DNA from: Luteimonas aquatica
GTDB lineage: Bacteria; Pseudomonadota; Gammaproteobacteria; Xanthomonadales; Xanthomonadaceae
Assembly: GCF_022662575.1 (NCBI RefSeq)
Contig: NZ_JALBFU010000003.1
Span: 310,879-374,878, forward strand
DNA: 64,000 bases
Direction: 5' to 3'
Shown here: in pieces, positions 1 to 64,000 of the stretch
Layout: each line of letters opens with the position of its first letter
Position numbering within the stretch: the first letter of the stretch is position 1
The notes under the pieces: generated by a model
Databases searched by the model: none
What the model was told of the DNA's origin: nothing
What the model saw: only the letters and a program-made list of their open reading frames with translations
Position numbers and translations under genes: made by a program

Positions 1-1
1 T

Positions 2-1282
2 CCCAAAGACCGCGATACCGTCATCCAATCCTTGCGTGCCGGCGTGGTTCCCCGCGCGGGGCAACATTTGATCCAGGTCGCTCGCGGCCGCGAAATTGAA
101 GCGCTGGTCGCGGATATTGACCGCGTCGCCGATGGCGGTTCGTCGTTTCGCTTCGTGATTGGCGAGTATGGCGCCGGCAAGACCTTTTTCCTGAACCTGA
201 TCCGCGCGATCGCGATGGAGCGAAAGCTGGTGGTGGCCAGCGCAGACCTCAATCCTGATCGTCGGCTCCACGCTTCCGGAGGCCAAGCCCGCTCGCTGTA
301 TGCCGAGCTCATGCGCAACCTGTCCACTCGGACCAAGCCTGAAGGCGGTGCGTTGGCCGGGGTGGTGGAGAAGTTCATCGCGACCGCCAAGTCCGAGGCT
401 AAGGCGCAAAGCAGCGCGACCGAGCAGGTCATCCGCTCCAAACTCGAACAGCTCTCCGAGCTCGTCAACGGCTATGACTTCGCTGAAGTTATCGCCGCCT
501 ACTGCCGGGGTTCTGAGGAAGGCAATGAGCAACTGAAATCCGACGCGATCCGCTGGTTGCGCGGCGAATTCTCCACCCGGACCGATGCTCGCGCCGCGCT
601 GGGCGTGAGGAGCATTGTCGACGACGCCTCCGTCTACGATCAGCTCAAGCTGGCGGCTCGCTTCGTGCGCTTGGCCGGCTACTCGGGATTGTTCGTGTGT
701 CTGGACGAACTGGTCAATATTTATAAGCTATCCAATACGCAGGCCCGTAGCTCAAACTACGAGCAGATCCTACGCATGCTCAATGATTCGCTTCAGGGCA
801 CAGCCGTGGGGCTAGGCTTCGTTCTGGGGGGCACCCCCGAATTCCTGATGGATCCGCGCCGCGGCGTTTACAGCTACTCCGCGCTGCAAAGCCGCCTGGC
901 ACAGAACGCCTTCGCAACCGGCGAGCTGGTCGACTACACGGGACCGGTCTTGCGCCTGTCGAGCCTGACCCTTGAGGATTTCTACCTGCTGCTGGGCAAG
1001 ATCCGCCATGTTTATGCCGGCGGCGACAGCGCGCGCTATCTGCTCCCCGACCCCGCCATCGCCACCTTCATGGAGCACTGCGCCAATCGCATCGGCGACA
1101 GCTTCTTCCGCACCCCTCGCACCACGATCACTTCCTTCATCAATCTGCTCGCCGTCCTGGAGCAGAACCCGGGCACGGAGTGGCAGAACCTGATCGGTGA
1201 GGTCACGGTTGAAGCCGATCACGGCGGCGACAGCGATCTATCGGTCGATCCGGACGACGAGTTGGCGTCGTTCAAGCTCTAA
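2..1282 (+). CDS. BrxD/DUF2791-family P-loop ATPase (5'-truncated), SngB- or BrxD-like
   Basis: The frame is open to the window edge. A TTG at 32 could serve as a start, but the codons before it read like the family's usual N-terminus (xxVIxxLRxGVVPRxG), so the true start is most likely just outside. The Walker A motif GEYGAGKT is encoded at 161-184 and a Walker B-like LFVCLDE near 685-710. A conserved FFRTPR segment lies near the C-terminus. The family supplies the ATPase of BREX type 2 (BrxD) and, as I recall, of Shango (SngB). The helicase gene follows after 7 nt, so the two are co-transcribed. Whether this is Shango or BREX depends on the next gene upstream, which is not in the window: a TerB-domain SngA or a PglZ. 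I am sure of the family, less so of the system. Confidence 0.85.
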   Translation, partial: PKDRDTVIQSLRAGVVPRAGQHLIQVARGREIEALVADIDRVADGGSSFRFVIGEYGAGKTFFLNLIRAIAMERKLVVASADLNPDRRLHASGGQARSLYAELMRNLSTRTKPEGGALAGVVEKFIATAKSEAKAQSSATEQVIRSKLEQLSELVNGYDFAEVIAAYCRGSEEGNEQLKSDAIRWLRGEFSTRTDARAALGVRSIVDDASVYDQLKLAARFVRLAGYSGLFVCLDELVNIYKLSNTQARSSNYEQILRMLNDSLQGTAVGLGFVLGGTPEFLMDPRRGVYSYSALQSRLAQNAFATGELVDYTGPVLRLSSLTLEDFYLLLGKIRHVYAGGDSARYLLPDPAIATFMEHCANRIGDSFFRTPRTTITSFINLLAVLEQNPGTEWQNLIGEVTVEADHGGDSDLSVDPDDELASFKL

Positions 1283-1289
1283 CCCGGCG

Positions 1290-3512
1290 ATGTCAGTCTC
1301 CAAAGCATTTCTGCAGCTGGATGCCCGGATCCAACACTACCTGTGGTCCGAGGGCTGGGGCGCGCTGCGTGAGGTCCAGGAACTGGCCATCCCGCTCATC
1401 CTGCCGGCAGACCAGGATGTTATCGTCGCGGCGAGCACGGCCTCCGGAAAAACCGAGGCAGCCTTTCTCCCGGCGCTGACTTACCTGCTCCAGCAACCTC
1501 AAGCCGGACTGATCGTCTACATCAGTCCGCTCAAGGCCCTCATCAACGATCAGTTCGGTCGTCTGGATCGATTATGCGAGAACCTGGATGTCCCGGTCTG
1601 GCCTTGGCACGGGGATATCACCGCAACCAGCAAACGCAAATTCCTGGCCAAGCCCGAAGGCGTGCTGCTGATTACCCCGGAGTCATTGGAGGCCACTCTG
1701 TGTAACCGCGGGACCAGTGTGGCGGGCTTGTTCGAAAACACCACCTTCGTGATCGTCGATGAGCTCCATGCCTTCATTGGTTCCGAACGCGGCAAGCAGC
1801 TCCAATCGCTACTGCATCGTATCGATGTGGCGCTAGGCCGTCACGTGCCGCGCATCGGGCTGTCGGCGACCTTGGGCGACATGAGCTTGGCCGCTCAATT
1901 CCTGCGGCCGGGCCGATCCGCTGCTGTGGTTGATACAGGATCAGCCGCCTCACCATTGCTCATCAAGGTCAAAGGCTATGAAGAACCGATCGAGTTCCGG
2001 GCAGCAGGATCACAGGCAGACGCGAACACCGTCCCGGCCTCGAAGGCCATCGCTCAGCACCTGTTCAAGGTCCTCCGAGGATCGAACAACCTAATCTTCC
2101 CCAACCGGCGTCAGGAGGTCGAACGCTACACCCACCTTTTGAATGATCTGTGCGAGCAAGCCAGGGTGCCCTCGGAGTTCTGGCCGCACCACGGCAACCT
2201 GTCCAAGGAAATCCGCTACGACACCGAAACAGCACTGAAGCAGCGCGAGCGCCCTGCTTCGGCCGTGTGCACCAGCACACTGGAATTAGGTATAGATATC
2301 GGGGCGGTCAAGAGCGTCGTCCAGATCGGCGTGCCGCCCTCGGTGGCCAGCCTACGCCAACGCCTGGGGCGGTCCGGCCGGCGGGAGGGCGAGCCGGCGA
2401 TTCTGCGCGGCTATGTGATTGAAGACACCCTGGATGAGCACTCCAGCCTCCAGACGCGGATGCGGATCGATACCGTGCAAACGGCCGCGGTGGTGTCCCT
2501 GCTCATCGAACACTGGTTCGAACCGCCGGCCGTGCGGGGCGCCCATTACTCCACCCTGGTTCAGCAGTTGCTGTCGGCCATCGCACAATACGGCGGCCTT
2601 ACCGCCGGACAGGCTTTCGCGCTGCTGTGCTCGCCCCACGCTCCTTTCGATGGCATTTCCACGGAAAGCTTCGCCGAACTGCTCAGGACCTTGGGACAGA
2701 AGGAAATTCTGATCCAGGACCACTCGGGGCTGTTGCTCCATGGACGGATCGGCGACCGGATCGTCAACCATTACTCGTTCTACGCCGCCTTCGCCAGCGA
2801 TGAGGAGTTCCGCATCGTGTCCGGCGACAAAGCGCTGGGAACGCTGCCGATTGTTCAGATGGTGTCGCCCGGCCAGCGCATCCTATTCGGTGGGCGGACT
2901 TGGGAGGTCCAGGATATCGACGAGGCCCACAAGACCATCTATGTAGCGCCCGCCAAGGGCGGCGCGCCGCCATTGTTCAGTGGCGGCATCGGACGGGTAC
3001 ATACGCGTGTTCGGCAGCGCATGCGCGAGCTCTACCTCGGCGATGAAACGCCCGGCTATCTGGACGGACAGGCGCAGCGCTTTCTCGATGAGGGACGGGC
3101 CGCCTTCCACAGTCTGGCCCTGGCTGACACGATCATGCTCAACCAAGGGAGCGACGCTCTACTGCTTACCTGGCTGGGCGATGCAGCCAATGAGGCGATT
3201 GCCTGCTTGCTGACGGCGCGCGGCGCCACCGCCTATGCCGCGAGCTTAGGGGTCGAGGTGCAGCGCTCCGGGCGCAGTCTGGACGACTTCGCAGACTTGC
3301 TGGCCGATATCGGTTCGGAGCCCACCCCCGCGGTCGACGACCTGCTCGCAAAGGCCAGCAACCTGGCAAAGCAAAAATGGGACGAGTTGCTGTCGCCCCG
3401 ATTGCTTCGAGAGACTTACGCGCGCTCCAACATCGATCTGGATGAGGCGATGGCCTGGATCCGCGCCAAATTCAGCGTCCGGTCGCCTGTTGAGACACCC
3501 TCATCGCCATGA
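1290..3512 (+). CDS. Lhr-like DEAD/DEAH-box helicase of a phage-defence operon (SngC/BrxHI-like)
   Basis: The predicted protein is 740 aa. The ATG at 1290 is chosen because it lies 7 nt after the ATPase stop and gives a family-like N-terminus; the longer frame reads into the upstream gene. Visible superfamily 2 motifs are a Q at about residue 30, STASGKT (49-55), DELH (157-160), SATLG (192-196), motif V TSTLELGIDIG (about 328-338) and motif VI QRLGRSGRR (about 357-365). The roughly 370 residues after the two RecA domains are the long Lhr-like C-terminal extension. ATP-driven remodelling of nucleic acid with the upstream ATPase is inferred from BREX type 2 and Shango. The stop codon overlaps the start of the K+ channel gene (ATGA), which indicates translational coupling. 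Codon use is unlike the chromosome to the right. Confidence 0.88.
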   Translation: MSVSKAFLQLDARIQHYLWSEGWGALREVQELAIPLILPADQDVIVAASTASGKTEAAFLPALTYLLQQPQAGLIVYISPLKALINDQFGRLDRLCENLDVPVWPWHGDITATSKRKFLAKPEGVLLITPESLEATLCNRGTSVAGLFENTTFVIVDELHAFIGSERGKQLQSLLHRIDVALGRHVPRIGLSATLGDMSLAAQFLRPGRSAAVVDTGSAASPLLIKVKGYEEPIEFRAAGSQADANTVPASKAIAQHLFKVLRGSNNLIFPNRRQEVERYTHLLNDLCEQARVPSEFWPHHGNLSKEIRYDTETALKQRERPASAVCTSTLELGIDIGAVKSVVQIGVPPSVASLRQRLGRSGRREGEPAILRGYVIEDTLDEHSSLQTRMRIDTVQTAAVVSLLIEHWFEPPAVRGAHYSTLVQQLLSAIAQYGGLTAGQAFALLCSPHAPFDGISTESFAELLRTLGQKEILIQDHSGLLLHGRIGDRIVNHYSFYAAFASDEEFRIVSGDKALGTLPIVQMVSPGQRILFGGRTWEVQDIDEAHKTIYVAPAKGGAPPLFSGGIGRVHTRVRQRMRELYLGDETPGYLDGQAQRFLDEGRAAFHSLALADTIMLNQGSDALLLTWLGDAANEAIACLLTARGATAYAASLGVEVQRSGRSLDDFADLLADIGSEPTPAVDDLLAKASNLAKQKWDELLSPRLLRETYARSNIDLDEAMAWIRAKFSVRSPVETPSSP

Positions 3513-4312
3513 GCACGCTGCACGAACGATTACAGCGCAGCACCTATATCGCCCTATTTGGACGCGGCGACGCCAGCGGGCTCACCCTCGCTCAGCTGAT
3601 CAGTGTTGTCCTCATCCTGACTTCCGTGACGGTTGCCGTGGTGGGCACTGAACCCGTGGTGGTCGCCGCCTTTGGACCCACGTTGCGTAACTTGGAGACG
3701 GGGTTCGTCATCGCCTTCTCCTTTGAATATCTGATGCGGCTTTGGGCGGTAGGGGCCAATCCCATCTACAAAGGGATGTCCGGTCGGATCAGATACGCGC
3801 TGAGCTTCTACGCACTAATCGATCTTCTGGCGATCATCCCCTTCCTATTCGGGTGGGGCGCCCAGTCTTTGCTGGTCCGTTTGCTGCGCTTGTTCCGGTT
3901 GCTGGCACTGTCCCGGTTGATCCGATACTCGCAGGCGATGCGGATCGTGCTCGGAGCCATGCTGGAGCGTCGCTACGAGCTGACCTTCTCCATGGCGCTA
4001 TCAGCATGCGTCATTCTGCTGTCGGCAGGCGTCCTCTATTCGGTGGAAGCCGACACCAATCCTGCGGCCTTCGGATCCATTCCGCGGGCGATCTGGTGGT
4101 CGGTGACGACCCTGACGACGGTGGGCTATGGGGACGCCGTTCCCCGGACTGTTCTTGGACGCGTGTTTGCGGCTTTGACTGCCGTCGCTGGCATTGGCCT
4201 AATCGCCATGCCCACCGGCATCTTGGCGGCAGCCTTCTCCCAGGCGTTCAAGAATGTCAAGGACCAGGATCGGACGCGAAGCCAAGGGCCAACCGGCAAT
4301 ACACAGTACTGA
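3509..4312 (+). CDS. Voltage-gated potassium channel (Kv type), coupled to the defence helicase
   Basis: The predicted protein is 267 aa and forms one six-TM ion-channel subunit. S1 is about 25-47, S2 61-80, S3 97-114. S4 is about 121-140 with regularly spaced R124, R127, R130, R136 and R140. S5 is 155-177, the pore helix and selectivity filter TVGYGD 204-209, and S6 222-245. It has the layout of KvAP/KvLm-like prokaryotic channels, with no RCK or cyclic-nucleotide domain; the short polar tail ends at 267. Its ATG overlaps the helicase stop, so it is read from the same message. Potassium selectivity and voltage sensing are directly suggested by the motifs. A role in defence, such as membrane depolarisation on infection, is inference from position only. 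It could instead be a passenger gene between the helicase and the tRNA. Confidence 0.88.
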   Translation: MSTLHERLQRSTYIALFGRGDASGLTLAQLISVVLILTSVTVAVVGTEPVVVAAFGPTLRNLETGFVIAFSFEYLMRLWAVGANPIYKGMSGRIRYALSFYALIDLLAIIPFLFGWGAQSLLVRLLRLFRLLALSRLIRYSQAMRIVLGAMLERRYELTFSMALSACVILLSAGVLYSVEADTNPAAFGSIPRAIWWSVTTLTTVGYGDAVPRTVLGRVFAALTAVAGIGLIAMPTGILAAAFSQAFKNVKDQDRTRSQGPTGNTQY

Positions 4313-4487
4313 TGTGGCGCTATAGCTGCGTGAACAGGCACCTGGCCAAACCTCCATGTCGATAAGCGACAAGGTGGCCTGGACACAAATGGCTCCTCGA
4401 ACGAGTCCTTTGAGTGACCAGTTCCAGAACCCAGCCCGTATAGATACTCCGTATTCGATCAAAGAGTCAGATCGATGCGGGAAAAGA
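4313..4487. other. Short non-coding stretch between island and tRNA-Gly
   Basis: No supported gene. It has lower GC than the chromosome to the right and contains only a weak inverted repeat around 4350-4382. It is the likely place for the island junction. Confidence 0.5.
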
Positions 4488-4561
4488 TGGAGCGGGTGAT
4501 GGGAATCGAACCCACGCTAGCAGCTTGGGAAGCTGCAGTTCTACCATTGAACTACACCCGC
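4488..4561 (-). tRNA. tRNA-Gly (anticodon CCC), CCA encoded
   Basis: On the minus strand the sequence begins GCGGGTG and ends CACCCGC-TCCA, giving a seven-pair acceptor stem, discriminator U and encoded CCA (4488-4490). The anticodon stem GCAGC/GCTGC encloses the loop TTCCCAA, so the anticodon is CCC (4527-4529). The T arm carries GGTTCGATTCC. Its 74 nt and overall sequence resemble E. coli glyU. Its 3' end faces the island genes, as expected for a tRNA used as an integration site. Confidence 0.95.
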
Positions 4562-4661
4562 GCGAGGGGCAAGTCTATGCCCGGCGCCCTGCCCTGGCAA
4601 TCGGTGCCGGGCGCATGCCGGGACAGATGTCCCGGCATGGCGACGCAGTCGACCGACTTGC

Positions 4662-6506
4662 TTAGAAGCTCCTGCCGAGCGTGACGAACAGGCTGGCGGC
4701 GTGGTCGTCGCCGCGCTCCAGCGTGGCGCTGCCGCCGATGTTGGCTTCCAGGCCGAACATCGGCACCTGGGCGCCGATGGTGAGGCTGCCGTAGTTGCGG
4801 TCCTGCTCCAGGCCCGGCACCGCGTAGTCGAGCGTGCCCGGCAGGGTCTGCACGTGCGCGAACACCTGCTCGTCGGCTTCCTCGAACTGGTGGTCGTAGG
4901 TCAGCCTGGCGTAGGGCGTGAACCCGGAATCGGCGCGGTAGCTGGCCTGCCAGCCGAGGCTGCCGATCAGCGAGTCGTAGCTCTGGTCGCGGTAGGACAA
5001 GGCGGTGGAGAGCTCGCCGTTGTTCTCGCGATAGCCGTCCACGTCGATGCGCTGCGCGGTGAGGCTGAGCACCGGGCCATGCTGGAAGGGCGCGCTTTCC
5101 TCGCCGAGGTTCCAGCCGGCGTTGACGGCGAAGGTGACGTTGTCGCCGTCCGGCGATCCCTTGTGGCGGCGCATCGCCGGGCCGAGGTGCACGTCGCGCT
5201 GGACGTCGAAGGCGAGCTTGGTATAGCTCAGCTGCCCGTTCACCCACAGGCCCTGCTCGCCGTACCAGGCGGCGAAGCCGCCCAGGGTGGCGTCGGACTG
5301 GGTGAACTTGCCGCGATTCAGGCCGAAGTCGACGCGGCCGCGGCCGTAGCCGGCGAAGCCGCCGAACACGAAATCGCCGCGCGTCCAGTCCACGCCGCCC
5401 AGCAACGCGGGCACCATGCCGTCGTAGCGGTCGCCGTCGCCCACGCGCTGCGAATCGGCGCGCAGGTTGGTCCACCAGCGGGCGCCCTCGCCTTCCGGCT
5501 TGGCGCCCAGGTGCCAGGCCACGGCGTCGGCGCGGCCGCGGCCGATGCTCTCGGCCGAGCGCGGCAGCACGGCGATCTGGCGCGGTCCTTCCAGCACCGA
5601 CAAGGCGTAGTCGGCGAGGATGCGGTGCGACTTGCTCGACGGGTGCACGCCGTCGGCGAAGGCGTAGGCGTCGGGCGCGTCGGGCGCGGCGTAGCTGAGC
5701 GGGCTGCAGGTGAGCGACTGCGCGGTGATCTGCGGGTTGCAGCCGGTGCCGGTGACGTTGTGGATCCCGAACGGCGCCGGATTGGCGACCACCTCGCGGA
5801 TCAGGTTGAAGGTATCCAGCGGGATCACGCGCAGGCCGGCCGAGGCCAGGCCGTTGTAGAGCGCGGCGTTGTAGGTCGCGGCCAGTTGGCTGCCCGCAGC
5901 CTGCTGCGCCGGACCGCCGGCGCGGAACTGCGGCGTGCTGCCGAGATCGGGGATGTTGGGCACGAGGATGTACTGCGCCCCGGCGTTCTTCAGCGCGGCG
6001 ATCACGCCGATCTGCGCGCCGACCGCGGTGGCGATGCTGGAGGGCGGCGCCTCGCCGCGGGCGATGGCGAACAGGTCGTTCGGGCCGCCCCAGACGGTGT
6101 ACAGCGCGTTCGGGTCGGCGCGCCCGCCATGGGCGGCGAGATAGTTGTTGGTCTGCGTCATCAGCGACGGGATCGGGCCGAGCGCGCCGCTGCCTTCGGT
6201 GCCGGTGCGCGCGCCGCCGACGGCGTAGTTGCTGCCGCCCTGGTTGTCGCTGACGGCGTTGGTGCCGTAGAAGTCGGCCAGCCATTCCGCCCAGACCAGG
6301 CCGGGGTTGGTGGTGAAGCGTCCGAGCAGGGCGCCGTTGGGGCCCACCGCCTGGATCAGCGCCGGGCGGAAGTGGCCCGAGTCGGTCAGGCTGTCGCCGA
6401 TGAACACGGTCTGGGAATACGGATGGTCCTGGGCCAGGGCGGGTGCCGCGGCCAGGGCGAGCGCGGCCGCGAGGACGCAACGGGTGGGACGGGACAGCAA
6501 CGGCAT
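4662..6506 (-). CDS. GDSL-family esterase autotransporter (EstA/EstP-like)
   Basis: The predicted protein is 614 aa. The start at 6506 follows an AAGGAGAC ribosome site and opens a clear Sec signal peptide ending ALA at about residue 25. The GDSL block is GDSLTDSG with nucleophile S39. The block III GPND has N143 and the block V DGVHP has D285 and H288, completing the SGNH catalytic set. From about residue 345 to the end is an autotransporter beta-barrel that finishes with an alternating pattern and a terminal Phe. It is therefore a type Va secreted, cell-surface lipase/esterase. It stands alone, reading away from thiS. A long antisense frame across it is a GC artefact. Confidence 0.93.
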   Translation of the reverse strand: MPLLSRPTRCVLAAALALAAAPALAQDHPYSQTVFIGDSLTDSGHFRPALIQAVGPNGALLGRFTTNPGLVWAEWLADFYGTNAVSDNQGGSNYAVGGARTGTEGSGALGPIPSLMTQTNNYLAAHGGRADPNALYTVWGGPNDLFAIARGEAPPSSIATAVGAQIGVIAALKNAGAQYILVPNIPDLGSTPQFRAGGPAQQAAGSQLAATYNAALYNGLASAGLRVIPLDTFNLIREVVANPAPFGIHNVTGTGCNPQITAQSLTCSPLSYAAPDAPDAYAFADGVHPSSKSHRILADYALSVLEGPRQIAVLPRSAESIGRGRADAVAWHLGAKPEGEGARWWTNLRADSQRVGDGDRYDGMVPALLGGVDWTRGDFVFGGFAGYGRGRVDFGLNRGKFTQSDATLGGFAAWYGEQGLWVNGQLSYTKLAFDVQRDVHLGPAMRRHKGSPDGDNVTFAVNAGWNLGEESAPFQHGPVLSLTAQRIDVDGYRENNGELSTALSYRDQSYDSLIGSLGWQASYRADSGFTPYARLTYDHQFEEADEQVFAHVQTLPGTLDYAVPGLEQDRNYGSLTIGAQVPMFGLEANIGGSATLERGDDHAASLFVTLGRSF

Positions 6507-6640
6507 GTAAGTCTCCTTGAACGGACGGCGCCCGGCGCGGCCGGACGTATGGCGGCCATTATCATGCACTGCAGCATGGGCTCACGCTGCGCTGCGACAT
6601 GACGGGTGCGGCGCGCGGCCCGAGCGGCGACAATGGCCGC

Positions 6641-6844
6641 ATGAACATTCTGCTCAACGGCGACGAGGTCGCCCTGCCCGACGCCACGCCCACCATCGCC
6701 GCGCTGCTGCACGCCCAGGACCTTGCCGAACGCCGCGTCGCGGTCGAGGTCAACGGCGAGATCGTGCCCCGCGGCCGCCACGCCGATTACGCGCTCAGTC
6801 CGGGCGACCGCGTCGAAATCGTGCACGCGTTGGGAGGGGGGTGA
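6641..6844 (+). CDS. thiS: Sulfur carrier protein ThiS
   Basis: The predicted protein is 67 aa. The start MNILLNGDEV at 6641 gives the normal ThiS length; an upstream in-frame ATG only adds unrelated residues. The beta-grasp fold pattern runs to a C-terminal GGG, whose last Gly is adenylylated by ThiF and thiocarboxylated to donate sulfur for the thiazole of thiamine. In relatives thiG normally follows directly. Here thiG is about 4.5 kb away, past two genes on the opposite strand. No TPP riboswitch box is visible upstream. Confidence 0.93.
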   Translation: MNILLNGDEVALPDATPTIAALLHAQDLAERRVAVEVNGEIVPRGRHADYALSPGDRVEIVHALGGG

Positions 6845-6953
6845 GCAACCGCGCCCAGCCGATGCCCTATCGGCATCGGCTGCGGTTGCGAACGCCCGGC
6901 CAGGATGGCCGGGCCGGACGTTCCGAAGCCTTTCTGTCGCGCCATGGATGGCA
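6843..6953 (+). repeat. Double-hairpin intergenic repeat, copy 1
   Basis: It starts in the thiS stop codon. It contains a nested hairpin (outer CAACCGC/GCGGTTG, inner AGCCGATGCC/GGCATCGGCT) followed by a CCGGCC/GGCCGG hairpin. It is closely similar to 19077-19177 on the other strand, and outer-stem differences between the copies are compensatory. It lies between convergent thiS and the PHP hydrolase gene. Confidence 0.85.
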
Positions 6954-7029
6954 GCAGCGTGCTCGTCGAAGATGGCATATCCCCATAGATCAGCTTTCCC
7001 CTGGCATCCACCAGGATGACGCGACACCC

Positions 7030-8568
7030 CTACCGCCCCACCTCCAGATACACCGGATTCCCCAACAACCACAGCTTCCCGTCCCCGCCCCGCACATCCA
7101 CCCGCAGCCAATGCGGCTTGCCGTCCCCGCGCCACGAGAAGCGCAATTCCTGCTCGGCGCCCTCGATCCCTGGCGCGTCGATCGGCGCGATCACCACCCC
7201 ATCCCGCACCACCTCCACCCGCCCGCCGGCGGCATTGCCGACGCGGACCACAAAGTCCGCCGTGGCCCCCGGCGCCACCGCCAGCGCATCGCCCATCCCC
7301 GCCCGCGCCGTGCCGCTGCGCGCATCGACTTCCAGGCGCCGGTCGCGACTGCCCTGCACGTCGACGAAGGCGTGGCCGGCGCGCAGCCCTTCCAGCAGCG
7401 CCGGAATCGAGAGCGCGCTTGCCCGCACCACCGTCGTCGGCATCCCGACCGGGCCGCCGCCGGCTCCCGCCTGGCGCTGGCCGGCATCGTGATTGTCGCT
7501 GCCGCCGATGGCCGTCAGCCGGTGTCCGGCGTTGAGCAGCGACTCCCAGAAGGGAATGCCCGAATACGGCGTGTCGGCGTCCATGCCGTTGACGACCTCG
7601 ACCGCCTGCAGCAGCGCCGGATCGGCCTGCGGCCGCGCGGTCCAGCCGCACCCCATGCAGATCTCGCCCGACGGCCGCACCGGATGGTTGATCGACACCA
7701 CGCCGCGCAGCGCCGCCGCCTCGCGCAGCAGCGCGTTCCAGTCGCGCCCGCCCTCGACCACGCGAAAATCCAGCGGCGCCACCGGTCCGATCAGGTTGGC
7801 GTGGCCGCTGAACGTGGTGATCTCGCGCCCCGGCACCAACAGCAGGCGGTCGAAGTACGGCTGCAGCTCGCGGATCGCGTTGGCCTGCGACGTGGTGTTG
7901 TGGTCGGTGACGGCCACGAAATCCAGGCCGCGCGCCGCGGCAGCCTGCGCGGTGAGGAATAGCGGGCACGGCACCTTGCGTCCGCCCTGGCTCCGGCAAC
8001 TGCCGTCGCTGTGCGCGTCGTGCATGTGCAGGTCGCCCCGGTACCAGGCCGCCTCCTCGCGCAGCGGCGGATTGGCGACCGACGGCTGCCAGTAGGGGTC
8101 GCGTTCGCCGCCGAACCAGATGCGCGCCGTGTAGTCCGCGCCGGCATCCTTGCGGATGTTGGGGATGCCCAGCAGCAGCGACCAGGTCCCCGCACGGATC
8201 GGGCCGGGCGCGTAGGACGGCGTGGCATCGGTCGCCGACACGGTGAACTCCGCCTTGTTGCCGCCGCTCCAGCCGCGGAAACCGTCCTGGCCGCGGAACC
8301 CGTCCGGCCCCAGCAGACCGAGGTCGATGGTGGTCTTCTCCTCGCGCCCGCCGTATTCGAACTGCACGGTGATGCGCGCGGTGCCCGCCGGCACCTGGAA
8401 CGGCAGCAGCCGGTAGCGCTGGTGGTCGGCGCCGGACATGGCGCCGCGCAGCACCAGGTCCGGCGCACGGTCTTCGGGCGCCGCGCGCGCCTGGGCCGAT
8501 GCGCCACCGGCCGCCAACGCGACGGTCAGCGCGAGCAGGCAGGAGAAGATCCTGGCGGCGAGGTCCAT
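7030..8568 (-). CDS. Exported PHP-domain metal-dependent phosphoesterase
   Basis: The predicted protein is 512 aa. The start at 8568 lies 5 nt after the TonB receptor stop and begins a signal peptide (MDLAARIFSCLLALTVALA). Residues of about 25-170 form a beta-rich, GPDGFRG-containing domain. The PHP domain begins with DLHMHDAHSDGSC and VTDHNTTS, with later histidine motifs SGHANLIG, INHPVRPSGE and GGSDNH that fit a multinuclear metal site. A roughly 100-residue beta domain closes the protein. It should act in the periplasm or outside, hydrolysing phosphoester bonds of an unknown substrate. It forms an operon with the receptor upstream, suggesting that a product is imported through it. Very long frames running through this region on the same strand are shadows. 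Confidence 0.88.
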   Translation of the reverse strand: MDLAARIFSCLLALTVALAAGGASAQARAAPEDRAPDLVLRGAMSGADHQRYRLLPFQVPAGTARITVQFEYGGREEKTTIDLGLLGPDGFRGQDGFRGWSGGNKAEFTVSATDATPSYAPGPIRAGTWSLLLGIPNIRKDAGADYTARIWFGGERDPYWQPSVANPPLREEAAWYRGDLHMHDAHSDGSCRSQGGRKVPCPLFLTAQAAAARGLDFVAVTDHNTTSQANAIRELQPYFDRLLLVPGREITTFSGHANLIGPVAPLDFRVVEGGRDWNALLREAAALRGVVSINHPVRPSGEICMGCGWTARPQADPALLQAVEVVNGMDADTPYSGIPFWESLLNAGHRLTAIGGSDNHDAGQRQAGAGGGPVGMPTTVVRASALSIPALLEGLRAGHAFVDVQGSRDRRLEVDARSGTARAGMGDALAVAPGATADFVVRVGNAAGGRVEVVRDGVVIAPIDAPGIEGAEQELRFSWRGDGKPHWLRVDVRGGDGKLWLLGNPVYLEVGR

Positions 8569-8573
8569 GCCGA

Positions 8574-11189
8574 TCAGAACTTGTACATCAGCGCCAGGCG
8601 ATACGACCGGCCCAGCAGGGGACGCGCCAGGAACGTGTTGGCGCCGGCGTCGGCGCTCTGCAGCTCGCCGGCGCGCGGATTGCCCTCGGTGAGGCCGAGC
8701 GAGTTGTTGAGGTTGTCGGCGTAGAGGAACAGCGACAGCTCCGGCGTCGCCTGCCAGCGCGCGCTGGCGTTGACCACGTCGTAGGACGGCAGCCGCACCG
8801 AGTTGGCGGTGTCCACGAAACGCTCGCCCTCGTATTCGTAGGCGACCTGCAGCCGCAGCCGGTCGTCGAACAGGTTCACGCCCGGCACCACGCGGAAGCT
8901 GTTCTTGGGCACGCGGATCAGCTGGTTGCCGACGTAGTCGCGCAGCACCAGATTCCCGCCCGACAGTTCCTGGTAGCGCAGATCGCGGTACTGCGGGTCC
9001 TGCACGGTGGCGGTGAGCTGCAGGTCGAACCAGGGGGCCGGGTACCAGCTGCCTTCCAGCTCCAGGCCGAAGGTGCGCGTGCTGGCGTAGCCCGACTCGG
9101 TGACCTGCTTGTTGTCGAGATCGAATTTCGTGTTGCTGAAGCCGACGTTGTCGTACTTGGTGTAGAACAGCGTCGCGAACAGGTCGAAGCTCTCGTCGCT
9201 GTACTTGTAGCCGATCTCGCCCAGATCCATCGTCTGCGTGTCGGCAGGCTTGTCGTTGGCCGCCTGGCATTCTGGCTGAGTCAGAAATCTCGTAACGCCC
9301 GAAGAATCCGTGATTTTCTTCTGGTAGCAATCGGAATTGCGGGTGATGTAGCTGGACAGGTTCGGCAGGCGGAAGGCCGAGGTCCAGCGCGCGAACAGGC
9401 CCGAATGCGGCGAGAACTGCCAGTTGGCGCCGATCGTCCAGCCGGTCTTGTTCGAATCCAGGTCGTAGCGCAGGAAGTCGCCGCTGCCGGTGAGCACGGC
9501 GGCCGTCGCCGGCGTGCCCAGCCTGGCCTCCCTGCGCAACTCGACCCAGCCCTCGGTCGCCACCTTCTCCCAGCGCACGCCGGCATCGATGCGCAGCCTG
9601 TCGCTGACCTGCCATTCGTCCGACAGGTAGAACGCCTGGGTGGTGGAGCGCCCGCTGGCGTTCTCCCATTCGTAGCCGTAGCGGTAGATGCCGTGGTCGG
9701 TCACGGTGGCGAGCGGATTGCCGGCGGCGTCGACCGCGACCAGGTCGAGCAGGCGCGCGTTGTCGCGCACGTCCAGCAGCACGTTGGAGGAGTAGCGGTC
9801 GAAGTCCTGGTCGAAGCGCGCGTAGTAGTAGCCCAGGGTGACGTCGTGGCTCTGCCCGCCGAAGTCGAAGTTGCGCATCACCCGCGTGTCGTTGATCCAC
9901 TCCTTCACCGGCATGGTCACCCCGCGCAGACCGCCGACCGCCATCAGACCGTTGCCGTTCTGGTTGGCCGGATCGAACGCCTGCGCCGGATCGTTGGCGT
10001 AGCGCAGCCGCCAGCCGGTCGCGCCGGGAATCGTCGCCAGCAGATTCTTCACCGCCGTCTGCTCGAAGAACTTGGGCGCGCTGGAAAGCGAGAGCGGAAA
10101 CGCGCCGTTGCGCTGGGTCCGCGTGTCGCTGTAGCGCAGCGCCTGCGCCAGCTTCCAGCCGGCACCCAGCTCGTAGTCGAACTTGAGCGTGTACTGGTCG
10201 CGCTCGACCTCGGTACCGAGGCTGTTGTCGAAGTCGTACCAGCTTCCGTCGCCCTGCAGCATGCGCACGCGCTGCGTCTCGGGTCCGGCCATGGTGCCGT
10301 AGTGGCCGTCGAAGCCGGGCACCGCGCGGATCCTTCCGCCGGCATAGGTGCGCATCGGGATCGGCAGGAACAGCGCCACCCGGTCGTCCATGCGCTTGTA
10401 GTCGAAGCCGAAACGGCCGCGTTCGAAGTCGCGGCTCAGGTTGATGCGGTACTGGCCGCCGTGGTTGGCCTGGAAGCCCGGGTCGCGGATGCCGTCGTCG
10501 CTGCGCATGAAGCCGCCGACGCCAAGCTTCCAGCCGCCGCCCAGCGGCGTGCCGAAGAAGGCGTCGTAGCGGGCCAGGCCGTAGTCGCCGACCGTCATCT
10601 TGAACGTGCCCTCGGCCTGGTCGCCGACCACGCGCGGGACGAAGTTGATCGCGCCGGCCGGGGCGTTGGAATAGAACACCGACGAGGGGCCGCCGCGCAC
10701 CACCTCGATGCGCTCGATGGTCTCGTCCAGGCGGAAGGCCTGGTCGCCGTTGAGGTAGCCCAGCGCCGGATCGTGCTGCACCGGCACGCCGTCCTCGAGG
10801 AGGGTCACCGAGCCGTAGCCGTCGACCGGGATGCCGCGGGCGCGGATGTTGCCGCTGGCCTCGCCGCCGGAGGCCTCCACCCAGAAGCCGGGCACCGATT
10901 TCATGGCCTCGGTCACCGAAGTCGGCGCCTGCAGGCGCAGCCGGTCCTCCTCGATGCGGGTGATCGAATAGCTGGTCTCGGCCTTGCTGCGCTCGCGGGT
11001 GCCGGAGCGGCCGGTGACGACGATCTTGTCCAGCTGGACGGTGCGGTCCTGCGGCGCGGCGGCGGCGTCGGGCGCCGACCCGTCCGCGGCGACGTCCGGC
11101 TCGGCGGCGTGGGCGAAGGGGGCGGCGGCGGCGCTCAGCGCGAGCGCGAGACGGATCGCGCCGCGCAGGGGGCGTGGCTTGCGGAGCAT
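8574..11189 (-). CDS. TonB-dependent outer-membrane receptor (operon with PHP phosphoesterase)
   Basis: The predicted protein is 871 aa. The start at 11189 opens a signal peptide ending AHA near residue 28. A TonB-box-like DKIVVTGRSG is followed by a plug domain (about 60-175) with IRARGIP, LLEDGVP and IERIEVVRGG, and then a 22-strand-type barrel ending in the outer-membrane signature SYRLALMYKF. Energised by TonB-ExbBD, it would take up a ligand that cannot be named from sequence. The PHP phosphoesterase gene follows after 5 nt. The pair sits, inverted, between thiS and thiG. Confidence 0.93.
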   Translation of the reverse strand: MLRKPRPLRGAIRLALALSAAAAPFAHAAEPDVAADGSAPDAAAAPQDRTVQLDKIVVTGRSGTRERSKAETSYSITRIEEDRLRLQAPTSVTEAMKSVPGFWVEASGGEASGNIRARGIPVDGYGSVTLLEDGVPVQHDPALGYLNGDQAFRLDETIERIEVVRGGPSSVFYSNAPAGAINFVPRVVGDQAEGTFKMTVGDYGLARYDAFFGTPLGGGWKLGVGGFMRSDDGIRDPGFQANHGGQYRINLSRDFERGRFGFDYKRMDDRVALFLPIPMRTYAGGRIRAVPGFDGHYGTMAGPETQRVRMLQGDGSWYDFDNSLGTEVERDQYTLKFDYELGAGWKLAQALRYSDTRTQRNGAFPLSLSSAPKFFEQTAVKNLLATIPGATGWRLRYANDPAQAFDPANQNGNGLMAVGGLRGVTMPVKEWINDTRVMRNFDFGGQSHDVTLGYYYARFDQDFDRYSSNVLLDVRDNARLLDLVAVDAAGNPLATVTDHGIYRYGYEWENASGRSTTQAFYLSDEWQVSDRLRIDAGVRWEKVATEGWVELRREARLGTPATAAVLTGSGDFLRYDLDSNKTGWTIGANWQFSPHSGLFARWTSAFRLPNLSSYITRNSDCYQKKITDSSGVTRFLTQPECQAANDKPADTQTMDLGEIGYKYSDESFDLFATLFYTKYDNVGFSNTKFDLDNKQVTESGYASTRTFGLELEGSWYPAPWFDLQLTATVQDPQYRDLRYQELSGGNLVLRDYVGNQLIRVPKNSFRVVPGVNLFDDRLRLQVAYEYEGERFVDTANSVRLPSYDVVNASARWQATPELSLFLYADNLNNSLGLTEGNPRAGELQSADAGANTFLARPLLGRSYRLALMYKF

Positions 11190-11339
11190 GGGGGATGCCT
11201 TGGAAATGAACGGGGGCTGTGCGAACACCGCGGCATCGTGATCGAGAATGCTTAAACCTTCGTGACACGAGACGGTCACGCGCGCTGCACGCCGCCTGCA
11301 CGCGAGCACAAGCCCGCGTCGATGCGACATAATTCGGAC

Positions 11340-12140
11340 ATGACTCCCGCCCCCCATCCGGACCCGCTGCTGATCGCGGGCAAGCCCTACGCGTCGCGCC
11401 TGCTGACCGGCACCGGCAAGTTCAAGGACCTCGAGGAAACCCGCGCCGCCACCGAGGCCGCCGGGGCCGAGATCGTCACCGTCGCCGTGCGCCGCACCAA
11501 CATCGGCCAGACCCCCGGCGAGCCCAACCTGCTCGACGTGCTGCCGCCCGAGCGCTACACCATCCTGCCCAACACCGCCGGCTGCTACACCGCCGACGAC
11601 GCGGTGCGCACCTGCCGCCTGGCGCGCGAACTGCTGGACGGCCGCGCCCTGGTCAAGCTGGAGGTGTTGGGCGACCAGAAGACCCTGTTCCCGGACGTGG
11701 TGCAGACCCTCAAGGCCGCCGAGCAGCTGGTGGCCGACGGCTTCGAGGTGATGGTCTACACCAGCGACGACCCGATCCTGGCCAAGCGCCTGGAGGAGAT
11801 CGGCTGCGTGGCGGTGATGCCGTTGGCCGCGCCGATCGGCTCGGGCCTGGGCATCCAGAACCGCTACAACCTGCTGGAGATCGTCGAGAACGCCAAGGTG
11901 CCGATCCTGGTCGACGCCGGCGTCGGCACCGCCTCGGACGCGGCGATCGCGATGGAGCTGGGCTGCCACGGCGTGCTGATGAACACCGCCATCGCCGGCG
12001 CCCGCGACCCGATCCGCATGGCCCGCGCCATGAAGCTGGCGGTGCAGGCCGGCCGCGACGCCTTCCTGGCCGGCCGCATCCCGCGCAAGCGCTACGCCAG
12101 CGCTTCCAGTCCGGTGGACGGCCTGATCGGGCAACCGTGA
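11340..12140 (+). CDS. thiG: Thiazole synthase ThiG
   Basis: The predicted protein is 266 aa. The start [10 protein letters not shown] at 11340 matches the family length. The (beta/alpha)8 enzyme builds the thiazole phosphate of thiamine from deoxyxylulose phosphate, dehydroglycine or iminoglycine, and ThiS-thiocarboxylate. Visible motifs are LLTGTGK near the N-terminus, the Schiff-base lysine in [17 protein letters not shown] and [12 protein letters not shown]. Its stop overlaps the start of a 30-codon ORF (TGATG) that bridges to trmB. It is separated from thiS by an inserted divergent operon. Confidence 0.96.
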
Positions 12141-12232
12141 TGCCGTCCGCATTCCCGCCGCCGCAGCAAGAGAGCCCCGCCCGCGTCCGCGCCGCGCGTC
12201 CGCTCGCCTGCGTCCGGGCACGCGCGGCGTGA
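12140..12232 (+). CDS. Possible 30-aa coupling ORF between thiG and trmB
   Basis: The ATG overlaps the thiG stop (TGATG) and its TGA overlaps the trmB GTG start (GTGA). The peptide is Pro/Arg/Ala-rich and looks like nothing known. It may only serve to carry ribosomes from thiG to trmB, or be chance in a GC-rich gap. Confidence 0.3.
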
Positions 12233-12987
12233 CCGATCCCTTCTCCAGCGACGGTGCCAAGGCTCCGCCCAAACCCTTCACCGCCACCCCGGGCGAGCGC
12301 CGCGTGCGCAGCTTCGTGCTGCGCCAGGGCCGCTTCACCCCGGCGCAGCAGCGCGCCTTCGACCAGCTGTGGCCGCGCTTCGGGCTCGACTACCTGGGCG
12401 AGGCGCGCGATTTCGACGGCGCGTTCGGGCGCCGCGCGCCGCGCGTGCTCGAGATCGGCTTCGGCAACGGCGAGGCGCTGCGCTACGCCGCCGCGCACGA
12501 CCGCGATCGCGACTACATCGGCATCGAGGTGCACGCGCCCGGCGTCGGCCGCCTGCTCAACGCCCTGGCCGAGGACGGCAGCGACCACGTCCGGCTCTAC
12601 CACCACGACGCCGTCGAGGTGCTGACCCGCGAGATCGCCGACGGCGGCCTGGACGAGATCCGCATCTACTTCCCCGACCCCTGGCACAAGAAGCGCCACC
12701 ACAAGCGGCGCCTGGTGCAGCCGGAATTCGCGCGATTGCTGGTGCGCAAGCTGGCCGCGGACGGCCGCTTGCACCTGGCCACCGATTGGCGGGACTATGC
12801 GGAGCAGATGTGGGACGTGCTCGACGCCACCCCTGGACTGCGCAATCGCGCCGGCGCGCGCGGCGCCGTGCCGCGCCCGGACTGGCGCCCGCAGACGCAC
12901 TTCGAGACGCGCGGCCAGCGCCTCGGCCACGAGGTCTGGGATCTGCTGTACGACCGCATGCCCCACGACGGCGCGGATCGCGGCTGA
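12229..12987 (+). CDS. trmB: tRNA (guanine-N7-)-methyltransferase TrmB
   Basis: The predicted protein is 252 aa from a GTG start, which matches the N-terminus of xanthomonad TrmB (MTDPFSS). It methylates G46 of tRNAs with SAM. The SAM-binding motif I is [10 protein letters not shown] (about 82-91), followed by the acidic GIEVH. The family signature is [17 protein letters not shown] (about 145-161). The C-terminal THFETRG motif is present. It follows thiG closely, as in related genomes, supporting an original thiS-thiG-trmB order. Confidence 0.95.
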
Positions 12988-13005
12988 GCGGCTGACGGAC
13001 GAGAC

Positions 13006-14844
13006 ATGGACAGCACCCTCGCCCTCACCACCGACATGGAGATCGTGCTCGCCCTGATCGGGCTGACGATGGTGCTGTTCCTGTTCGAGCGCGTGCGCGC
13101 CGACCTGGTGGCGCTGGTGGTGCTGGTGATGCTCGGCCTCACCGGCCTGGTGGCGCCGGAGGACCTGTTCAACGGCTTCTCCAGTAACGCGGTCATCAGC
13201 GTGATCGCCACCATGATCCTGGGCACCGGCCTGGACCGCACCGGCGCCCTCAACCGCCTCGCCGCCTGGCTGCTGCGCCGCGCGCGCGGGGTCGAGCAGC
13301 GCCTGCTGCTGCTCACCTCGGCCATCGCCGGACTGAACTCCTCGATCATGCAGAACCCGTCGGTGATGGCGCTGTACCTGCCGGTCGCCTCGCGCATCTC
13401 CTCGCGCACCGGCGTGGCGCTCTCGCGCCTGCTGCTGCCGATCGCCGCCGCCATCGTGATGGGCGGCGCGCTGACCATGGTCGGCAACTCGCCGCTGATC
13501 CTGCTCAACGACCTGCTGGTGGCCGCCAACGCCAACCTGCCCTCCGGCGTGGCCACGCTGGAGCCGCTGCAGATGTTCGCGCCGATGCCCATTGGCCTAG
13601 CGCTGCTGCTGGCCGGGCTGGCGTACTTCCATTTCTTCGGCGACAAGGAACTGCGCGGCGACATCGACAAGGGCGTCACCCCGGCGCGCACGCAGAGCTA
13701 CTTCACCCAGGCCTACGGCATCGAGGGCGACGTGTTCGAGCTCACCGTCGGCGCCGACAGCCCGCTGGTGGGCATGTCGCTGGGCGAGGCGGAGGCGCTG
13801 CACGGCGCGCCGCTGCTGCTGGCGCTCAAGACCGGCAACGAATCGCGCCTGGCGCCGCCGGGCGACGCCCGCATCTGGGTGGGCAGCGTGCTCGGTGCGA
13901 TGGGGCCGCGGCAGAAGGTCGCCGACTTCGCCCAGAACAACTTCCTGCGCCTGTCGGCGCGCCTGCGCGAGTTCGGCGACCTGTTCAACCCCAGCCGCGC
14001 CGGCATCTCCGAGGCGGTGGTGCCGCCGACCTCGAGCTTCATCGGCAAGACCTCGGCGCAGCTGGAGCTGCGCAAGAAGCACGGCATCAGCCTGCTGGCC
14101 ATCAACCGCGACAAGGACGTGCTGCGCGACAACGTGCGCACGGTGCCGCTGCGCGCCGGCGACATGCTGGTGCTGCACAGCATCTGGCAGGACCTGGCGC
14201 AGACCGCCGCCAGCCGCGACTTCGTCGTGGTCACCGACTATCCCAAGGGCGAGCAGCGCCCGCACAAGTTCAAGATCGCGATGACGATCTTCGCGATCAC
14301 CATGCTGATCGCGCTGTCCTCGCGCATTCCGACCTCGATCGCGCTGATGGCCGGCGTGGCCGGCATGCTGATCACCGGCGTGCTGAAGATGGACGAGGCC
14401 TACGCCTCGATCAACTGGAAGACGGTGTTCCTGATGGCCTGCCTGATCCCGCTCGGCTGGGCGATGGACTCCAGCGGCACGGCGGCGTGGATCGCCGGGC
14501 ACACCATCGAGCGGCTGCCCGCGGGCATTCCCGTCTGGCTGCTGGAAATCGCCGTGGCGCTGCTCACCACCGCGTTCTCGCTGGTGATCAGCCACGTCGG
14601 CGCGACCATCGTGATGGTGCCGCTGGCGATCAACCTGGCGCTGGCGGCCGGCGGCAATCCGACCGGGTTCGCGCTGATCGTGGCGCTGTCGGCATCGAAC
14701 AATTTCATGACCGCGTCGAATCCGGTGATCTCGATGATCACGGGGCCGGCGGATTACAGCGCCAAGGAGATGTGGCGGATCGGCGGGCCGTTGTCGCTGG
14801 TCTATACGCTGATCGTGGTGGTGATGGTGAATTTGCTCTTCTGA
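13006..14844 (+). CDS. SLC13-family permease with two central RCK_C (TrkA-C) domains
   Basis: The predicted protein is 612 aa. The membrane halves (about 10-215 and 425-612) are separated by a soluble stretch of about 230-400 that contains two TrkA-C-like repeats (GDVFELTVGADSPLVGMSL and EAVVPPTSSFIGKT...). The transport halves carry the NSSIMQNPS and GNSPLI segments and, in the second half, SHVGATIVMVPLA and SNNFMTASNPV, which are typical of the divalent-anion:Na+ symporter superfamily (sulfate-like or dicarboxylate substrates). The TrkA-C domains suggest ligand control. The substrate cannot be assigned. The gene faces the Rieske gene across a ~550-bp repeat. Confidence 0.9.
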   Translation: MDSTLALTTDMEIVLALIGLTMVLFLFERVRADLVALVVLVMLGLTGLVAPEDLFNGFSSNAVISVIATMILGTGLDRTGALNRLAAWLLRRARGVEQRLLLLTSAIAGLNSSIMQNPSVMALYLPVASRISSRTGVALSRLLLPIAAAIVMGGALTMVGNSPLILLNDLLVAANANLPSGVATLEPLQMFAPMPIGLALLLAGLAYFHFFGDKELRGDIDKGVTPARTQSYFTQAYGIEGDVFELTVGADSPLVGMSLGEAEALHGAPLLLALKTGNESRLAPPGDARIWVGSVLGAMGPRQKVADFAQNNFLRLSARLREFGDLFNPSRAGISEAVVPPTSSFIGKTSAQLELRKKHGISLLAINRDKDVLRDNVRTVPLRAGDMLVLHSIWQDLAQTAASRDFVVVTDYPKGEQRPHKFKIAMTIFAITMLIALSSRIPTSIALMAGVAGMLITGVLKMDEAYASINWKTVFLMACLIPLGWAMDSSGTAAWIAGHTIERLPAGIPVWLLEIAVALLTTAFSLVISHVGATIVMVPLAINLALAAGGNPTGFALIVALSASNNFMTASNPVISMITGPADYSAKEMWRIGGPLSLVYTLIVVVMVNLLF

Positions 14845-14885
14845 CCCTGCTGGTCTCGCAGGCACCGTTACCTGGCCTTAGTGAA

Positions 14886-15439
14886 GGGCAAGATCAAAGG
14901 CGTTTCGTCCGCTGTCTCGGCCGAGTTCATTTCTTTTGATAAGCGTCAAAAGAAACGAACCAAAGAAAAACGCCTTCCCCGACACATCAGCCCCACGCCG
15001 GAAAGGCTGAGGGGATTTTCCGACTCGCCCTCCTGGCTCGGTCGGAAAATGGCGGGCATCCCTGCCCGCCACCCTCTGGGTCTGGGCAGAGCAATGGCTC
15101 ACAAAGATTTGTAGAAGCAAAGCCTTCTTCCTATTCCTTCAGATTCGTCATCCCAGCGCAAGCTGGGACCCATTTTTCGCTTTTGCCTTCGTCTCTAAAG
15201 ATGTCGATACGACATTGGCAATGGGAGACCCGAAGGTGTCGAGGGCCATCGGCCCGAGGGCACAGGGATGTGCGCCGTTTTTCGACCGAGCCAGGAGGGC
15301 GAGTCGAAAAATCCCGATAGCAGTCAAGTAATGGGAGTGCTTCGTCGGGGACGGCCGTTTTCTTTGGTTCGTTTCTTTTGGGCCAGCAAAAGAAATGAAC
15401 TCGGCCGCGACAGCGGACGAAACGCTTTTGATCTTGCCC
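14886..15439 (+). repeat. ~550-bp giant imperfect palindrome, copy A
   Basis: The ends are inverted repeats (GGGCAAGATCAAA.GCGTTTCG at the left, its complement at the right) that continue for some 75 bp and include an internal small hairpin (CTTTTGATAAGCGTCAAAAG). Inside are two divergent inverted arms sharing GACTCGCCCTCCTGGCTCGG. A REP-like core lies near 15145-15180 (CCCAGCGC...CTGGG). No transposase is encoded; short frames across it are not protein-like. The same element lies inverted at 59366-59904. It fills the space between convergent genes. Confidence 0.88.
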
Positions 15440-15474
15440 TGGTCGATATAACCGAATCGACAAGCAAACAAGGA

Positions 15475-15843
15475 CTACCCTTGTTCCAGGAACACCTGCC
15501 CATCGCTCACCCGCACCGAAACCGCGCGCAGACTCTCCCCTCGACAGGGCCCCGCCACGCAATCCCCGCGCAGCAGCTCGAAGCTCGCCCCATGCGCCGC
15601 GCACACCAGCAACCCGTCCTTCGACTTCAGGAACTGCCCCGGCGCCCAGTCCAGCCGGCGCCCGGCATGCGGGCAGACGTTGAGCCAGGCGCGCACCGCG
15701 TCGCCCTCGCGGTAGAGGATCAGGGACTCCGCATCGCCGCCCAGCACCGCCTCGGCCTCGGCGAAGCCGCCGTCGGCGATCTCGGCGAGCGCCAGCAACG
15801 GCGCCGCCCCCGCCTTTAACGAACTCCTTACATCTTCGCTCAT
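15475..15843 (-). CDS. Rieske [2Fe-2S] ferredoxin-like protein
   Basis: The predicted protein is 122 aa; MSEDVRSS at 15843 is taken as the start. Both halves of the Rieske cluster motif are intact: CPHAG (C-x-H) and, 17 residues after the His, CAAHGA (C-x-x-H). It is the stand-alone ferredoxin type, a small cytosolic electron carrier; no oxygenase or nitrite reductase partner is next to it. It is divergent from the small membrane protein that follows, with 71 bp between starts for both promoters. Confidence 0.9.
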   Translation of the reverse strand: MSEDVRSSLKAGAAPLLALAEIADGGFAEAEAVLGGDAESLILYREGDAVRAWLNVCPHAGRRLDWAPGQFLKSKDGLLVCAAHGASFELLRGDCVAGPCRGESLRAVSVRVSDGQVFLEQG

Positions 15844-15914
15844 GCCGGGCCCGATACTTGGCAATCCGGCATTCTAGCCAACGCCGGATTCTTCAATCCC
15901 ATTGTGTCACGACG

Positions 15915-16247
15915 ATGTCCGCAAGCCCGATATCCAGTCTGTTTCGCCGCCTCAAGACCCGCCTCGCCACCTCCGGACTGTCGGCGCTGTTCGCGCCGCG
16001 CAAGCCGCGCCATGCCCTGCTGCGCGTGGCCTTCGGCGTGCTCGGCGTCGCGCTGCTGCTGGTGCTGCTGGTGATCGGCGTGTTCGTCGGCGCGGCGATG
16101 CTGATCGGCGGCCTGCTGCTGCGCCTGCTCGGCCAGCGCGGCAAGCCCGTCGCGCGCAAGCGCGTGGTCGACGGCGAGTACCGCGTGGTCGGCAAGAACG
16201 GCGCCGCCGCCAACGCGCGCCCGCCGATCGCCCGCCTGTCCACCTGA
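15915..16247 (+). CDS. Small single-pass or hairpin membrane protein, unknown function
   Basis: The predicted protein is 110 aa. The start at MSASPISS (15915) is preferred over an upstream ATG because the latter would overlap the Rieske promoter and reads unlike protein. A long hydrophobic stretch at about 39-74 (LLLVLLVIGVFVGAAMLIGG) is flanked by basic residues (RFAPRKPRH-like before, RGKPVARKR after). It may form one long or two short TM helices. A GEYRVV(G)K motif follows. The FAH gene starts 14 nt after the stop, so they are probably co-transcribed. I do not recognise a function. Confidence 0.75.
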   Translation: MSASPISSLFRRLKTRLATSGLSALFAPRKPRHALLRVAFGVLGVALLLVLLVIGVFVGAAMLIGGLLLRLLGQRGKPVARKRVVDGEYRVVGKNGAAANARPPIARLST

Positions 16248-16261
16248 TCGCGCTTCCCCGC

Positions 16262-17005
16262 GTGCCGCGCCCCGCCGAGGACGTCATCCCCGCGCCCGCG
16301 CCGCCGCGCGTGCCCGTGCGCGGCGGCGGCACGTCTCCTGCAGGAATGTTCCCGGTACGCCGCATCTATTGCGTCGGGCGCAACTTCGCCGACCACGCCC
16401 GCGAGATGGGCGCCGAGGCCCCGGCCGCGAAGGCCGAGCGCGGCACGCCGGTGTTCTTCTCCAAGCCCGCCGACGCCCTCGCGCTCGAGGGCACCGCCGT
16501 CTACCCGCCGGGCACGCAGGACCTTCACCACGAGATCGAACTGGTGGTCGCGCTCGGCCGCGACGCGCCCGCCGGCGTGCTCGCCGTCGAGGACGCGCAG
16601 GCGCTGGTGTTCGGCTACGGCATCGGCCTCGACCTCACGCGCCGCGACCTGCAGGCCGCGGCCAAGGCCAAGGGCCTGCCCTGGGATACGGCCAAGGGCT
16701 TCGACCAGTCCGCGCCGCTGAGCGAACTGGTGCCGGCCGCCGCGCTCGGCGAGCTGGCCCCGCGCACGCTGTCCCTGCACGTCAACGGCGCGCTGCGCCA
16801 GCGCTCGCGCCTGGACCAGATGATCTGGGACGTTCCCGACATCCTGCACGAGCTCTCCAGGCTCTACGCCTTGCGCGCCGGCGACCTGGTGTTCATGGGC
16901 ACGCCCGCCGGCGTGGCGGCGCTGCAGCCCGGCGACGTCTGCCTCGGGCAGCTCGACGACGTCCTCGAGCTGCACTGCCGCATCATGCCCGCCGACATGC
17001 GCTGA
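16262..17005 (+). CDS. Fumarylacetoacetate hydrolase (FAH)-family hydrolase/isomerase
   Basis: The predicted protein is 247 aa with a GTG start at 16262, which supplies the Pro-rich N-terminus usual for YcgM/fumarylpyruvate-hydrolase-like members; an internal ATG at 16346 would also keep the whole domain. The core begins FPVRRIYCVGRNFADHAREMG. The metal-binding HHEIEL (H-x-E) and GYGIGLDLTRRDLQ follow, then GFDQSAP and MGTPAGV. The family cleaves or isomerises acylpyruvates and oxaloacetate-type keto acids. No aromatic-degradation genes adjoin it, so a housekeeping oxaloacetate-tautomerase or acylpyruvase role is as likely as a pathway role. Confidence 0.88.
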   Translation: MPRPAEDVIPAPAPPRVPVRGGGTSPAGMFPVRRIYCVGRNFADHAREMGAEAPAAKAERGTPVFFSKPADALALEGTAVYPPGTQDLHHEIELVVALGRDAPAGVLAVEDAQALVFGYGIGLDLTRRDLQAAAKAKGLPWDTAKGFDQSAPLSELVPAAALGELAPRTLSLHVNGALRQRSRLDQMIWDVPDILHELSRLYALRAGDLVFMGTPAGVAALQPGDVCLGQLDDVLELHCRIMPADMR

Positions 17006-17063
17006 CCGCCCGCTGCGGTAAGCTTGGGCCTCCCCCACCCGCAACCTAACGAGGGCGAAGACG

Positions 17064-17471
17064 ATGGGCATGATGAGTGAGTTCAAAGAATTTGCGATGC
17101 GCGGCAACGTCATCGATCTCGCCGTCGGCGTGGTGATCGGCGCCGCGTTCGGCAAGATCGTCACCGCGCTGGTGGAAAAGATCATCATGCCCCTGATCGG
17201 GCTGGTCACCGGCGGGCTCGACTTCTCGCGCTGGTCGGTGACGCTGCGCGAGGCCGTCGTCGACGCCGCCGGCAAGGAGACCACGCCGGCGCTGGTGCTG
17301 GGCTTCGGCGACTTCATCAACACCATCATCCAGTTCGTGGTCGTCGCCTTCGCCATCTTCCTCGTGGTCAAGGCCATCAACCGCGTGCACCGCAAGCCGG
17401 AAGAAGCCCCGGCCGCGACCCCGGAAGACGTGCTGCTGCTGCGCGAGATCCGCGATTCGCTGAAGAAGTGA
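17064..17471 (+). CDS. mscL: Large-conductance mechanosensitive channel MscL
   Basis: The predicted protein is 135 aa, the normal length. It opens [21 protein letters not shown], the S1/TM1 gating segment of the pentameric inner-membrane tension valve. TM2 follows at about 86-108, then a basic KAINRV stretch and the charged C-terminal helix [11 protein letters not shown]. It protects against hypo-osmotic shock. A strong hairpin lies 78 nt downstream and it is probably monocistronic. Confidence 0.97.
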
Positions 17472-17548
17472 CGCGCAAGCGTTTCGCGCGCGGCGCCTGG
17501 CTGGCGCGAGAAAGATTCAAGTCCGGCATGACTTGCGACAGGTAACGC

Positions 17549-17583
17549 GGAAGCCGCGGGTTGTTAAGCTCGCGGCTTCCTTT
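17549..17583 (+). terminator. Probable intrinsic terminator after mscL
   Basis: The ten-pair stem GGAAGCCGCG/CGCGGCTTCC has a 12-nt loop and is followed by TTTC. It ends 17 nt before the peptidase start, so it might also act in that gene's leader. Confidence 0.55.
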
Positions 17584-17600
17584 CGTTCGAGGACACCGCA

Positions 17601-19028
17601 ATGCGTGCACCGCACCGGATTGCGCCGACGGCCCTGCTGTTCGTCGCTTCGCTCCTGCCCGTCGCCGCCGGCGCCGCCGCGCGCGAAACGCGCATTCCCG
17701 ACGACGCCCTGCAGGCCGCCGCCGAGCTGCGCGAGCGCGCGCTGGCCAGCGACCTGGGCTTCCGCATCACCGAATCGCTGACCACCGAGGTCGGCCCGCG
17801 CCTGGCCGGCGGCGAAGCCGACGCCCGCGCCGTGCAATGGGCCGAGGCCAAGTTCCGCGAACTCGGATTCGACAAGGTGTGGAAGGAACCGGTGACCTTC
17901 CCGAAATGGGAGCGCCGCAGCGAACACGCCGAGGTGCTGGGCGCCAGCCGCCAGCCGCTGTCGCTGACTGCGCTCGGCGGCAGCCCCGGCGGCACGGTCG
18001 AAGGCGAGGTGGTGCGCTTCGCCGACCTCGCCGCGCTGGAGGCGGCGCCGGCCGGCTCGCTCGCCGGCAAGATCGCCTTCGTCGACTACGCCATGCCGCG
18101 CGCGAAGGACGGCGCCGGCTACGGTCCCGGCGGCCGCGTGCGCGGCCGCGGTCCGTCGGCGGCGATCCGCGCCGGCGCGGCCGGCTTCCTGATGCGTTCG
18201 GCGGGCACCGATTCGCACCGCAACCCGCACACCGGCATCACCCGCTTCGACGACGGCCTGACGCCGGTGCCGTCGGCCGCCCTGGCCGCGCCCGACGCCG
18301 ACCAGCTCAGCCGCCTGCTGCGGCGCGGCCCGACGCGCGTGCGCGTGGCGCTGGACTGCGGCTGGCACGGCACGGCGACCTCGTACAACGTGATCGGCGA
18401 AATGCGTGGCGCCAGCAAGCCCGGTGAGGTGGTGCTGATCGGCGGACACCTGGACTCCTGGGACCTCGGCACCGGCGCGATCGACGACGGCGCCGGCGTC
18501 GGCCTGACCATGGCGGCGGCCAAGCTGATCGGCGAGAGCGCCCGTCGCCCGGCGCGCACCATCCGCATGGTCGCCTTCGCCAACGAGGAGCAGGGCCTGT
18601 ACGGCGGCAAGGCCTACGCACAGGCGCACGCCAAGGACGTGAAGCTGCACCAGCTCGCCGCCGAGAGCGACTTCGGCGCCGGGCGCATCTATGCCTATTC
18701 GAGCTCGGCGCCGGCCCATGCGCAGGCCGCCGACCGCCAGATCGCCGAGGCGCTGGCGCCGCTGGGCATCGAGCACACGCCGGGCAAGGGCGGCCCGGGA
18801 CCGGACATCAGCCCGTTCGCGGCGCAGGGCCTGGCCTGGGCGCGACTGGCGCAGGACGGCACCGACTATTTCGACTATCACCACACGCCGGACGACACGC
18901 TCGACAAGATCGATCCGAAGGCGCTGGCGCAGAACGTCGCCGCCTATGCCGTGTTCGCCTATCTGGCGGCCTCGGCGGAAGGGGATTTCGGCAGCGAGGC
19001 GAAGCAGGTGACGCCGCCGGAGGAGTGA
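17601..19028 (+). CDS. Exported M28-family zinc metallopeptidase
   Basis: The predicted protein is 475 aa with a Sec signal peptide ending near AGA-AA at 25-27. A PA-type insert domain spans about 115-255. The M28 catalytic domain contains IGGHLDSWDLGTGAIDDGAG (metal His and bridging Asp), FANEEQG with the catalytic Glu pair, AESDFG, and the last metal ligand in FDYHHTPDDT. It is a co-catalytic dizinc aminopeptidase or carboxypeptidase of the periplasm or outside, likely for nutrition in a proteolytic organism. It reads convergently towards the SpoU methyltransferase gene across a copy of the double-hairpin repeat. Confidence 0.93.
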   Translation: MRAPHRIAPTALLFVASLLPVAAGAAARETRIPDDALQAAAELRERALASDLGFRITESLTTEVGPRLAGGEADARAVQWAEAKFRELGFDKVWKEPVTFPKWERRSEHAEVLGASRQPLSLTALGGSPGGTVEGEVVRFADLAALEAAPAGSLAGKIAFVDYAMPRAKDGAGYGPGGRVRGRGPSAAIRAGAAGFLMRSAGTDSHRNPHTGITRFDDGLTPVPSAALAAPDADQLSRLLRRGPTRVRVALDCGWHGTATSYNVIGEMRGASKPGEVVLIGGHLDSWDLGTGAIDDGAGVGLTMAAAKLIGESARRPARTIRMVAFANEEQGLYGGKAYAQAHAKDVKLHQLAAESDFGAGRIYAYSSSAPAHAQAADRQIAEALAPLGIEHTPGKGGPGPDISPFAAQGLAWARLAQDGTDYFDYHHTPDDTLDKIDPKALAQNVAAYAVFAYLAASAEGDFGSEAKQVTPPEE

Positions 19029-19076
19029 AGGCGTACATCGGCCGCGCGCAGGCATTGGATGGGATTTGCCATCCTT

Positions 19077-19177
19077 GGCGCGGCATCGCTGGATTCGGAT
19101 CGTCCGGCCCCACCATCCCTGGCCGGGCGTTCGCACTCGCAGCCGATGCTTGAGGCATCGGCTAAGCGCGAGTGCTC
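19077..19177 (-). repeat. Double-hairpin intergenic repeat, copy 2
   Basis: On the minus strand it shows outer stem CACTCGC/GCGAGTG, inner stem AGCCGATGC/GCATCGGCT and then CCGGCC/GGCCGG. It aligns along its length with 6843-6953, with compensatory changes in the outer stem. Its first 16 bases are the last codons and stop of the SpoU gene. It lies between convergent genes. Confidence 0.85.
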
Positions 19178-20001
19178 ACCCAGGTCGCGAGCAGGACGGC
19201 CGTGGCGGCGGCGACGTTGAGGCTCTCCACCGCGCCGCTGCCCGGAATCGACAGGCGCAGGTCGCAGGCCTGCGCCAGCGCCGCGTCCATGCCCTCGCCC
19301 TCCGCGCCGAGCACGTAGACCAGGCGCGTCGGCAACCTGGCGGCGAACAGGTCGTCGCCGCCGCGCACCACGGTGGCGGCAAGCGAGAACCCGGCTGCCC
19401 GCAACTGCGCGATCGCCGCTTCGGCCCCGCCCAGGCGCACCATCGGAACCGCCTCGGCGCCACCCTCGGCCACCCGCACCGCGGCGCCCGAGAGCGCCAG
19501 CGTCGACGTTTGCGGCAGCAGCAGCGCGCCAACGCCGAAGTGCGCGGCCGAGCGCAGGATCGCGCCGAGGTTGTGCGGATTGCCGACGCCGTCCAGCCAT
19601 AGCGCGCATTGCGGGCCCCCCGGCAGTTCGCGCAGCCATGCCTCAAGCGGCCGCGGCGCCTCGCGCAGCACCTCGGCGACCACGCCTTCGTGGTGCGCGC
19701 TGGCCGCCAGCTTGCGCAGGTCGTCCTCTTCCACCACGCGATAGCCCACACGCTGCGCCACGCACCACTGCAGCAGCGGCTGCAACTGCGCGATGCGGGC
19801 CTGCAGCAAGTACAGCTTGCGGATCGCCTGCGGCCGCTTCGCGAACACGGCACGCACGGCATTCAACCCGTAGATGCGCAGTTCGGCATCGCGCCGGGCG
19901 CGAGGCGCCGGCGAGGCATCTCCTGGCGTCTCCCTCGACGGCTCGCGCGGCGCTCCCCAAGGCGACACGCCCGGGCGCGGCGGGTCACGACGCATCGGCA
20001 A
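19162..20001 (-). CDS. SpoU/TrmH-family RNA 2'-O-methyltransferase (RlmB-like)
   Basis: The predicted protein is 279 aa; ATGs at 20001 and 19995 are both possible. The Pro/Arg-rich N-terminal tail of about 40 residues precedes a substrate-binding domain (RIYGLNAVRAVFAKRP). The knotted SPOUT domain has motif 1 NPHNLGAILRSA, motif 2 VLGAEGEGM and motif 3 IPGSGAVESLNVAAA. It methylates a ribose in rRNA or tRNA; RlmB (23S G2251) is the closest well-known relative but the target is not certain. The start overlaps the stop of the GNAT gene, so they are coupled. The last codons come from an intergenic repeat. Confidence 0.9.
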   Translation of the reverse strand: MPMRRDPPRPGVSPWGAPREPSRETPGDASPAPRARRDAELRIYGLNAVRAVFAKRPQAIRKLYLLQARIAQLQPLLQWCVAQRVGYRVVEEDDLRKLAASAHHEGVVAEVLREAPRPLEAWLRELPGGPQCALWLDGVGNPHNLGAILRSAAHFGVGALLLPQTSTLALSGAAVRVAEGGAEAVPMVRLGGAEAAIAQLRAAGFSLAATVVRGGDDLFAARLPTRLVYVLGAEGEGMDAALAQACDLRLSIPGSGAVESLNVAAATAVLLATWVSTRA

Positions 20002-20545
20002 CCTCCTCCCCGTCCAGGCGCGTGCGCGTCTTCGCGAAGATGCGCAGATCGTGCAGGCGCTCGCGCTTGAGCACGGCGCAGCGCTGCGTGCCCTCCTCGA
20101 CGAAACCGTTCTTGAGCAGCACCCGGGCCGAGCCGATGTTGAAATCCAGCACGCCCGCCTGCAGGCGATGCAGCCGCAGCTCGCGCATCGCCCAGGGCGC
20201 GAATACGCCGACGATCCGCGTCATCAGGCCGCGCCCCCACCAGGCGCGCCCCAGCCAGTAGCCGAACTCGGCGCTGGCGCGCCGCTCGCCGCGCCCGGGA
20301 TGCACGCCGATGCCGCCCGAGGCCTCGCCGTCGATCTCGATGGCGAATACCGGGTGCTCCAGGTCGATCACGCGGCCGGCAAGGAAGGACTCGCCGTCGG
20401 CGCGGGTGTAGGGAGAGGGGAAGCGGTCGCTGACGCCGCGCGAGACCTGCGCGTCGTCGGCGTGCCGGACCAGGGCGTCGAGGTCCTCGATGCGCCACGG
20501 CCGCAGCCGGATGTTGTCCGCGATGTCGATGGGATGCCGTTGCAT
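19985..20545 (-). CDS. GNAT-family N-acetyltransferase (RimJ/RimL-like)
   Basis: The predicted protein is 186 aa from MQRHPIDIADNIRLRPW at 20545; longer forms read through a non-coding leader. The layout is that of Acetyltransf_3: IRLRPWRIEDLDALV at the N-terminus, FGYWLGRAWWGRGLMT (pyrophosphate-loop region, about 105-120) and GSARVLLKNGFVEEG near the end. Such proteins acetylate N-termini, spermidine or small molecules; the substrate cannot be read off. Its stop lies inside the start of the SpoU gene (17-nt overlap), forming a two-gene operon. Confidence 0.88.
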   Translation of the reverse strand: MQRHPIDIADNIRLRPWRIEDLDALVRHADDAQVSRGVSDRFPSPYTRADGESFLAGRVIDLEHPVFAIEIDGEASGGIGVHPGRGERRASAEFGYWLGRAWWGRGLMTRIVGVFAPWAMRELRLHRLQAGVLDFNIGSARVLLKNGFVEEGTQRCAVLKRERLHDLRIFAKTRTRLDGEEVADAS

Positions 20546-20784
20546 GTTCGCCGCCGATGGTTCGTGCCCACAGGATACGGGAAGGACGCGCCATTGCCGG
20601 CCGCGCGCGGACAGGGCCGGCGGGCATGACTTCCAGGAGGCAAAAAATGAACCGCGCCCTAGTAGATTCGCGCCCGCCCCCGCATGGGCGCCGTTCCGGC
20701 GCACTTGTCATGTCCATGTCAGCCTGACGACCGTGGGGAATTGTTAACCTCGTCGCCGAATTCAGCGCACGGCGCCCCGGCCCC
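20546..20784. other. Divergent regulatory gap with a small ORF candidate
   Basis: It separates the GNAT gene (minus) from the RND operon (plus) and must hold both promoters; no clear -35/-10 pair is visible. A GTTAAC palindrome lies near 20744. The only coding candidate is the 26-codon ORF at 20647. Confidence 0.4.
20647..20727 (+). CDS. Possible 26-aa leader ORF upstream of the RND pump
   Basis: A strong AGGAGG sits 7 nt before the ATG, which is unusual in this GC-rich sequence. The frame runs 26 codons to a TGA 57 nt before the RND operon. The peptide resembles nothing I know. It could be a translated leader of the efflux operon or a chance frame. Confidence 0.25.
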   Translation: MNRALVDSRPPPHGRRSGALVMSMSA

Positions 20785-22032
20785 ATGGAGAACCGCTTGT
20801 TGGCCCCCCCAGTCGATCGCCGTCGCCGCAAGCCCCTGGCCGCCGCCCTGCTCTGCCTCGCGCTCGCCGCCTGCGGCGGCGGCGCCCCGGCCGAGAAGAA
20901 CGCAGACGCGAAGAACAAGACCGTGGAAGTCGGCTACGTGGTCATGCAGCCCACCTCGGTCGCCTTGACCAGCGAGTTCAACGGCCGCGCCGTGGCCTTC
21001 GAAAGCTCGGAGGTCCGCCCGCAGGTCGGCGGCCTGGTGCGGCGCCAGTTCTTCCAGGAAGGCAGCCTGGTGCGCGCCGGCGCGCCGCTTTACCAGATCG
21101 ATTCCAGCCTGTACCAGGCGGCGGTCGACCAGGCCGAGGCCGACCTGAAGAACGCCCGCGCCGCGCTCGGCGCCGCCGACGCGCTGGCGCGCCGCAACCA
21201 GGCGCTGGTCGGCTCGCAGCTGATCAGCCGCCAGGACTACGACAACGCCGCCGCCGCCGCCGACCAGGCGCGCGCCAACGTCGCGCAGCGTGAGGCCTCG
21301 CTGGCCACGGCGCGCATCAACCTGCGCTTCACCACCGTGCCGGCGCCGATCGACGGGCGCATCGGACGCTCGCTGGTGACGGTCGGCGCGCTGGTGACGC
21401 CCGACCAGGCCGCGCCGCTGGCCACGATCCAGCGCCTGGACCCGATCTACGTCGACGTGCAGCAATCGGCCCAGCAGTTGCTCGCGCTGCGCCAGCGCCT
21501 GGCCGCCGGCGACGTACAGCCGGCCGACGCCACCGCCCGCATCCTGCTGCCCGACGGCAGCGCCTATCCGCAGCCGGGCACGCTGCAGTTCTCGGAAGTG
21601 CTGGTCGACGAATCCACCGGCACGGTCACGCTGCGCATCCGCGTCCCCAATCCCGACGGCCTGCTGCTGCCGGGCATGTTCGTGCGCGCGCGCATCGCGC
21701 AGGCCACCCAGGCCGCCGCCTACCGCCTGCCGCAGGCGGCGCTGGTGCGCGGGCCGACCGGCGACGCCTTCACCTGGGTCGTCGGGCCCGGCGACCGCGC
21801 CGTGCAGCGCCCGATCACCGCCGACCGCGCGGACGGCGCCGACTGGATCGTCACCGCCGGGCTGCAGCCGGGCGACCGGGTGATCACCCAGGGCATCGCC
21901 TCGCTGCGCCCGGACACGCCGCTGCGCCCGGTCGCCGCCTCCACGCCGCAGCGCCTGCTGCCGCCCAGCTCGACGGGCTCCAAACCGGCAAGCTCCAGGC
22001 CGGCAAGCGCCGCGCCGGCGAACAAGGGCTGA
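20785..22032 (+). CDS. RND efflux periplasmic adaptor lipoprotein (AcrA/MexA family)
   Basis: The predicted protein is 415 aa. The lipobox LAAC places the acylated Cys at residue 30. The adaptor layout is complete: first lipoyl half SSEVRPQVGGLVRRQFFQEGS, an alpha-hairpin of about 105-165, second lipoyl half TTVPAPIDGRIGRSLVTVG, beta-barrel and membrane-proximal domains, then a Ser/Pro-rich tail. It bridges the inner-membrane pump encoded 9 nt downstream to an outer-membrane channel. No TolC-type gene follows, so the channel is encoded elsewhere. No TetR-type repressor lies next to it. Confidence 0.95.
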   Translation: MENRLLAPPVDRRRRKPLAAALLCLALAACGGGAPAEKNADAKNKTVEVGYVVMQPTSVALTSEFNGRAVAFESSEVRPQVGGLVRRQFFQEGSLVRAGAPLYQIDSSLYQAAVDQAEADLKNARAALGAADALARRNQALVGSQLISRQDYDNAAAAADQARANVAQREASLATARINLRFTTVPAPIDGRIGRSLVTVGALVTPDQAAPLATIQRLDPIYVDVQQSAQQLLALRQRLAAGDVQPADATARILLPDGSAYPQPGTLQFSEVLVDESTGTVTLRIRVPNPDGLLLPGMFVRARIAQATQAAAYRLPQAALVRGPTGDAFTWVVGPGDRAVQRPITADRADGADWIVTAGLQPGDRVITQGIASLRPDTPLRPVAASTPQRLLPPSSTGSKPASSRPASAAPANKG

Positions 22033-22041
22033 TCCCCGACC

Positions 22042-25000
22042 ATGATTTCCCGCGTCTTCATCGAGCGACCGATCTTCGCCTGGGTGCTGGCGATCGTGGT
22101 GATGCTGGCCGGCGCCTTCGCCATGAAGTCGCTGCCGATCTCGCAATACCCGAACGTGGCGCCGCCCAACGTCAGCATCCGCGCCAACTATCCCGGCGCC
22201 TCGGCGGAGACGATCGAGAACAGCGTGACCCAGGTGATCGAGCAGACGCTCACCGGCATCGACGGCATGCTGTATTTCAGCTCGACCTCGACCTCGCGCG
22301 GCCAGGTCACCATCAGCGCCACCTTCGACACCAGCGTCAACCCCGACATCGCCCAGGTGCAGGTGCAGAACCAGGTGCAGCAGGCGATCCCGCGGCTGCC
22401 GCAGCAGGTGCAGCAGCAGGGCATCGTGGTGCGCAAGGCCAATCCCGACGACCTGATGCTGGTGGCGATCTACGACGAGAACAACACCGTCACCAACCGC
22501 GACATCGCCGACTACCTCACCACCAACTTCCAGGACCCGATCTCACGCATCGCCGGCATCGGCGACGCCAACGTCTACGGCAGCCCCTACGCGATGCGGA
22601 TCTGGCTGGACCCGGACAAGCTCGCCTCCTTCCAGCTCATGCCCGGCGACGTGCTGTCGGCGATCCGCAGCCAGAACGCGGAAGTGGCGGCCGGCCAGGT
22701 CGGCGACCAGCCGCAGCCGGCCACGCAGATGCTCAACGCGCTGGTGACGGCGCAGACGCGGCTGCAGACGCCCGAGCAGTTCCGCCAGATCGTGCTCAAG
22801 ACCCAGACCAACGGCGCCTCGGTGCGGCTGCAGGACGTGGCGCGGGTCGAGCTCGGATCGGAAAACTACAACTCCAGCGCCCTGCTCAACGGCCATCCCG
22901 CCGCCGGCATGGCGCTGCAGCTGGCGCCGGGCGCCAACGCGCTGGAATCGGCCGAGCTGGTGCGCGATGAGGTCTCGCGGCTGTCCGCCAACCTGCCCAG
23001 CGGCTGGAAGGTGGCCTACCTCAACGACGCCACCGACTTCATCAGGCTGTCGATCGACGAGGTGGCCAAGACGCTGTTCGAGGCGATCGTGCTGGTGGTG
23101 ATCGTCATGTTCGTCTTCCTGCAGAGCTGGCGGGCGACGCTGGTGCCGGCGATCGCGGTGCCGGTGGTGCTGCTGGGCACGCTGGCGATCGTCTACGCCG
23201 CCGACTTCTCCATCAACACGCTGACGCTGTTCGGGCTGGTGCTGGCGATCGGCCTGCTGGTGGACGACGCCATCGTCGTGGTGGAGAACGTCGAGCGGCT
23301 GATGCACGAGAACCCGAGGATGACGCCGCGCGAGGCGACCATCGCCTCGATGCGCGAAATCAACATTGCGCTGATCGCGATCGCGCTGGTGCTCTCGGCG
23401 GTGTTCCTGCCGATGGTGATGTTCGGCGGCTCCACCGGCGTGATCTATCGCCAGTTCTCGCTCACCATCGTCTCCTCGATGGCGCTCTCGGTGCTGGTGG
23501 CGCTGGTGCTGAGTCCGGCGCTGACGGCCACGCTTCTGAAATCGCCGCACGCCGAGGCCGCGGCCGGCCCGGGCTGGATCGCGCGCCGCGCGCCGGGGCT
23601 GGCGGCGCTGCCGCGCCGCGCGGGCGGCTGGTTCAATCGCCTCCTGGAGCGAAGCACCGAGCGCTACCTGCAGTCGGTGCAGGCGATCTTCCGGCACAAG
23701 TTCATCGCGCTCGCCGTCTACGCGGCGATCACGGCCGCGCTGGTGCTGCTGTTCCTGCGCCTGCCCACCGGCTTCCTGCCGTCCGAGGACCAGGGCCGGG
23801 TGAACGTCCAGTTCCGCCTGCCCGGCGGCGCGACGCTCGGGCGCACCAGCCAGGTCCGCGACCAGGTCAACCAGTACCTCAACCAGTACGAGTCCTCGCT
23901 GATCAGCTCCGCCTTCATCGTCGCCGGCGGCGGCGGTCCCACGGCTTCGCAGAACTCCGGGCAAGGCTTCGTCAGCCTGATCGACTGGTCGCAGCGCGAG
24001 GGCGATGACGGCAGCGCCGACGCGCTCATCGCGCGCCTGTCCAAGGCGCTGTCGGGCCTGCGCGATGCCAGCGTGTTCGTGCTGGCGCCGCCGCCGATCC
24101 GCGGCTTCGGCCAGACCTCCGGCTTCACCATGGAGCTGCAGAACACCAGCGGCATGCCGCGCGCCGAGTTCGACGCCGCGCGCGATCGCCTGCTCGCCGC
24201 CGCGCAGCGCGATCCGTTGCTCGGCTCGGTGCGGCCGACGCTGCTGCCGGACACGCCGACGCTGCGCGTCAACAGCGATCCGCAGGTCCTCTCCACGCTG
24301 GGCCTGTCGCAGGACGACGTCAACGCCACGCTCTCCACCGCCTGGGGCGGCTCCTACGTCAACGACTTCGTCGACCGCGGCCGCGTGAAGCGCGTCTACG
24401 TCCAGGGCGATGCGCCCTTCCGCGCCTCGCCCGACAGCATCTACCAATGGCACGTGCGCGGCGCGAACGGCCAGATGACGCCCTTCTCCGCCTTCGCCGC
24501 CACCTCCTGGGCGCAGGCGCCGACCGCGCTGCTGCGCTTCAACGGCGTGCCCGCCACCGAGCTGCAGGGCACGCCGGCGCCCGGCGTGAGCAGCGGCACG
24601 GCGATGGCGCGCATGGAAGAACTGGCGCGCGCCATCCCCGGCGTGAGCGTGGCCTGGGCCGGCCTGTCGTTCCAGGAGCGCCTGTCGACCGGCCAGGCGC
24701 CGCTGCTCTACGCGCTCTCGCTGCTGCTGGTGTTCCTGTGCCTGGCGGCGCTGTACGAAAGCTGGTCGATTCCCATCGCGGTGCTGCTGGTGGTGCCGCT
24801 GGGCCTGATCGGCGCCGTGGTGGCGGTGACGCTGCGCGGCCTGGAGAACGACGTCTACTTCCAGATCGGCCTGATCACCACCATGGGCCTGGCCGCCAAG
24901 AACGCCATCCTCATCGTCGAGTTCGCCGAGCAGGCCGAGAAGCGCGGCATGGGCACGCTGGAGGCCGCGCTGGAAGCCGCGCGCCTGCGCCTGCGGCCGA

Positions 25001-25230
25001 TCCTGATGACCAGCTTCGCCTTCATCTTCGGCGCGCTGCCGCTGGCGCTGTCCACCGGCGGCGGCGCCAACAGCCGCATCGAGATCGGCACCGCGGTGGT
25101 CGGCGGCACGTTCACCGCCACGATCCTGGCGATCTTCTACATCCCGCTGTTCTACGTGCTGGTGCGGATGGCGGCGCAGCGACTATCGCGGCTGCGGCAC
25201 GGCGGCCACGGGCAGGCGCAGGCCACTTGA
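22042..25230 (+). CDS. RND multidrug efflux permease (HAE1, AcrB/MexB type)
   Basis: The predicted protein is 1062 aa. The start MISRVFIERPIFAWVLAIV is typical. Twelve TM helices and two large periplasmic loops are expected, and the proton-relay signatures are present: LLVDDAIVVVENVER (TM4 Asp pair) and GLAAKNAILIVEFAEQ (TM10 Lys). Its porter and docking domains match the drug-exporting HAE1 group, not the metal (HME) group. It forms a two-gene operon with the adaptor and ends 92 bp from the convergent sensor-kinase gene. Confidence 0.96.
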   Translation: MISRVFIERPIFAWVLAIVVMLAGAFAMKSLPISQYPNVAPPNVSIRANYPGASAETIENSVTQVIEQTLTGIDGMLYFSSTSTSRGQVTISATFDTSVNPDIAQVQVQNQVQQAIPRLPQQVQQQGIVVRKANPDDLMLVAIYDENNTVTNRDIADYLTTNFQDPISRIAGIGDANVYGSPYAMRIWLDPDKLASFQLMPGDVLSAIRSQNAEVAAGQVGDQPQPATQMLNALVTAQTRLQTPEQFRQIVLKTQTNGASVRLQDVARVELGSENYNSSALLNGHPAAGMALQLAPGANALESAELVRDEVSRLSANLPSGWKVAYLNDATDFIRLSIDEVAKTLFEAIVLVVIVMFVFLQSWRATLVPAIAVPVVLLGTLAIVYAADFSINTLTLFGLVLAIGLLVDDAIVVVENVERLMHENPRMTPREATIASMREINIALIAIALVLSAVFLPMVMFGGSTGVIYRQFSLTIVSSMALSVLVALVLSPALTATLLKSPHAEAAAGPGWIARRAPGLAALPRRAGGWFNRLLERSTERYLQSVQAIFRHKFIALAVYAAITAALVLLFLRLPTGFLPSEDQGRVNVQFRLPGGATLGRTSQVRDQVNQYLNQYESSLISSAFIVAGGGGPTASQNSGQGFVSLIDWSQREGDDGSADALIARLSKALSGLRDASVFVLAPPPIRGFGQTSGFTMELQNTSGMPRAEFDAARDRLLAAAQRDPLLGSVRPTLLPDTPTLRVNSDPQVLSTLGLSQDDVNATLSTAWGGSYVNDFVDRGRVKRVYVQGDAPFRASPDSIYQWHVRGANGQMTPFSAFAATSWAQAPTALLRFNGVPATELQGTPAPGVSSGTAMARMEELARAIPGVSVAWAGLSFQERLSTGQAPLLYALSLLLVFLCLAALYESWSIPIAVLLVVPLGLIGAVVAVTLRGLENDVYFQIGLITTMGLAAKNAILIVEFAEQAEKRGMGTLEAALEAARLRLRPILMTSFAFIFGALPLALSTGGGANSRIEIGTAVVGGTFTATILAIFYIPLFYVLVRMAAQRLSRLRHGGHGQAQAT

Positions 25231-25322
25231 TCCCGGCGAAACCCCGGGCCTAGGGGCAGTACGGGCACGCCCCTGCGGCGATGCGCGGGGCGCCGCCTGG
25301 CATGCTTTCCGCGCCACGGCGG

Positions 25323-26774
25323 CTATTCGCCGGCGAGCGCGCCGGACGCGGGCCGCGATCCGGCCGCGCCTTCCCTCGCCGTCTCCGCGCTCGACGGCGC
25401 GGCCGACGCGATCGGCAGTCGCAGCAGCACCTCGATCTCGCCCGCCCCGGCGAGATGGCGCGCGGCCACCGAGCCCCCGTGCATGGCGGCCACCGCCTTG
25501 ACGATGGCCAGGCCCAGGCCATGGCTGCCGCCCTCGCGCTGCCGTGCCGAGTCCAGGCGGAAGAAGCGGTCGAACCAGCGGTCGATGCGCTGCGCGGCCG
25601 ACGCATCGGCCGGATTGCGCACGCCGATCTCGGCCTCGTCGCCTTCGCGGCGAATCTGCACCAGCAGCTGTCCCGCGCCCGCGCCGTGGCGGATCGCGTT
25701 GTCGATCAGGTTGGCGATGGCGCGGCCGAGCAGCGAGGGCTCCACGGCGGCGACGACGTCGCCGTCGATGCGCAGCGACAGTCCGGCCTCCTCGAGCGCG
25801 TCCTCGAACAGGTCCGCCGAGCGCCGCGCGATCTCGGCGATGGAGGACGCCGCCAGGTTGTCGACGATTGCCCCCCGGTCCGCGCGCGCCAGGAACAGCA
25901 TGTCGTTGACGATCGACTGCATGCGCTCGAGTTCCTCGAGGTTCGAGTGCAGAACCTCGCGCAGTTCCCCGGCCGGCCGCTCGCGCGAAAGCACCACCTG
26001 GGTCTGCCCGATCATGTTGGACAGCGGTGTGCGCAGCTCGTGCGCCACGTCGGCGTTGAAGGCGGACATGCGCGCGTTGGTCTCGTGCAGGCGCTCCAGC
26101 GCGCCGTTGAAGGCGGTGGTCATCTCGCGCACCTCTTCCGGCAGCCCGTCCAGCGGCAGCAGTGCCTCCGGATCGTTGGGGTTGAGGCCAGCGGCATGGT
26201 GCGAGAGCGCCACCAGCGGGCGCAGGCCGCTGCGCACGATGGTGCGGCCGAGGATGCCGACGATGGCGATCGCCAGCAGAGAAATGACGCCGATGCCCAG
26301 GCCCAGCACCAGATAGGCCCGATGGACGGGCTCGTGGTCCAGCGCGGCGGTCAGCCGGACCGCGGGCCGCTCGCCGCTGGCCGGGACGATGGTCTCCACG
26401 GCCCGGAAGGTGCGTCCGTCGAAATGCACGTAGAACGAGCCGTCCGGCAGGCGCCGCGTGCGCGCGTCGGCCGGAAACGGCTTGCCGTAGGCCACGCGCG
26501 GGTCGGGGCTGTCGACGATGAAGCGCAGGCGGTCGTCGGCCGGCGTGAAGGAGGCCAGCTTGTCCTTCAGCAGGGCGAAGCGGCGCGGCCGGTCGGCGTG
26601 CTCGACGATCGGCCGGATGATCTGCAGGCGCGTGGACAGCTCGGCCGACTGCTGCGCGTCCATCTGGTGCTTCTGGAACATGAAGATCGCCACGCCCGTG
26701 GCCGACAGCAGCAGCGCCGTCGCCAGCGTCTGCGCGCGCATGATCCGCATCGCGAGCGAAGGCGACTTGCTCAC
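25323..26774 (-). CDS. Sensor histidine kinase (heavy-metal/CusS-like subfamily)
   Basis: The predicted protein is 483 aa. A GTG start overlapping the response-regulator stop (GTGA) is chosen; an ATG at 26750 is an alternative. Two TM helices (about 17-36 and 175-195) flank a periplasmic sensor region of about 140 residues. HAMP follows, then H-box HELRTPLSNM, N-box NLIDNAIRHG and G-box HGLGLAIVKAVAAMHGG. Domain order and the HELRTPLSNMIGQTQVVLS stretch are those of the CusS/CopS subfamily, which responds to metals or envelope stress. No metal-resistance gene adjoins it; the only nearby pump is the drug-type RND, so the signal is open. Confidence 0.93.
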   Translation of the reverse strand: MSKSPSLAMRIMRAQTLATALLLSATGVAIFMFQKHQMDAQQSAELSTRLQIIRPIVEHADRPRRFALLKDKLASFTPADDRLRFIVDSPDPRVAYGKPFPADARTRRLPDGSFYVHFDGRTFRAVETIVPASGERPAVRLTAALDHEPVHRAYLVLGLGIGVISLLAIAIVGILGRTIVRSGLRPLVALSHHAAGLNPNDPEALLPLDGLPEEVREMTTAFNGALERLHETNARMSAFNADVAHELRTPLSNMIGQTQVVLSRERPAGELREVLHSNLEELERMQSIVNDMLFLARADRGAIVDNLAASSIAEIARRSADLFEDALEEAGLSLRIDGDVVAAVEPSLLGRAIANLIDNAIRHGAGAGQLLVQIRREGDEAEIGVRNPADASAAQRIDRWFDRFFRLDSARQREGGSHGLGLAIVKAVAAMHGGSVAARHLAGAGEIEVLLRLPIASAAPSSAETAREGAAGSRPASGALAGE

Positions 26775-27451
26775 GCCTCCGCCTCCTTCTCCTCGAGCAC
26801 GTAGCCCATGCCGCGCACGGTGTGCAGCAGCCGCGGCTGTCCGGCCTGGTCGAGCTTGCCGCGCAGGCGCTTGATCGTGACCTCCACGATGTTGGTGTTG
26901 GTGTCGAAGCTGATGCCCCACACCGATTCCACCAGCACCGTCTTGGAGACGATCTGGCCGCATCGCCGCGCCAGCACCGAGAGCACGCCGTATTCCTTCG
27001 CGGTGAGGTTGAGCAGGCGGCCGGCGCGCACGGCGCGCCGCCCCGTCAGGTCGACGTGCAGGTCGGCGATCGTCACGCCCGCCGGCTGCTCGGCCTGGCC
27101 GCGCCGGGTGATGTTGTGCAGGCGCGCCAGCAGCTCCAGGAAGGAGAACGGCTTGATCAGGTAGTCGTCGGCGCCGGCGCCGAGCCCGCGCAGGCGATGC
27201 TCGACCGTATCGCGCGCGGTCAGCATGATCACCGGCGTGGCGCGATTGCGGCGCAGCCGCTCCAGCACGGCCACCCCGTCCATGCGCGGCAGCATGCCGT
27301 CGAGGATGATGGCGTCGTAGTCGCCGGTCTCGGCCAGGTGCAGGCCGTCGCCGCCGTCGCGCGCGACCTCGACGCCGTAGCCCTGCTCGGACAGTCCCTT
27401 GCGCAGGTATTCCGCGGTCTTGTGCTCGTCTTCGATCACCAGGATACGCAT
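26771..27451 (-). CDS. OmpR/PhoB-family response regulator (CusR-like)
   Basis: The predicted protein is 226 aa. The receiver domain has phospho-acceptor D51 in IILDGMLP, conserved T78 in MLTAR and K100 in LIKPF. The winged-helix DNA-binding domain (about 130-222) ends TVRGMGYVLEE. It is the first gene of a coupled operon with the histidine kinase (4-nt overlap). Targets are unknown; the neighbouring convergent RND operon is a reasonable guess only. Confidence 0.95.
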   Translation of the reverse strand: MRILVIEDEHKTAEYLRKGLSEQGYGVEVARDGGDGLHLAETGDYDAIILDGMLPRMDGVAVLERLRRNRATPVIMLTARDTVEHRLRGLGAGADDYLIKPFSFLELLARLHNITRRGQAEQPAGVTIADLHVDLTGRRAVRAGRLLNLTAKEYGVLSVLARRCGQIVSKTVLVESVWGISFDTNTNIVEVTIKRLRGKLDQAGQPRLLHTVRGMGYVLEEKEAEA

Positions 27452-27699
27452 GCGATCATCCGCCGGCCGGTGGGGCCATGCTACGCGCGGCGGCGCCCGG
27501 ACGCCGCCGCGGGCGGCGCCGGAAACGTTCCGTTAACATCGGGCGAGAGGTGAAGGCGGCATCCGCCCGATTCTAGCGGCGGCGGGAGATTTCCAGGGGT
27601 GTCTTAAGCCATCCCCGGAAACGCGCTAGTGTGGTCAACCTCCGGCCCCGGCACGCGTTACGACGGAGGCCGGGTCCTCTGCAGCGGAGATTCCCGACC
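27452..27699. other. Divergent promoter region between response regulator and cysK
   Basis: No gene. GGAAACGTTCCGTTAAC near 27523-27539 is a partial palindrome that could bind a regulator. No convincing -35/-10 pair was found. Confidence 0.3.
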
Positions 27700-28656
27700 A
27701 TGATCCACGACAGCATCCTCGACACCATCGGCCACACCCCGGTCGTCCGGCTGCATCGCATCGCGCCCGCCCACGTCGACCTGTACGCCAAGGTCGAGTC
27801 GTTCAACCCCGGCGGCTCGGTCAAGGACCGCCTGGCGATCGCGATCATTCTGGATGCCGAGGCCAAGGGCCTGCTCAAGCCGGGCGATACGGTGGTGGAG
27901 GCCACTTCCGGCAACACCGGCGTGGCGCTGGCCATGGTCTGCGCCGCGCGCGGCTACAAGTTCGTCGCCACGATGGCCGAAACCTTCTCCATCGAGCGCC
28001 GCAAGCTGATGCGCGCCTACGGCGCCAAGGTGATCCTCACACCCGCCGCCGAGCGTGGCAGCGGCATGGTGCGCCGCGCCGAGGAACTGGCCAAGCAGCA
28101 CGGCTGGTTCCTGGCGCGGCAGTTCGAGAATCCGGCCAACCCCGCCTACCACCGCCAGACCACCGCCGCGGAGATCCTGCGCGATTTCGCCGGGCGCAGG
28201 CTCGACCACTTCGTCACCGGCTGGGGCACCGGCGGCACGCTCACCGGCGTGGCCGAGGTGCTCAGGGCCGCGCGCCCCGAGGTGCGCGTGACCACCTGTG
28301 AACCGGCGGTCGCCTCGCTCCTGGCCGGCAAGGAATGGCAGCCGCACAAGATCCAGGGCTGGACGCCGGACTTCGTGCCCAAGGTGCTCAACCGCGACGC
28401 CGCCACGCAGATCGTGCCCATCGACGACGTGCTCGCGCGCGACACCGCGCGTCGCCTGGCCGCCGAGGAAGGCATCTTCGTCGGCATCTCCGCCGGCGCC
28501 ACCGTCGCCGCCGCGCTGGAGGTGGCCAAGGCCGCCAAGCAAGGCGAGGCGATCCTGGCGATGCTGCCCGACACCGGCGAACGCTACCTGTCGACCTTCC
28601 TGTTCGAGGGCGTGAACGAGGGATCCGACGACGAGTGGCTGGCGTCGCTGGACTGA
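27700..28656 (+). CDS. cysK: Cysteine synthase A (O-acetylserine sulfhydrylase)
   Basis: The predicted protein is 318 aa from MIHDSILDTIG at 27700. It is a PLP enzyme of fold type II making L-cysteine from O-acetylserine and sulfide. The PLP lysine is K42 in NPGGSVKDR, the substrate loop is TSGNTG, the phosphate cup is GTGGTLTG, and the late SAGA motif is present. A C-terminal GERYLSTFLFE matches CysK-type members. The DUF6498-like membrane-protein gene begins 20 nt after the stop. Confidence 0.95.
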   Translation: MIHDSILDTIGHTPVVRLHRIAPAHVDLYAKVESFNPGGSVKDRLAIAIILDAEAKGLLKPGDTVVEATSGNTGVALAMVCAARGYKFVATMAETFSIERRKLMRAYGAKVILTPAAERGSGMVRRAEELAKQHGWFLARQFENPANPAYHRQTTAAEILRDFAGRRLDHFVTGWGTGGTLTGVAEVLRAARPEVRVTTCEPAVASLLAGKEWQPHKIQGWTPDFVPKVLNRDAATQIVPIDDVLARDTARRLAAEEGIFVGISAGATVAAALEVAKAAKQGEAILAMLPDTGERYLSTFLFEGVNEGSDDEWLASLD

Positions 28657-28676
28657 GCGGCTTCGCGCGCAACGCC

Positions 28677-29552
28677 ATGTCCGCCCCGCCTCCGCAGACG
28701 CCCGCCGCAGACCGCGCGCCGCCGCCGGGCACGCCCTGGCTGGACGCGGCGACCCTCCTGGTCGGCAACGTGCTCCTGCTGGGCCTCGCGCTCTGGCAGA
28801 ACTGGTCGCCGGGCGCGCTGCTGTGGCCGTACTGGATGCAGAGCATGCTGCTGGGCATCGGCCAGACCGTGCGCATCTCCCGCCTGAGCCGGCGCTACGA
28901 CGGCGACATCGGCGGCGGCATCCTGTTCACGGCGCAACTCGTCCCCCATCTGCTGTTCCTGGGCCTGCTGCTGGTGCTCTATCCGTTGCAGCACATGCAG
29001 GAAGGGCGTTGGATCTGGATCGGCGCGCTGTTCCTGCTGGCGTCGCAAACCGTGGACACCTATCGCCGCATCCAGCGCGACGCGGCGACCGAGCCGTCCA
29101 TCGACCAGGTGGCCAGATCGTTCAAGCTGCGCTTCCTCGCCATGCATTTCATGATCCTGTTCGGACTGGGCGTGGCCGGCATCTTCGCCTCGCCGAACTC
29201 GGCGCATGCCAACGCGCCCTATCTGCTGGTGATGGGGGCGATCAAGCTGGTCACCGACGTCCTCGGCCTGCGCGCCGAGCGTTCCATCGACGCCTTCGCC
29301 GTCGCCAAGGCCAGGGACAGCGAGCGCCGCCGCCGATTCCGCCTGGCCCTGCCCACCCGTCGCTGGCCCTTCAGCCTGAAGGAAAAGAAGGTGCAGGACG
29401 ACCAGCTGGCAGCCACGATGCCGCCTCCGCCGGACGAGGACGGCCTGCCTTCCGTCCGCCAATGGCCGTTCGACCTGGCCACGAAAACGCAACAGGACGA
29501 GGCCATGCTGCAGGCCGACACGGCCAAAAACGGCGCACCGGACGACGCCTGA
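28677..29552 (+). CDS. Integral membrane protein, DUF6498-like
   Basis: The predicted protein is 291 aa from an ATG 20 nt after cysK. The Pro-rich N-terminus is followed by about six TM helices up to residue 205 (e.g. TLLVGNVLLLGLALW and PHLLFLGLLLVLY), with a YWMQ motif early that recalls DUF6498 proteins. The C-terminal 85 residues are polar and carry a repeated RxWPFxL motif (RRWPFSLKEKK and RQWPFDLATK). Function is unknown; co-transcription with cysK is likely from spacing. Confidence 0.75.
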   Translation: MSAPPPQTPAADRAPPPGTPWLDAATLLVGNVLLLGLALWQNWSPGALLWPYWMQSMLLGIGQTVRISRLSRRYDGDIGGGILFTAQLVPHLLFLGLLLVLYPLQHMQEGRWIWIGALFLLASQTVDTYRRIQRDAATEPSIDQVARSFKLRFLAMHFMILFGLGVAGIFASPNSAHANAPYLLVMGAIKLVTDVLGLRAERSIDAFAVAKARDSERRRRFRLALPTRRWPFSLKEKKVQDDQLAATMPPPPDEDGLPSVRQWPFDLATKTQQDEAMLQADTAKNGAPDDA

Positions 29553-29634
29553 CGCAGGCGGGACTCGCGCCGTCGCTGCGATTGCTCGCGGACAACCGCC
29601 CCGCGCGAACGACGAGGCCGGGAAGACTCCGGGA

Positions 29635-29666
29635 CAAAACGAAAAACGCCGGCGCAAGGCCGGCGT
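29635..29666 (-). terminator. Intrinsic terminator of the aldolase gene
   Basis: On the minus strand CGCCGGC/GCCGGCG with a 5-nt loop is followed by TTTTTCGTTTT. It is 25 nt past the aldolase stop and may also end the convergent membrane-protein transcript. Confidence 0.85.
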
Positions 29667-29690
29667 GCTTCGTTGCATCGAAGGCGGCGC

Positions 29691-30701
29691 TTACGCCGCC
29701 GACTTCCACTTGCCCAGCGCGGCCAGGCCGTTGTCCTTGGCGCGGGCGTAGACGGTTTCCTGCGCCTTGGCGACGTTGCCGGCCAGGTCCTTCGACCACA
29801 GCTGCAGCGCGGCCGACTGCATGGCGCGGCCGTAGGAGAACGACAGCGGCCACGGGTTCGGGCCCAGGCGGTTCATCGCGTCCAGATGCGCGGTGGCGTC
29901 CTCGTCGCTCTGCCCGCCGGAGAGGAAGACGATGCCCGGCAGGATCGCCGGCACGGCCGACTTCAGACACATCAGCGTGGCCTCGGCCACCTCGTCGACG
30001 CTGGCCTTCTCGCCGCTGTCGCTGCCCGGCAGCACCATCGAGGCCTTCAGGATCGTGCCCTCCAGGGCGACGTTCTGCTGGTACAGCGCGTCGAACAGCG
30101 CGCGCAGCGTCACCTCGGTGACCTCGTAGCAGGTCTCGATGTCGTGGTTGCCGTCCATCAGCACTTCCGGCTCCACCATCGGCACCAGGCCCTGCTCCTG
30201 GCACAGCGCGGCGTAGCGCGCCAGCGCGTGGGCATTGGCCTCGATGCAGGTGCCGGAGGGGATGTCCTCGCCGATGTTGATCACCGCGCGCCACTTGGCG
30301 AAGCGGGCGCCGAGCTTGTAGTACTCCTCCAGGCGCGCGCGCAGGCCGTCCAGGCCCTCGGTGACCGTCTCGCCGGGGAAGCCGGCGAGTGCGAACGGGC
30401 CCTTGTCGACCTTGATGCCGGGGATCACGCCGTTGTCGGCCATGACCTTGGTGAACGGCACGCCGGCCTTGGTGGACTGGCGGATGGTCTCGTCGTAGAG
30501 GATCGCGCCGCTGATGTAGTCGCCGAGCTTGGGCGTGGTCAGCAGCAGTTCGCGGTAGGCGCGGCGGTTCTCTTCGGAATTCTCGATGCCGACGCCGTCG
30601 AAGCGCTTCTTGATGGTGTTGTTCGACTCGTCGATGGCGATGATGCCCTTGCCCGGCGCGACCATGGCCAGGGCGGTTTCGGCAAGCTGTTCGATGCTCA
30701 T
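29691..30701 (-). CDS. Class I fructose-bisphosphate aldolase (eukaryote type)
   Basis: The predicted protein is 336 aa, starting MSIEQLAETALAMVAPGKGI at 30701. This is the Schiff-base (metal-independent) aldolase of glycolysis. Motifs are DESNNTIKKRF, AKWRAVINIG, VPMVEPEVLMDG and the Schiff-base K219 in EGTILKASMVLPG. The C-terminus ends GKWKSAA instead of the regulatory Tyr of animal enzymes. It is the last gene of a minus-strand glycolytic series (gap, pgk, pyk, this gene). It has its own perfect TATAAT element upstream and a good terminator. Confidence 0.96.
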   Translation of the reverse strand: MSIEQLAETALAMVAPGKGIIAIDESNNTIKKRFDGVGIENSEENRRAYRELLLTTPKLGDYISGAILYDETIRQSTKAGVPFTKVMADNGVIPGIKVDKGPFALAGFPGETVTEGLDGLRARLEEYYKLGARFAKWRAVINIGEDIPSGTCIEANAHALARYAALCQEQGLVPMVEPEVLMDGNHDIETCYEVTEVTLRALFDALYQQNVALEGTILKASMVLPGSDSGEKASVDEVAEATLMCLKSAVPAILPGIVFLSGGQSDEDATAHLDAMNRLGPNPWPLSFSYGRAMQSAALQLWSKDLAGNVAKAQETVYARAKDNGLAALGKWKSAA

Positions 30702-30735
30702 GTCTTGGATTCGATGGCGGCGGGAGGAACCGCGA

Positions 30736-30741
30736 ATTATA
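30736..30741 (-). promoter_or_regulatory. Putative -10 element of the aldolase gene
   Basis: On the minus strand the hexamer is a perfect TATAAT, 34 nt before the ATG, in otherwise very GC-rich DNA. No good -35 TTGACA lies at 16-18 nt, so activator help or a strong -10 alone is implied. Confidence 0.5.
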
Positions 30742-30811
30742 GCGGGGGGCGCGTTAAGGCGCCGGCATCGCCAGCCCTTGCAACCGTTTTCAGCCTCGGC
30801 ATTCCTCTCGT

Positions 30812-31363
30812 CTACTCCCGGCTTCCGTCCCCGTCCGCTCGCATTCCGGCATAGCGCAGGCGCCACAGCAACGCGGCCAATCCCCGGCCGCGCAGCGTCA
30901 ACGCCACGCCCAGGACCAACTGCACCAGTGCCGTGATCACCGCCATCCAGAAATCGGGAGGCAGATCCAATGGCGTGCCTTCCGGACGATAATTGGCATA
31001 GAAGAAAGCCTGGGCGCCGAGACGGACGCCATCAAGCAGGCCGCCGAAGAAATACCAGGCGCCGATGCCGGCCAGGATCAGGCCAAACCAGGTCGAGGCG
31101 TCGAGGTCGCTTTCGAACACGTGATCCTGCGGCCGCGTCAACGCCAGCCGCGCCAGCTTGTCGGCGAACAGCCACAGCGCCGCCACCATCAACAATGCCA
31201 CGCCGATCGGGATCGCGAACAACCAGGGATTCCCGCCGGCCGCCGCCGTTTCGCGGATCTGGACCACGATGCCCGGCAACAGCAGCACCATGCTGACCAC
31301 CTGCAGCACCGCGAAGGCGCGGATGATCATGCACAACAGCGAAAACGCGTTGGTTCTGGTCAT
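30812..31363 (-). CDS. Four-TM inner-membrane protein, unknown function
   Basis: The predicted protein is 183 aa with four hydrophobic helices (about 9-32, 48-66, 90-112 and 140-160) and short basic loops (RGRGLAALLWRLR at the end). I do not recognise a family. It lies between pyk and the aldolase gene on the same strand, 48 nt after the pyk stop, and is likely co-transcribed with pyk. A coding call is supported by its length and TM pattern. Confidence 0.75.
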   Translation of the reverse strand: MTRTNAFSLLCMIIRAFAVLQVVSMVLLLPGIVVQIRETAAAGGNPWLFAIPIGVALLMVAALWLFADKLARLALTRPQDHVFESDLDASTWFGLILAGIGAWYFFGGLLDGVRLGAQAFFYANYRPEGTPLDLPPDFWMAVITALVQLVLGVALTLRGRGLAALLWRLRYAGMRADGDGSRE

Positions 31364-31411
31364 GGCCTCTCCTTGAAATTGCCGCCGGCTGGCGCCCCCG
31401 GGCGGGTCCGC

Positions 31412-32878
31412 TTACAGCTCGCCCAGGCCCTCGGCCCGTCCGCCCTCGCCCACCTGCAGCAGGCGCAGGGTGTTGGTGGCGCCGTGGGTTTCCATGTGCT
31501 CGCCGCTGGTGAACACCAGCCGCTCGCCCGAGGAGAGCAGGCCGGCCTCGACCAGCAGGCGCACGCTGCCGCGCGCCGCCTCGCGCGGCGTCTGCCCGCG
31601 GCTGTCGTAGTCGAAGGCGAACACGTCGCGCATCAGGCTCATGCGCCGGCGCGCGCCGACATGGCGCGAGAAGGCGTAGATCGGCGCGCTGGAGCGGAAG
31701 CGCGATAGGTAGCGCGCGGTGCCGCCGGACTCGGTCATGGCCACGATGGCGCGCACGCCGATGTGTTCGGTGAGGAACATCGCGGCCATCGCGATCGCCT
31801 GGTCGGCGCGCTCCAGGTCGCGCGGCGCCTTCTCGAAGTCGGTATCGGATTCGAACTGGCGCTCGGCGCCCACGCACACCCGCGCCATCGCCTCGACCGT
31901 GCGCACCGGGAAGTGGCCGACCGCGGTTTCCTGCGACAGCATCACCGCGTCGGTGCCGTCGATCACGGCGTTGGCCACGTCCAGCACCTCCGCGCGCGTC
32001 GGCACCGGGCTGTCGACCATCGACTGCAGCATCTGCGTGGCGGTGATCACCACGCGGTTGCGCGCCAGCGACTCGCGGATGATCTTCTTCTGCAGGCCCG
32101 GCAGCTCGGCGTCACCGATCTCCACGCCCAGGTCGCCGCGCGCCACCATCACCACGTCGCTGGCCTCGACGATCTCGGCCAGGTTCTCGATCGCCTCGGC
32201 GCGCTCGATCTTCGACACCAGCGCGGCGTCGCTGCCGTGCTCGCGCGCGATGCGGCGCGCCTCGTGCATGTCCTCGGCGTTGCGGCAGAAGGACACGGCG
32301 ATGAAGTCCGCGTCCATCTGCGCGGCGACCGCGATCAGCTCGCGGTCGCGCTCGGTCAGCGCGCCCAGCGACAGGCCGCCGCCCTGCTTGTTCAAGCCCT
32401 TGCGGTCGGACAGCACGCTGTCGTTGAGCACCCTGGTGACGATGCGTTCGCCCTCGATCCGCTCCACCTGCAGCTGCACCACGCCGTCGTCGAGCAGCAG
32501 CACGTCGCCGGGCACCACGTCCTGCGGCAGGCCGAGGTAGCTCACGCCGACCTGGCGTCCGTCGCCGGGCGGCGCGTCGGCGCTGGCCAGCAGGTCGAAG
32601 CGCTCGCCCGCGCGCAGCGCCACGCGCCCTTCGGCGAAGCGCTCGACGCGGATCTTCGGTCCCGGCAGATCGGCCAGGATGCCGACTTCCATGCCCAGCC
32701 GCGCCGCGACCTCGCGCACCTGCTGCGCGCGCGCCAGCTGGCCGGACGGATCGCCGTGCGAGAAGTTGAGCCGCACCGCGTTCACGCCCGCGCGCAGGAT
32801 GGCCTCCAGCACGCCCGGCGCATCGGTGGCCGGACCGAGGGTGGCGAGGATGCGGGTACGGCGGCGATGGTCGGTCAT
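31412..32878 (-). CDS. pyk: Pyruvate kinase
   Basis: The predicted protein is 488 aa, full length. It starts RRRTRILATLGPATD, the usual N-terminal phosphate-binding stretch. LNFSHG, LADLPGPKIRVE (ADP and metal site), VSKIERAEA, MVARGDLGVEIG (metal ligands) and the MLSQETAVGHFPV region follow. The C-terminal allosteric-like domain (about 350-470) has AMTESGGTARYLSRFR and a GEHMETHGATNTLRLLQVG end. It converts PEP and ADP to pyruvate and ATP. It is on the same strand as pgk, gap and aldolase. Confidence 0.97.
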   Translation of the reverse strand: MTDHRRRTRILATLGPATDAPGVLEAILRAGVNAVRLNFSHGDPSGQLARAQQVREVAARLGMEVGILADLPGPKIRVERFAEGRVALRAGERFDLLASADAPPGDGRQVGVSYLGLPQDVVPGDVLLLDDGVVQLQVERIEGERIVTRVLNDSVLSDRKGLNKQGGGLSLGALTERDRELIAVAAQMDADFIAVSFCRNAEDMHEARRIAREHGSDAALVSKIERAEAIENLAEIVEASDVVMVARGDLGVEIGDAELPGLQKKIIRESLARNRVVITATQMLQSMVDSPVPTRAEVLDVANAVIDGTDAVMLSQETAVGHFPVRTVEAMARVCVGAERQFESDTDFEKAPRDLERADQAIAMAAMFLTEHIGVRAIVAMTESGGTARYLSRFRSSAPIYAFSRHVGARRRMSLMRDVFAFDYDSRGQTPREAARGSVRLLVEAGLLSSGERLVFTSGEHMETHGATNTLRLLQVGEGGRAEGLGEL

Positions 32879-33010
32879 GTCTTGGGCAAGGGGAAAGTGT
32901 GCATCGCTATGCTAGCCCAGACGCGTTGCCGGTGCGGCGCCCGCGCCGCGCTGCGCCGGAAACGGAACGACCCGGTCGCCCGGGTCGCTGACGTCCCTGT
33001 AACGGCGGCG

Positions 33011-33223
33011 TTACATGATGCAGCCGTTGTAGGCCTTGGATCGGAGGGTCACGATGCCCCATCCGGGATCGCCGCAGCCATACATGCGCACGCCGACGAC
33101 CGTGCCCGCGTCGTCGTAATAGACGACGGTTCCCGGATAGCAGCAATCGACCCTGGCGGCCGCACCGGTGCCGGCCGAAACGGCCAGCAAAGCTCCCAAT
33201 ACAATCATCTTGATGCCTTGCAT
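33011..33223 (-). CDS. Small secreted protein, DUF6289-like, paralogue 1
   Basis: The predicted protein is 70 aa starting MQGIKMIVLGALLAVSAG, preceded by a GGAGAG ribosome site. A signal peptide of about 24 residues is followed by a 46-residue mature part with TVVYYDDAGTVVGVRMYGC and four cysteines, a pattern seen in xanthomonad DUF6289 peptides (a YY-x-D stretch and conserved Cys). A similar small gene lies 82 bp upstream. Function is unknown. Confidence 0.7.
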   Translation of the reverse strand: MQGIKMIVLGALLAVSAGTGAAARVDCCYPGTVVYYDDAGTVVGVRMYGCGDPGWGIVTLRSKAYNGCIM

Positions 33224-33305
33224 TGAAATCCTCTCCGTTTTTTCGCGGCATGGCGCCGCGGCCGCAGCATAGCGCGGGCCCCGACGCGGCACCGGGCGCC
33301 GCGTC

Positions 33306-33536
33306 TCAACGGCAATCACCGAAGACGCGCGTGTAATAGGGGGACGTCTCGCCCCAGGACTGGAAGAACCCGCCGCAATCGGCGTGGTTGCCGCCGACCG
33401 GATCGCCGCTCTTCGACACGTCGGCATAGTAGCTGGTGGTGTACCACTGTCCGGGCGGTCCGGCGATCACCGCGCCCGACAACAGCGCGGCGCAGGACAG
33501 CAGGCCAGCGAACGACAGCGATCGTACATGGCGCAT
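33306..33536 (-). CDS. Small secreted protein, DUF6289-like, paralogue 2
   Basis: The predicted protein is 76 aa from MRHVRSLSFAGLLSCAALLSG, with a GGAGAAG site before it. A signal peptide (to about residue 25) precedes WYTTSYYADVSKSGDPVGG, then two cysteines (one in ADCGG, one at the C-terminal DCR). The SYYAD/VVYYDD correspondence and adjacent position suggest that it and the 70-aa gene downstream are paralogues. Function is unknown. Confidence 0.7.
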   Translation of the reverse strand: MRHVRSLSFAGLLSCAALLSGAVIAGPPGQWYTTSYYADVSKSGDPVGGNHADCGGFFQSWGETSPYYTRVFGDCR

Positions 33537-33669
33537 GGCGGCTTCTCCGTCGGAGTGAACGCACGCCGGACTATAGAAGCGCGCCGCGGGCGCAACCATT
33601 GCAGCCGTCACAGCCTTGACGTGCGCCACCGCATGGAGGCGCACGCCGGGCCGGCGGCCGCTGCGCGCC

Positions 33670-34860
33670 TCAGCCGGCGCGCGCTTCCAGCGCCGCCACC
33701 GCCGGCAGCTGCTTGCCTTCCAGAAACTCCAGGAACGCGCCGCCGCCGGTGGAGATGTAGCCGATCTCGTCGGCGATCCCGTACTTGTCCACCGCCGCCA
33801 GCGTGTCGCCGCCGCCGGCGATGGAGAAGGCCTTCGACGCCGCGATCGCGCGCGCCAGCGTTTCGGTGCCCTTGCCGAAGGCGTCGAACTCGAACACGCC
33901 CACCGGGCCGTTCCACACCACGGTGCCCGCCTTGGCGATCAGCTCGGCATAGCGGCGCGCGGTCTCCGGGCCGATGTCCAGGATCATGTCGTCCGCGGCC
34001 ACCGCGTCCACCGCCTTCACCATGGCCGGGGCGTCGGCGCTGAAGGCCGGCGCGACCACGACGTCGCTCGGAATCGGGATGTCGGCGCCGCGCGCCTTGG
34101 CGTCGGCGATGATCCGTTTCGCGGTCTCGATCAGGTCCATTTCCACCAGCGACTTGCCGACGCCATGCCCCTGCGCGGCGATGAAGGTGTTGGCGATGCC
34201 GCCGCCGACGATGAGCTGGTCGACCTTGCCGACCAGCGAGGACAGCAGTTCCAGCTTGGTGGAGACCTTGGAGCCGGCGACGATCGCCAGCAGCGGCCGC
34301 GCCGGCGTGTCGAGCGCCTTCGCCAGCGCATCCAGTTCGGCCATCAGCAAAGGGCCGCCGGCGGCCTGGCCGGCCTGCTTGATCACGCCGTGCGTGGAGG
34401 CCTGCGCGCGATGCGCGGTGCCGAAGGCGTCCATCACGAACACGTCGCACAGCGCGGCGTAGCGCTTGGCCAAGGCCTCGTCGTCCTTGCCCTCGCCCAC
34501 GTTCATGCGGCAGTTCTCCAGCAGCACCAGCTGGCCCGGCGCGACCTCGACGCCGTCCAGATAGTCGCGCACCAGCGGCACTTCGCGCCTGAGCAGTTCG
34601 GACAGGCGCGCGGCCACCGGCGCCAGCGAGTCGGCCTCGCTCCACACGCCTTCCTTCGGCCGGCCCAGGTGCGACATCACCATCACCGCGGCCCCGCGCT
34701 CCAGCGCCTGGCGCAGCGTCGGCAGCGAGGCGGTGATGCGCTGGTCCGAGGTGACCCGGCCCGGCTGTCCGTCGGCATGTTCGACCGGGACGTTCAGGTC
34801 CTGTCGGATCAGCACGCGCTTGCCTGTCAGATCGAGGTCGGTCATGCGGAGGATGGGCAT
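33670..34860 (-). CDS. pgk: Phosphoglycerate kinase
   Basis: The predicted protein is 396 aa; ATG at 34860 or a few codons later (MTDLDLTG). The N-domain motif [12 protein letters not shown] is followed by SHLGRPKEG and [15 protein letters not shown]. The C-domain nucleotide site includes [23 protein letters not shown] and [13 protein letters not shown]. It makes ATP from 1,3-bisphosphoglycerate. It follows the DUF3999 gene on the same strand at 99 bp and is part of the glycolytic cluster. Confidence 0.97.
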
Positions 34861-34959
34861 CGCGCGGGTCCTGTGACGAAAACGGGGCGGACATTGTCCG
34901 CAGCCGGCGCGACCGAGGCAAACCGAGGACGCCGGCCGTTCCGGCGCGCGCCGCCGTCT

Positions 34960-36321
34960 TCAGGATGGCCCGGACCTGGGCTTGCGCAGCAGGCTCAGCG
35001 CGAAGCCGGCCACCAATGCGGCGGCGGCGATCAGCACGCCCCACAGCAGCCAGGCCTTCCAGTCGCGCGGTTTCTCGGCCGGCTGCAGGGCGCTTGCGCC
35101 GCCGAGCTCCCGGCCCGGGCCGACCGTCGCGGCCGCCGGCCTCCATTGGGCGCCGCGCGCTTGGCGCAGCGCATCGAGCATCTGCGACAGCGGCGCGGCC
35201 TGCCGCTGCGTGCGCCGGCTGCCGGCCACCAGCGCATAGGGCGCACGGCCCTGCGCCAGGAACACCAGGCTTTCGGGCAGATAGCCCAGGCGCAGGCGCG
35301 GCGCCGCGCCCGCGGGCAGGCCGTTGCGCCCGCGCAGCCGCCAATGGGCGTCGCGCGTGGGCGCGGACAGCGGCTGCGGCGGCGAACGGTTGGAGCGCTC
35401 GCCGTCGTCGACGCGGTAGGCCACCCAGTCGGCGGCGCTCGTCCACGCCTGTTCCGGGCCGGCGCGTGATTCGAGCATCCACTCGCCGCCGTCGTTGGCC
35501 GCCAGTTGCAGGTCGACGCGCTCGATCGGGAAGCGCCCGTCCAGTTCGTACTCGATCGCTTCATCGCCGTTGGCATCGCGCGTGCGCCTGCCGGCGAGCT
35601 CGCGCCATTGCCAGGGCTGCGCCGCGACCGTGGCCAGGCGCGCGCGCACCGCCAGCAGTTTCGGCGCGCCGGCGCGGCGCAGCGGCGTCAGGCGCAGATA
35701 GTGCGCGGCCGCGTTCACGTCCACCCGGTCCTGACGCAGGCGATGGCCGGCGTTGTTCAGATCGACCAATTGCGCGCGCGCGTTCAAGGTCCGCCACTCG
35801 CGCAGGTCGTCGCTGCCCTCCAGGCGATAGGGCCGGTCGAGCGGCGCATCGACCGGCGCCCACTGCAGTTGCAGGTCGAGGATGGGGTCGCGCAGCCGGC
35901 TGGCGTCGATCAGCCAGCCGGTATCGGCGCCGGCGGCGGCGGTCGTGGTGGCCCGCGCCTGCAGGTTGCGCACGCTGCCGTCGGCGTTGCGCTCGGCGAG
36001 GATGCTCAGGTCGCCGGCCGTGCCGCCCTCGCCCGCCGGCAGCGGGAACCAGGGCAGTTCGGTCTCGCGCGCCGTGTCCGGACCGGACTGTTCGGCGGCG
36101 AACACGTCCGCCGGCACCGCGACGCCGTCGGCGTTCACCACGTCCAGGTCGCGCAGGGCCGCCGACTGCACGCTCCGGTAGATCTCGGGCGTGAGTTCGA
36201 CGCGGTACGCGCCCGAATCGGCGTTCTGCAAGGCCAGCGGCCATTGCCGCGCGTAATCCTCGCGCGCGGCGGCGCCGGCGGCGAGCGGCAGCAACAGCGA
36301 AAGCCAGATGGCGTGCTTCAT
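34960..36321 (-). CDS. DUF3999-family exported membrane-anchored protein
   Basis: The predicted protein is 453 aa. A signal peptide (MKHAIWLSLLLPLAAGAAA) starts at 36321, overlapping the DUF2339 stop by 4 nt. A long beta-rich periplasmic region contains the family hallmarks (YARQWPLAL near the N-terminus, PYRLEGSDDLREWR, HYLRL) and a single C-terminal TM helix at about 424-444 is followed by RKPRSG. DUF3999 proteins nearly always follow a DUF2339 gene, as here, implying one envelope complex. The biochemical role is unknown. Confidence 0.9.
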   Translation of the reverse strand: MKHAIWLSLLLPLAAGAAAREDYARQWPLALQNADSGAYRVELTPEIYRSVQSAALRDLDVVNADGVAVPADVFAAEQSGPDTARETELPWFPLPAGEGGTAGDLSILAERNADGSVRNLQARATTTAAAGADTGWLIDASRLRDPILDLQLQWAPVDAPLDRPYRLEGSDDLREWRTLNARAQLVDLNNAGHRLRQDRVDVNAAAHYLRLTPLRRAGAPKLLAVRARLATVAAQPWQWRELAGRRTRDANGDEAIEYELDGRFPIERVDLQLAANDGGEWMLESRAGPEQAWTSAADWVAYRVDDGERSNRSPPQPLSAPTRDAHWRLRGRNGLPAGAAPRLRLGYLPESLVFLAQGRAPYALVAGSRRTQRQAAPLSQMLDALRQARGAQWRPAAATVGPGRELGGASALQPAEKPRDWKAWLLWGVLIAAAALVAGFALSLLRKPRSGPS

Positions 36322-39020
36322 GTCCTCACGGGCTCCTCGGAATTCGACCGCGGCGGGGCCGGTGCGAAGAATCCCACCACCGTGCACAGCAGGCCATAGG
36401 CGATGAAGGAACCGATGCCCAGCAGGTTGCCCAGGTGCGTGCGGTCGATCAGCACGAGCTTGGCCAGGACCACGCCCATCAGCACCGCGCCGGCCAGCCA
36501 CAGGCTGCGCCGGCCGCCGCGCGAGCCGAGGATCCAGCCGAGCACGCCGAGCACGCTCCAGGTCACCGTCAGGCTGGTCTGCACCAGGCCGGCGGAGAAC
36601 ATGTCCGGCGACCAGGGCGTGCCGCCCCAGTGGTGCACCGCGCGCAGCACCATCATCGTCAGCCAGGCGAAGCCGCCGCCGAGCAGCAGGTGCCTGCGCC
36701 ACAGCGTCAGCCCGTGCGGCGCCAGCGGCGATTGCAGCCAGCGGCCGGTCAGCAGCAGGATCGCCAGTTGCGCCAGCTCCGAAGCGTTCAACAGCGGTAC
36801 CCACGGCAGGGGCGCGGCCGAAGCGGGCTGCAGCAGCATGTACAGCCAGCCCAGCCACAGCACGCCGAAATAGACGGTCTGCAGCAGTGCGCGCCGCGCC
36901 GCGAAGCGCTCGCCGAGCGGCGCGGCCAGCCAGTTCCAGCGCGACAGCGATCCCCAGGCCACCGCCAGCCACGGCAGCACGCCCAGTGCCAAGGCCCAGC
37001 CCTGCGCCAGATCGAAGCGGTCGGCGACCCACCCGAACAGCAGCGAGAAGACCAGCGGCCACACCAGCCACCACAGGAACTGCGCCCACGCCGCGAAGCG
37101 ATCGCCCGCCTGGCGCAGGCACAGCAGGCTGCGCACGCCCAGCACCGCGAACGCCAGCCAGGCCCACAGGCCGCAGGCGGCGAAGGGCTGCGCATGGGCC
37201 ATCGTCTGCATCAGCGCCAGCGGCATCGCCGCCAGCAGGCCGGCCAGGGTGGTCAGCGCCAGGGCAGGCGCCGGACGCCGGCGATGCGCCTCGGCCGCCA
37301 GCCAGCCGGTCACGGCCGCCAGCGCCAGCAACGCGTCCGCCTCGGCGTTCCACGCAGCGGGCAGCTGCGAGATTTCCCGCATCGCCGCGCCGCACCACCA
37401 GGCCAGGCCCCAGAGGTAGTACGGCAGCGCCAGCTGTGGCCGGCCGGCGGCGCGGTAGCCGTGGGCGCTGACCAGGCCGGCGACGGCGATCAGCAGCGCG
37501 CCCATGTAGGTCGGATTCAAGAACAGCGCGACGTCGGTATGCCAGAGGTCCCACGACGCCAGCAAGGCGAACGCGGCCGCCAGTTGCAGGCCCGCGCCGG
37601 TGAACTGCGGCAGGCGACGCTGCTGCTTCAGCCCCAGCCACACCAGGGCCGCGCCTTCCAGCGCGAAGACGCTGGCGGTGGCGCGCGCGGACAGGGCCAG
37701 CGGCACCGCCAGCGTGGCGAACCCGACCGCCAGCAGGGCATGCGCCTGGCCGAGGATGGCGAAGCGCTCGCGCCGGATCAGCGCCCACGCCAGCCCCGCG
37801 TACAGCGCGGCCAGCCCCAGGGCGCAGTAGGCCAGCGGCATCCGCGCGCCTTCCAGCAATCCGGCCTGCAGCACGAACGCGACCAGCGGCGTGCCGAACA
37901 GCAGGCAGCCGTCGATCGGATCGCGCCGCCGCGCCGGGCGCCGGCGCGCGTAGAGGATCGGAATCAGCAGGTAGAAGGCGAAGAACAGCAGCAGGAAGGG
38001 CTGCGTGCTGGCGAACTTGGCCGGGTCGTACTGCAGCACGCCCCAGAGCGTGCCGATGCCCCAGGTGAAGACGAATCCGAGCAGGTTGAGCACGCGCCAC
38101 GGACGCCACCACGCGATCGCCAGGATCGCGGCGTTGAGCACCGCGTAGTAGGAGAACAGCGCGACGTGGTTGCCGCTTCCGGTGGACAGCCAGATCGGGG
38201 CGAGGAACCCGGCGAGGATGCCGAGCACGGCCAGCGTGCGCGTGTTCTGCGCCACCGCGAGCACGCCCAGCCCCGCCACCAGCGCCACGCTCAGCGCGAA
38301 GGCCACGCCTGCGTCCATCAGCGCGTACAGCTTGAACGCGGCGAAGACCGTCAGCAGCAGCACGCCGATCGCGCCGCCCTGCAGGGCCAGGCCGAAACTG
38401 CGCCGGCGCTCGCGCTGGCGCCAACCGAACACCAGGCCGGCCAGCGCGAAGGCGGCCACGCCCGTCAGGCGCAGTTCGATCGGCAGGCGCAGCCATCCCT
38501 GGTCGCTGGCGTACTTGAGCAAGGATGCGATACCGGCCAGCAGCACCAGCATGCCGATCTTCACCGGCAGGTTGCCGGTGGTGAACCAGTTCCTGACCGC
38601 GCGCAGCGCGACCTCCACGACGCTGGGCGGCGCCGGGGCCCTGGGCGGCTGCGGCAGCGGTGGTGGCGCGGCGGGGGCGGCGGGGGCGGCGGGCACGGGC
38701 CTGGGCGCCGGTGGCGTCGATGGCGCGGCGGCCGGCGTCGCGGCCACCGGAAGCTCGGACGCAGGGCGCGGCGCGGGCGGCGCCGGAGGCGGGACGACGG
38801 CCGTCTCCTGGCGCTCGTCCGCCCTGGCTGCGGGCGCGTCCGCCTGGCGTGTCGCCTGCCGCAGCCGGTCGACCTGCCGCTCCAGATCCGCGACCCGATG
38901 CCGCAGGCTGGTCACCGACACCAGCGCCACGACCAGCAGCACCGGCACCGCCAACGCCACCAGCCCCCCAAAAACGAGCAGCGACTCCAACGTATCCATC
39001 AAGGCCTCGATTCGCGCCAT
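36318..39020 (-). CDS. DUF2339-family polytopic membrane protein
   Basis: The predicted protein is 900 aa. An N-terminal TM helix (about 12-35) and short coiled coil (RHRVADLERQVDRLRQ) are followed by a roughly 80-residue Pro/Ala-rich linker. The signature NWFTTGNLPVKIGMLVLLAGIASLLKYASDQGW comes next, then some 25 hydrophobic helices to the end. This is the whole DUF2339 architecture. It is coupled by ATGA overlap to DUF3999. Suggested roles in other bacteria concern the envelope; nothing specific can be read here. It interrupts the run between gap and pgk. Confidence 0.9.
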   Translation of the reverse strand: MARIEALMDTLESLLVFGGLVALAVPVLLVVALVSVTSLRHRVADLERQVDRLRQATRQADAPAARADERQETAVVPPPAPPAPRPASELPVAATPAAAPSTPPAPRPVPAAPAAPAAPPPLPQPPRAPAPPSVVEVALRAVRNWFTTGNLPVKIGMLVLLAGIASLLKYASDQGWLRLPIELRLTGVAAFALAGLVFGWRQRERRRSFGLALQGGAIGVLLLTVFAAFKLYALMDAGVAFALSVALVAGLGVLAVAQNTRTLAVLGILAGFLAPIWLSTGSGNHVALFSYYAVLNAAILAIAWWRPWRVLNLLGFVFTWGIGTLWGVLQYDPAKFASTQPFLLLFFAFYLLIPILYARRRPARRRDPIDGCLLFGTPLVAFVLQAGLLEGARMPLAYCALGLAALYAGLAWALIRRERFAILGQAHALLAVGFATLAVPLALSARATASVFALEGAALVWLGLKQQRRLPQFTGAGLQLAAAFALLASWDLWHTDVALFLNPTYMGALLIAVAGLVSAHGYRAAGRPQLALPYYLWGLAWWCGAAMREISQLPAAWNAEADALLALAAVTGWLAAEAHRRRPAPALALTTLAGLLAAMPLALMQTMAHAQPFAACGLWAWLAFAVLGVRSLLCLRQAGDRFAAWAQFLWWLVWPLVFSLLFGWVADRFDLAQGWALALGVLPWLAVAWGSLSRWNWLAAPLGERFAARRALLQTVYFGVLWLGWLYMLLQPASAAPLPWVPLLNASELAQLAILLLTGRWLQSPLAPHGLTLWRRHLLLGGGFAWLTMMVLRAVHHWGGTPWSPDMFSAGLVQTSLTVTWSVLGVLGWILGSRGGRRSLWLAGAVLMGVVLAKLVLIDRTHLGNLLGIGSFIAYGLLCTVVGFFAPAPPRSNSEEPVRT

Positions 39021-39137
39021 CCAGGCGCATGTCGCCAGACATTAACCAGTGCGGCATGGACCGCCAAGCGCCGGCCACGCCGGTAGCGGATAACGCTACC
39101 TGCGGGCCAGGGCCGCATCGACGACCGGCGGCGGATA

Positions 39138-39163
39138 CGCGAAGCCCCGCCGGGGCGGGGCTT
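39138..39163 (-). terminator. Strong GC hairpin after the BamE-like gene
   Basis: CGAAGCCCCGCC pairs with GGCGGGGCTTCG around a very short loop, 45 nt beyond the gene's stop. There is no U-tract, so it may slow polymerase or protect the RNA end. Confidence 0.4.
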
Positions 39164-39207
39164 CGAAGCATGCTGGGCGGTCCCGATGGACGGACCGGAA
39201 ACGGCCC

Positions 39208-39690
39208 TTATTCCTTGCTGAGCTCGTACCTGCGCAGCACGCCGTTCTCGAAATACAGCTCGATGGTGTTGAAGTCCCGGCTTTCCCCGGACATCCCTTC
39301 CCTGACATCGTCCACGCCGCCCACGCTGCTGCTCGCGCTGCCGGCCGCATTGCTGGCCACGGCCGAGCCGACGCTGCCGCCGATGGCATCGTGCACGCCG
39401 CCGGCGATCTTGCCGAACCGGCTGAGCAGGCCACGGCCGCCCTCGCGGTTCTTGTTGTAGGTCCAGCGTTCCGAATCGCCCTCGCTGCTCGAGGTGCGGC
39501 GAATGTCCGCGGGCTTGCCGAGCTTGCGCTTGGCCTCGTCCATCGTCGTCTTGCCCTCGACCAAGTTCGAGCGCAGGAAGGCCATGCTGTACTTCTCGCC
39601 GCCCTTGGCGCCGTCGGCGCTGGCCACGAAGGACGTCGACAGGGCGAGCAGCAATACCGCGACCGTCGTCAATAATTTCTTGGTTTTCAT
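39208..39690 (-). CDS. Exported small protein with BamE/SmpA-like fold
   Basis: The predicted protein is 160 aa starting MKTKKLLTTVAVLLLALSTS at 39690. After the signal peptide, SNLVEGKTTMDEAKRKLGKPADIRR has the BamE/OmlA pattern (helix-turn-helix with a LGKP turn) and is followed by ERWTYNKN and, at the end, IELYFENGVLRRYEL, matching the closing strands of that fold. A Gly/Ser/Ala-rich insert (GKIAGGVHDAIGGSVGSAVAS) separates them. No lipobox is present, so it is not BamE itself. Its role is unknown; it sits 90 bp after gap on the same strand. Confidence 0.7.
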   Translation of the reverse strand: MKTKKLLTTVAVLLLALSTSFVASADGAKGGEKYSMAFLRSNLVEGKTTMDEAKRKLGKPADIRRTSSSEGDSERWTYNKNREGGRGLLSRFGKIAGGVHDAIGGSVGSAVASNAAGSASSSVGGVDDVREGMSGESRDFNTIELYFENGVLRRYELSKE

Positions 39691-39780
39691 CACCCTCAGA
39701 CCTCCGTTGTTGGGTTCACGCCGAAAAAACCAGCCCGGGCTTTCCGTGCACGTCGAAAGCGGCTTCGCTGCGATCATAGC

Positions 39781-40791
<1,011 letters not shown>

Positions 40792-40975
40792 CTACCGGAA
40801 GGGGAAAGGGAAAGGAGGCCGCGGGTCCGGCGGCGCCGCAGGCGCCCGCCGCATCCCGGACCGGACCATGAGAACCGCAACGGCGCGAAGGCCGTGTCAT
40901 TTCGCCGCAAAAGCGTCATGGTCGTATGACTCGGGTATTTTAACGGCTTCTCCCATCCAGCCCCAGCCGCCATCC

Positions 40976-41824
40976 ATGAAAACGTTCACACGACTGTTCG
41001 CCGCGGCCTGCCTGCTGCTGGCCGCCCCGCTCGCGCTGGCCTGGGGCGGGCTCGGCCACCGCATGGTCGGCGAGATCGCCCAGCGCCACCTCACGCCGGC
41101 CGCGCGCGCCCAGGTGGATGCGCTGCTGGCCGGCGAGCCGGACCCGAGCCTGGGCGGCATCGCCTCCTGGGCCGACGCCATGCGCAACGACGACCCCGAG
41201 CGCTTCAAGCGCACCTCGTCCTGGCACTACATCAAGACCACCGCCGAGTGCGGCTACGCGCCCGAGCGCGACTGCCCCGACGGCAACTGCGTGGTCGCGC
41301 AGATCCAGCGCCAGGCCACCCTGCTCGGCGACCGCAGCCAGCCGCTGGCGGCGCGCCGCGACGCGCTGAAGTTCCTGGTGCATTTCGTCGGCGACGTGCA
41401 CCAGCCCTTCCACGCAAGCAACCGCGACGACAAGGGCGGCAACGGATTCCAGATCAGCCTGACCACCGACATCCCGCCGGAAGCCTATGCGCGCAAGAAC
41501 TACGTCGACGGCGTGATGGGCACCAACCTGCACTCGGTCTGGGACTACTACATCCTGGCTTCGCGCAAGCTCGACGCCGACGCCTACAGCGCCCTGCTCG
41601 ACGACGGCCTGCCCTGGCCGACGCCCGCCAAGGCGATCGCGCCGGCCGATGCGCCCGCCTGGGCCGGTGAATCCTGCCGCCTGATCGATGCGCGGCAGTT
41701 GTATCCCGCGCAGCACAAGCTCGACATCGGCTATCTGCAGGCGCAGCGTCCGCTCGCCGAACAGCGCGTGCGCCAGGCCGCGTACCGCCTGGCGGCGCTG
41801 CTGAACGAGACGCTGACCGACTGA
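40976..41824 (+). CDS. Exported S1/P1-family nuclease
   Basis: The predicted protein is 282 aa. Signal cleavage after ALA at residue 22 would leave W23 as the mature N-terminus, which in this family directly binds zinc. The other ligands are visible: GLGH, SWADAMRNDD, SWHYI, HFVGDVHQPFHAS and LHSVWD. A three-zinc single-strand-specific nuclease/phosphomonoesterase is expected in the periplasm or medium, freeing nucleotides. Internal cysteines (CGYAPERDC, CVV) may form disulfides. It is probably monocistronic. Confidence 0.95.
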   Translation: MKTFTRLFAAACLLLAAPLALAWGGLGHRMVGEIAQRHLTPAARAQVDALLAGEPDPSLGGIASWADAMRNDDPERFKRTSSWHYIKTTAECGYAPERDCPDGNCVVAQIQRQATLLGDRSQPLAARRDALKFLVHFVGDVHQPFHASNRDDKGGNGFQISLTTDIPPEAYARKNYVDGVMGTNLHSVWDYYILASRKLDADAYSALLDDGLPWPTPAKAIAPADAPAWAGESCRLIDARQLYPAQHKLDIGYLQAQRPLAEQRVRQAAYRLAALLNETLTD

Positions 41825-41904
41825 GCGCGCGCGCCGCGCGGCGCGACGTTGTCATGGCCGCCGGCTTGTTGCAGGCTGGCCGTTCGATCGCACCGGAGCC
41901 CGCC

Positions 41905-42468
41905 GTGATCCGTTCCGCCCTGGCACTACTGATCCTCGCATTGTCCGCCTGCGCCAGCACCGGCCAAGCGCAGCGCGCGGCCGCGCCGGCGCCAGCCGGC
42001 AATCACGACAGCCACCCCGCGCAGGCGCACGATCCCCGCCTGCACGCCGCCCCGCCGCAAGCCGCGCCGATCGCCTCGCCCGTGGTCGTGCCGCTGGATG
42101 CCGCCACGCTGGCGTCGCTGCCGCGCGAGGCGGTCAACGCCAGTGCCCACAGGCAAGCGCTGCGCTGCGAAGGGATCGCACTGTCGACACTGCTGCGCGC
42201 CACCGGCGCCATGCCCGTCGAGCCGCTGCGCGGCCCGCAACTGGCGCGCTACGTGCAGGCCGACGGCAACGACGGCTATCGCGCGCTCTATGCGCTGGCC
42301 GAACTCGACCCGAGCCTGGGCGACCGCAAGGTGTTCGTGGTCGATCGCTGCGACGGCGCGCCGCTGGGCGCCGAAGACGGTCCGCTGCGGCTGATCGCGC
42401 CGCAGGACGCGCGGCCGGCGCGCTGGGTGCGCCAGCTCAAGTCCCTCACCGTCATCGTCGCCCCCTGA
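41905..42468 (+). CDS. Lipoprotein with a sulfite-oxidase-like (molybdopterin-binding) domain
   Basis: The predicted protein is 187 aa with a GTG start at 41905, giving [16 protein letters not shown] with lipobox LSAC. After a roughly 45-residue Ala/Pro/His-rich linker, the domain contains [41 protein letters not shown] and [20 protein letters not shown], the pattern of the oxidoreductase molybdopterin-binding fold (PF00174-like). The cofactor site appears partial, so it may be a degenerate, non-catalytic binder. It lies 25 nt before modA in one operon, which supports a link to molybdate or Moco. Confidence 0.7.
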
Positions 42469-42493
42469 CGCATCCGCCCCATCGGAGCCCGCC

Positions 42494-43282
42494 ATGAACG
42501 CCCTCTTCCGCCGCTGGTCGCGCCGCCTCCTCCTCGCATTGAGCCTGTGCTGCGCCGCCGCGGCGCATGCCGCCGAAAGCGCGGATGCACCGCTGACGGT
42601 GTTCGCCGCCGCCAGTCTCAAGGAATCGATGGACGAGGCCGCGGCGAGCTTCCAGAAGGCGCAGGGCCCCGCGGTGCGCGTGTCCTACGGCGGCAGTTCC
42701 GCGCTGGCCCGCCAGATCGAGCAGGGCGCACCGGCCGACGTCTTCGTCTCCGCCGACCTGGACTGGATGGATACGCTGCAGAAGCAGAACCTGATCGATG
42801 TCGCCACGCGCCACGACCTGCTCGGCAATACCCTGGTGCTGATCGCACCCGCCGCCAGCGCGGCGCGCGCGCCTGCGCTCGAGCACGGCGCCGACCTGCG
42901 CCCGCTGCTGGGCGAGGGCCGCATCGCATTGGCGCTGACCGAAAGCGTGCCGGCCGGCAAGTACGCCAAGGCCGCCTTCACCTCGCTGGGCATGTGGCAG
43001 GCGCTGCAGCCGCGCGTGGCCGAGGCCGAGAACGTGCGCGCGGCGCTGCTGCTGGTGGCGCGCGGCGAGGCGCCGCTGGGCGTGGTCTACGGCAGCGACG
43101 CCAAGGCCGAGCCGCGGGTGCGCGTGCTGGCGACCTTTCCCGCCGATTCGCATCCGCAGATCGTCTACCCGGTCGCGCGCCTGAAGGCGAGCACGCACCC
43201 CAAGGCGGCGGCGTTCGTGCGATGGCTGCAAAGCGCCGAGGCCACGGCGATCTTCCGCAAGCACGGTTTCACCGTGCGCTGA
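42494..43282 (+). CDS. modA: Molybdate ABC transporter substrate-binding protein
   Basis: The predicted protein is 262 aa. The signal peptide ends AHA near residue 27. Mature ModA motifs are [52 protein letters not shown] and [13 protein letters not shown]. It binds molybdate or tungstate in the periplasm. modB follows after 23 nt. Confidence 0.96.
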
Positions 43283-43305
43283 GCGACCGCGCAGAGACGC
43301 ATCGC

Positions 43306-43998
43306 ATGCTGCAGTTCACGCCGGCCGAGCTCACCGCGATCCTGCTCAGCCTGAAGGTGGCCGCCGTGGCGTCGCTGGCGAGCCTGCCGTTCGGCGTGGC
43401 GATGGGATGGCTGCTGGCGCGCAAGCGCTTCCTCGGCAAATCCCTGCTCGACGCGCTGGTGCACCTGCCGCTGGTGCTGCCGCCGGTGGTGGTCGGCTAC
43501 GTGTTGCTGGTGGCGCTGGGCAACAAGGGCGTGATCGGCGCGTTCCTGGCCGAGCGCCTGGGCGTGGGGTTCGCCTTCAGCTGGACCGGCGCCGCGCTGG
43601 CCAGCGCGGTGATGGGCTTCCCGCTGATGGTGCGCACCATCCGCGTCTCGATGGAAGCCGCCGACCGCCGCCTGGAGCAGGCCGCCGCCACGCTCGGCGC
43701 CAGTCCGCTGCGCGTGTTCCTCAGCATCACCCTGCCGCTGGCCTGGCCCGGGATCGTCGCCGGCGCGGTGCTGGCCTTCGCCAAGGCGCTGGGCGAATTC
43801 GGCGCCACCATCACGTTCGTTTCCAGCATCCCCGGCGAGACGCAGACGATTTCCTCGGCGATCTACGGGCTGATGCAGGTCCCCGGCGGCGAGTCCGGCA
43901 TCTGGCGCCTGGCGCTGGTCGCGGTCGCCATTTCGCTGCTGGCGCTGATGGTCTCCGAATGGCTGGTGCGGCGCGCGCACCGGGCCGGAGGACATTGA
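43306..43998 (+). CDS. modB: Molybdate ABC transporter permease
   Basis: The predicted protein is 230 aa with five or six TM helices. The family start is FTPAELTAILLSLKVA. The coupling-loop EAA motif AAATLGASPLRVFLSITLPLAWPGI and KALGEFGATITF are clear. Stop and modC start overlap by one base (TGATG). Confidence 0.96.
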   Translation: MLQFTPAELTAILLSLKVAAVASLASLPFGVAMGWLLARKRFLGKSLLDALVHLPLVLPPVVVGYVLLVALGNKGVIGAFLAERLGVGFAFSWTGAALASAVMGFPLMVRTIRVSMEAADRRLEQAAATLGASPLRVFLSITLPLAWPGIVAGAVLAFAKALGEFGATITFVSSIPGETQTISSAIYGLMQVPGGESGIWRLALVAVAISLLALMVSEWLVRRAHRAGGH

Positions 43999-44669
43999 TG
44001 CTGACGATCAACATTCTGATCGAGCGCGGCCTGATCGAGCGCGGCCTGCCGCACAGCGGCGCCTTCCGCCGCCGCGTGCATATCGAGGACACGGCGCGCG
44101 TGATCGCGCTCAGCGGGCATTCCGGCGCCGGCAAGACCTCGGTGCTGCACGCCATCGCCGGCCTGGTGAAGCCCAGCAGCGGACGCATCGAGATCGACGG
44201 GCGCTGCCTGTTCGACAGCGCGCGCGGCATCGATCTTCCGCCGCACCGGCGTCACGTCGGCTACGTGTTCCAGGACACGCGGCTGTTCCCGCACCTGGAC
44301 GTGCGCCGCAACCTCAACTACGGCGTGCGCGGGTCCTCCCGCAAGAGCCCCGCCGCCGAAGGACGGACGTTCCGCTTCGCCTTCGACGACGTGGTGGCGC
44401 TGCTGGGCATCGGCGAGCTGCTCAAGCGCCGCGTCACCACGCTCTCCGGCGGCGAGGCGCAGCGCGTGGCCATTGGCCGCGCCCTGCTCTCGCAGCCGCG
44501 CATCCTGCTGCTGGACGAGCCGCTGTCGAACCTGGACCAGGCGCGCCGCGAGGAGCTGATCCCCTACCTGCAGCGCGTGCGCGACGAGACCACGCTGCCG
44601 ATCGTCTACGTCAGCCATTCCGCCGAGGAGATCGGCCGGCTGACCGCCGCGGTGCACGCCTTCGACTGA
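43998..44669 (+). CDS. modC: Molybdate ABC transporter ATPase, short form without TOBE domain
   Basis: The predicted protein is 223 aa. Walker A is GHSGAGKTS, the Q-loop GYVFQDTRLFPHL, the signature LSGGEAQRVAIGRALL, Walker B ILLLDEP and the H-loop YVSHS. It stops just after the H-loop region, whereas most ModC proteins continue with a molybdate-binding TOBE (Mop) domain of about 130 residues. No frame downstream resembles TOBE before the convergent gene, so this looks like a genuinely short form. The N-terminus contains an exact 15-bp tandem duplication (44016-44045) giving LIERG twice. Confidence 0.93.
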   Translation: MLTINILIERGLIERGLPHSGAFRRRVHIEDTARVIALSGHSGAGKTSVLHAIAGLVKPSSGRIEIDGRCLFDSARGIDLPPHRRHVGYVFQDTRLFPHLDVRRNLNYGVRGSSRKSPAAEGRTFRFAFDDVVALLGIGELLKRRVTTLSGGEAQRVAIGRALLSQPRILLLDEPLSNLDQARREELIPYLQRVRDETTLPIVYVSHSAEEIGRLTAAVHAFD

Positions 44670-44699
44670 GCGGGCGCCGCGGCGTTCGCGGCGCATGCG

Positions 44700-46130
44700 T
44701 CAGCCGCGCGGCGAGGAACCCTCGCGGATGCCGCAGTAGCCCGAACCGGTACGGTGATCGATGCTCACGATGTCGCACGTCATATTCCGCACGCCCTCGA
44801 CGCCCTTCTTTTCGTCGAAGCGGATCCACTCGTAGCCCTTGGCGCCGACGGCGACCGGCTTCGGAGGAGCCGGCGGCGCGGGCGGCGGCGGCAGCGGAGG
44901 AGGAGGAGGCGGCGGCGGAGGGGGCGGCACTGGAGCGCGCGCGGGGTCGTCCATCGCGTAATCAATCGGCACGCGGATCCAGCCTTCGACCGGCCTGCCC
45001 TTCTCTCTTGCCGGGACGAATTTCCACAGTCTGGCCGCGGCGATGGACGACTCGTCGAAAACGCCGGCGGGATCGGACTTTTCAACGCGCACATCCTTGG
45101 CACGGCCATCTACTCCCACCAGGATACGCAACAGCACCCTGCCGCCCTGCCGCTTCTCGACCGCGTTGGACGGATATTTCGGCGGGCTCATGTTCTTGGA
45201 CTGGATGTCGACCGACGCCGGCGCGGCCGGCGCATCACCGGTTTGCCGCAATTGTGCCGGCTGGGCGGCCCAGGCGACAAAACCACCGCCGGCAGCGAAC
45301 AGGCACACCAATGCCGCTCCCGTCAGTGAACGGCGAACGGAAGGCACGGGACGCTTGAGCATGGCAATTCTCTCCTTGAGTGGATGTCCACCAACCCAGT
45401 GGCAGGCAAGCGGAACGGGTAACGCCGACAGTTGCGTTTTCACCATCACTTCGCCGTAGCGGCGGCGAGCATTCGGATGGCGAGAGATCACGGTTTCGTC
45501 GCAGGCCAGTTCCTGATCGCGCCGGAAGCGCTCCGCCGCCGCCCACAAAATGGGGTTGAACCAGTACAGACAACGGAACACGATGACCACGGCATTGCTG
45601 ATCACGTCGCGGCGCACGACATGAACGCGTTCGTGGGCGAGCATCAGTTCCTGTTCGTCGGCGTCGTAGCGTGTATCGAAGTCGACGGGGAGGATGATGC
45701 GCGCCCTCAAGCCGATCACCGCCGGCAAACCGGCGCTGCATTCGGCTTGCAGCAGATCCTTTCCGAGCACCCGCAATGCGCCCAGGTCTCGCATGAACCG
45801 CCGCTGCAAACGTAGGTACCGTAAGACCATCAAGACGGCGCCGACGAGCCACGACGCCATTAGTAGTGGAACTGGATCGAACGCAACAGGCTCTACGACG
45901 CGAGCGGCGACGGGAAGCGTCACGGGAAATGCCACGAGCGCCGCCTCTACCGTGGGCGCGGGCAGCACCACCGCCAGGGTCGCTGCTGGGACCAGCAGCC
46001 AAGATGCATAGACTGCGTTCGCGCCGAAGGCCCTGCGCAACGGCCGCCGCAACAGCAGTACCAGAAGCACCGCGGCGCCGCTGGCGCAAGCGGTTTCGAG
46101 CAGCAACCGAAAACCGTCATGCAGGGTCAT
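44700..46130 (-). CDS. BlaR1/MecR1-like M56 metallopeptidase fused to a TonB C-terminal domain
   Basis: The predicted protein is 476 aa. The N-terminal half is the membrane M56 peptidase, with four TM helices (about 14-27, 40-55, 88-107 and 270-288) and zinc site H166-E167-x-x-H170 with E207 in DQELACDE. Instead of a penicillin-binding sensor, the periplasmic part is a TonB_C domain (about 305-395: SPPKYPSNAVEKRQGG... to RPVEGWIRVPI). A run of 11 prolines in a Pro-rich stretch (about 403-430) and a 45-residue tail with two Cys follow. It overlaps the BlaI-type repressor gene by 14 nt. By analogy it senses an envelope signal and cleaves the repressor; the signal and the TonB domain's role are unknown. 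Confidence 0.9.
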   Translation of the reverse strand: MTLHDGFRLLLETACASGAAVLLVLLLRRPLRRAFGANAVYASWLLVPAATLAVVLPAPTVEAALVAFPVTLPVAARVVEPVAFDPVPLLMASWLVGAVLMVLRYLRLQRRFMRDLGALRVLGKDLLQAECSAGLPAVIGLRARIILPVDFDTRYDADEQELMLAHERVHVVRRDVISNAVVIVFRCLYWFNPILWAAAERFRRDQELACDETVISRHPNARRRYGEVMVKTQLSALPVPLACHWVGGHPLKERIAMLKRPVPSVRRSLTGAALVCLFAAGGGFVAWAAQPAQLRQTGDAPAAPASVDIQSKNMSPPKYPSNAVEKRQGGRVLLRILVGVDGRAKDVRVEKSDPAGVFDESSIAAARLWKFVPAREKGRPVEGWIRVPIDYAMDDPARAPVPPPPPPPPPPPLPPPPAPPAPPKPVAVGAKGYEWIRFDEKKGVEGVRNMTCDIVSIDHRTGSGYCGIREGSSPRG

Positions 46131-46485
46131 CGCCGATCTCCTCCAGCAGCTTGCGCAGCTCGGCGATGTCGGCCTTGCTCAGCGCGCCCTGCTCGCTGAA
46201 ATGCGCCACCAGCGGCGCCACGCGGCCGCCGAACAGGCGCCGCACCAGTCCCGTGCTCTGCTGGGCGATCCAGTCCTCGCGCGCCAGCACCGGCGAATAG
46301 GCGTAGCGGCGCCCCTCCTTGGCCGCCTCGACCGCCCCCTTGTTCAGCAGCCTGTTGAGCAGGGTCTTGATCGTGGGCTCGGCCCAGTCGGTGTGCGCGA
46401 GCGCGGCGACCACCTCCTCGGCGCTGCGCGGGTGGCGCTCCCACAGCACTTCCATGACCACGGCCTCGGCATCGCTGATCGGCAT
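46117..46485 (-). CDS. BlaI/MecI/CopY-family transcriptional repressor
   Basis: The predicted protein is 122 aa. The winged-helix domain starts ISDAEAVVMEVLWERHPRSAEEVV, with recognition region WAEPTIKTLLNRLLNKGAV and then GRRYAYSPVLAREDW; the C-terminal half is a dimerisation helix pair. It is first in an operon with the BlaR1-like peptidase. Two palindromes just upstream of and near its start fit autoregulation. No beta-lactamase gene is adjacent, so the regulon lies elsewhere. Confidence 0.94.
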   Translation of the reverse strand: MPISDAEAVVMEVLWERHPRSAEEVVAALAHTDWAEPTIKTLLNRLLNKGAVEAAKEGRRYAYSPVLAREDWIAQQSTGLVRRLFGGRVAPLVAHFSEQGALSKADIAELRKLLEEIGDDPA

Positions 46486-46489
46486 ATCG

Positions 46490-46526
46490 ATTACATCCGT
46501 AAATTTTTAATGATTACGCGCGTAAT
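46490..46526. promoter_or_regulatory. Paired palindromic operators for the BlaI-type repressor
   Basis: ATTACATCCGTAAAT (46490-46504) and the perfect dyad ATTACGCGCGTAAT (46513-46526) share half-site ATTAC/GTAAT with centres about 22 bp apart, i.e. two helical turns. They lie 5 and 28 bp before the repressor's start codon in an unusually AT-rich patch. The spacing and half-sites recall BlaI/MecI boxes built on TACA/TGTA. Confidence 0.65.
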
Positions 46527-46687
46527 TTTTCGGGCTGTCAAGCCCCCCCTCCCTGGCGACGCAACGCAGTCCTCTTCGCGAAATGCGCCGTCTTCGGATC
46601 GCCCCGCCCGGCCCTCCCTGGTCGGCGTGGACCGTTGTCGGCACCGACGGGCGCCGATGAGGGTCCCCACCCTCTATCCTTGCCGCG

Positions 46688-48625
46688 ATGACCGAATTCA
46701 CCGATTCGCTGGACCTGGCCGTGGATCGGCTGCTGGCCCGCCTGCCCGGCCCGCTGCATGTCGGCGCCCCGCTGGGCATCGGCAAGCCGCACCGGCTGTT
46801 GAACGCACTGTACGGGCGCATCGAGCGCGACCCGTCGCGGCAACTGCGCCTGTACACGGCACTGTCGCTGGACCCGCCGGATGCCGGCAGCGGGCTGGAG
46901 CGGCGTTTCCTCGGCCCGTTCGCCGCGCGCCACTTCGGCGAGGACTTCCCGCGCCTGGCCTACGTGCGGGCGCAGCGCCGCGACGCGCTGCCGGCGAACA
47001 TCGCCGTGGAGGAGTTCTACATGCAGTCCGGCGCGCTGCTGCGTTCGGTCCAGGCGCAAAGCGACTACGCCAGCCTCAACTACACCCACGTCGCGCGCGC
47101 CCTGGCCGAGCGCGGCGTGAACTGCATCGTGCAGAAGGTCGCGGCCAGCGAGGACGGCACGCGACTGTCGTTGTCCTCGAACACCGACCTTACCTTCGAC
47201 GCCGTCGACGCCATCGTCGCGGCCGGGCTGCCGCGTCCGTACCTGATCGCCGAGATCGACCCGCAACTGCCCTGGCTGGGCGGCGTGGCCGCGGTGCCGA
47301 CGGACTACTTCGACCTGGTGGTGGCGCCGCCCGGCCCCTATCCGAAGCTGTTCGGCCTGCCGCGCCAGCCGGTGGGCGATACCGACTACGCGATCGGCCT
47401 GTACGCCAGCGCGCTGGTGCGCGACGGCGGCACCCTGCAGATCGGCATCGGCGCGCTCGCCGACGCGCTCAGCCATGCCCTGGTACTGCGCCATACCGAC
47501 AACGCCGCCTACCGCCGGGTGATGCTGGCGCTCGATCCGGAGATCGAGCGCCATCCGGCGGTGGTCGCCAGCGGCGGACTCGACCCGCTGCCGCAGGGCC
47601 TGTACGGCTGCAGCGAGATGATCAACGAAGGCTTCAAGGCCCTGGTCGAGGCCGGCGTGCTGCGCCGCAAGGTGGTCGACAAGGAGCCGCTGATGCGGCG
47701 CGTCGCCGAGGGCAGCGCCGGCGAGCACGACCGCGAATTGCTCGAGCGCGACGGCGAGTTCCTGCACGGCGCCTTCTATCTCGGCTCGCCCGAGTTCTAC
47801 GACTGGCTGCGCAACCTCGACGACGATACCCGGCGCGGCATCGGCATGCGCCGGGTCAGCGAGGTCAACGAGCTGTACGGCGGCAACGAGACCCTGGAAC
47901 GCCTGCAGCGGCGCGAGGCGCGCTTCTTCAACAGCTGCATGATGGCCACCGCGCTCGGCGCGGCGGTCTCCGACGGCCTGGAGGACGGACGCGTGGTCTC
48001 GGGCGTGGGCGGCCAGTACAACTTCGTGGCGATGGCGCACGCCCTGCCCGACGCGCGCTCGGTGCTGATGCTGCGCGCCACGCGCGGCGGCGGCAAGCGG
48101 ATCGAGTCCAACATCCGCTGGAACTACGGGCACACGACGATCCCGCGGCACCTGCGCGACATCTACGTCACCGAGTACGGCATCGCCGACCTGCGCGGCA
48201 AGACCGACGAGCAATGCGTCTGGGCCATGATGGGCATCGCCTCCTCGCGACACGCCGGCGCGGAACTGGCGCTCACCGCGATGCGCAACGGCAAGATGCC
48301 GCATTCCTTTCCGTATGTCTCGGCCGACAATTCGCCCGAGCGCCTGAGGCGGGCGCTGGCGCCGTTCCGCGCCGACGGCACCCTGCCCGACTATCCGCTC
48401 GGCAGCGACTTCACCGACGTCGAACAGCGGCTGCTGCGGGCGCTGTCCTGGCTGAAGGGGCGCACCGCCACGCCCGCGGCGAAGCTGCGCACGGTCCTCG
48501 CCGCGTTGCTCGCGCGCGGCCGCGACGATCCCGAGGCGCTGCGGCGCATGGCGCTGGACGCGCCCCGGGGGCTTTCCGAACGGCTGTACGCGCGGCTGCT
48601 GCGCCACGCCCTGGCGCGCGCCTGA
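46688..48625 (+). CDS. Acetyl-CoA hydrolase/transferase-family protein
   Basis: The predicted protein is 645 aa, longer than the usual 430-540 aa of the family. The N-terminal half includes HVGAPLGIGKPHRLLNALY, a CoA-transferase-like nucleotide motif. The C-terminal AcCoA_hyd_C domain has SEMINEGFKALVEAG, RRVSEVNELYGGNE, FFNSCMMATALGAAVSDGLE, VSGVGGQYNFVAMAH and EYGIADLRGKTD. It probably moves CoA between short-chain acids or hydrolyses acyl-CoA. It is a single gene, divergent from the BlaI operon and convergent with the NCS2 permease gene (21-bp gap). Confidence 0.88.
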   Translation: MTEFTDSLDLAVDRLLARLPGPLHVGAPLGIGKPHRLLNALYGRIERDPSRQLRLYTALSLDPPDAGSGLERRFLGPFAARHFGEDFPRLAYVRAQRRDALPANIAVEEFYMQSGALLRSVQAQSDYASLNYTHVARALAERGVNCIVQKVAASEDGTRLSLSSNTDLTFDAVDAIVAAGLPRPYLIAEIDPQLPWLGGVAAVPTDYFDLVVAPPGPYPKLFGLPRQPVGDTDYAIGLYASALVRDGGTLQIGIGALADALSHALVLRHTDNAAYRRVMLALDPEIERHPAVVASGGLDPLPQGLYGCSEMINEGFKALVEAGVLRRKVVDKEPLMRRVAEGSAGEHDRELLERDGEFLHGAFYLGSPEFYDWLRNLDDDTRRGIGMRRVSEVNELYGGNETLERLQRREARFFNSCMMATALGAAVSDGLEDGRVVSGVGGQYNFVAMAHALPDARSVLMLRATRGGGKRIESNIRWNYGHTTIPRHLRDIYVTEYGIADLRGKTDEQCVWAMMGIASSRHAGAELALTAMRNGKMPHSFPYVSADNSPERLRRALAPFRADGTLPDYPLGSDFTDVEQRLLRALSWLKGRTATPAAKLRTVLAALLARGRDDPEALRRMALDAPRGLSERLYARLLRHALARA

Positions 48626-48646
48626 CCGGCCGCGCCGGCCGCGCGA

Positions 48647-50236
48647 TCAGCGCGGCTGTTTCTGCAGCGACAGCAGCGCGAGCAGCCCCGCCAGCGCCAC
48701 GTAGGCGAAGGCGAACTGCCAGGCGATCGTCGCCGGCAGGCCCTGCAGCGTCCACGGCAGATAGATGCCGCCGCGCGGATCGACCGAATGGATCAGGCCG
48801 AACAGCGTCAGCCCCGCTGCCACCAGCAGGCAGCCGGCCGCGCGCAGCAGGCGTCCGTCGATCATCGCCGCGAGCGCGGAGATCCACAGCATCGAGGTGA
48901 TGATGAAGCCGTTGCCCAGCACCACGATCACCGCCAGTTCCGGCAGGCCGTGGCCGTCGAGCGTGCTCGTCAGTTCGGCGAAACGCTCGGGCGCGATCCA
49001 CATCGGATTGCCCGCCTTGATGCCGAGCAGATACGCCACCGACGGCAGGAAGCCGAGCACCATCGCCGGGGCGTGCCTCGAAGGCGTGGCCTGGAAGGCC
49101 TGCACGGTGATGTCGATGCCGACGTAGACGATGATCGGCGCCAGCACCGCCAGCGGCAGCCACTGCACCAGGCCCGAGATCAGGCCGAGCATGCCGCCCA
49201 CGCCGACGAACAGGCCGGTGAGCAGCGTGTAGCCGCTGCGCGCGCCCATGTGCTTGTAGGCCGGCTGGCCGATGTAGGGCGTGGTCTGCGCCACGCCGCC
49301 GCAGAGGCCGGCGACCAGGGTCGAGAACGCCTCCACCAGCAGGATGTCGCGGGTGCGGTAGTCGTCGCCCGCCGCGCGCGCGCTCTCGCTGACGTTGATG
49401 CCGCCCACCACCATCAGCAGGCCGAACGGCAACAACAGCGGCAGGTAGGGCACGGTGGACGGCAGGCCCTCGACAAACGCCAGCGACGGCCACGGCAGCA
49501 CCACCTGCAGCGGCGCCGCCTGCGGCAGCGCGAAGCCCGGCGCGCCGAGTCCGGCCAGGCCAAGCGCGTAATAGAGCAGCGTGCCGAACACGAAGGCCAC
49601 CAGCACGCCCGGCAGGCGCACCGGCAGGCGGCCCTTGGCGATCAGCACGTACAGCAGCAGCCCCAGCGTGACGAAACCGACCACTGGCGAGCGCAGCGTC
49701 TCCACCAGCGGCAGGAAGCCCATCAGTACCAGGGCGATGCCGGCGATGGAGCCCAGCAGCGCCGCGCGCGGCGCGATGCGCGTGACCGCGTCGCCGAAGA
49801 AGGACAGCACGAACTTCAGCGCGCCCATCACCACCAGCGAGGCGGCGCCCAGCTGCCAGGTCGCCATCGCCGCGGCATGCGCGTCCAGGCCCTGCTGCCG
49901 GAACGCGGCGAAAGCCGGACCGAGCACCAGCAGCGCCATGCCGATGCTGGTCGGCGCGTCGAGGCCGAGCGGCATCGCGGTGACGTCGTCGCGGCCGCTG
50001 CGCGCGGCCAGGCGCCGCGCCATCCAGGTATAGATCAGGTTGCCGACCAGCACGCCGAAGGCGGTGCCGGGAAACATGCGCTGGAACACCACCTCGGCCG
50101 GCATGCCGAAGATGCCGACCAGGGCCGCGCTGATGAAGCCCAGGATCGACAGGTTGTCGACCACCAGGCCGAAGAAACCGTTGAAGTCGCCGGAAACGAA
50201 CCAACGGGGAGCGCGCGGAGCTGGGGCTGTGGTCAT
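48647..50236 (-). CDS. NCS2-type purine/xanthine-uracil permease-like transporter
   Basis: The predicted protein is 529 aa with about 12-14 TM helices. The start FVSGDFNGFFGLVVDNLSILGF and the motifs GLDAPTSIGMA, GGINVSESARAAGDDYRTRDIL, EAFSTLVAGLCGGVAQTTPYIGQPAYKHMGARSGYTLLTG and PIIVYVGIDITVQAFQATPSRH match the AzgA/xanthine-uracil group. It is an inner-membrane proton symporter for a nucleobase-like compound; exact substrate unknown. It lies downstream of a TonB receptor on the same strand with a hairpin-containing gap of 169 bp, suggesting a joint uptake route. Confidence 0.85.
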   Translation of the reverse strand: MTTAPAPRAPRWFVSGDFNGFFGLVVDNLSILGFISAALVGIFGMPAEVVFQRMFPGTAFGVLVGNLIYTWMARRLAARSGRDDVTAMPLGLDAPTSIGMALLVLGPAFAAFRQQGLDAHAAAMATWQLGAASLVVMGALKFVLSFFGDAVTRIAPRAALLGSIAGIALVLMGFLPLVETLRSPVVGFVTLGLLLYVLIAKGRLPVRLPGVLVAFVFGTLLYYALGLAGLGAPGFALPQAAPLQVVLPWPSLAFVEGLPSTVPYLPLLLPFGLLMVVGGINVSESARAAGDDYRTRDILLVEAFSTLVAGLCGGVAQTTPYIGQPAYKHMGARSGYTLLTGLFVGVGGMLGLISGLVQWLPLAVLAPIIVYVGIDITVQAFQATPSRHAPAMVLGFLPSVAYLLGIKAGNPMWIAPERFAELTSTLDGHGLPELAVIVVLGNGFIITSMLWISALAAMIDGRLLRAAGCLLVAAGLTLFGLIHSVDPRGGIYLPWTLQGLPATIAWQFAFAYVALAGLLALLSLQKQPR

Positions 50237-50281
50237 CGGTGCCTGGACATGCTGCGTGAAGCGGGGCCCTTGCCCCGGCCG

Positions 50282-50301
50282 CTCTCCCGCTTGCGGGAGA
50301 G
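50282..50301. repeat. Perfect palindrome between TonB receptor and permease
   Basis: CTCTCCCGC and GCGGGAGAG face each other across TT. This is a common xanthomonad intergenic hairpin type. Lying between two same-strand genes, it could attenuate or stabilise the message. Other GC hairpins surround it (CGGGGCCC...GGGCC-like stems). Confidence 0.6.
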
Positions 50302-50405
50302 GGGCTCCGGAAGCGCGGGCCGGCTGCTCCCGGCCCTCTTCCGCCCGCGGGAATCGAAACCGCGCATCACGCGGCCGAGCGGACCGAGCGAGGGCGGGTG
50401 CGGCC

Positions 50406-52748
50406 TCAGAACCGCGCCGTGAACTCCACCCCGACCGTGCGCGGTTCGTTGAGGAAGCCAGTGAGGTTGTTGAAATCGATGGCGCCCACCGCGCGCGTGG
50501 TATCGGTGATGTTGCGGCCGTACAACGCCAGTTCGTAGTCGCCGTAGTGCCAGTTGTAGCCCACGCGCAGGCCGCCCTCGACGATCGGCTTGCTGCGGAA
50601 CTCCTTGGCCTCGTAGAGGAAGAAGTTCACCGCGCTGCGGTAGGACCAGTCGGTGTAGACGAAGAACTCGCCACCCTCGCCCACCGGCACGCCCCAGCGC
50701 GCGGTCAGGTTGTGCACCCACTTGGGCGCCTGCGGCAGCGCGTTGCCGTTGATCAGCGCGAAGGTGGTGCCGTCGCGCACGAAGGTGGGATTGGTCGGCG
50801 TGCACAGCGGCGCGGCGCCGTTGGATGCGCCGCAGACCGGCACGGCCAGGTCGCGGTCCTTGATCTCGGTGTCGTTGTAGCTGCTGCCGAGCGTCACCAG
50901 CAGGTGTTCGGTCAGATACGCCTCCAGGTCGAGCTCGAAGCCCTGGCCGGTGGTCTTGTCGGCATTGAGCAGCACGGCGGTGTTGGAGCCGCCGCCGACC
51001 GCGATCAGCTGCTGGCCGTCGACGTTGTAGCGGAACACCGTGAAACCCAGGCGCGCGCGCTTGTCCCACAGGTCGGCCTTGATGCCCGCCTCGTAGGAAA
51101 TCACCTTCTCCGAATCGGCCTGCGAGACGCCGCCGTCGGGCGCGAGCGGGCTGGCGAACAGCAGACGCCCCTGCACGGACGGGGCGCGGAAGCCGGTGGC
51201 CACGCGCGCGAATACGTTGACGTGGTCGTTGACCTCGTAGACGCCGCTGGCGTCCCAGCTCACGTTGTCCACGTCGGTGTGCACGGTGTAGGGCCCGCCC
51301 ACCGGCGCGCCGAACGGCGCGGCCTGCAGCACGCTGGCGCTGAAGTCCTTCTTGTCCTGCGTGTAGCGCACGCCGCCGCGCAGCTTCAGCTTCTCGGTGG
51401 CCTGGTACTCGCCCGAGGCGAACACCGCCCAGGCCTCGTTCTTCTGCTTCTGCACGGCATGGCCGGCCTGCGCGTTGAAGGCCAGCGAGTCGTAGTTGAA
51501 GTTGTCGATGGTGACGTCTTCCTTGAAGTAGAACAGGCCGCCCTGCCAGTTGAAGGGGCCGTCGTAGTTCGACTCCAGGCGGAACTCCTGGGTGATCTGC
51601 TTGTGGTCGGGCAGGCCGTCCGCGGTCTCGGACGCGAACGGAATCACGCCAGGCCCGGAGTTGCCGGGCCCCAGGAACGCGGCGCCGTAGCCGCCGTCGA
51701 TGTCGCCATGGTTGAGCGACTCGGCGGTCTCGTAGCCGGTGATCGAATACAGGTTGTAGTCGCCCAGTTCCCAGCGCAGGCGCGCGCTCGCGCCCCAGGT
51801 CTCCAGGTCGGAGAAGTTGATGCCGTCGGTGGAGACCTTGTCCTTGTCGAAGCCGGGGACCAGGTCGTTGCTGCCCTTGCGGAAGATGTTGGCGCGGAAC
51901 AGGCGCGCGGTACCGTTCATGTTGCGCTTGTGCAGGTTGAACAGGCCTTCGAAACCGTCGCCCTCGTACAGGAACTGCACGCGCGCGGCCGCCTCGTCGT
52001 AGCCTTCGAAACCGTCGTTGGGCGCGCCCGGCAGGGTGTTGTCCACCCAGTCCTCGCGGCGCTGGTACATCGCGGCCACGCGCGCCGACCAGCGATCGCT
52101 CAAGGCGCCGCCCACCGCGCCCTCGAAGGTGAACAGCCCGTCGCTGCCGGCGCCGACCTTGGCGTAGCCGTTGAATTCCTGCGACGGCTTGGCCGACTCG
52201 AACTTGACCACGCCAGCCGGCGTGTTGCGGCCGAACAGCGTGCCCTGCGGGCCGCGCAGCACTTCCACGCGCTCCAGGTCGAACACCGGGAAGCCCTTCA
52301 GCAGCGGGCTCTCCTGCACCACCTCGTCGTAGATCAGCGAGACCGGCTGCGAGGCGTTGAGGTCGAAGTCGGTGTTGCCCAGGCCGCGGATGTAGAAGCG
52401 CGGAAAGGCGCGGCCGTAGGAGGATTCGATGTTGAGGCTGGGCACGCGCCCGGCCAGGAAGCGGATGTCGGTGCCGCCGGAGGCGAGCACGTCGAGCTTT
52501 TCGCTGCTCACCGCGCTGATCGACACCGGCACGTCCTGCGCGTTCTCCACGCGGCGCTGCGCGGTGACCTCGACGGTGTCGAGCGTGGCGGCCTTGCGCT
52601 CGCTCTCCTGCGCCGAAGACGCGGCGGGCGCGGTCTGCGCCTGCTGGGCCGAGGCGGCCATCGCGGGCAGCAGCGCGGCGATGGCGAGCGCGAGCCGCCA
52701 CGGGCGCTGCCGCTGGGCACGGGAAGGAACGGCGAACGGATGCGGCAT
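50406..52748 (-). CDS. TonB-dependent outer-membrane receptor (paired with NCS2 permease)
   Basis: The predicted protein is 780 aa. The start MPHPFAVPSRAQRQRP at 52748 opens a twin-Arg-free, basic signal peptide ending ASA near residue 33. The TonB-box-like LDTVEVTAQRR is followed by the plug (about 60-175) with FYIRGLGNT, SLIYDEVV, LERVEVLRGPQGTLFGRNTPAGVV and a barrel ending GVEFTARF. The plug style is that of proteobacterial receptors for non-siderophore organics as well as iron complexes. The gene order with a nucleobase-type permease makes purine or pyrimidine derivatives a reasonable guess. Confidence 0.92.
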   Translation of the reverse strand: MPHPFAVPSRAQRQRPWRLALAIAALLPAMAASAQQAQTAPAASSAQESERKAATLDTVEVTAQRRVENAQDVPVSISAVSSEKLDVLASGGTDIRFLAGRVPSLNIESSYGRAFPRFYIRGLGNTDFDLNASQPVSLIYDEVVQESPLLKGFPVFDLERVEVLRGPQGTLFGRNTPAGVVKFESAKPSQEFNGYAKVGAGSDGLFTFEGAVGGALSDRWSARVAAMYQRREDWVDNTLPGAPNDGFEGYDEAAARVQFLYEGDGFEGLFNLHKRNMNGTARLFRANIFRKGSNDLVPGFDKDKVSTDGINFSDLETWGASARLRWELGDYNLYSITGYETAESLNHGDIDGGYGAAFLGPGNSGPGVIPFASETADGLPDHKQITQEFRLESNYDGPFNWQGGLFYFKEDVTIDNFNYDSLAFNAQAGHAVQKQKNEAWAVFASGEYQATEKLKLRGGVRYTQDKKDFSASVLQAAPFGAPVGGPYTVHTDVDNVSWDASGVYEVNDHVNVFARVATGFRAPSVQGRLLFASPLAPDGGVSQADSEKVISYEAGIKADLWDKRARLGFTVFRYNVDGQQLIAVGGGSNTAVLLNADKTTGQGFELDLEAYLTEHLLVTLGSSYNDTEIKDRDLAVPVCGASNGAAPLCTPTNPTFVRDGTTFALINGNALPQAPKWVHNLTARWGVPVGEGGEFFVYTDWSYRSAVNFFLYEAKEFRSKPIVEGGLRVGYNWHYGDYELALYGRNITDTTRAVGAIDFNNLTGFLNEPRTVGVEFTARF

Positions 52749-52918
52749 GGCGGTGAATCCCCGGAAAAAGTGAAGGCAAGGCCCCTGTCGGCCCGCATGG
52801 TGCAACACGGCAGGGCCGGGGGCAACGACTGGCGCCGTCCGGATCGGCATCTGCTTATGCCGGCCGCCACGGCCATCGACGGCCAGGCCACGGCCGGCCT
52901 CGGCAATTTCCCCGGGCC

Positions 52919-53395
52919 TCAGAACGAGACCGCCGCCGCCTGCCGGACCCAGAGCACCGAGGCCTGGTGCAAGCCCTGGGTCCAGGCGCGCCGGATCGCC
53001 TCGATGTCGGCGCGGCTGCGCGGCGTGTCCTTGTGCAGGATCACCAGTACGCGCGAGCGCTCGCGCTGCGGCGTGGCCTGGCCCTCGAAGCGCCACTGCC
53101 CGCTGGCCTCGAACACGGTCAGGCCGTCGGGGAAGCGCGGCGTGACCTCGACGTCCAGGAACCTGCGCCACTGCGCCTCCTCCACCGGGGGCGCCCCGTC
53201 CACGCCGGCACCGAGGCCGAAATAGAGCTCGCTGCGGATCCAGTCCGCCGCCTCGGCCGGGCGGCCGGGAATCTCGCGCACGCTCGCCGCCTGGCCGGCC
53301 GCCGTCGGCCGCGTGGCGCAACCGCCCGCCAGCAGGGTCGCGAGCAGCAGACTCGCGAACAGCGGGGCCGCGAGGAACGGGCTGTGCGGGCGCAT
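52919..53395 (-). CDS. DUF3574-family lipoprotein
   Basis: The predicted protein is 158 aa from MRPHSPFLAAPLFASLLL at 53395, with lipobox AGGC (acylated Cys near 26). The domain signature is RSELYFGLGAGVDGAPP, FLDVEVTPRFPDGLTVFEASGQW and RERSRVLVILHKD, as in DUF3574. It ends GLHQASVLWVRQAAAVSF. The function is unknown. It is a single gene upstream, on the same strand, of the TonB receptor (170-bp gap). Confidence 0.85.
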   Translation of the reverse strand: MRPHSPFLAAPLFASLLLATLLAGGCATRPTAAGQAASVREIPGRPAEAADWIRSELYFGLGAGVDGAPPVEEAQWRRFLDVEVTPRFPDGLTVFEASGQWRFEGQATPQRERSRVLVILHKDTPRSRADIEAIRRAWTQGLHQASVLWVRQAAAVSF

Positions 53396-53507
53396 GGGCG
53401 TCACCATCGGAAGGTCGGCGCAGCATAGGAGCGGCGCGGCGCCGCGTCCGTGGCCCGCGCCACAGTTGCGCGGGAGGATGGCGGCGGAGCCGACGCGCCC
53501 GACCCGC

Positions 53508-54047
53508 TCAATCGGCCAGCGGCGCGGGCTGGATCAGCTCGATCCAGTAGCCGTCGGGATCCTTGATGAAGGCCACGTCGCGCATCCGGCCGTCGCTCAG
53601 GCGCTTCTGGAAGGGCACCTCCAGCGACTCCATGCGCGCGCAGGCGGCGCGCAGGTCGGGCACGCTGACGCAGATGTGGCCGAAGCCGCGCGGCTCGCCG
53701 TTGCCGTCGTGGTAGACCGGCCCCGGTTGGTGCTCGGTGCCGTGGTTGTGGGTGAGCTCCAGCACGCCGCGCTGGCGCGCCAGCCATTGCCTGCGCTCGC
53801 CGTCGCTCTCGGGAATGTCGCCGTCCTCGTCCACCAGCACCAGGAAATACAGCGAAAACTTCGCCTCCTCGAAATCGATCTTGCGCACCAGGGTGAAGCC
53901 GAGCACGCGGGTATAGAAGTCGAGCGAAGCGCGCGGATCCTTCACCCGCAGCATGGTGTGGTTGAAGACGAAACGGCGGGTGTCGGCATCGCGCGTGGCG
54001 GCGACGCCCGGCACCGCCGCCAGTTCGGCGCGGCTGGATGCGGTCAT
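53508..54047 (-). CDS. gloA: Lactoylglutathione lyase (glyoxalase I)
   Basis: The predicted protein is 179 aa, the longer eukaryote-like form found in xanthomonads. FNHTMLRVKDPRASLDFYTRVLGF carries the first metal His and glutathione site. LELTHNHGTEHQ, GFGHICVSVPD and FIKDPDGYWIELIQP supply the remaining metal ligands (Glu, His, Glu). It detoxifies methylglyoxal, a glycolysis by-product. It is convergent to none and probably monocistronic. Confidence 0.95.
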   Translation of the reverse strand: MTASSRAELAAVPGVAATRDADTRRFVFNHTMLRVKDPRASLDFYTRVLGFTLVRKIDFEEAKFSLYFLVLVDEDGDIPESDGERRQWLARQRGVLELTHNHGTEHQPGPVYHDGNGEPRGFGHICVSVPDLRAACARMESLEVPFQKRLSDGRMRDVAFIKDPDGYWIELIQPAPLAD

Positions 54048-54160
54048 GGTCGGACTCTCGGGACGGGCGCGGCATTATCCCGCAGGGCGTGTTCGCCCGG
54101 CGTCGTGGCGCCGCAACACGGCGTTGCGCGGGCCGGCGCAAAGGCCATGGCCGGCACCGG

Positions 54161-54577
54161 TCAGAGGAAGCGGTCGCGCATGCCCGCGTCGGGCAGGTAG
54201 CACGCCGGCTTGCGGCCGAACCAGCGGTAGCGGTTGCGCGCCAGCCAGCGATAGCCGCGATCGCGCAGCGCGCGCGGCAGCAGGCGCAAGGCGCCGACCG
54301 CGCGCCAGGGCCAGCCCAGCCGCGTCATCACCCCGATGGCGGCATCGCTGTCGACGCGCGCCCCGCACGCATCCAGCAGCAGGAACGAAAGCGGATCGTC
54401 GGGATTCAAGCCGTTGCCGGACAACAGCGCGCGTCCGGCCTCGCTCTGCATCGCGGCGAAGCGCAGGCGGCCGCGACGATCGCGGCGCAGCAGGAACTCG
54501 ACCCAGCCGCTGCAGAACACGCAAACGCCGTCGAACACCACGATCGCCTCGCCGTCGCGGACAGGCTGCGCGGGCAT
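54161..54577 (-). CDS. DCC-family thiol-disulfide oxidoreductase-like protein (DUF393)
   Basis: The predicted protein is 138 aa. FDGVCVFCSGWVEFLLRRDRRGRLRFAAMQSEAGR is the family start; the usual DGxCxxC motif is present as DGVCVFC. The C-terminal RYRWFGRKPACYLPDAGMRDRF is also typical. A thioredoxin-like redox role is suspected for the family but not shown. It follows the DUF4166 gene by 7 nt (same operon). Confidence 0.9.
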   Translation of the reverse strand: MPAQPVRDGEAIVVFDGVCVFCSGWVEFLLRRDRRGRLRFAAMQSEAGRALLSGNGLNPDDPLSFLLLDACGARVDSDAAIGVMTRLGWPWRAVGALRLLPRALRDRGYRWLARNRYRWFGRKPACYLPDAGMRDRFL

Positions 54578-54584
54578 GGCGTCT

Positions 54585-55196
54585 CTAGGCCTGCCCGGGC
54601 AGCGCGGCGATCGGATCGTCCGCGAAGGCGTCGGGCTGCGCGTGCAGCGCGTGCTCGGGCTGCAGCCAGCCCTCGTAGCGCACCAGCCGCCCGATCAGCG
54701 GCAGCGAGGCGTCGACGAGGAAGGTATAGCGTCCCTCGTGCTCGCCTTCGCGGCAGGCGACCCCGGCGAACCAGCCGGCCGGCAGCGGCAGCAGGCCGAA
54801 CAGCCGCACGCCCTCGGCATGCCAGTGGATCGCCTCCTCGTGGACGCAGATCTCGAAACGGAACTGCAGCGGCCCGAGCCGCTCGACCAGGCGGCGGTTA
54901 CGCGCGCGCAGGCGCGAACGCATGCGATGCGCCTTGCCCGCCTGGCCGCCGAAATGGCGCGTCCACACCTCGCCCGCGGCATCGGCCTGGAAATCCACCG
55001 TCAGCGGCGCGTCGGCCATCGCCGGCGGCAGGCGCGCGAACGCGGCGCACAGGCGCGCCAGCGGATTGCCGCCGCGCGTGATCTCGGCGCGGCCGACATA
55101 GCGGCCGCGGCCGCGAATCTGGTGCAACGCGCGCACGCAAGACGGCAAGGCATAGAACGAAGCGCCGAGCAGGCTTTGGAACAGGGTGGGCTTCAT
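54585..55196 (-). CDS. DUF4166-family protein
   Basis: The predicted protein is 203 aa starting MKPTLFQSLLGASFYALPSCVRALH, as in DUF4166 members, with WTRHFGG, ERLGPLQFRFEI and EAIHWHAEGVRLFGLLPLP further on. It often neighbours a DCC-family gene, as here. The function is unknown. It is divergent from otsB with 107 bp between starts. Confidence 0.88.
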   Translation of the reverse strand: MKPTLFQSLLGASFYALPSCVRALHQIRGRGRYVGRAEITRGGNPLARLCAAFARLPPAMADAPLTVDFQADAAGEVWTRHFGGQAGKAHRMRSRLRARNRRLVERLGPLQFRFEICVHEEAIHWHAEGVRLFGLLPLPAGWFAGVACREGEHEGRYTFLVDASLPLIGRLVRYEGWLQPEHALHAQPDAFADDPIAALPGQA

Positions 55197-55303
55197 GTGA
55201 CCGAGTGCAGGGAAGAACCGCGGAATGGAATCGTCGGCGCAAGCCCGAAAGGGAGCGGCGATTCACGTAAGTTTACGGGGCAATTCGGCATCATGTACCG
55301 CTC

Positions 55304-56095
55304 ATGTCACGCACCGATCACGAGACTGCCGTCGTGCGCATGGCAACCTCGCCCTCCTCTGCGCGGCCCGCGCCGCCGGCACCGGCCGGGAACTGGGCCT
55401 TGTTCCTCGACGTCGACGGCTGCCTGCTCGAACTCGCCGAAACCCCCGACGCGGTCGTCGTGCCGGCCGGGCTGCGCGAACGGCTGGACGCACTGCGCGC
55501 CGGCCTCGACGGCGCCCTGGCCCTGGTCAGCGGCCGCGCCGTCGTCACGCTCGATGCGCTGTTCGCGCCCTCGCGCTTCGACGCCGCCGGCCTGCACGGC
55601 ACCGAGCGCCGACGCCACGGCGTGGACGAGGCCGGCATCGCCGTGCCCGCGGAGCTCGCCGCGCTGCGCCGGCAGGCCGAGACCATCGCCGGCGACTACC
55701 GCGGCGCGGTGGTGGAGGACAAGGGCGCGGCGCTGGCGCTGCACTGGCGGCGCGCGCCCGAGGCCGAACACCCGCTGCAGGCCTTCGCGCTGCAGGCGCT
55801 CACGCATCTGCCGGGCTATCGCCTGCAGCACGGCAAGCAGGTGGTGGAGTTGCGCCCGGCGCATGCCGACAAGGGCGACGCCATCGCCGCCTTCCTCGAA
55901 CGGCCGCCCTACGCCGGACGCGTGCCGGTGTTCGCCGGCGACGATCTCACCGACGAGAGCGGCTTCGCGCAGGTCAACGCGCGCGGGGGCGTCAGCATCC
56001 TGGTCGCCGACCCGGACGCGCGGCGCGACAGCGCGGCGCGCTACGGGCTGCGCGATCCGGCGGCCGTGCGCGCCTGGCTCGGAGTCGCGCCATGA
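55304..56095 (+). CDS. otsB: Trehalose-6-phosphate phosphatase
   Basis: The predicted protein is 263 aa; a later ATG (MATSPSS, 13 codons in) is also possible. It is a HAD-superfamily enzyme: motif I FLDVDGCLLEL, motif II LVSGR, and motif III/IV PVFAGDDLTDESGF with the Mg-binding Asp pair. Family-specific HGTERRR and KQVVELRP are visible. It removes phosphate from trehalose-6-phosphate. The stop overlaps the GH15 start (ATGA). Confidence 0.95.
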   Translation: MSRTDHETAVVRMATSPSSARPAPPAPAGNWALFLDVDGCLLELAETPDAVVVPAGLRERLDALRAGLDGALALVSGRAVVTLDALFAPSRFDAAGLHGTERRRHGVDEAGIAVPAELAALRRQAETIAGDYRGAVVEDKGAALALHWRRAPEAEHPLQAFALQALTHLPGYRLQHGKQVVELRPAHADKGDAIAAFLERPPYAGRVPVFAGDDLTDESGFAQVNARGGVSILVADPDARRDSAARYGLRDPAAVRAWLGVAP

Positions 56096-57882
56096 CGCCG
56101 ATGCCGCCGCAGGATCTCGACCTCGGCGTGATCGGCAACGGCAGCTTCGGCGCGCTGCTCGACAAGCGCGGCCGCGTGGTGTGGAGCTGCCTGCCGGCCT
56201 TCGACGGCGACCCCGCGTTCTGCGCCCTGCTCTCGCCGCGCGACCACGACGGCGGCGATTTCGCCGTCGAGCTCGAGGACCTGGCCGACAGCGAGCAGTA
56301 CTACCTGCCCAATACCGCGATCCTGCGCACGATCCTGCGCGACGCCCATGGCGGCGCGGTGGAGATCACCGACTTCGCGCCGCGCTGGCGCCAGAACGGG
56401 CGCTTCTACCGCCCGGTGAGCATCATCCGCCAGTTGCGCCCGCTCTCGGGCAGGCCGCGCATCCGCGTGCGCGTGCGTCCGCTCGCCGACTGGGGCGCGC
56501 AGGTGCCCGAGCACACCTGGGGCAGCAACCACGTGCGCTGGCGGCTGCCCGATTTCGTCCTGCGCCTGACCACCGACGTTCCGGTGCGCTACGTGCGCGA
56601 CGAGACCGTCTTCGTGCTGACGCATCCGCTGCATCTGGTGCTGGGCGTCGACGAGCCGCTCACCCGCTCCATCGCCGGCTACGCGCACGAGGCGCAGGAA
56701 CGTACCCGCGACTACTGGCGCGAATGGGTGCGCTACCTGTCGGTGCCGCTGGACTGGCAGGAGGCGGTGATCCGCAGCGCGATCACGCTCAAGCTGTGCC
56801 AGTACGAGGACAGCGGCGCGATCATCGCGGCGATGACCACCTCGATCCCGGAGGCGCCCGACACGCCGCGCAACTGGGACTACCGCTACTGCTGGCTGCG
56901 CGACGCCGCCTTCGTGGTCCGTGCCCTCAACCGGCTCGGCGCGACGCGGACGATGGAACTGTTCATCGGCTACATCTTCAACATCGCCACCCACGACGGC
57001 ACGCTGCAGCCGCTGTACGGCATCGACCTCTCCTCCGAGCTCGCCGAGCACGAAGTGTCCTCCCTGCGCGGCTACCGCGGCATGGGGCCGGTGCGGCGCG
57101 GCAACCTGGCCTGGTCGCAGAAGCAGCACGACGTGTACGGCAGCGTGGTGCTGGCCTCCACCCAGCTGTTCTTCGACCTGCGCCTGGCCGACCCGGGCGA
57201 CCGCTCGGCCTTCGAGCGGCTCGAACCGCTGGGCGAACGCGCCGCGGCGCTGTTCGACGTGCCCGATTCCGGCCTGTGGGAATTCCGCGGCCGCGCCGAG
57301 GTGCACACCTACACCGCGGCCATGTGCTGGGCCGCCTGCGACCGCCTGGCCAAGATCGCCGGAATGCTCGGCCTGGACGAGCGCGTCGCCTACTGGCGCG
57401 GGCGTTCGGCCGACATCCGCGCCCGCATCCTCGAGCAGGCCTGGAGCGAAGCGCTCGGCCATTTCACCGACACCTTCGCCGGGCATCGCCTGGACGCCTC
57501 GCTGCTGCTGCTCGCCGACATCGGCTTCATCGCCGCCGACGACCCGCGCTTCGTGGCCACCGTCGAGGCGATCGGCCGCGACCTGCGCCGCGGCGACGCC
57601 CTGTTCCGCTACGTCGCGCCCGACGATTTCGGCGACCCGGAGACCAGCTTCACCATCTGCACCTTCTGGTACATCGACGCGCTCGCGGCGATCGGCCGCA
57701 AGGACGAGGCGCGGGCGATGTTCGAGCGCATCCTCGCCCGCCGCAACCACCTGGGCCTGCTCTCGGAGGACCTGGCCTTCGACGACGGCGAGGCCTGGGG
57801 CAATTTCCCGCAGACCTATTCGCACGTCGGGCTGATCATCGCCGCGATGCGGCTGTCGCGCTCCTGGCAGGAGGCGTCGTGA
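56092..57882 (+). CDS. Glycoside hydrolase family 15 protein (glucoamylase/trehalase-like)
   Basis: The predicted protein is 596 aa without a signal peptide, thus cytosolic. The N-terminal beta-sandwich (about 1-215) precedes an (alpha/alpha)6 barrel. WDYRYCWLRDAAFV is the GH15 substrate-site hallmark, and LLSEDLAFDDGEAWGNFPQTYSH contains the C-terminal catalytic Glu region. It lies between otsB and otsA with start-stop overlap at the 5' side, so a role in turnover of trehalose or alpha-glucan is likely. Such a GH15 gene is common in proteobacterial ots clusters. Confidence 0.93.
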   Translation: MTPMPPQDLDLGVIGNGSFGALLDKRGRVVWSCLPAFDGDPAFCALLSPRDHDGGDFAVELEDLADSEQYYLPNTAILRTILRDAHGGAVEITDFAPRWRQNGRFYRPVSIIRQLRPLSGRPRIRVRVRPLADWGAQVPEHTWGSNHVRWRLPDFVLRLTTDVPVRYVRDETVFVLTHPLHLVLGVDEPLTRSIAGYAHEAQERTRDYWREWVRYLSVPLDWQEAVIRSAITLKLCQYEDSGAIIAAMTTSIPEAPDTPRNWDYRYCWLRDAAFVVRALNRLGATRTMELFIGYIFNIATHDGTLQPLYGIDLSSELAEHEVSSLRGYRGMGPVRRGNLAWSQKQHDVYGSVVLASTQLFFDLRLADPGDRSAFERLEPLGERAAALFDVPDSGLWEFRGRAEVHTYTAAMCWAACDRLAKIAGMLGLDERVAYWRGRSADIRARILEQAWSEALGHFTDTFAGHRLDASLLLLADIGFIAADDPRFVATVEAIGRDLRRGDALFRYVAPDDFGDPETSFTICTFWYIDALAAIGRKDEARAMFERILARRNHLGLLSEDLAFDDGEAWGNFPQTYSHVGLIIAAMRLSRSWQEAS

Positions 57883-57953
57883 TGCCTGCCGCCACGGCCC
57901 CGTATCTTCATGCATGCCGCTGTGAGCATGCCGCTGTGAGCATGCCGTCATGA
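57882..57953 (+). CDS. Possible 23-aa coupling ORF between GH15 and otsA
   Basis: ATG overlaps the GH15 stop (TGATG). The frame ends at a TGA (57951-57953) overlapping another ATG at 57950, whose 5-codon frame in turn ends at the otsA ATG (ATGA). The sequence is largely made of 14-bp tandem repeats. It probably passes ribosomes along and does not make a functional peptide. Confidence 0.3.
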   Translation: MPAATAPYLHACRCEHAAVSMPS

Positions 57954-57963
57954 GCGCGCCGTC

Positions 57964-57967
<4 letters not shown>
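57912..57967 (+). repeat. Four 14-bp tandem repeats running into the otsA start
   Basis: GCATGCCGCTGTGA occurs twice exactly, then as GCATGCCGTCATGA and GCGCGCCGTCATGA. The last unit contains the otsA ATG. Each of the first three units holds an ATG and each unit ends in a TGA. Confidence 0.85.
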
Positions 57968-59328
<1,361 letters not shown>

Positions 59329-59365
59329 CTTGCGTCTATTCTTGGTCTTCGGTGTGTTTTTTTAA

Positions 59366-59904
59366 GAGCAGAGCGTTTCGTCCGCTACGCGGCCGAGTTC
59401 ATTTCTTTTGCTGGCCCAAAAGAAACGGACCAAAGAAAACGGCCTTCCCCGACGAAGCACTCCCATTACTTGACTGCTATCGGGATTTTTCGACTCGCCA
59501 TCCTGGCTCGGTCGAAAAACGGCGCACATCCTTGTGCCCTCGGGCCGATGGCCCTCGACACCTCCGGGCCTCCGAATGCCAATGTCGTATCGACATCTTT
59601 AGAGACGAAGGCAAAAGCGAAAAATGGGTCCCAGCTTGCGCTGGGATGACGAATCTGAAGGGACAGGAAGAAGGCTTTGCTTCTAGAAATCTTTGCGAGC
59701 CGACTCTGCCTCCAGACCCGAAGGGTGGCGGGCAGGGATGCCCGCCATTTTCCGACCGAGCCAGGAGGGCGAGTCGGAAAATCCCCTCAGCCTTTCCGGC
59801 GTGGGGCTGATGTGTCGGGGAAAGCGTTTTTCTTTGGTTCGTTTCTTTTGACGCTTATCAAAAGAAATGAACTCGGCCGCGCCAGCGGACGAAACGCTCT
59901 GCTC
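59366..59904 (-). repeat. ~540-bp giant imperfect palindrome, copy B
   Basis: It is the inverted counterpart of 14886-15439: its terminal repeats, two divergent arms (GACTCGCCATCCTGGCTCGG and GACTCGCCCTCCTGGCTCGG, facing each other), and REP-like core (CCCAGCTTGCGCTGGG) match in reverse order. The outermost bases differ (GAGCAGAGCG here), so the two copies share the body, not the flanks. It lies between convergent otsA and cysQ and encodes no protein. Confidence 0.88.
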
Positions 59905-59972
59905 CTAAAAACCATAAAAAGAGCAAAGATCAAATTAGTGCTGCGGCATGCATCAGATAACAAAGCACAAGC

Positions 59973-60785
59973 TCACCCCACCCAATCCCGCCAAGGCAAA
60001 TCCGCATCCCCCAACGCAACGAAATCCCCATTGAGCAAGGTATCGCGCTGGTTGTAGCGCAACGGCCGCCCGCGCGGATCGATCACGCAGCCGCCGGCCG
60101 CCTCCAGGATCGCCTGCCCCGCCGCCGTGTCCCATTCGCTGGTCGGCCCGAAGCGCGGATACACGTCCATGCCGCCCTCGGCCAGGCGGCAGAACTTCAG
60201 CGAGGACCCCAGCGCCACCGCCTCGACCTCGCCGATGCGCGCCATCAGCGCATCGCTGCGCGCGTCGCGGTGCGAGCGGCTGGCCGCCACGCGCAGCGGC
60301 GCCCGTGCCGGACGCCGCGTCCGCAGGCGCACGTCGCCGGCGCCCTCGTCGCGGCGGAAAGCGCCGCGCGCGCGGTCGCCGTGCCACAGCTGGCCGGTGA
60401 CCGGCGCCTGGATCACGCCGAACACCGGCTCGCCCTCGCGGACCAGGGCGATGTTCACGGTGAACTCGCCGTTGCGCTTGACGAACTCGCGCGTGCCGTC
60501 GAGCGGATCGACCAGCCACAGCGAGGCCCAGCCGCGGCGCGTGGCCGAGGCGACGTCTTCGGCCGACTCCTCCGACAGCACCGGGATGTCCGGCGTCAGC
60601 CGCTCCAGCCCCTCGACGATGCAGCGGTGCGCGGCCAGGTCGGCCGCGGTCAGCGGGCTGTTGTCGGCCTTGTGCTCGACGTCGAAGGCGGTGTCGTAGA
60701 TCGCCAGGATCGCCGCCGCGGCCTGCCGGGCCAGGGCGATCACGCCCTCGCGCAGGGCCTCGTCCGGCGCGTCAGCGGCCGTCAT
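59973..60785 (-). CDS. cysQ: 3'(2'),5'-bisphosphate nucleotidase CysQ
   Basis: The predicted protein is 270 aa of the inositol-monophosphatase fold. Mg sites are visible in SEESAEDV and WLVDPLDGTREFVKRNGEFTVN; later RVAASRSHRD, GSSLKFCRLAEG and TSEWDTAAGQAILEAAGG are CysQ-like. It recycles PAP from sulfate assimilation. Its start overlaps the nudE stop by 14 nt, making a nudE-cysQ operon, a common pair. Confidence 0.95.
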   Translation of the reverse strand: MTAADAPDEALREGVIALARQAAAAILAIYDTAFDVEHKADNSPLTAADLAAHRCIVEGLERLTPDIPVLSEESAEDVASATRRGWASLWLVDPLDGTREFVKRNGEFTVNIALVREGEPVFGVIQAPVTGQLWHGDRARGAFRRDEGAGDVRLRTRRPARAPLRVAASRSHRDARSDALMARIGEVEAVALGSSLKFCRLAEGGMDVYPRFGPTSEWDTAAGQAILEAAGGCVIDPRGRPLRYNQRDTLLNGDFVALGDADLPWRDWVG

Positions 60786-61329
60786 GGTGGGCCAGGTACT
60801 CGCGGGCGATGAACAGGGCGGCGATGGAGCGACCCTCGGAGAACTCCTCGCGCAGGATCAGTTCGTGCAGGTCGGCCAGCTTCCAGGGCACGACCTCCAG
60901 TTCCTCCGGCTCGTCGCCGGGCAGCCGCCGCGGATACAGGCCGCGCGCCAGCACCAGGTGGGTCTGGTGGTTCATGTAGACCGGCGACAGGCTGATCGAG
61001 CGCAGCACCTGCACCGAATGCGCGCCGTAGCCGGCCTCTTCCATCAGCTCGCGGTTGGCCGCCTGCTCCGGGGTCTCGCCGGCGTCGATGCGGCCCTTGA
61101 CCAGGCCGAGCTCGTAGCGGTGCACGCCGGCGGCGTACTCGCGCACCAGCAGCGCGGTCTCGTCGTCGAGCATCGGCACGACCACCACGGCGCCGTGGCC
61201 GCGGCCCATCAGCCGCTCGTAGCGCCGGCGCTCGCCGTTGCCGAACTCCAGGTCCAGGAACTCCATCCGGTACGGCCCCGCCTCCTGCTCGGTGATGCCG
61301 TGGATGGTGGGCAGGCGGCGCTCGCTCAT
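60772..61329 (-). CDS. nudE: ADP compounds hydrolase NudE (Nudix)
   Basis: The predicted protein is 185 aa. The Nudix box spans GRIDAGETPEQAANREL and MEEAGY (all catalytic Gly/Arg/Glu positions present). VRSISLSPVYMN-type and HLVLARGLYP segments match NudE. It hydrolyses ADP-ribose, Ap3A and NADH. It is divergent from bioA (44 bp between starts) and coupled to cysQ. Confidence 0.94.
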   Translation of the reverse strand: MSERRLPTIHGITEQEAGPYRMEFLDLEFGNGERRRYERLMGRGHGAVVVVPMLDDETALLVREYAAGVHRYELGLVKGRIDAGETPEQAANRELMEEAGYGAHSVQVLRSISLSPVYMNHQTHLVLARGLYPRRLPGDEPEELEVVPWKLADLHELILREEFSEGRSIAALFIAREYLAHHDGR

Positions 61330-61373
61330 GCGCGGTGCTCCGCGCCGGCGCGCGCGCAGGCGATAATCGGCGG

Positions 61374-62801
61374 ATGGACAAGGGTATTCACGATCCGTCG
61401 ATTCTAAACGACCCCGACCGCTGGCGCGCGCGCGACCTCGCCGTGCTCTGGCATCCCTGCACCCAGATGCGCGAGCACCATGCCGTCGGGCAGGACAGTC
61501 TGCCGCTGCTGCCGGTGGCGAGCGGCGACGGCGCCTGGCTGGTCGGCCACGACGGCAGCCGCACGCTCGATGCGGTCAGCAGCTGGTGGACCAACCTGCA
61601 CGGGCACGCCGAGCCGCGCATCGCCGAGGCCATCGCCCGGCAGGCGCGCACGCTGGAACAGGTGATCCTGGCCGGCTGCTCGCACCCGCCGGCGGTAGAG
61701 CTGGCCGAGCGCCTGCTCGCCCTGGCGCCGCGCCAGGCCGGGCGCGAACCGCTGTCCAAGGTGTTCTACGCCGACAACGGCTCGGCGGGCGTGGAAGTGG
61801 CGCTGAAGATGGCCTTCCACTGGTTCCGCAACCGCGGCGACGAACCGCGCCGCACCAAGTTCGTGGCGCTGGAGAACGGCTACCACGGCGAGACCCTGGG
61901 CGCGCTGGCAGTGGGGGACATTCCGCTGTACCGCCGCATCTACGCGCCGCTTCTGGCCGAGGCGCTGTTCGCGCCCTCGCCCGACGCCTACCTGGCGCGC
62001 GACGGCCAGGGCGCGGCGGCCTGCGCCGAGGACGCGGCCGACGCGCTGGCGCGCCTGTTCGACGAGCACGCCGGCGAGATCTGCGCGCTGATCCTGGAGC
62101 CGCGCGTGCAGTGCGCCGGCGGCATGCGCATGCACGACCCGGTCTACCTCAAGCGGGCCCGCGAGCTGTGCGACGTGCACGGCGTGTTCCTGATCGCCGA
62201 CGAGATCGCCGTGGGCTTCGGCCGCACCGGCACGCTGTTCGCCAGCGAGCAGTCGGACGCGATGCCCGACCTGCTCTGCCTGTCGAAGGGCCTGACCGGC
62301 GGCTTCCTGCCGCTGGCCGCGGTGCTGACCACGCAGACCCTCTACGACGGCTTTCTCGACCCATCGCGCGAACGCGCCTTCCTGCATTCGCACAGCTATA
62401 CCGGCAATCCGCTGGCCTGCGCCGCCGCGCTGGCTTCGCTGGAGATTTTCGAGACCGACGACGTGCTGGCGCGCAACCGCCGCACCGCCGCGCGGATGGC
62501 CGAACTGGCCGCGCCGCTGGCGGGGCTGCAGCACGTGGCCGACGTGCGTCAGGCGGGCATGATCCTGGCCGTGGAGCTCAGCCGCGACGGCAACCGCCGC
62601 ACGCCGTTCGATCCGTCGCTGCGCATCGGCCTGCGCGCCTACCGCGCCGCGCTCGAGCGCGGCGTGCTGCTGCGCCCGCTCGGCGACGTGCTCTACTGGA
62701 TGCCGCCGTACTGCATCGACGAGGCGCAACTGGAACTGCTCGCGCGCACCACCGCCGAGGCGATCCGGGAAGCGGTCCGGGAGGCGGCGCCATGCGCGTG
62801 A
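61374..62801 (+). CDS. bioA: Adenosylmethionine-8-amino-7-oxononanoate aminotransferase
   Basis: The predicted protein is 475 aa, somewhat longer than most BioA. The start at MDKGIHDPSIL (61374) is chosen. BioA motifs: LWHPCTQM at the N-terminus, the SSWWTNLHGHAEPRIAEAI region, FYADNGSAGVEVALKMA, ENGYHGET, IADEIAVGFGRTGTLFA and the PLP lysine in CLSKGLTGG. It makes 7,8-diaminopelargonate in biotin synthesis using SAM as amino donor. rsmE overlaps its 3' end by 10 nt, so they are coupled. Confidence 0.96.
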   Translation: MDKGIHDPSILNDPDRWRARDLAVLWHPCTQMREHHAVGQDSLPLLPVASGDGAWLVGHDGSRTLDAVSSWWTNLHGHAEPRIAEAIARQARTLEQVILAGCSHPPAVELAERLLALAPRQAGREPLSKVFYADNGSAGVEVALKMAFHWFRNRGDEPRRTKFVALENGYHGETLGALAVGDIPLYRRIYAPLLAEALFAPSPDAYLARDGQGAAACAEDAADALARLFDEHAGEICALILEPRVQCAGGMRMHDPVYLKRARELCDVHGVFLIADEIAVGFGRTGTLFASEQSDAMPDLLCLSKGLTGGFLPLAAVLTTQTLYDGFLDPSRERAFLHSHSYTGNPLACAAALASLEIFETDDVLARNRRTAARMAELAAPLAGLQHVADVRQAGMILAVELSRDGNRRTPFDPSLRIGLRAYRAALERGVLLRPLGDVLYWMPPYCIDEAQLELLARTTAEAIREAVREAAPCA

Positions 62802-63535
62802 ACCGCGTCCACGTCGATGCGCCGCTGTCCGTGGGCGCGCGCCTGCGCCTGCCCGACGGCGCCGCCGCGCACCTGGTGCGCGTGCTGCGCCTGGCTGCGG
62901 GCGATGGCTGCGTGCTCTTCAACGGCGACGGCCACGACTACGACGCGCGCATCGTCGCGGCGGACAAGCGCGGCGCCGAGGCCGAGGTCGTCGCTGCGCG
63001 CGCGGTCGCCAACGAGTCGCCGCTGCGCATCGTGCTGGTGCAGGGCATCGCCCGCGGCGAGAAGATGGACTGGATCCTGCAGAAGGCCACCGAGCTCGGC
63101 GTCGCCGCCTTCGTGCCGGTGAGCAGCGAACGCAGCGAGGTCCGCCTGGACGCCGAGCGTGCCGACAAGCGCCTGGCGCACTGGCGCAGCGTGGTGGTCG
63201 CGGCCTGCGAGCAGAGCTGGCGCGCGCGCGTGCCCGAGGTGGCGCCGCCGCGCGGCCTGGCCGAGGCCGCAGCGGCGCTGCCGCGCGAGGGCCTGCGGCT
63301 GCTGCTCGATCCCGAGGCCGCCGATTCGGTGCAGTCGCTGCCGGGCGTGGACGGCGACGCCACGCTCGTGCTCGCCGTGGGACCGGAAGGCGGCTGGTCG
63401 CCGCGCGACCGCGCCCTGCTCGCCGACGCCGGCTTCGCCGGCCTGCGCCTGGGCCCGCGCATCCTGCGCACGGAAACCGCGGGCATGGCGGCGATCGCCG
63501 CGCTGCAGTCGCGTTTCGGCGATCTTTCCGCCTAG
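62792..63535 (+). CDS. rsmE: 16S rRNA (uracil1498-N3)-methyltransferase RsmE
   Basis: The predicted protein is 247 aa. An N-terminal PUA-like domain (HLVRVLRLAAGDGCVLFNGDG) is followed by the SPOUT domain with GIARGEKMDWILQKATELGV, PVSSERSEVR, AVGPEGGWSPRDRALL and RLGPRILRTETA. It methylates U1498 of 16S rRNA. The start at 62792 lies inside the bioA 3' end. Confidence 0.96.
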   Translation: MRVNRVHVDAPLSVGARLRLPDGAAAHLVRVLRLAAGDGCVLFNGDGHDYDARIVAADKRGAEAEVVAARAVANESPLRIVLVQGIARGEKMDWILQKATELGVAAFVPVSSERSEVRLDAERADKRLAHWRSVVVAACEQSWRARVPEVAPPRGLAEAAAALPREGLRLLLDPEAADSVQSLPGVDGDATLVLAVGPEGGWSPRDRALLADAGFAGLRLGPRILRTETAGMAAIAALQSRFGDLSA

Positions 63536-63549
63536 ACCAAGATGCGCGC

Positions 63550-63591
63550 CGCTTTCGCGCGCCTCGCGCAACGGGCGCGCGCCCGAAAGCG
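63550..63591. terminator. Possible shared hairpin between convergent rsmE and CheW-like gene
   Basis: CGCTTTCG (63550-63557) pairs with CGAAAGCG (63584-63591) around a GC-rich, partly self-paired loop. No T-run follows on either strand. Confidence 0.35.
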
Positions 63592-63593
63592 TC

Positions 63594-64000
63594 CTACAGC
63601 GCCAGCGCCGTGCGCAGCGCGTCCTCGACGTGGTCGATGTCGGGAATCAGCGCGGCCTCGTCGCCCAGGCGCACGCGCGCCAGCACGCCGGCCGACAGGT
63701 CGGCCGCCTCGGTCTCGGGAATCAGCGTCTGCCGCGCCACCGTCACCAGGCGCGGGAAGCCTTGGGTGAGGAAGGCGAAATGCGGCAGGCGGGGATTGCC
63801 GCCGAAGGCCTTGAGCACGGCGACCTTGTTGCTCATTCCGCCCTGCTCCTGGGCCAGGCCGGCGATGCGCGAGAACGAGACCAGCGGCAACTGCCAGCCG
63901 CGCCAGCGGATGCGTCCGAGCAGCCACTGCGGCGCGTCCTCGACCGGTTCGGGCGTGGCGTAGGACAGCACCTCGGAAATGCTGGCATTGGGCAGCAGCA
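63594..64000 (-). CDS. CheW-like chemotaxis/twitching signalling protein (ChpC-like), truncated at window edge
   Basis: The frame is open to base 64000, so the N-terminus is missing. The visible part reads LLLPNASISEVLSYATPEPVEDAPQW at its beginning, then LLGRIRWRGWQLPLVSF, typical of the CheW fold. The C-terminus has RLPHFAFLTQGFPRLVTV and ends DALRTALAL. The LLPNASISEVL start resembles ChpC of the Pil-Chp twitching system more than classic CheW. It should couple receptors to a CheA-type kinase in the cytosol. Convergent with rsmE, 58 bp apart. Confidence 0.85.
   Translation of the reverse strand, partial: LLPNASISEVLSYATPEPVEDAPQWLLGRIRWRGWQLPLVSFSRIAGLAQEQGGMSNKVAVLKAFGGNPRLPHFAFLTQGFPRLVTVARQTLIPETEAADLSAGVLARVRLGDEAALIPDIDHVEDALRTALAL

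Follow-up and report, generated by a model that had tools for sequence, protein, structure and literature searches.

Shango has been presented as a defence system of three genes which encode TerB, helicase and ATPase domains and give protection to PAO1, and in the parts of the same paper that deal with the Shango of PA14 cDHS1 the three genes are sufficient for defence in P. aeruginosa (PMC10250203). In its passage on the subject, a 2026 review places Shango among the systems of unknown mechanism (PMC12926258), and the passages matched in PMC11096173 and PMC10121019 mention it just briefly. Among the matches listed from the non-subscription literature, we found no paper in which Shango is joined to an ion channel, in agreement with the preliminary description of this DNA, which had stated that Shango has no known ion channel. 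The review cited above mentions both Shango and a channel, the passages concerned being unrelated to each other, and PMC6628048, which contains both words, is a bile-acid review by its title.

In the present study, we analysed a window of 64,000 nucleotides from Luteimonas aquatica (the window being the whole stretch of DNA examined), in which a potassium channel gene follows such a system. The upstream contig sequence was included as L003, where base 1 of the window corresponds to L003:14880.

The Shango operon and the gene behind it

The three Shango genes lie adjacent on a single strand (L003:12416-18391). The first of them, sngA (L003:12416-14866, + strand, just upstream of the window), encodes a TerB-domain protein with 371 bits to the PADLOC SngA model and Pfam matches to TerB_N (198 bits), TerB_C (135 bits) and TerB (41 bits). 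It is joined by an ATGA overlap to sngB, the gene of the Shango ATPase (window 1..1282, + strand, with its start codon at L003:14863, before the window; PF10923 BrxC_BrxD, 513 bits). After a gap of 7 nt follows sngC (1290..3512, + strand), which encodes the Shango DEAD/DEAH Lhr-like helicase of 740 aa (DEAD 103 bits, Helicase_C 51 bits). The start of sngC is the ATG at 1290, and a longer GTG start at 1197 falls within sngB.

The preliminary description had called this helicase Shango/BREX2-type and had suggested reading the upstream gene, which might be a TerB-domain SngA or a PglZ. It was found to be the TerB-domain SngA, and with sngA and sngB upstream the system is therefore Shango and not BREX type 2, so that only the Shango part of the label is retained. 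BREX type 2 also has a related ATPase and helicase, and the homology of SngB and SngC to BrxD and BrxHI is what a reading of these genes as a BREX type 2 fragment would build on. However, the BREX scores are much lower here (SngC 887 bits vs 404 for BrxHI; SngB 593 bits vs 164 for BrxD), the best PADLOC models for the three proteins were SngA, SngB and SngC, and a TerB protein stands immediately upstream. Furthermore, no PglZ or PglX family was seen in the nine island and flanking ORFs of at least 70 aa scanned with Pfam. BREX type 2 was therefore rejected, and we consider such a fragment highly improbable. Judged from its genes alone, the locus consists of the full Shango operon and one further gene.

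This additional gene, kv (3509..4312, + strand), encodes a protein of 267 aa that matches Ion_trans (106 bits, residues 30-247) and Ion_trans_2 (62.5 bits). The overlap of the helicase stop with the ATG of the channel gene, which had been pointed out before, was confirmed, as the sngC/kv junction at 3509-3512 reads ATGA and the two genes share 4 nt. The same holds for the features by which a six-TM Kv channel had been proposed. The codons of the S4 voltage sensor from R124 to R139 (3878..3925, + strand) supply five arginines (R124, R127, R130, R136 and R139), and the TVGYGD motif of the K+ selectivity filter, at residues 204-209, is encoded at 4118..4135 on the + strand. The solved structures closest to the protein are Kv4, KCNQ and Kv2/Kv1 channels, with a best E of about 1e-26. 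In an alignment of 20 Kv sequences, made up of our own and 19 picked from 120 listed relatives, E73, D105, R124, R127, R130, R139 and the entire TVGYGD filter are invariant. By these sequence features the Kv protein is predicted to be a six-TM voltage-gated K+ channel.

The four-gene unit and its genomic sites

In Lysobacter enzymogenes (L023), the same sngA-sngB-sngC-kv arrangement was found in unrelated surroundings. Comparison by blastn of 44,879 of our own bases with a 19-kb region of L. enzymogenes gave a single alignment (L003:12351-19152, 85.8% identity), in which the DNA similarity runs from 65 bp upstream of sngA to 39 nt short of the kv stop, the last similar base being 4273 of the window. 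The junctions in L. enzymogenes are ATGA at sngA/sngB, 6 nt between sngB and sngC, and ATGA again at sngC/kv. The proteins are 87% (SngA), 97% (SngB), 92% (SngC) and 90% (Kv) identical between the two genomes, and dN/dS was 0.130 for sngA, 0.028 for sngB, 0.076 for sngC and 0.099 for kv, with dS of 0.51-0.60. Thus kv is under purifying selection that is about as strong as that on SngA and SngC. Since the exact unit is shared and kv is constrained in this way, the channel is kept by selection and belongs with Shango in a single unit, which occupies distinct genomic locations in the two species. The preliminary description had regarded absence of the channel beside all other close homologues of the ATPase-helicase pair as evidence against its proposal, and L. 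enzymogenes has the channel.

Behind kv lies a tRNA-Gly(ccc) gene (4488..4561, - strand; ARAGORN), whose 3' end faces kv. The right border is formed by 22 nt from the 3' end of this tRNA (4489..4510), and the left copy, with 1 mismatch, is at L003:748-769. This site was compared with 29 genus loci, which are those returned for the 50 other genomes with a match to the neighbouring gene (51 of 52 when ours is counted). L003:705-769 aligns over the tRNA 3' border in five of the 29 (L178, L184, L191, L194 and L197), and the Zn_protease gene (L003:91-573) is close to the same tRNA in L178 and L182; L003:800-19300 gave no alignment to any of the 29. Because of the repeat pair, the border alignment in the genus loci and the unaligned interior, the two repeats appear to enclose an island of approximately 18.6 kb at tRNA-Gly. 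The GC content is 60-63% in sngA, sngB, sngC and kv vs 70.5% for window 5001-64000. By Pfam, the larger island ORFs include ABC/MacB-type transporters, a lanthionine-synthetase-like protein, an ABC exporter and a Dyp peroxidase; two have no Pfam family, and no integrase was recognised among the larger island ORFs scanned. We also considered that the channel gene might be an old neighbour of the tRNA. This was rejected, as 28 of the 29 genus loci have tRNA-Gly(ccc) and none has a Kv gene, and thus the channel was not found alone beside this tRNA in these relatives either, an arrangement that the preliminary description had likewise counted against itself.

Occurrence of Kv genes beside sngC

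It had been proposed to ask how often a Kv gene follows homologues of the helicase with overlap. Of the 94 confirmed sngC loci that named genomes yielded, our census covered the best 80, restricted to relatives with an exact 8-residue pattern in common, and the ORFs of the fetched sequence (at most 7 kb per side, shorter at contig ends) were scanned for Kv by phmmer. A Kv gene was present in the fetched flanks of four loci (L023, L052, L061 and L070) and was not found in those of the other 76. Because 76 of the 80 show none in the fetched flanks, Shango does not need the channel, which is a non-fixed part of the system. In 74 loci the sequence extended 900 nt or more past sngC, and in two of these, L023 (offset -3) and L052 (+10), a Kv gene stands directly behind sngC. 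The arrangement recurs but is rare. L061 and L070 belong to the same Dokdonella genome. In L070 Shango is complete, and a convergent Kv gene (60% identical) lies about 0.9 kb past sngC, and L061 is a partial copy in which sngC begins at residue 73 and sngA and sngB were not detected; the two have 4967 identical bases in common, Kv included, reaching the locus ends.

In a separate draw of 397 genomes from the order, 19 (including our own) matched SngC, and only the Dokdonella genome among the 18 others has Kv in the flank (at most 1.5 kb). Within the genus, SngC matched in 2 of 52 genomes, the second match being at 40% identity, with SngB adjoining and no Kv in the flank. A same-strand ORF of at least 150 aa starting -10 to +30 nt from the sngC stop was present in 13 of the 74 loci, so that an ORF this close behind sngC is in itself an uncommon finding. 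Kv-like genes are found in 145 of the 397 genomes of the order (E<=1e-15), or about 0.4 Kv per genome. Under a chance model with 3700 genes and random strand, the 74 loci would be expected to contain 0.004 Kv genes directly behind sngC at 0.4 Kv per genome and 0.01 at one per genome, the latter allowing for the looser phmmer cut-off, and the probability of at least two such cases is 8e-6 to 5e-5. When our own lineage (L. enzymogenes) is left out, one coupled case is counted, for which the probability of at least one is 0.004-0.01.

In this case, a Rhodocyclaceae MAG (L052), kv starts 10 nt past sngC and closes an A-B-C-Kv run, which is followed by an opposite-strand ORF and then by lipA/lipB-like genes (identified by eye from translations). 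Its Kv is 37.6% identical to ours over 189 aligned positions. In a tree built from 71 of 73 planned rows (it lacks L143, which is represented by P0022, and L136, which has no representative, as the tblastn matches of both extend beyond the ends of the ORFs), it falls in a distant part, on a very long branch that leaves its exact place unsure. Given this distance, the recruitment behind sngC in L052 looks independent of that in our own lineage.

The nearest Kv relatives among the matches listed (P0001-P0013) are 71-94% identical to our protein. At the class level, 12 Kv matches besides our own were found among 369 genomes, and in the nine of these neighbourhoods that were read, by eye from translations, the surrounding genes are mostly housekeeping-like. 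No viral relative of SngC or Kv was confirmed in viral_contigs. Distant Kv-like genes occur in 13 phage records (at most 39.6% identity among the 10 matches listed) and in 103 plasmid records, all below 60% identity. The four plasmid Kv neighbourhoods that were read have no annotated defence operon; on the single SngC plasmid that was read, Shango is present but no channel is annotated. As a side observation, two Xanthomonas loci (L033 and L095) have behind sngC a gene for a 243-aa protein with three hydrophobic stretches, a candidate second accessory, whose 27 relatives are chiefly from Xanthomonas and its kin and are hypothetical where named.

Explanations for the coupled channel

We believe that the locus is likely to represent a rare four-gene Shango variant, sngA-sngB-sngC-kv, with the voltage-gated K+ channel as an accessory. 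The four-gene unit is present in a second bacterium and a distant kv occupies the same slot in a third, and therefore the channel is probably a real, though uncommon, add-on. A common Kv gene could also have landed behind sngC as a passenger with no role in defence, as the many Kv-like genes of the order and the two coupled loci out of 74 would allow. Against this stand the exact unit at two sites with its constrained kv, the coupled kv start that is kept in L. enzymogenes and the distant Kv in the same slot of another lineage, so that we find a passenger quite improbable. It could further be argued that the Kv clade is a stand-alone mobile channel module, a cargo that couples to varied partners with Shango among its hosts. 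The partners seen elsewhere agree with this. In three loci (L133, L134 and L144), there is a 4-nt overlap between a Kv relative and a DUF4236 gene. In L136, a Kv relative lies 136 nt behind the gene of a 1914-aa DUF4011/MTES_1575/DUF3320 protein that scores 1730 bits to the PADLOC candidate PDC-S37 and 711 to Hhe, and in L143 and L164 a Kv relative adjoins an HSDR_N_2-like gene, the match in L164 being below the Pfam cut-off. However, a general HSDR_N-Kv pair was rejected, as Kv is absent from the short flanks of all six further relatives of the L164 neighbour that 229 genomes yielded, we know of no function for DUF4236, and the partner sample is small and was picked by Kv similarity. In L135 (Kv 47% identity), no partner gene was made out. 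The partner-gene pattern of the clade is suggestive and not established, and we take such a module to be rather unlikely as the explanation here.

As to how the channel might act in the Shango variant, the N-terminus of SngA contains two hydrophobic stretches, which start at residues 6 and 26, and a simple hydropathy scan with crude start codons placed a hydrophobic stretch ahead of TerB_N in 56 of 70 loci; for this reason Shango is likely to act at the membrane. A voltage-gated channel with K+ selectivity is opened by depolarisation and shifts the potential towards the K+ equilibrium; alone, it loses K+ without collapsing or depolarising the membrane potential. The K+ selectivity argues against simple membrane permeabilisation by the channel. 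Since a K+ channel would not collapse the potential alone, we prefer a depolarisation-triggered leak, with protective repolarisation as the main rival. According to the preferred leak, SngABC would act at the membrane, and infection or Shango's own action would disturb the membrane potential. The depolarisation would then shift the S4 segment of Kv, the pore would open and K+ would exit the cell, and the loss of K+ could retard phage synthesis or the growth of the host, giving the defence a second arm at the level of the membrane. The explanation as a whole, a Shango variant with a coupled accessory channel giving such a leak, is one that we are slightly inclined to accept, and that K+ efflux itself is what helps defence is put forward more tentatively. 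Under protective repolarisation, Kv would open on depolarisation caused by SngABC or the phage, and the K+ efflux would restore the potential and spare the host either the damage done by Shango itself or the depolarisation that the phage brings about. This is the expected biophysics of such a channel, the filter and S4 are intact and SngA is mostly predicted to be membrane-anchored, but depolarisation of the cell by Shango is a supposition and most Shango loci examined are without Kv, and we regard it as unlikely. Gating of the channel by the helicase or ATPase as a sensor is possible. Pfam sees only channel domains in the Kv protein, with no partner-binding domain and a short tail past S6, and the abortive-infection effector gated by the ATPase-helicase that had been proposed gained no support from this.

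Overall, a naturally occurring Shango to which a voltage-gated channel is coupled offers a direct handle on the Shango mechanism. If the channel matters, the sensing of phages and membrane voltage would be connected by a class of proteins with well-understood biophysics. A broader suggestion is that Kv channels are recruitable effector or safety modules of nucleic-acid-sensing immune systems, with voltage as an input to immunity. It is based on the apparent uptake of distantly related Kv genes at least two times behind sngC and on clade relatives coupled to or behind other genes, some of them defence-like (the PDC-S37/Hhe-like helicase-nuclease and the DUF4236 proteins), and we advance it as speculation that may well not hold.

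The Kv protein has the same S1-S6 organisation, S4 arginines and TVGYGD filter as six-TM Kv channels of the Ion_trans family and differs from them in being sited and translated with a defence operon. The RexAB system of phage lambda consists of an intracellular sensor and a membrane ion-conducting protein; the pairing of a sensor with a membrane conductor is similar here, by description only, although RexB is not a Kv channel. Zorya (PMC11890865) also combines a membrane unit with nucleic-acid enzymes, but there ZorA-ZorB is a core 5:2 complex, whereas the Kv channel of our locus is optional. Finally, the closest described system, the Shango of P. aeruginosa PA14 cDHS1, has the same TerB-like SngA, SngB ATPase and SngC helicase in the same order; as described in PMC10250203 it was published as three genes, whereas here a fourth gene, encoding the Kv channel, is coupled behind sngC.

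Gene arrangements at Shango loci

Behind the helicase gene sngC, two Xanthomonas loci (L033:8094-8822, and also L095) carry a conserved gene that starts 13 nt past sngC and encodes a 243-aa protein, in which three hydrophobic stretches were seen and for which the Pfam search returned no family. In Acidovorax sp. NO-1 (L056), the ORF scan of the locus placed a SngA-like ORF after sngC and found none upstream of sngB.

The tRNA-Gly island that holds Shango in Luteimonas aquatica also carries a lanthipeptide-like cluster, located upstream of the window (L003:5959-10937, in the numbering of our longer contig sequence). Its genes encode an ABC exporter and, according to Pfam, a RamC_N-kinase-LANC_like protein of the class III lanthionine synthetase type. 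A short upstream ORF, without a family in the Pfam scan, could be a precursor gene.

Relatives of the Kv channel

Kv relatives were paired with DUF4236 genes, with a 4-nt overlap, at L133:8585-10935, L134:8292-10354 and L144:8030-10008. Both gene orders occur among these loci, and the pair is possibly a two-gene module. The genome of L133 holds a further DUF4236 gene together with a Kv-like copy that has internal stop codons (L138, G282:C12:255000-272000). Distant and partial matches to the Kv protein were also present in 13 phage records, among them those of Listeria, Lactobacillus, Acinetobacter and Halorubrum phages.

At L136:2583-9222, a Kv relative follows a DUF4011/MTES_1575/DUF3320 gene at a spacing of 136 nt, and the protein of this gene was matched by PADLOC to candidate PDC-S37 and also to Hhe.
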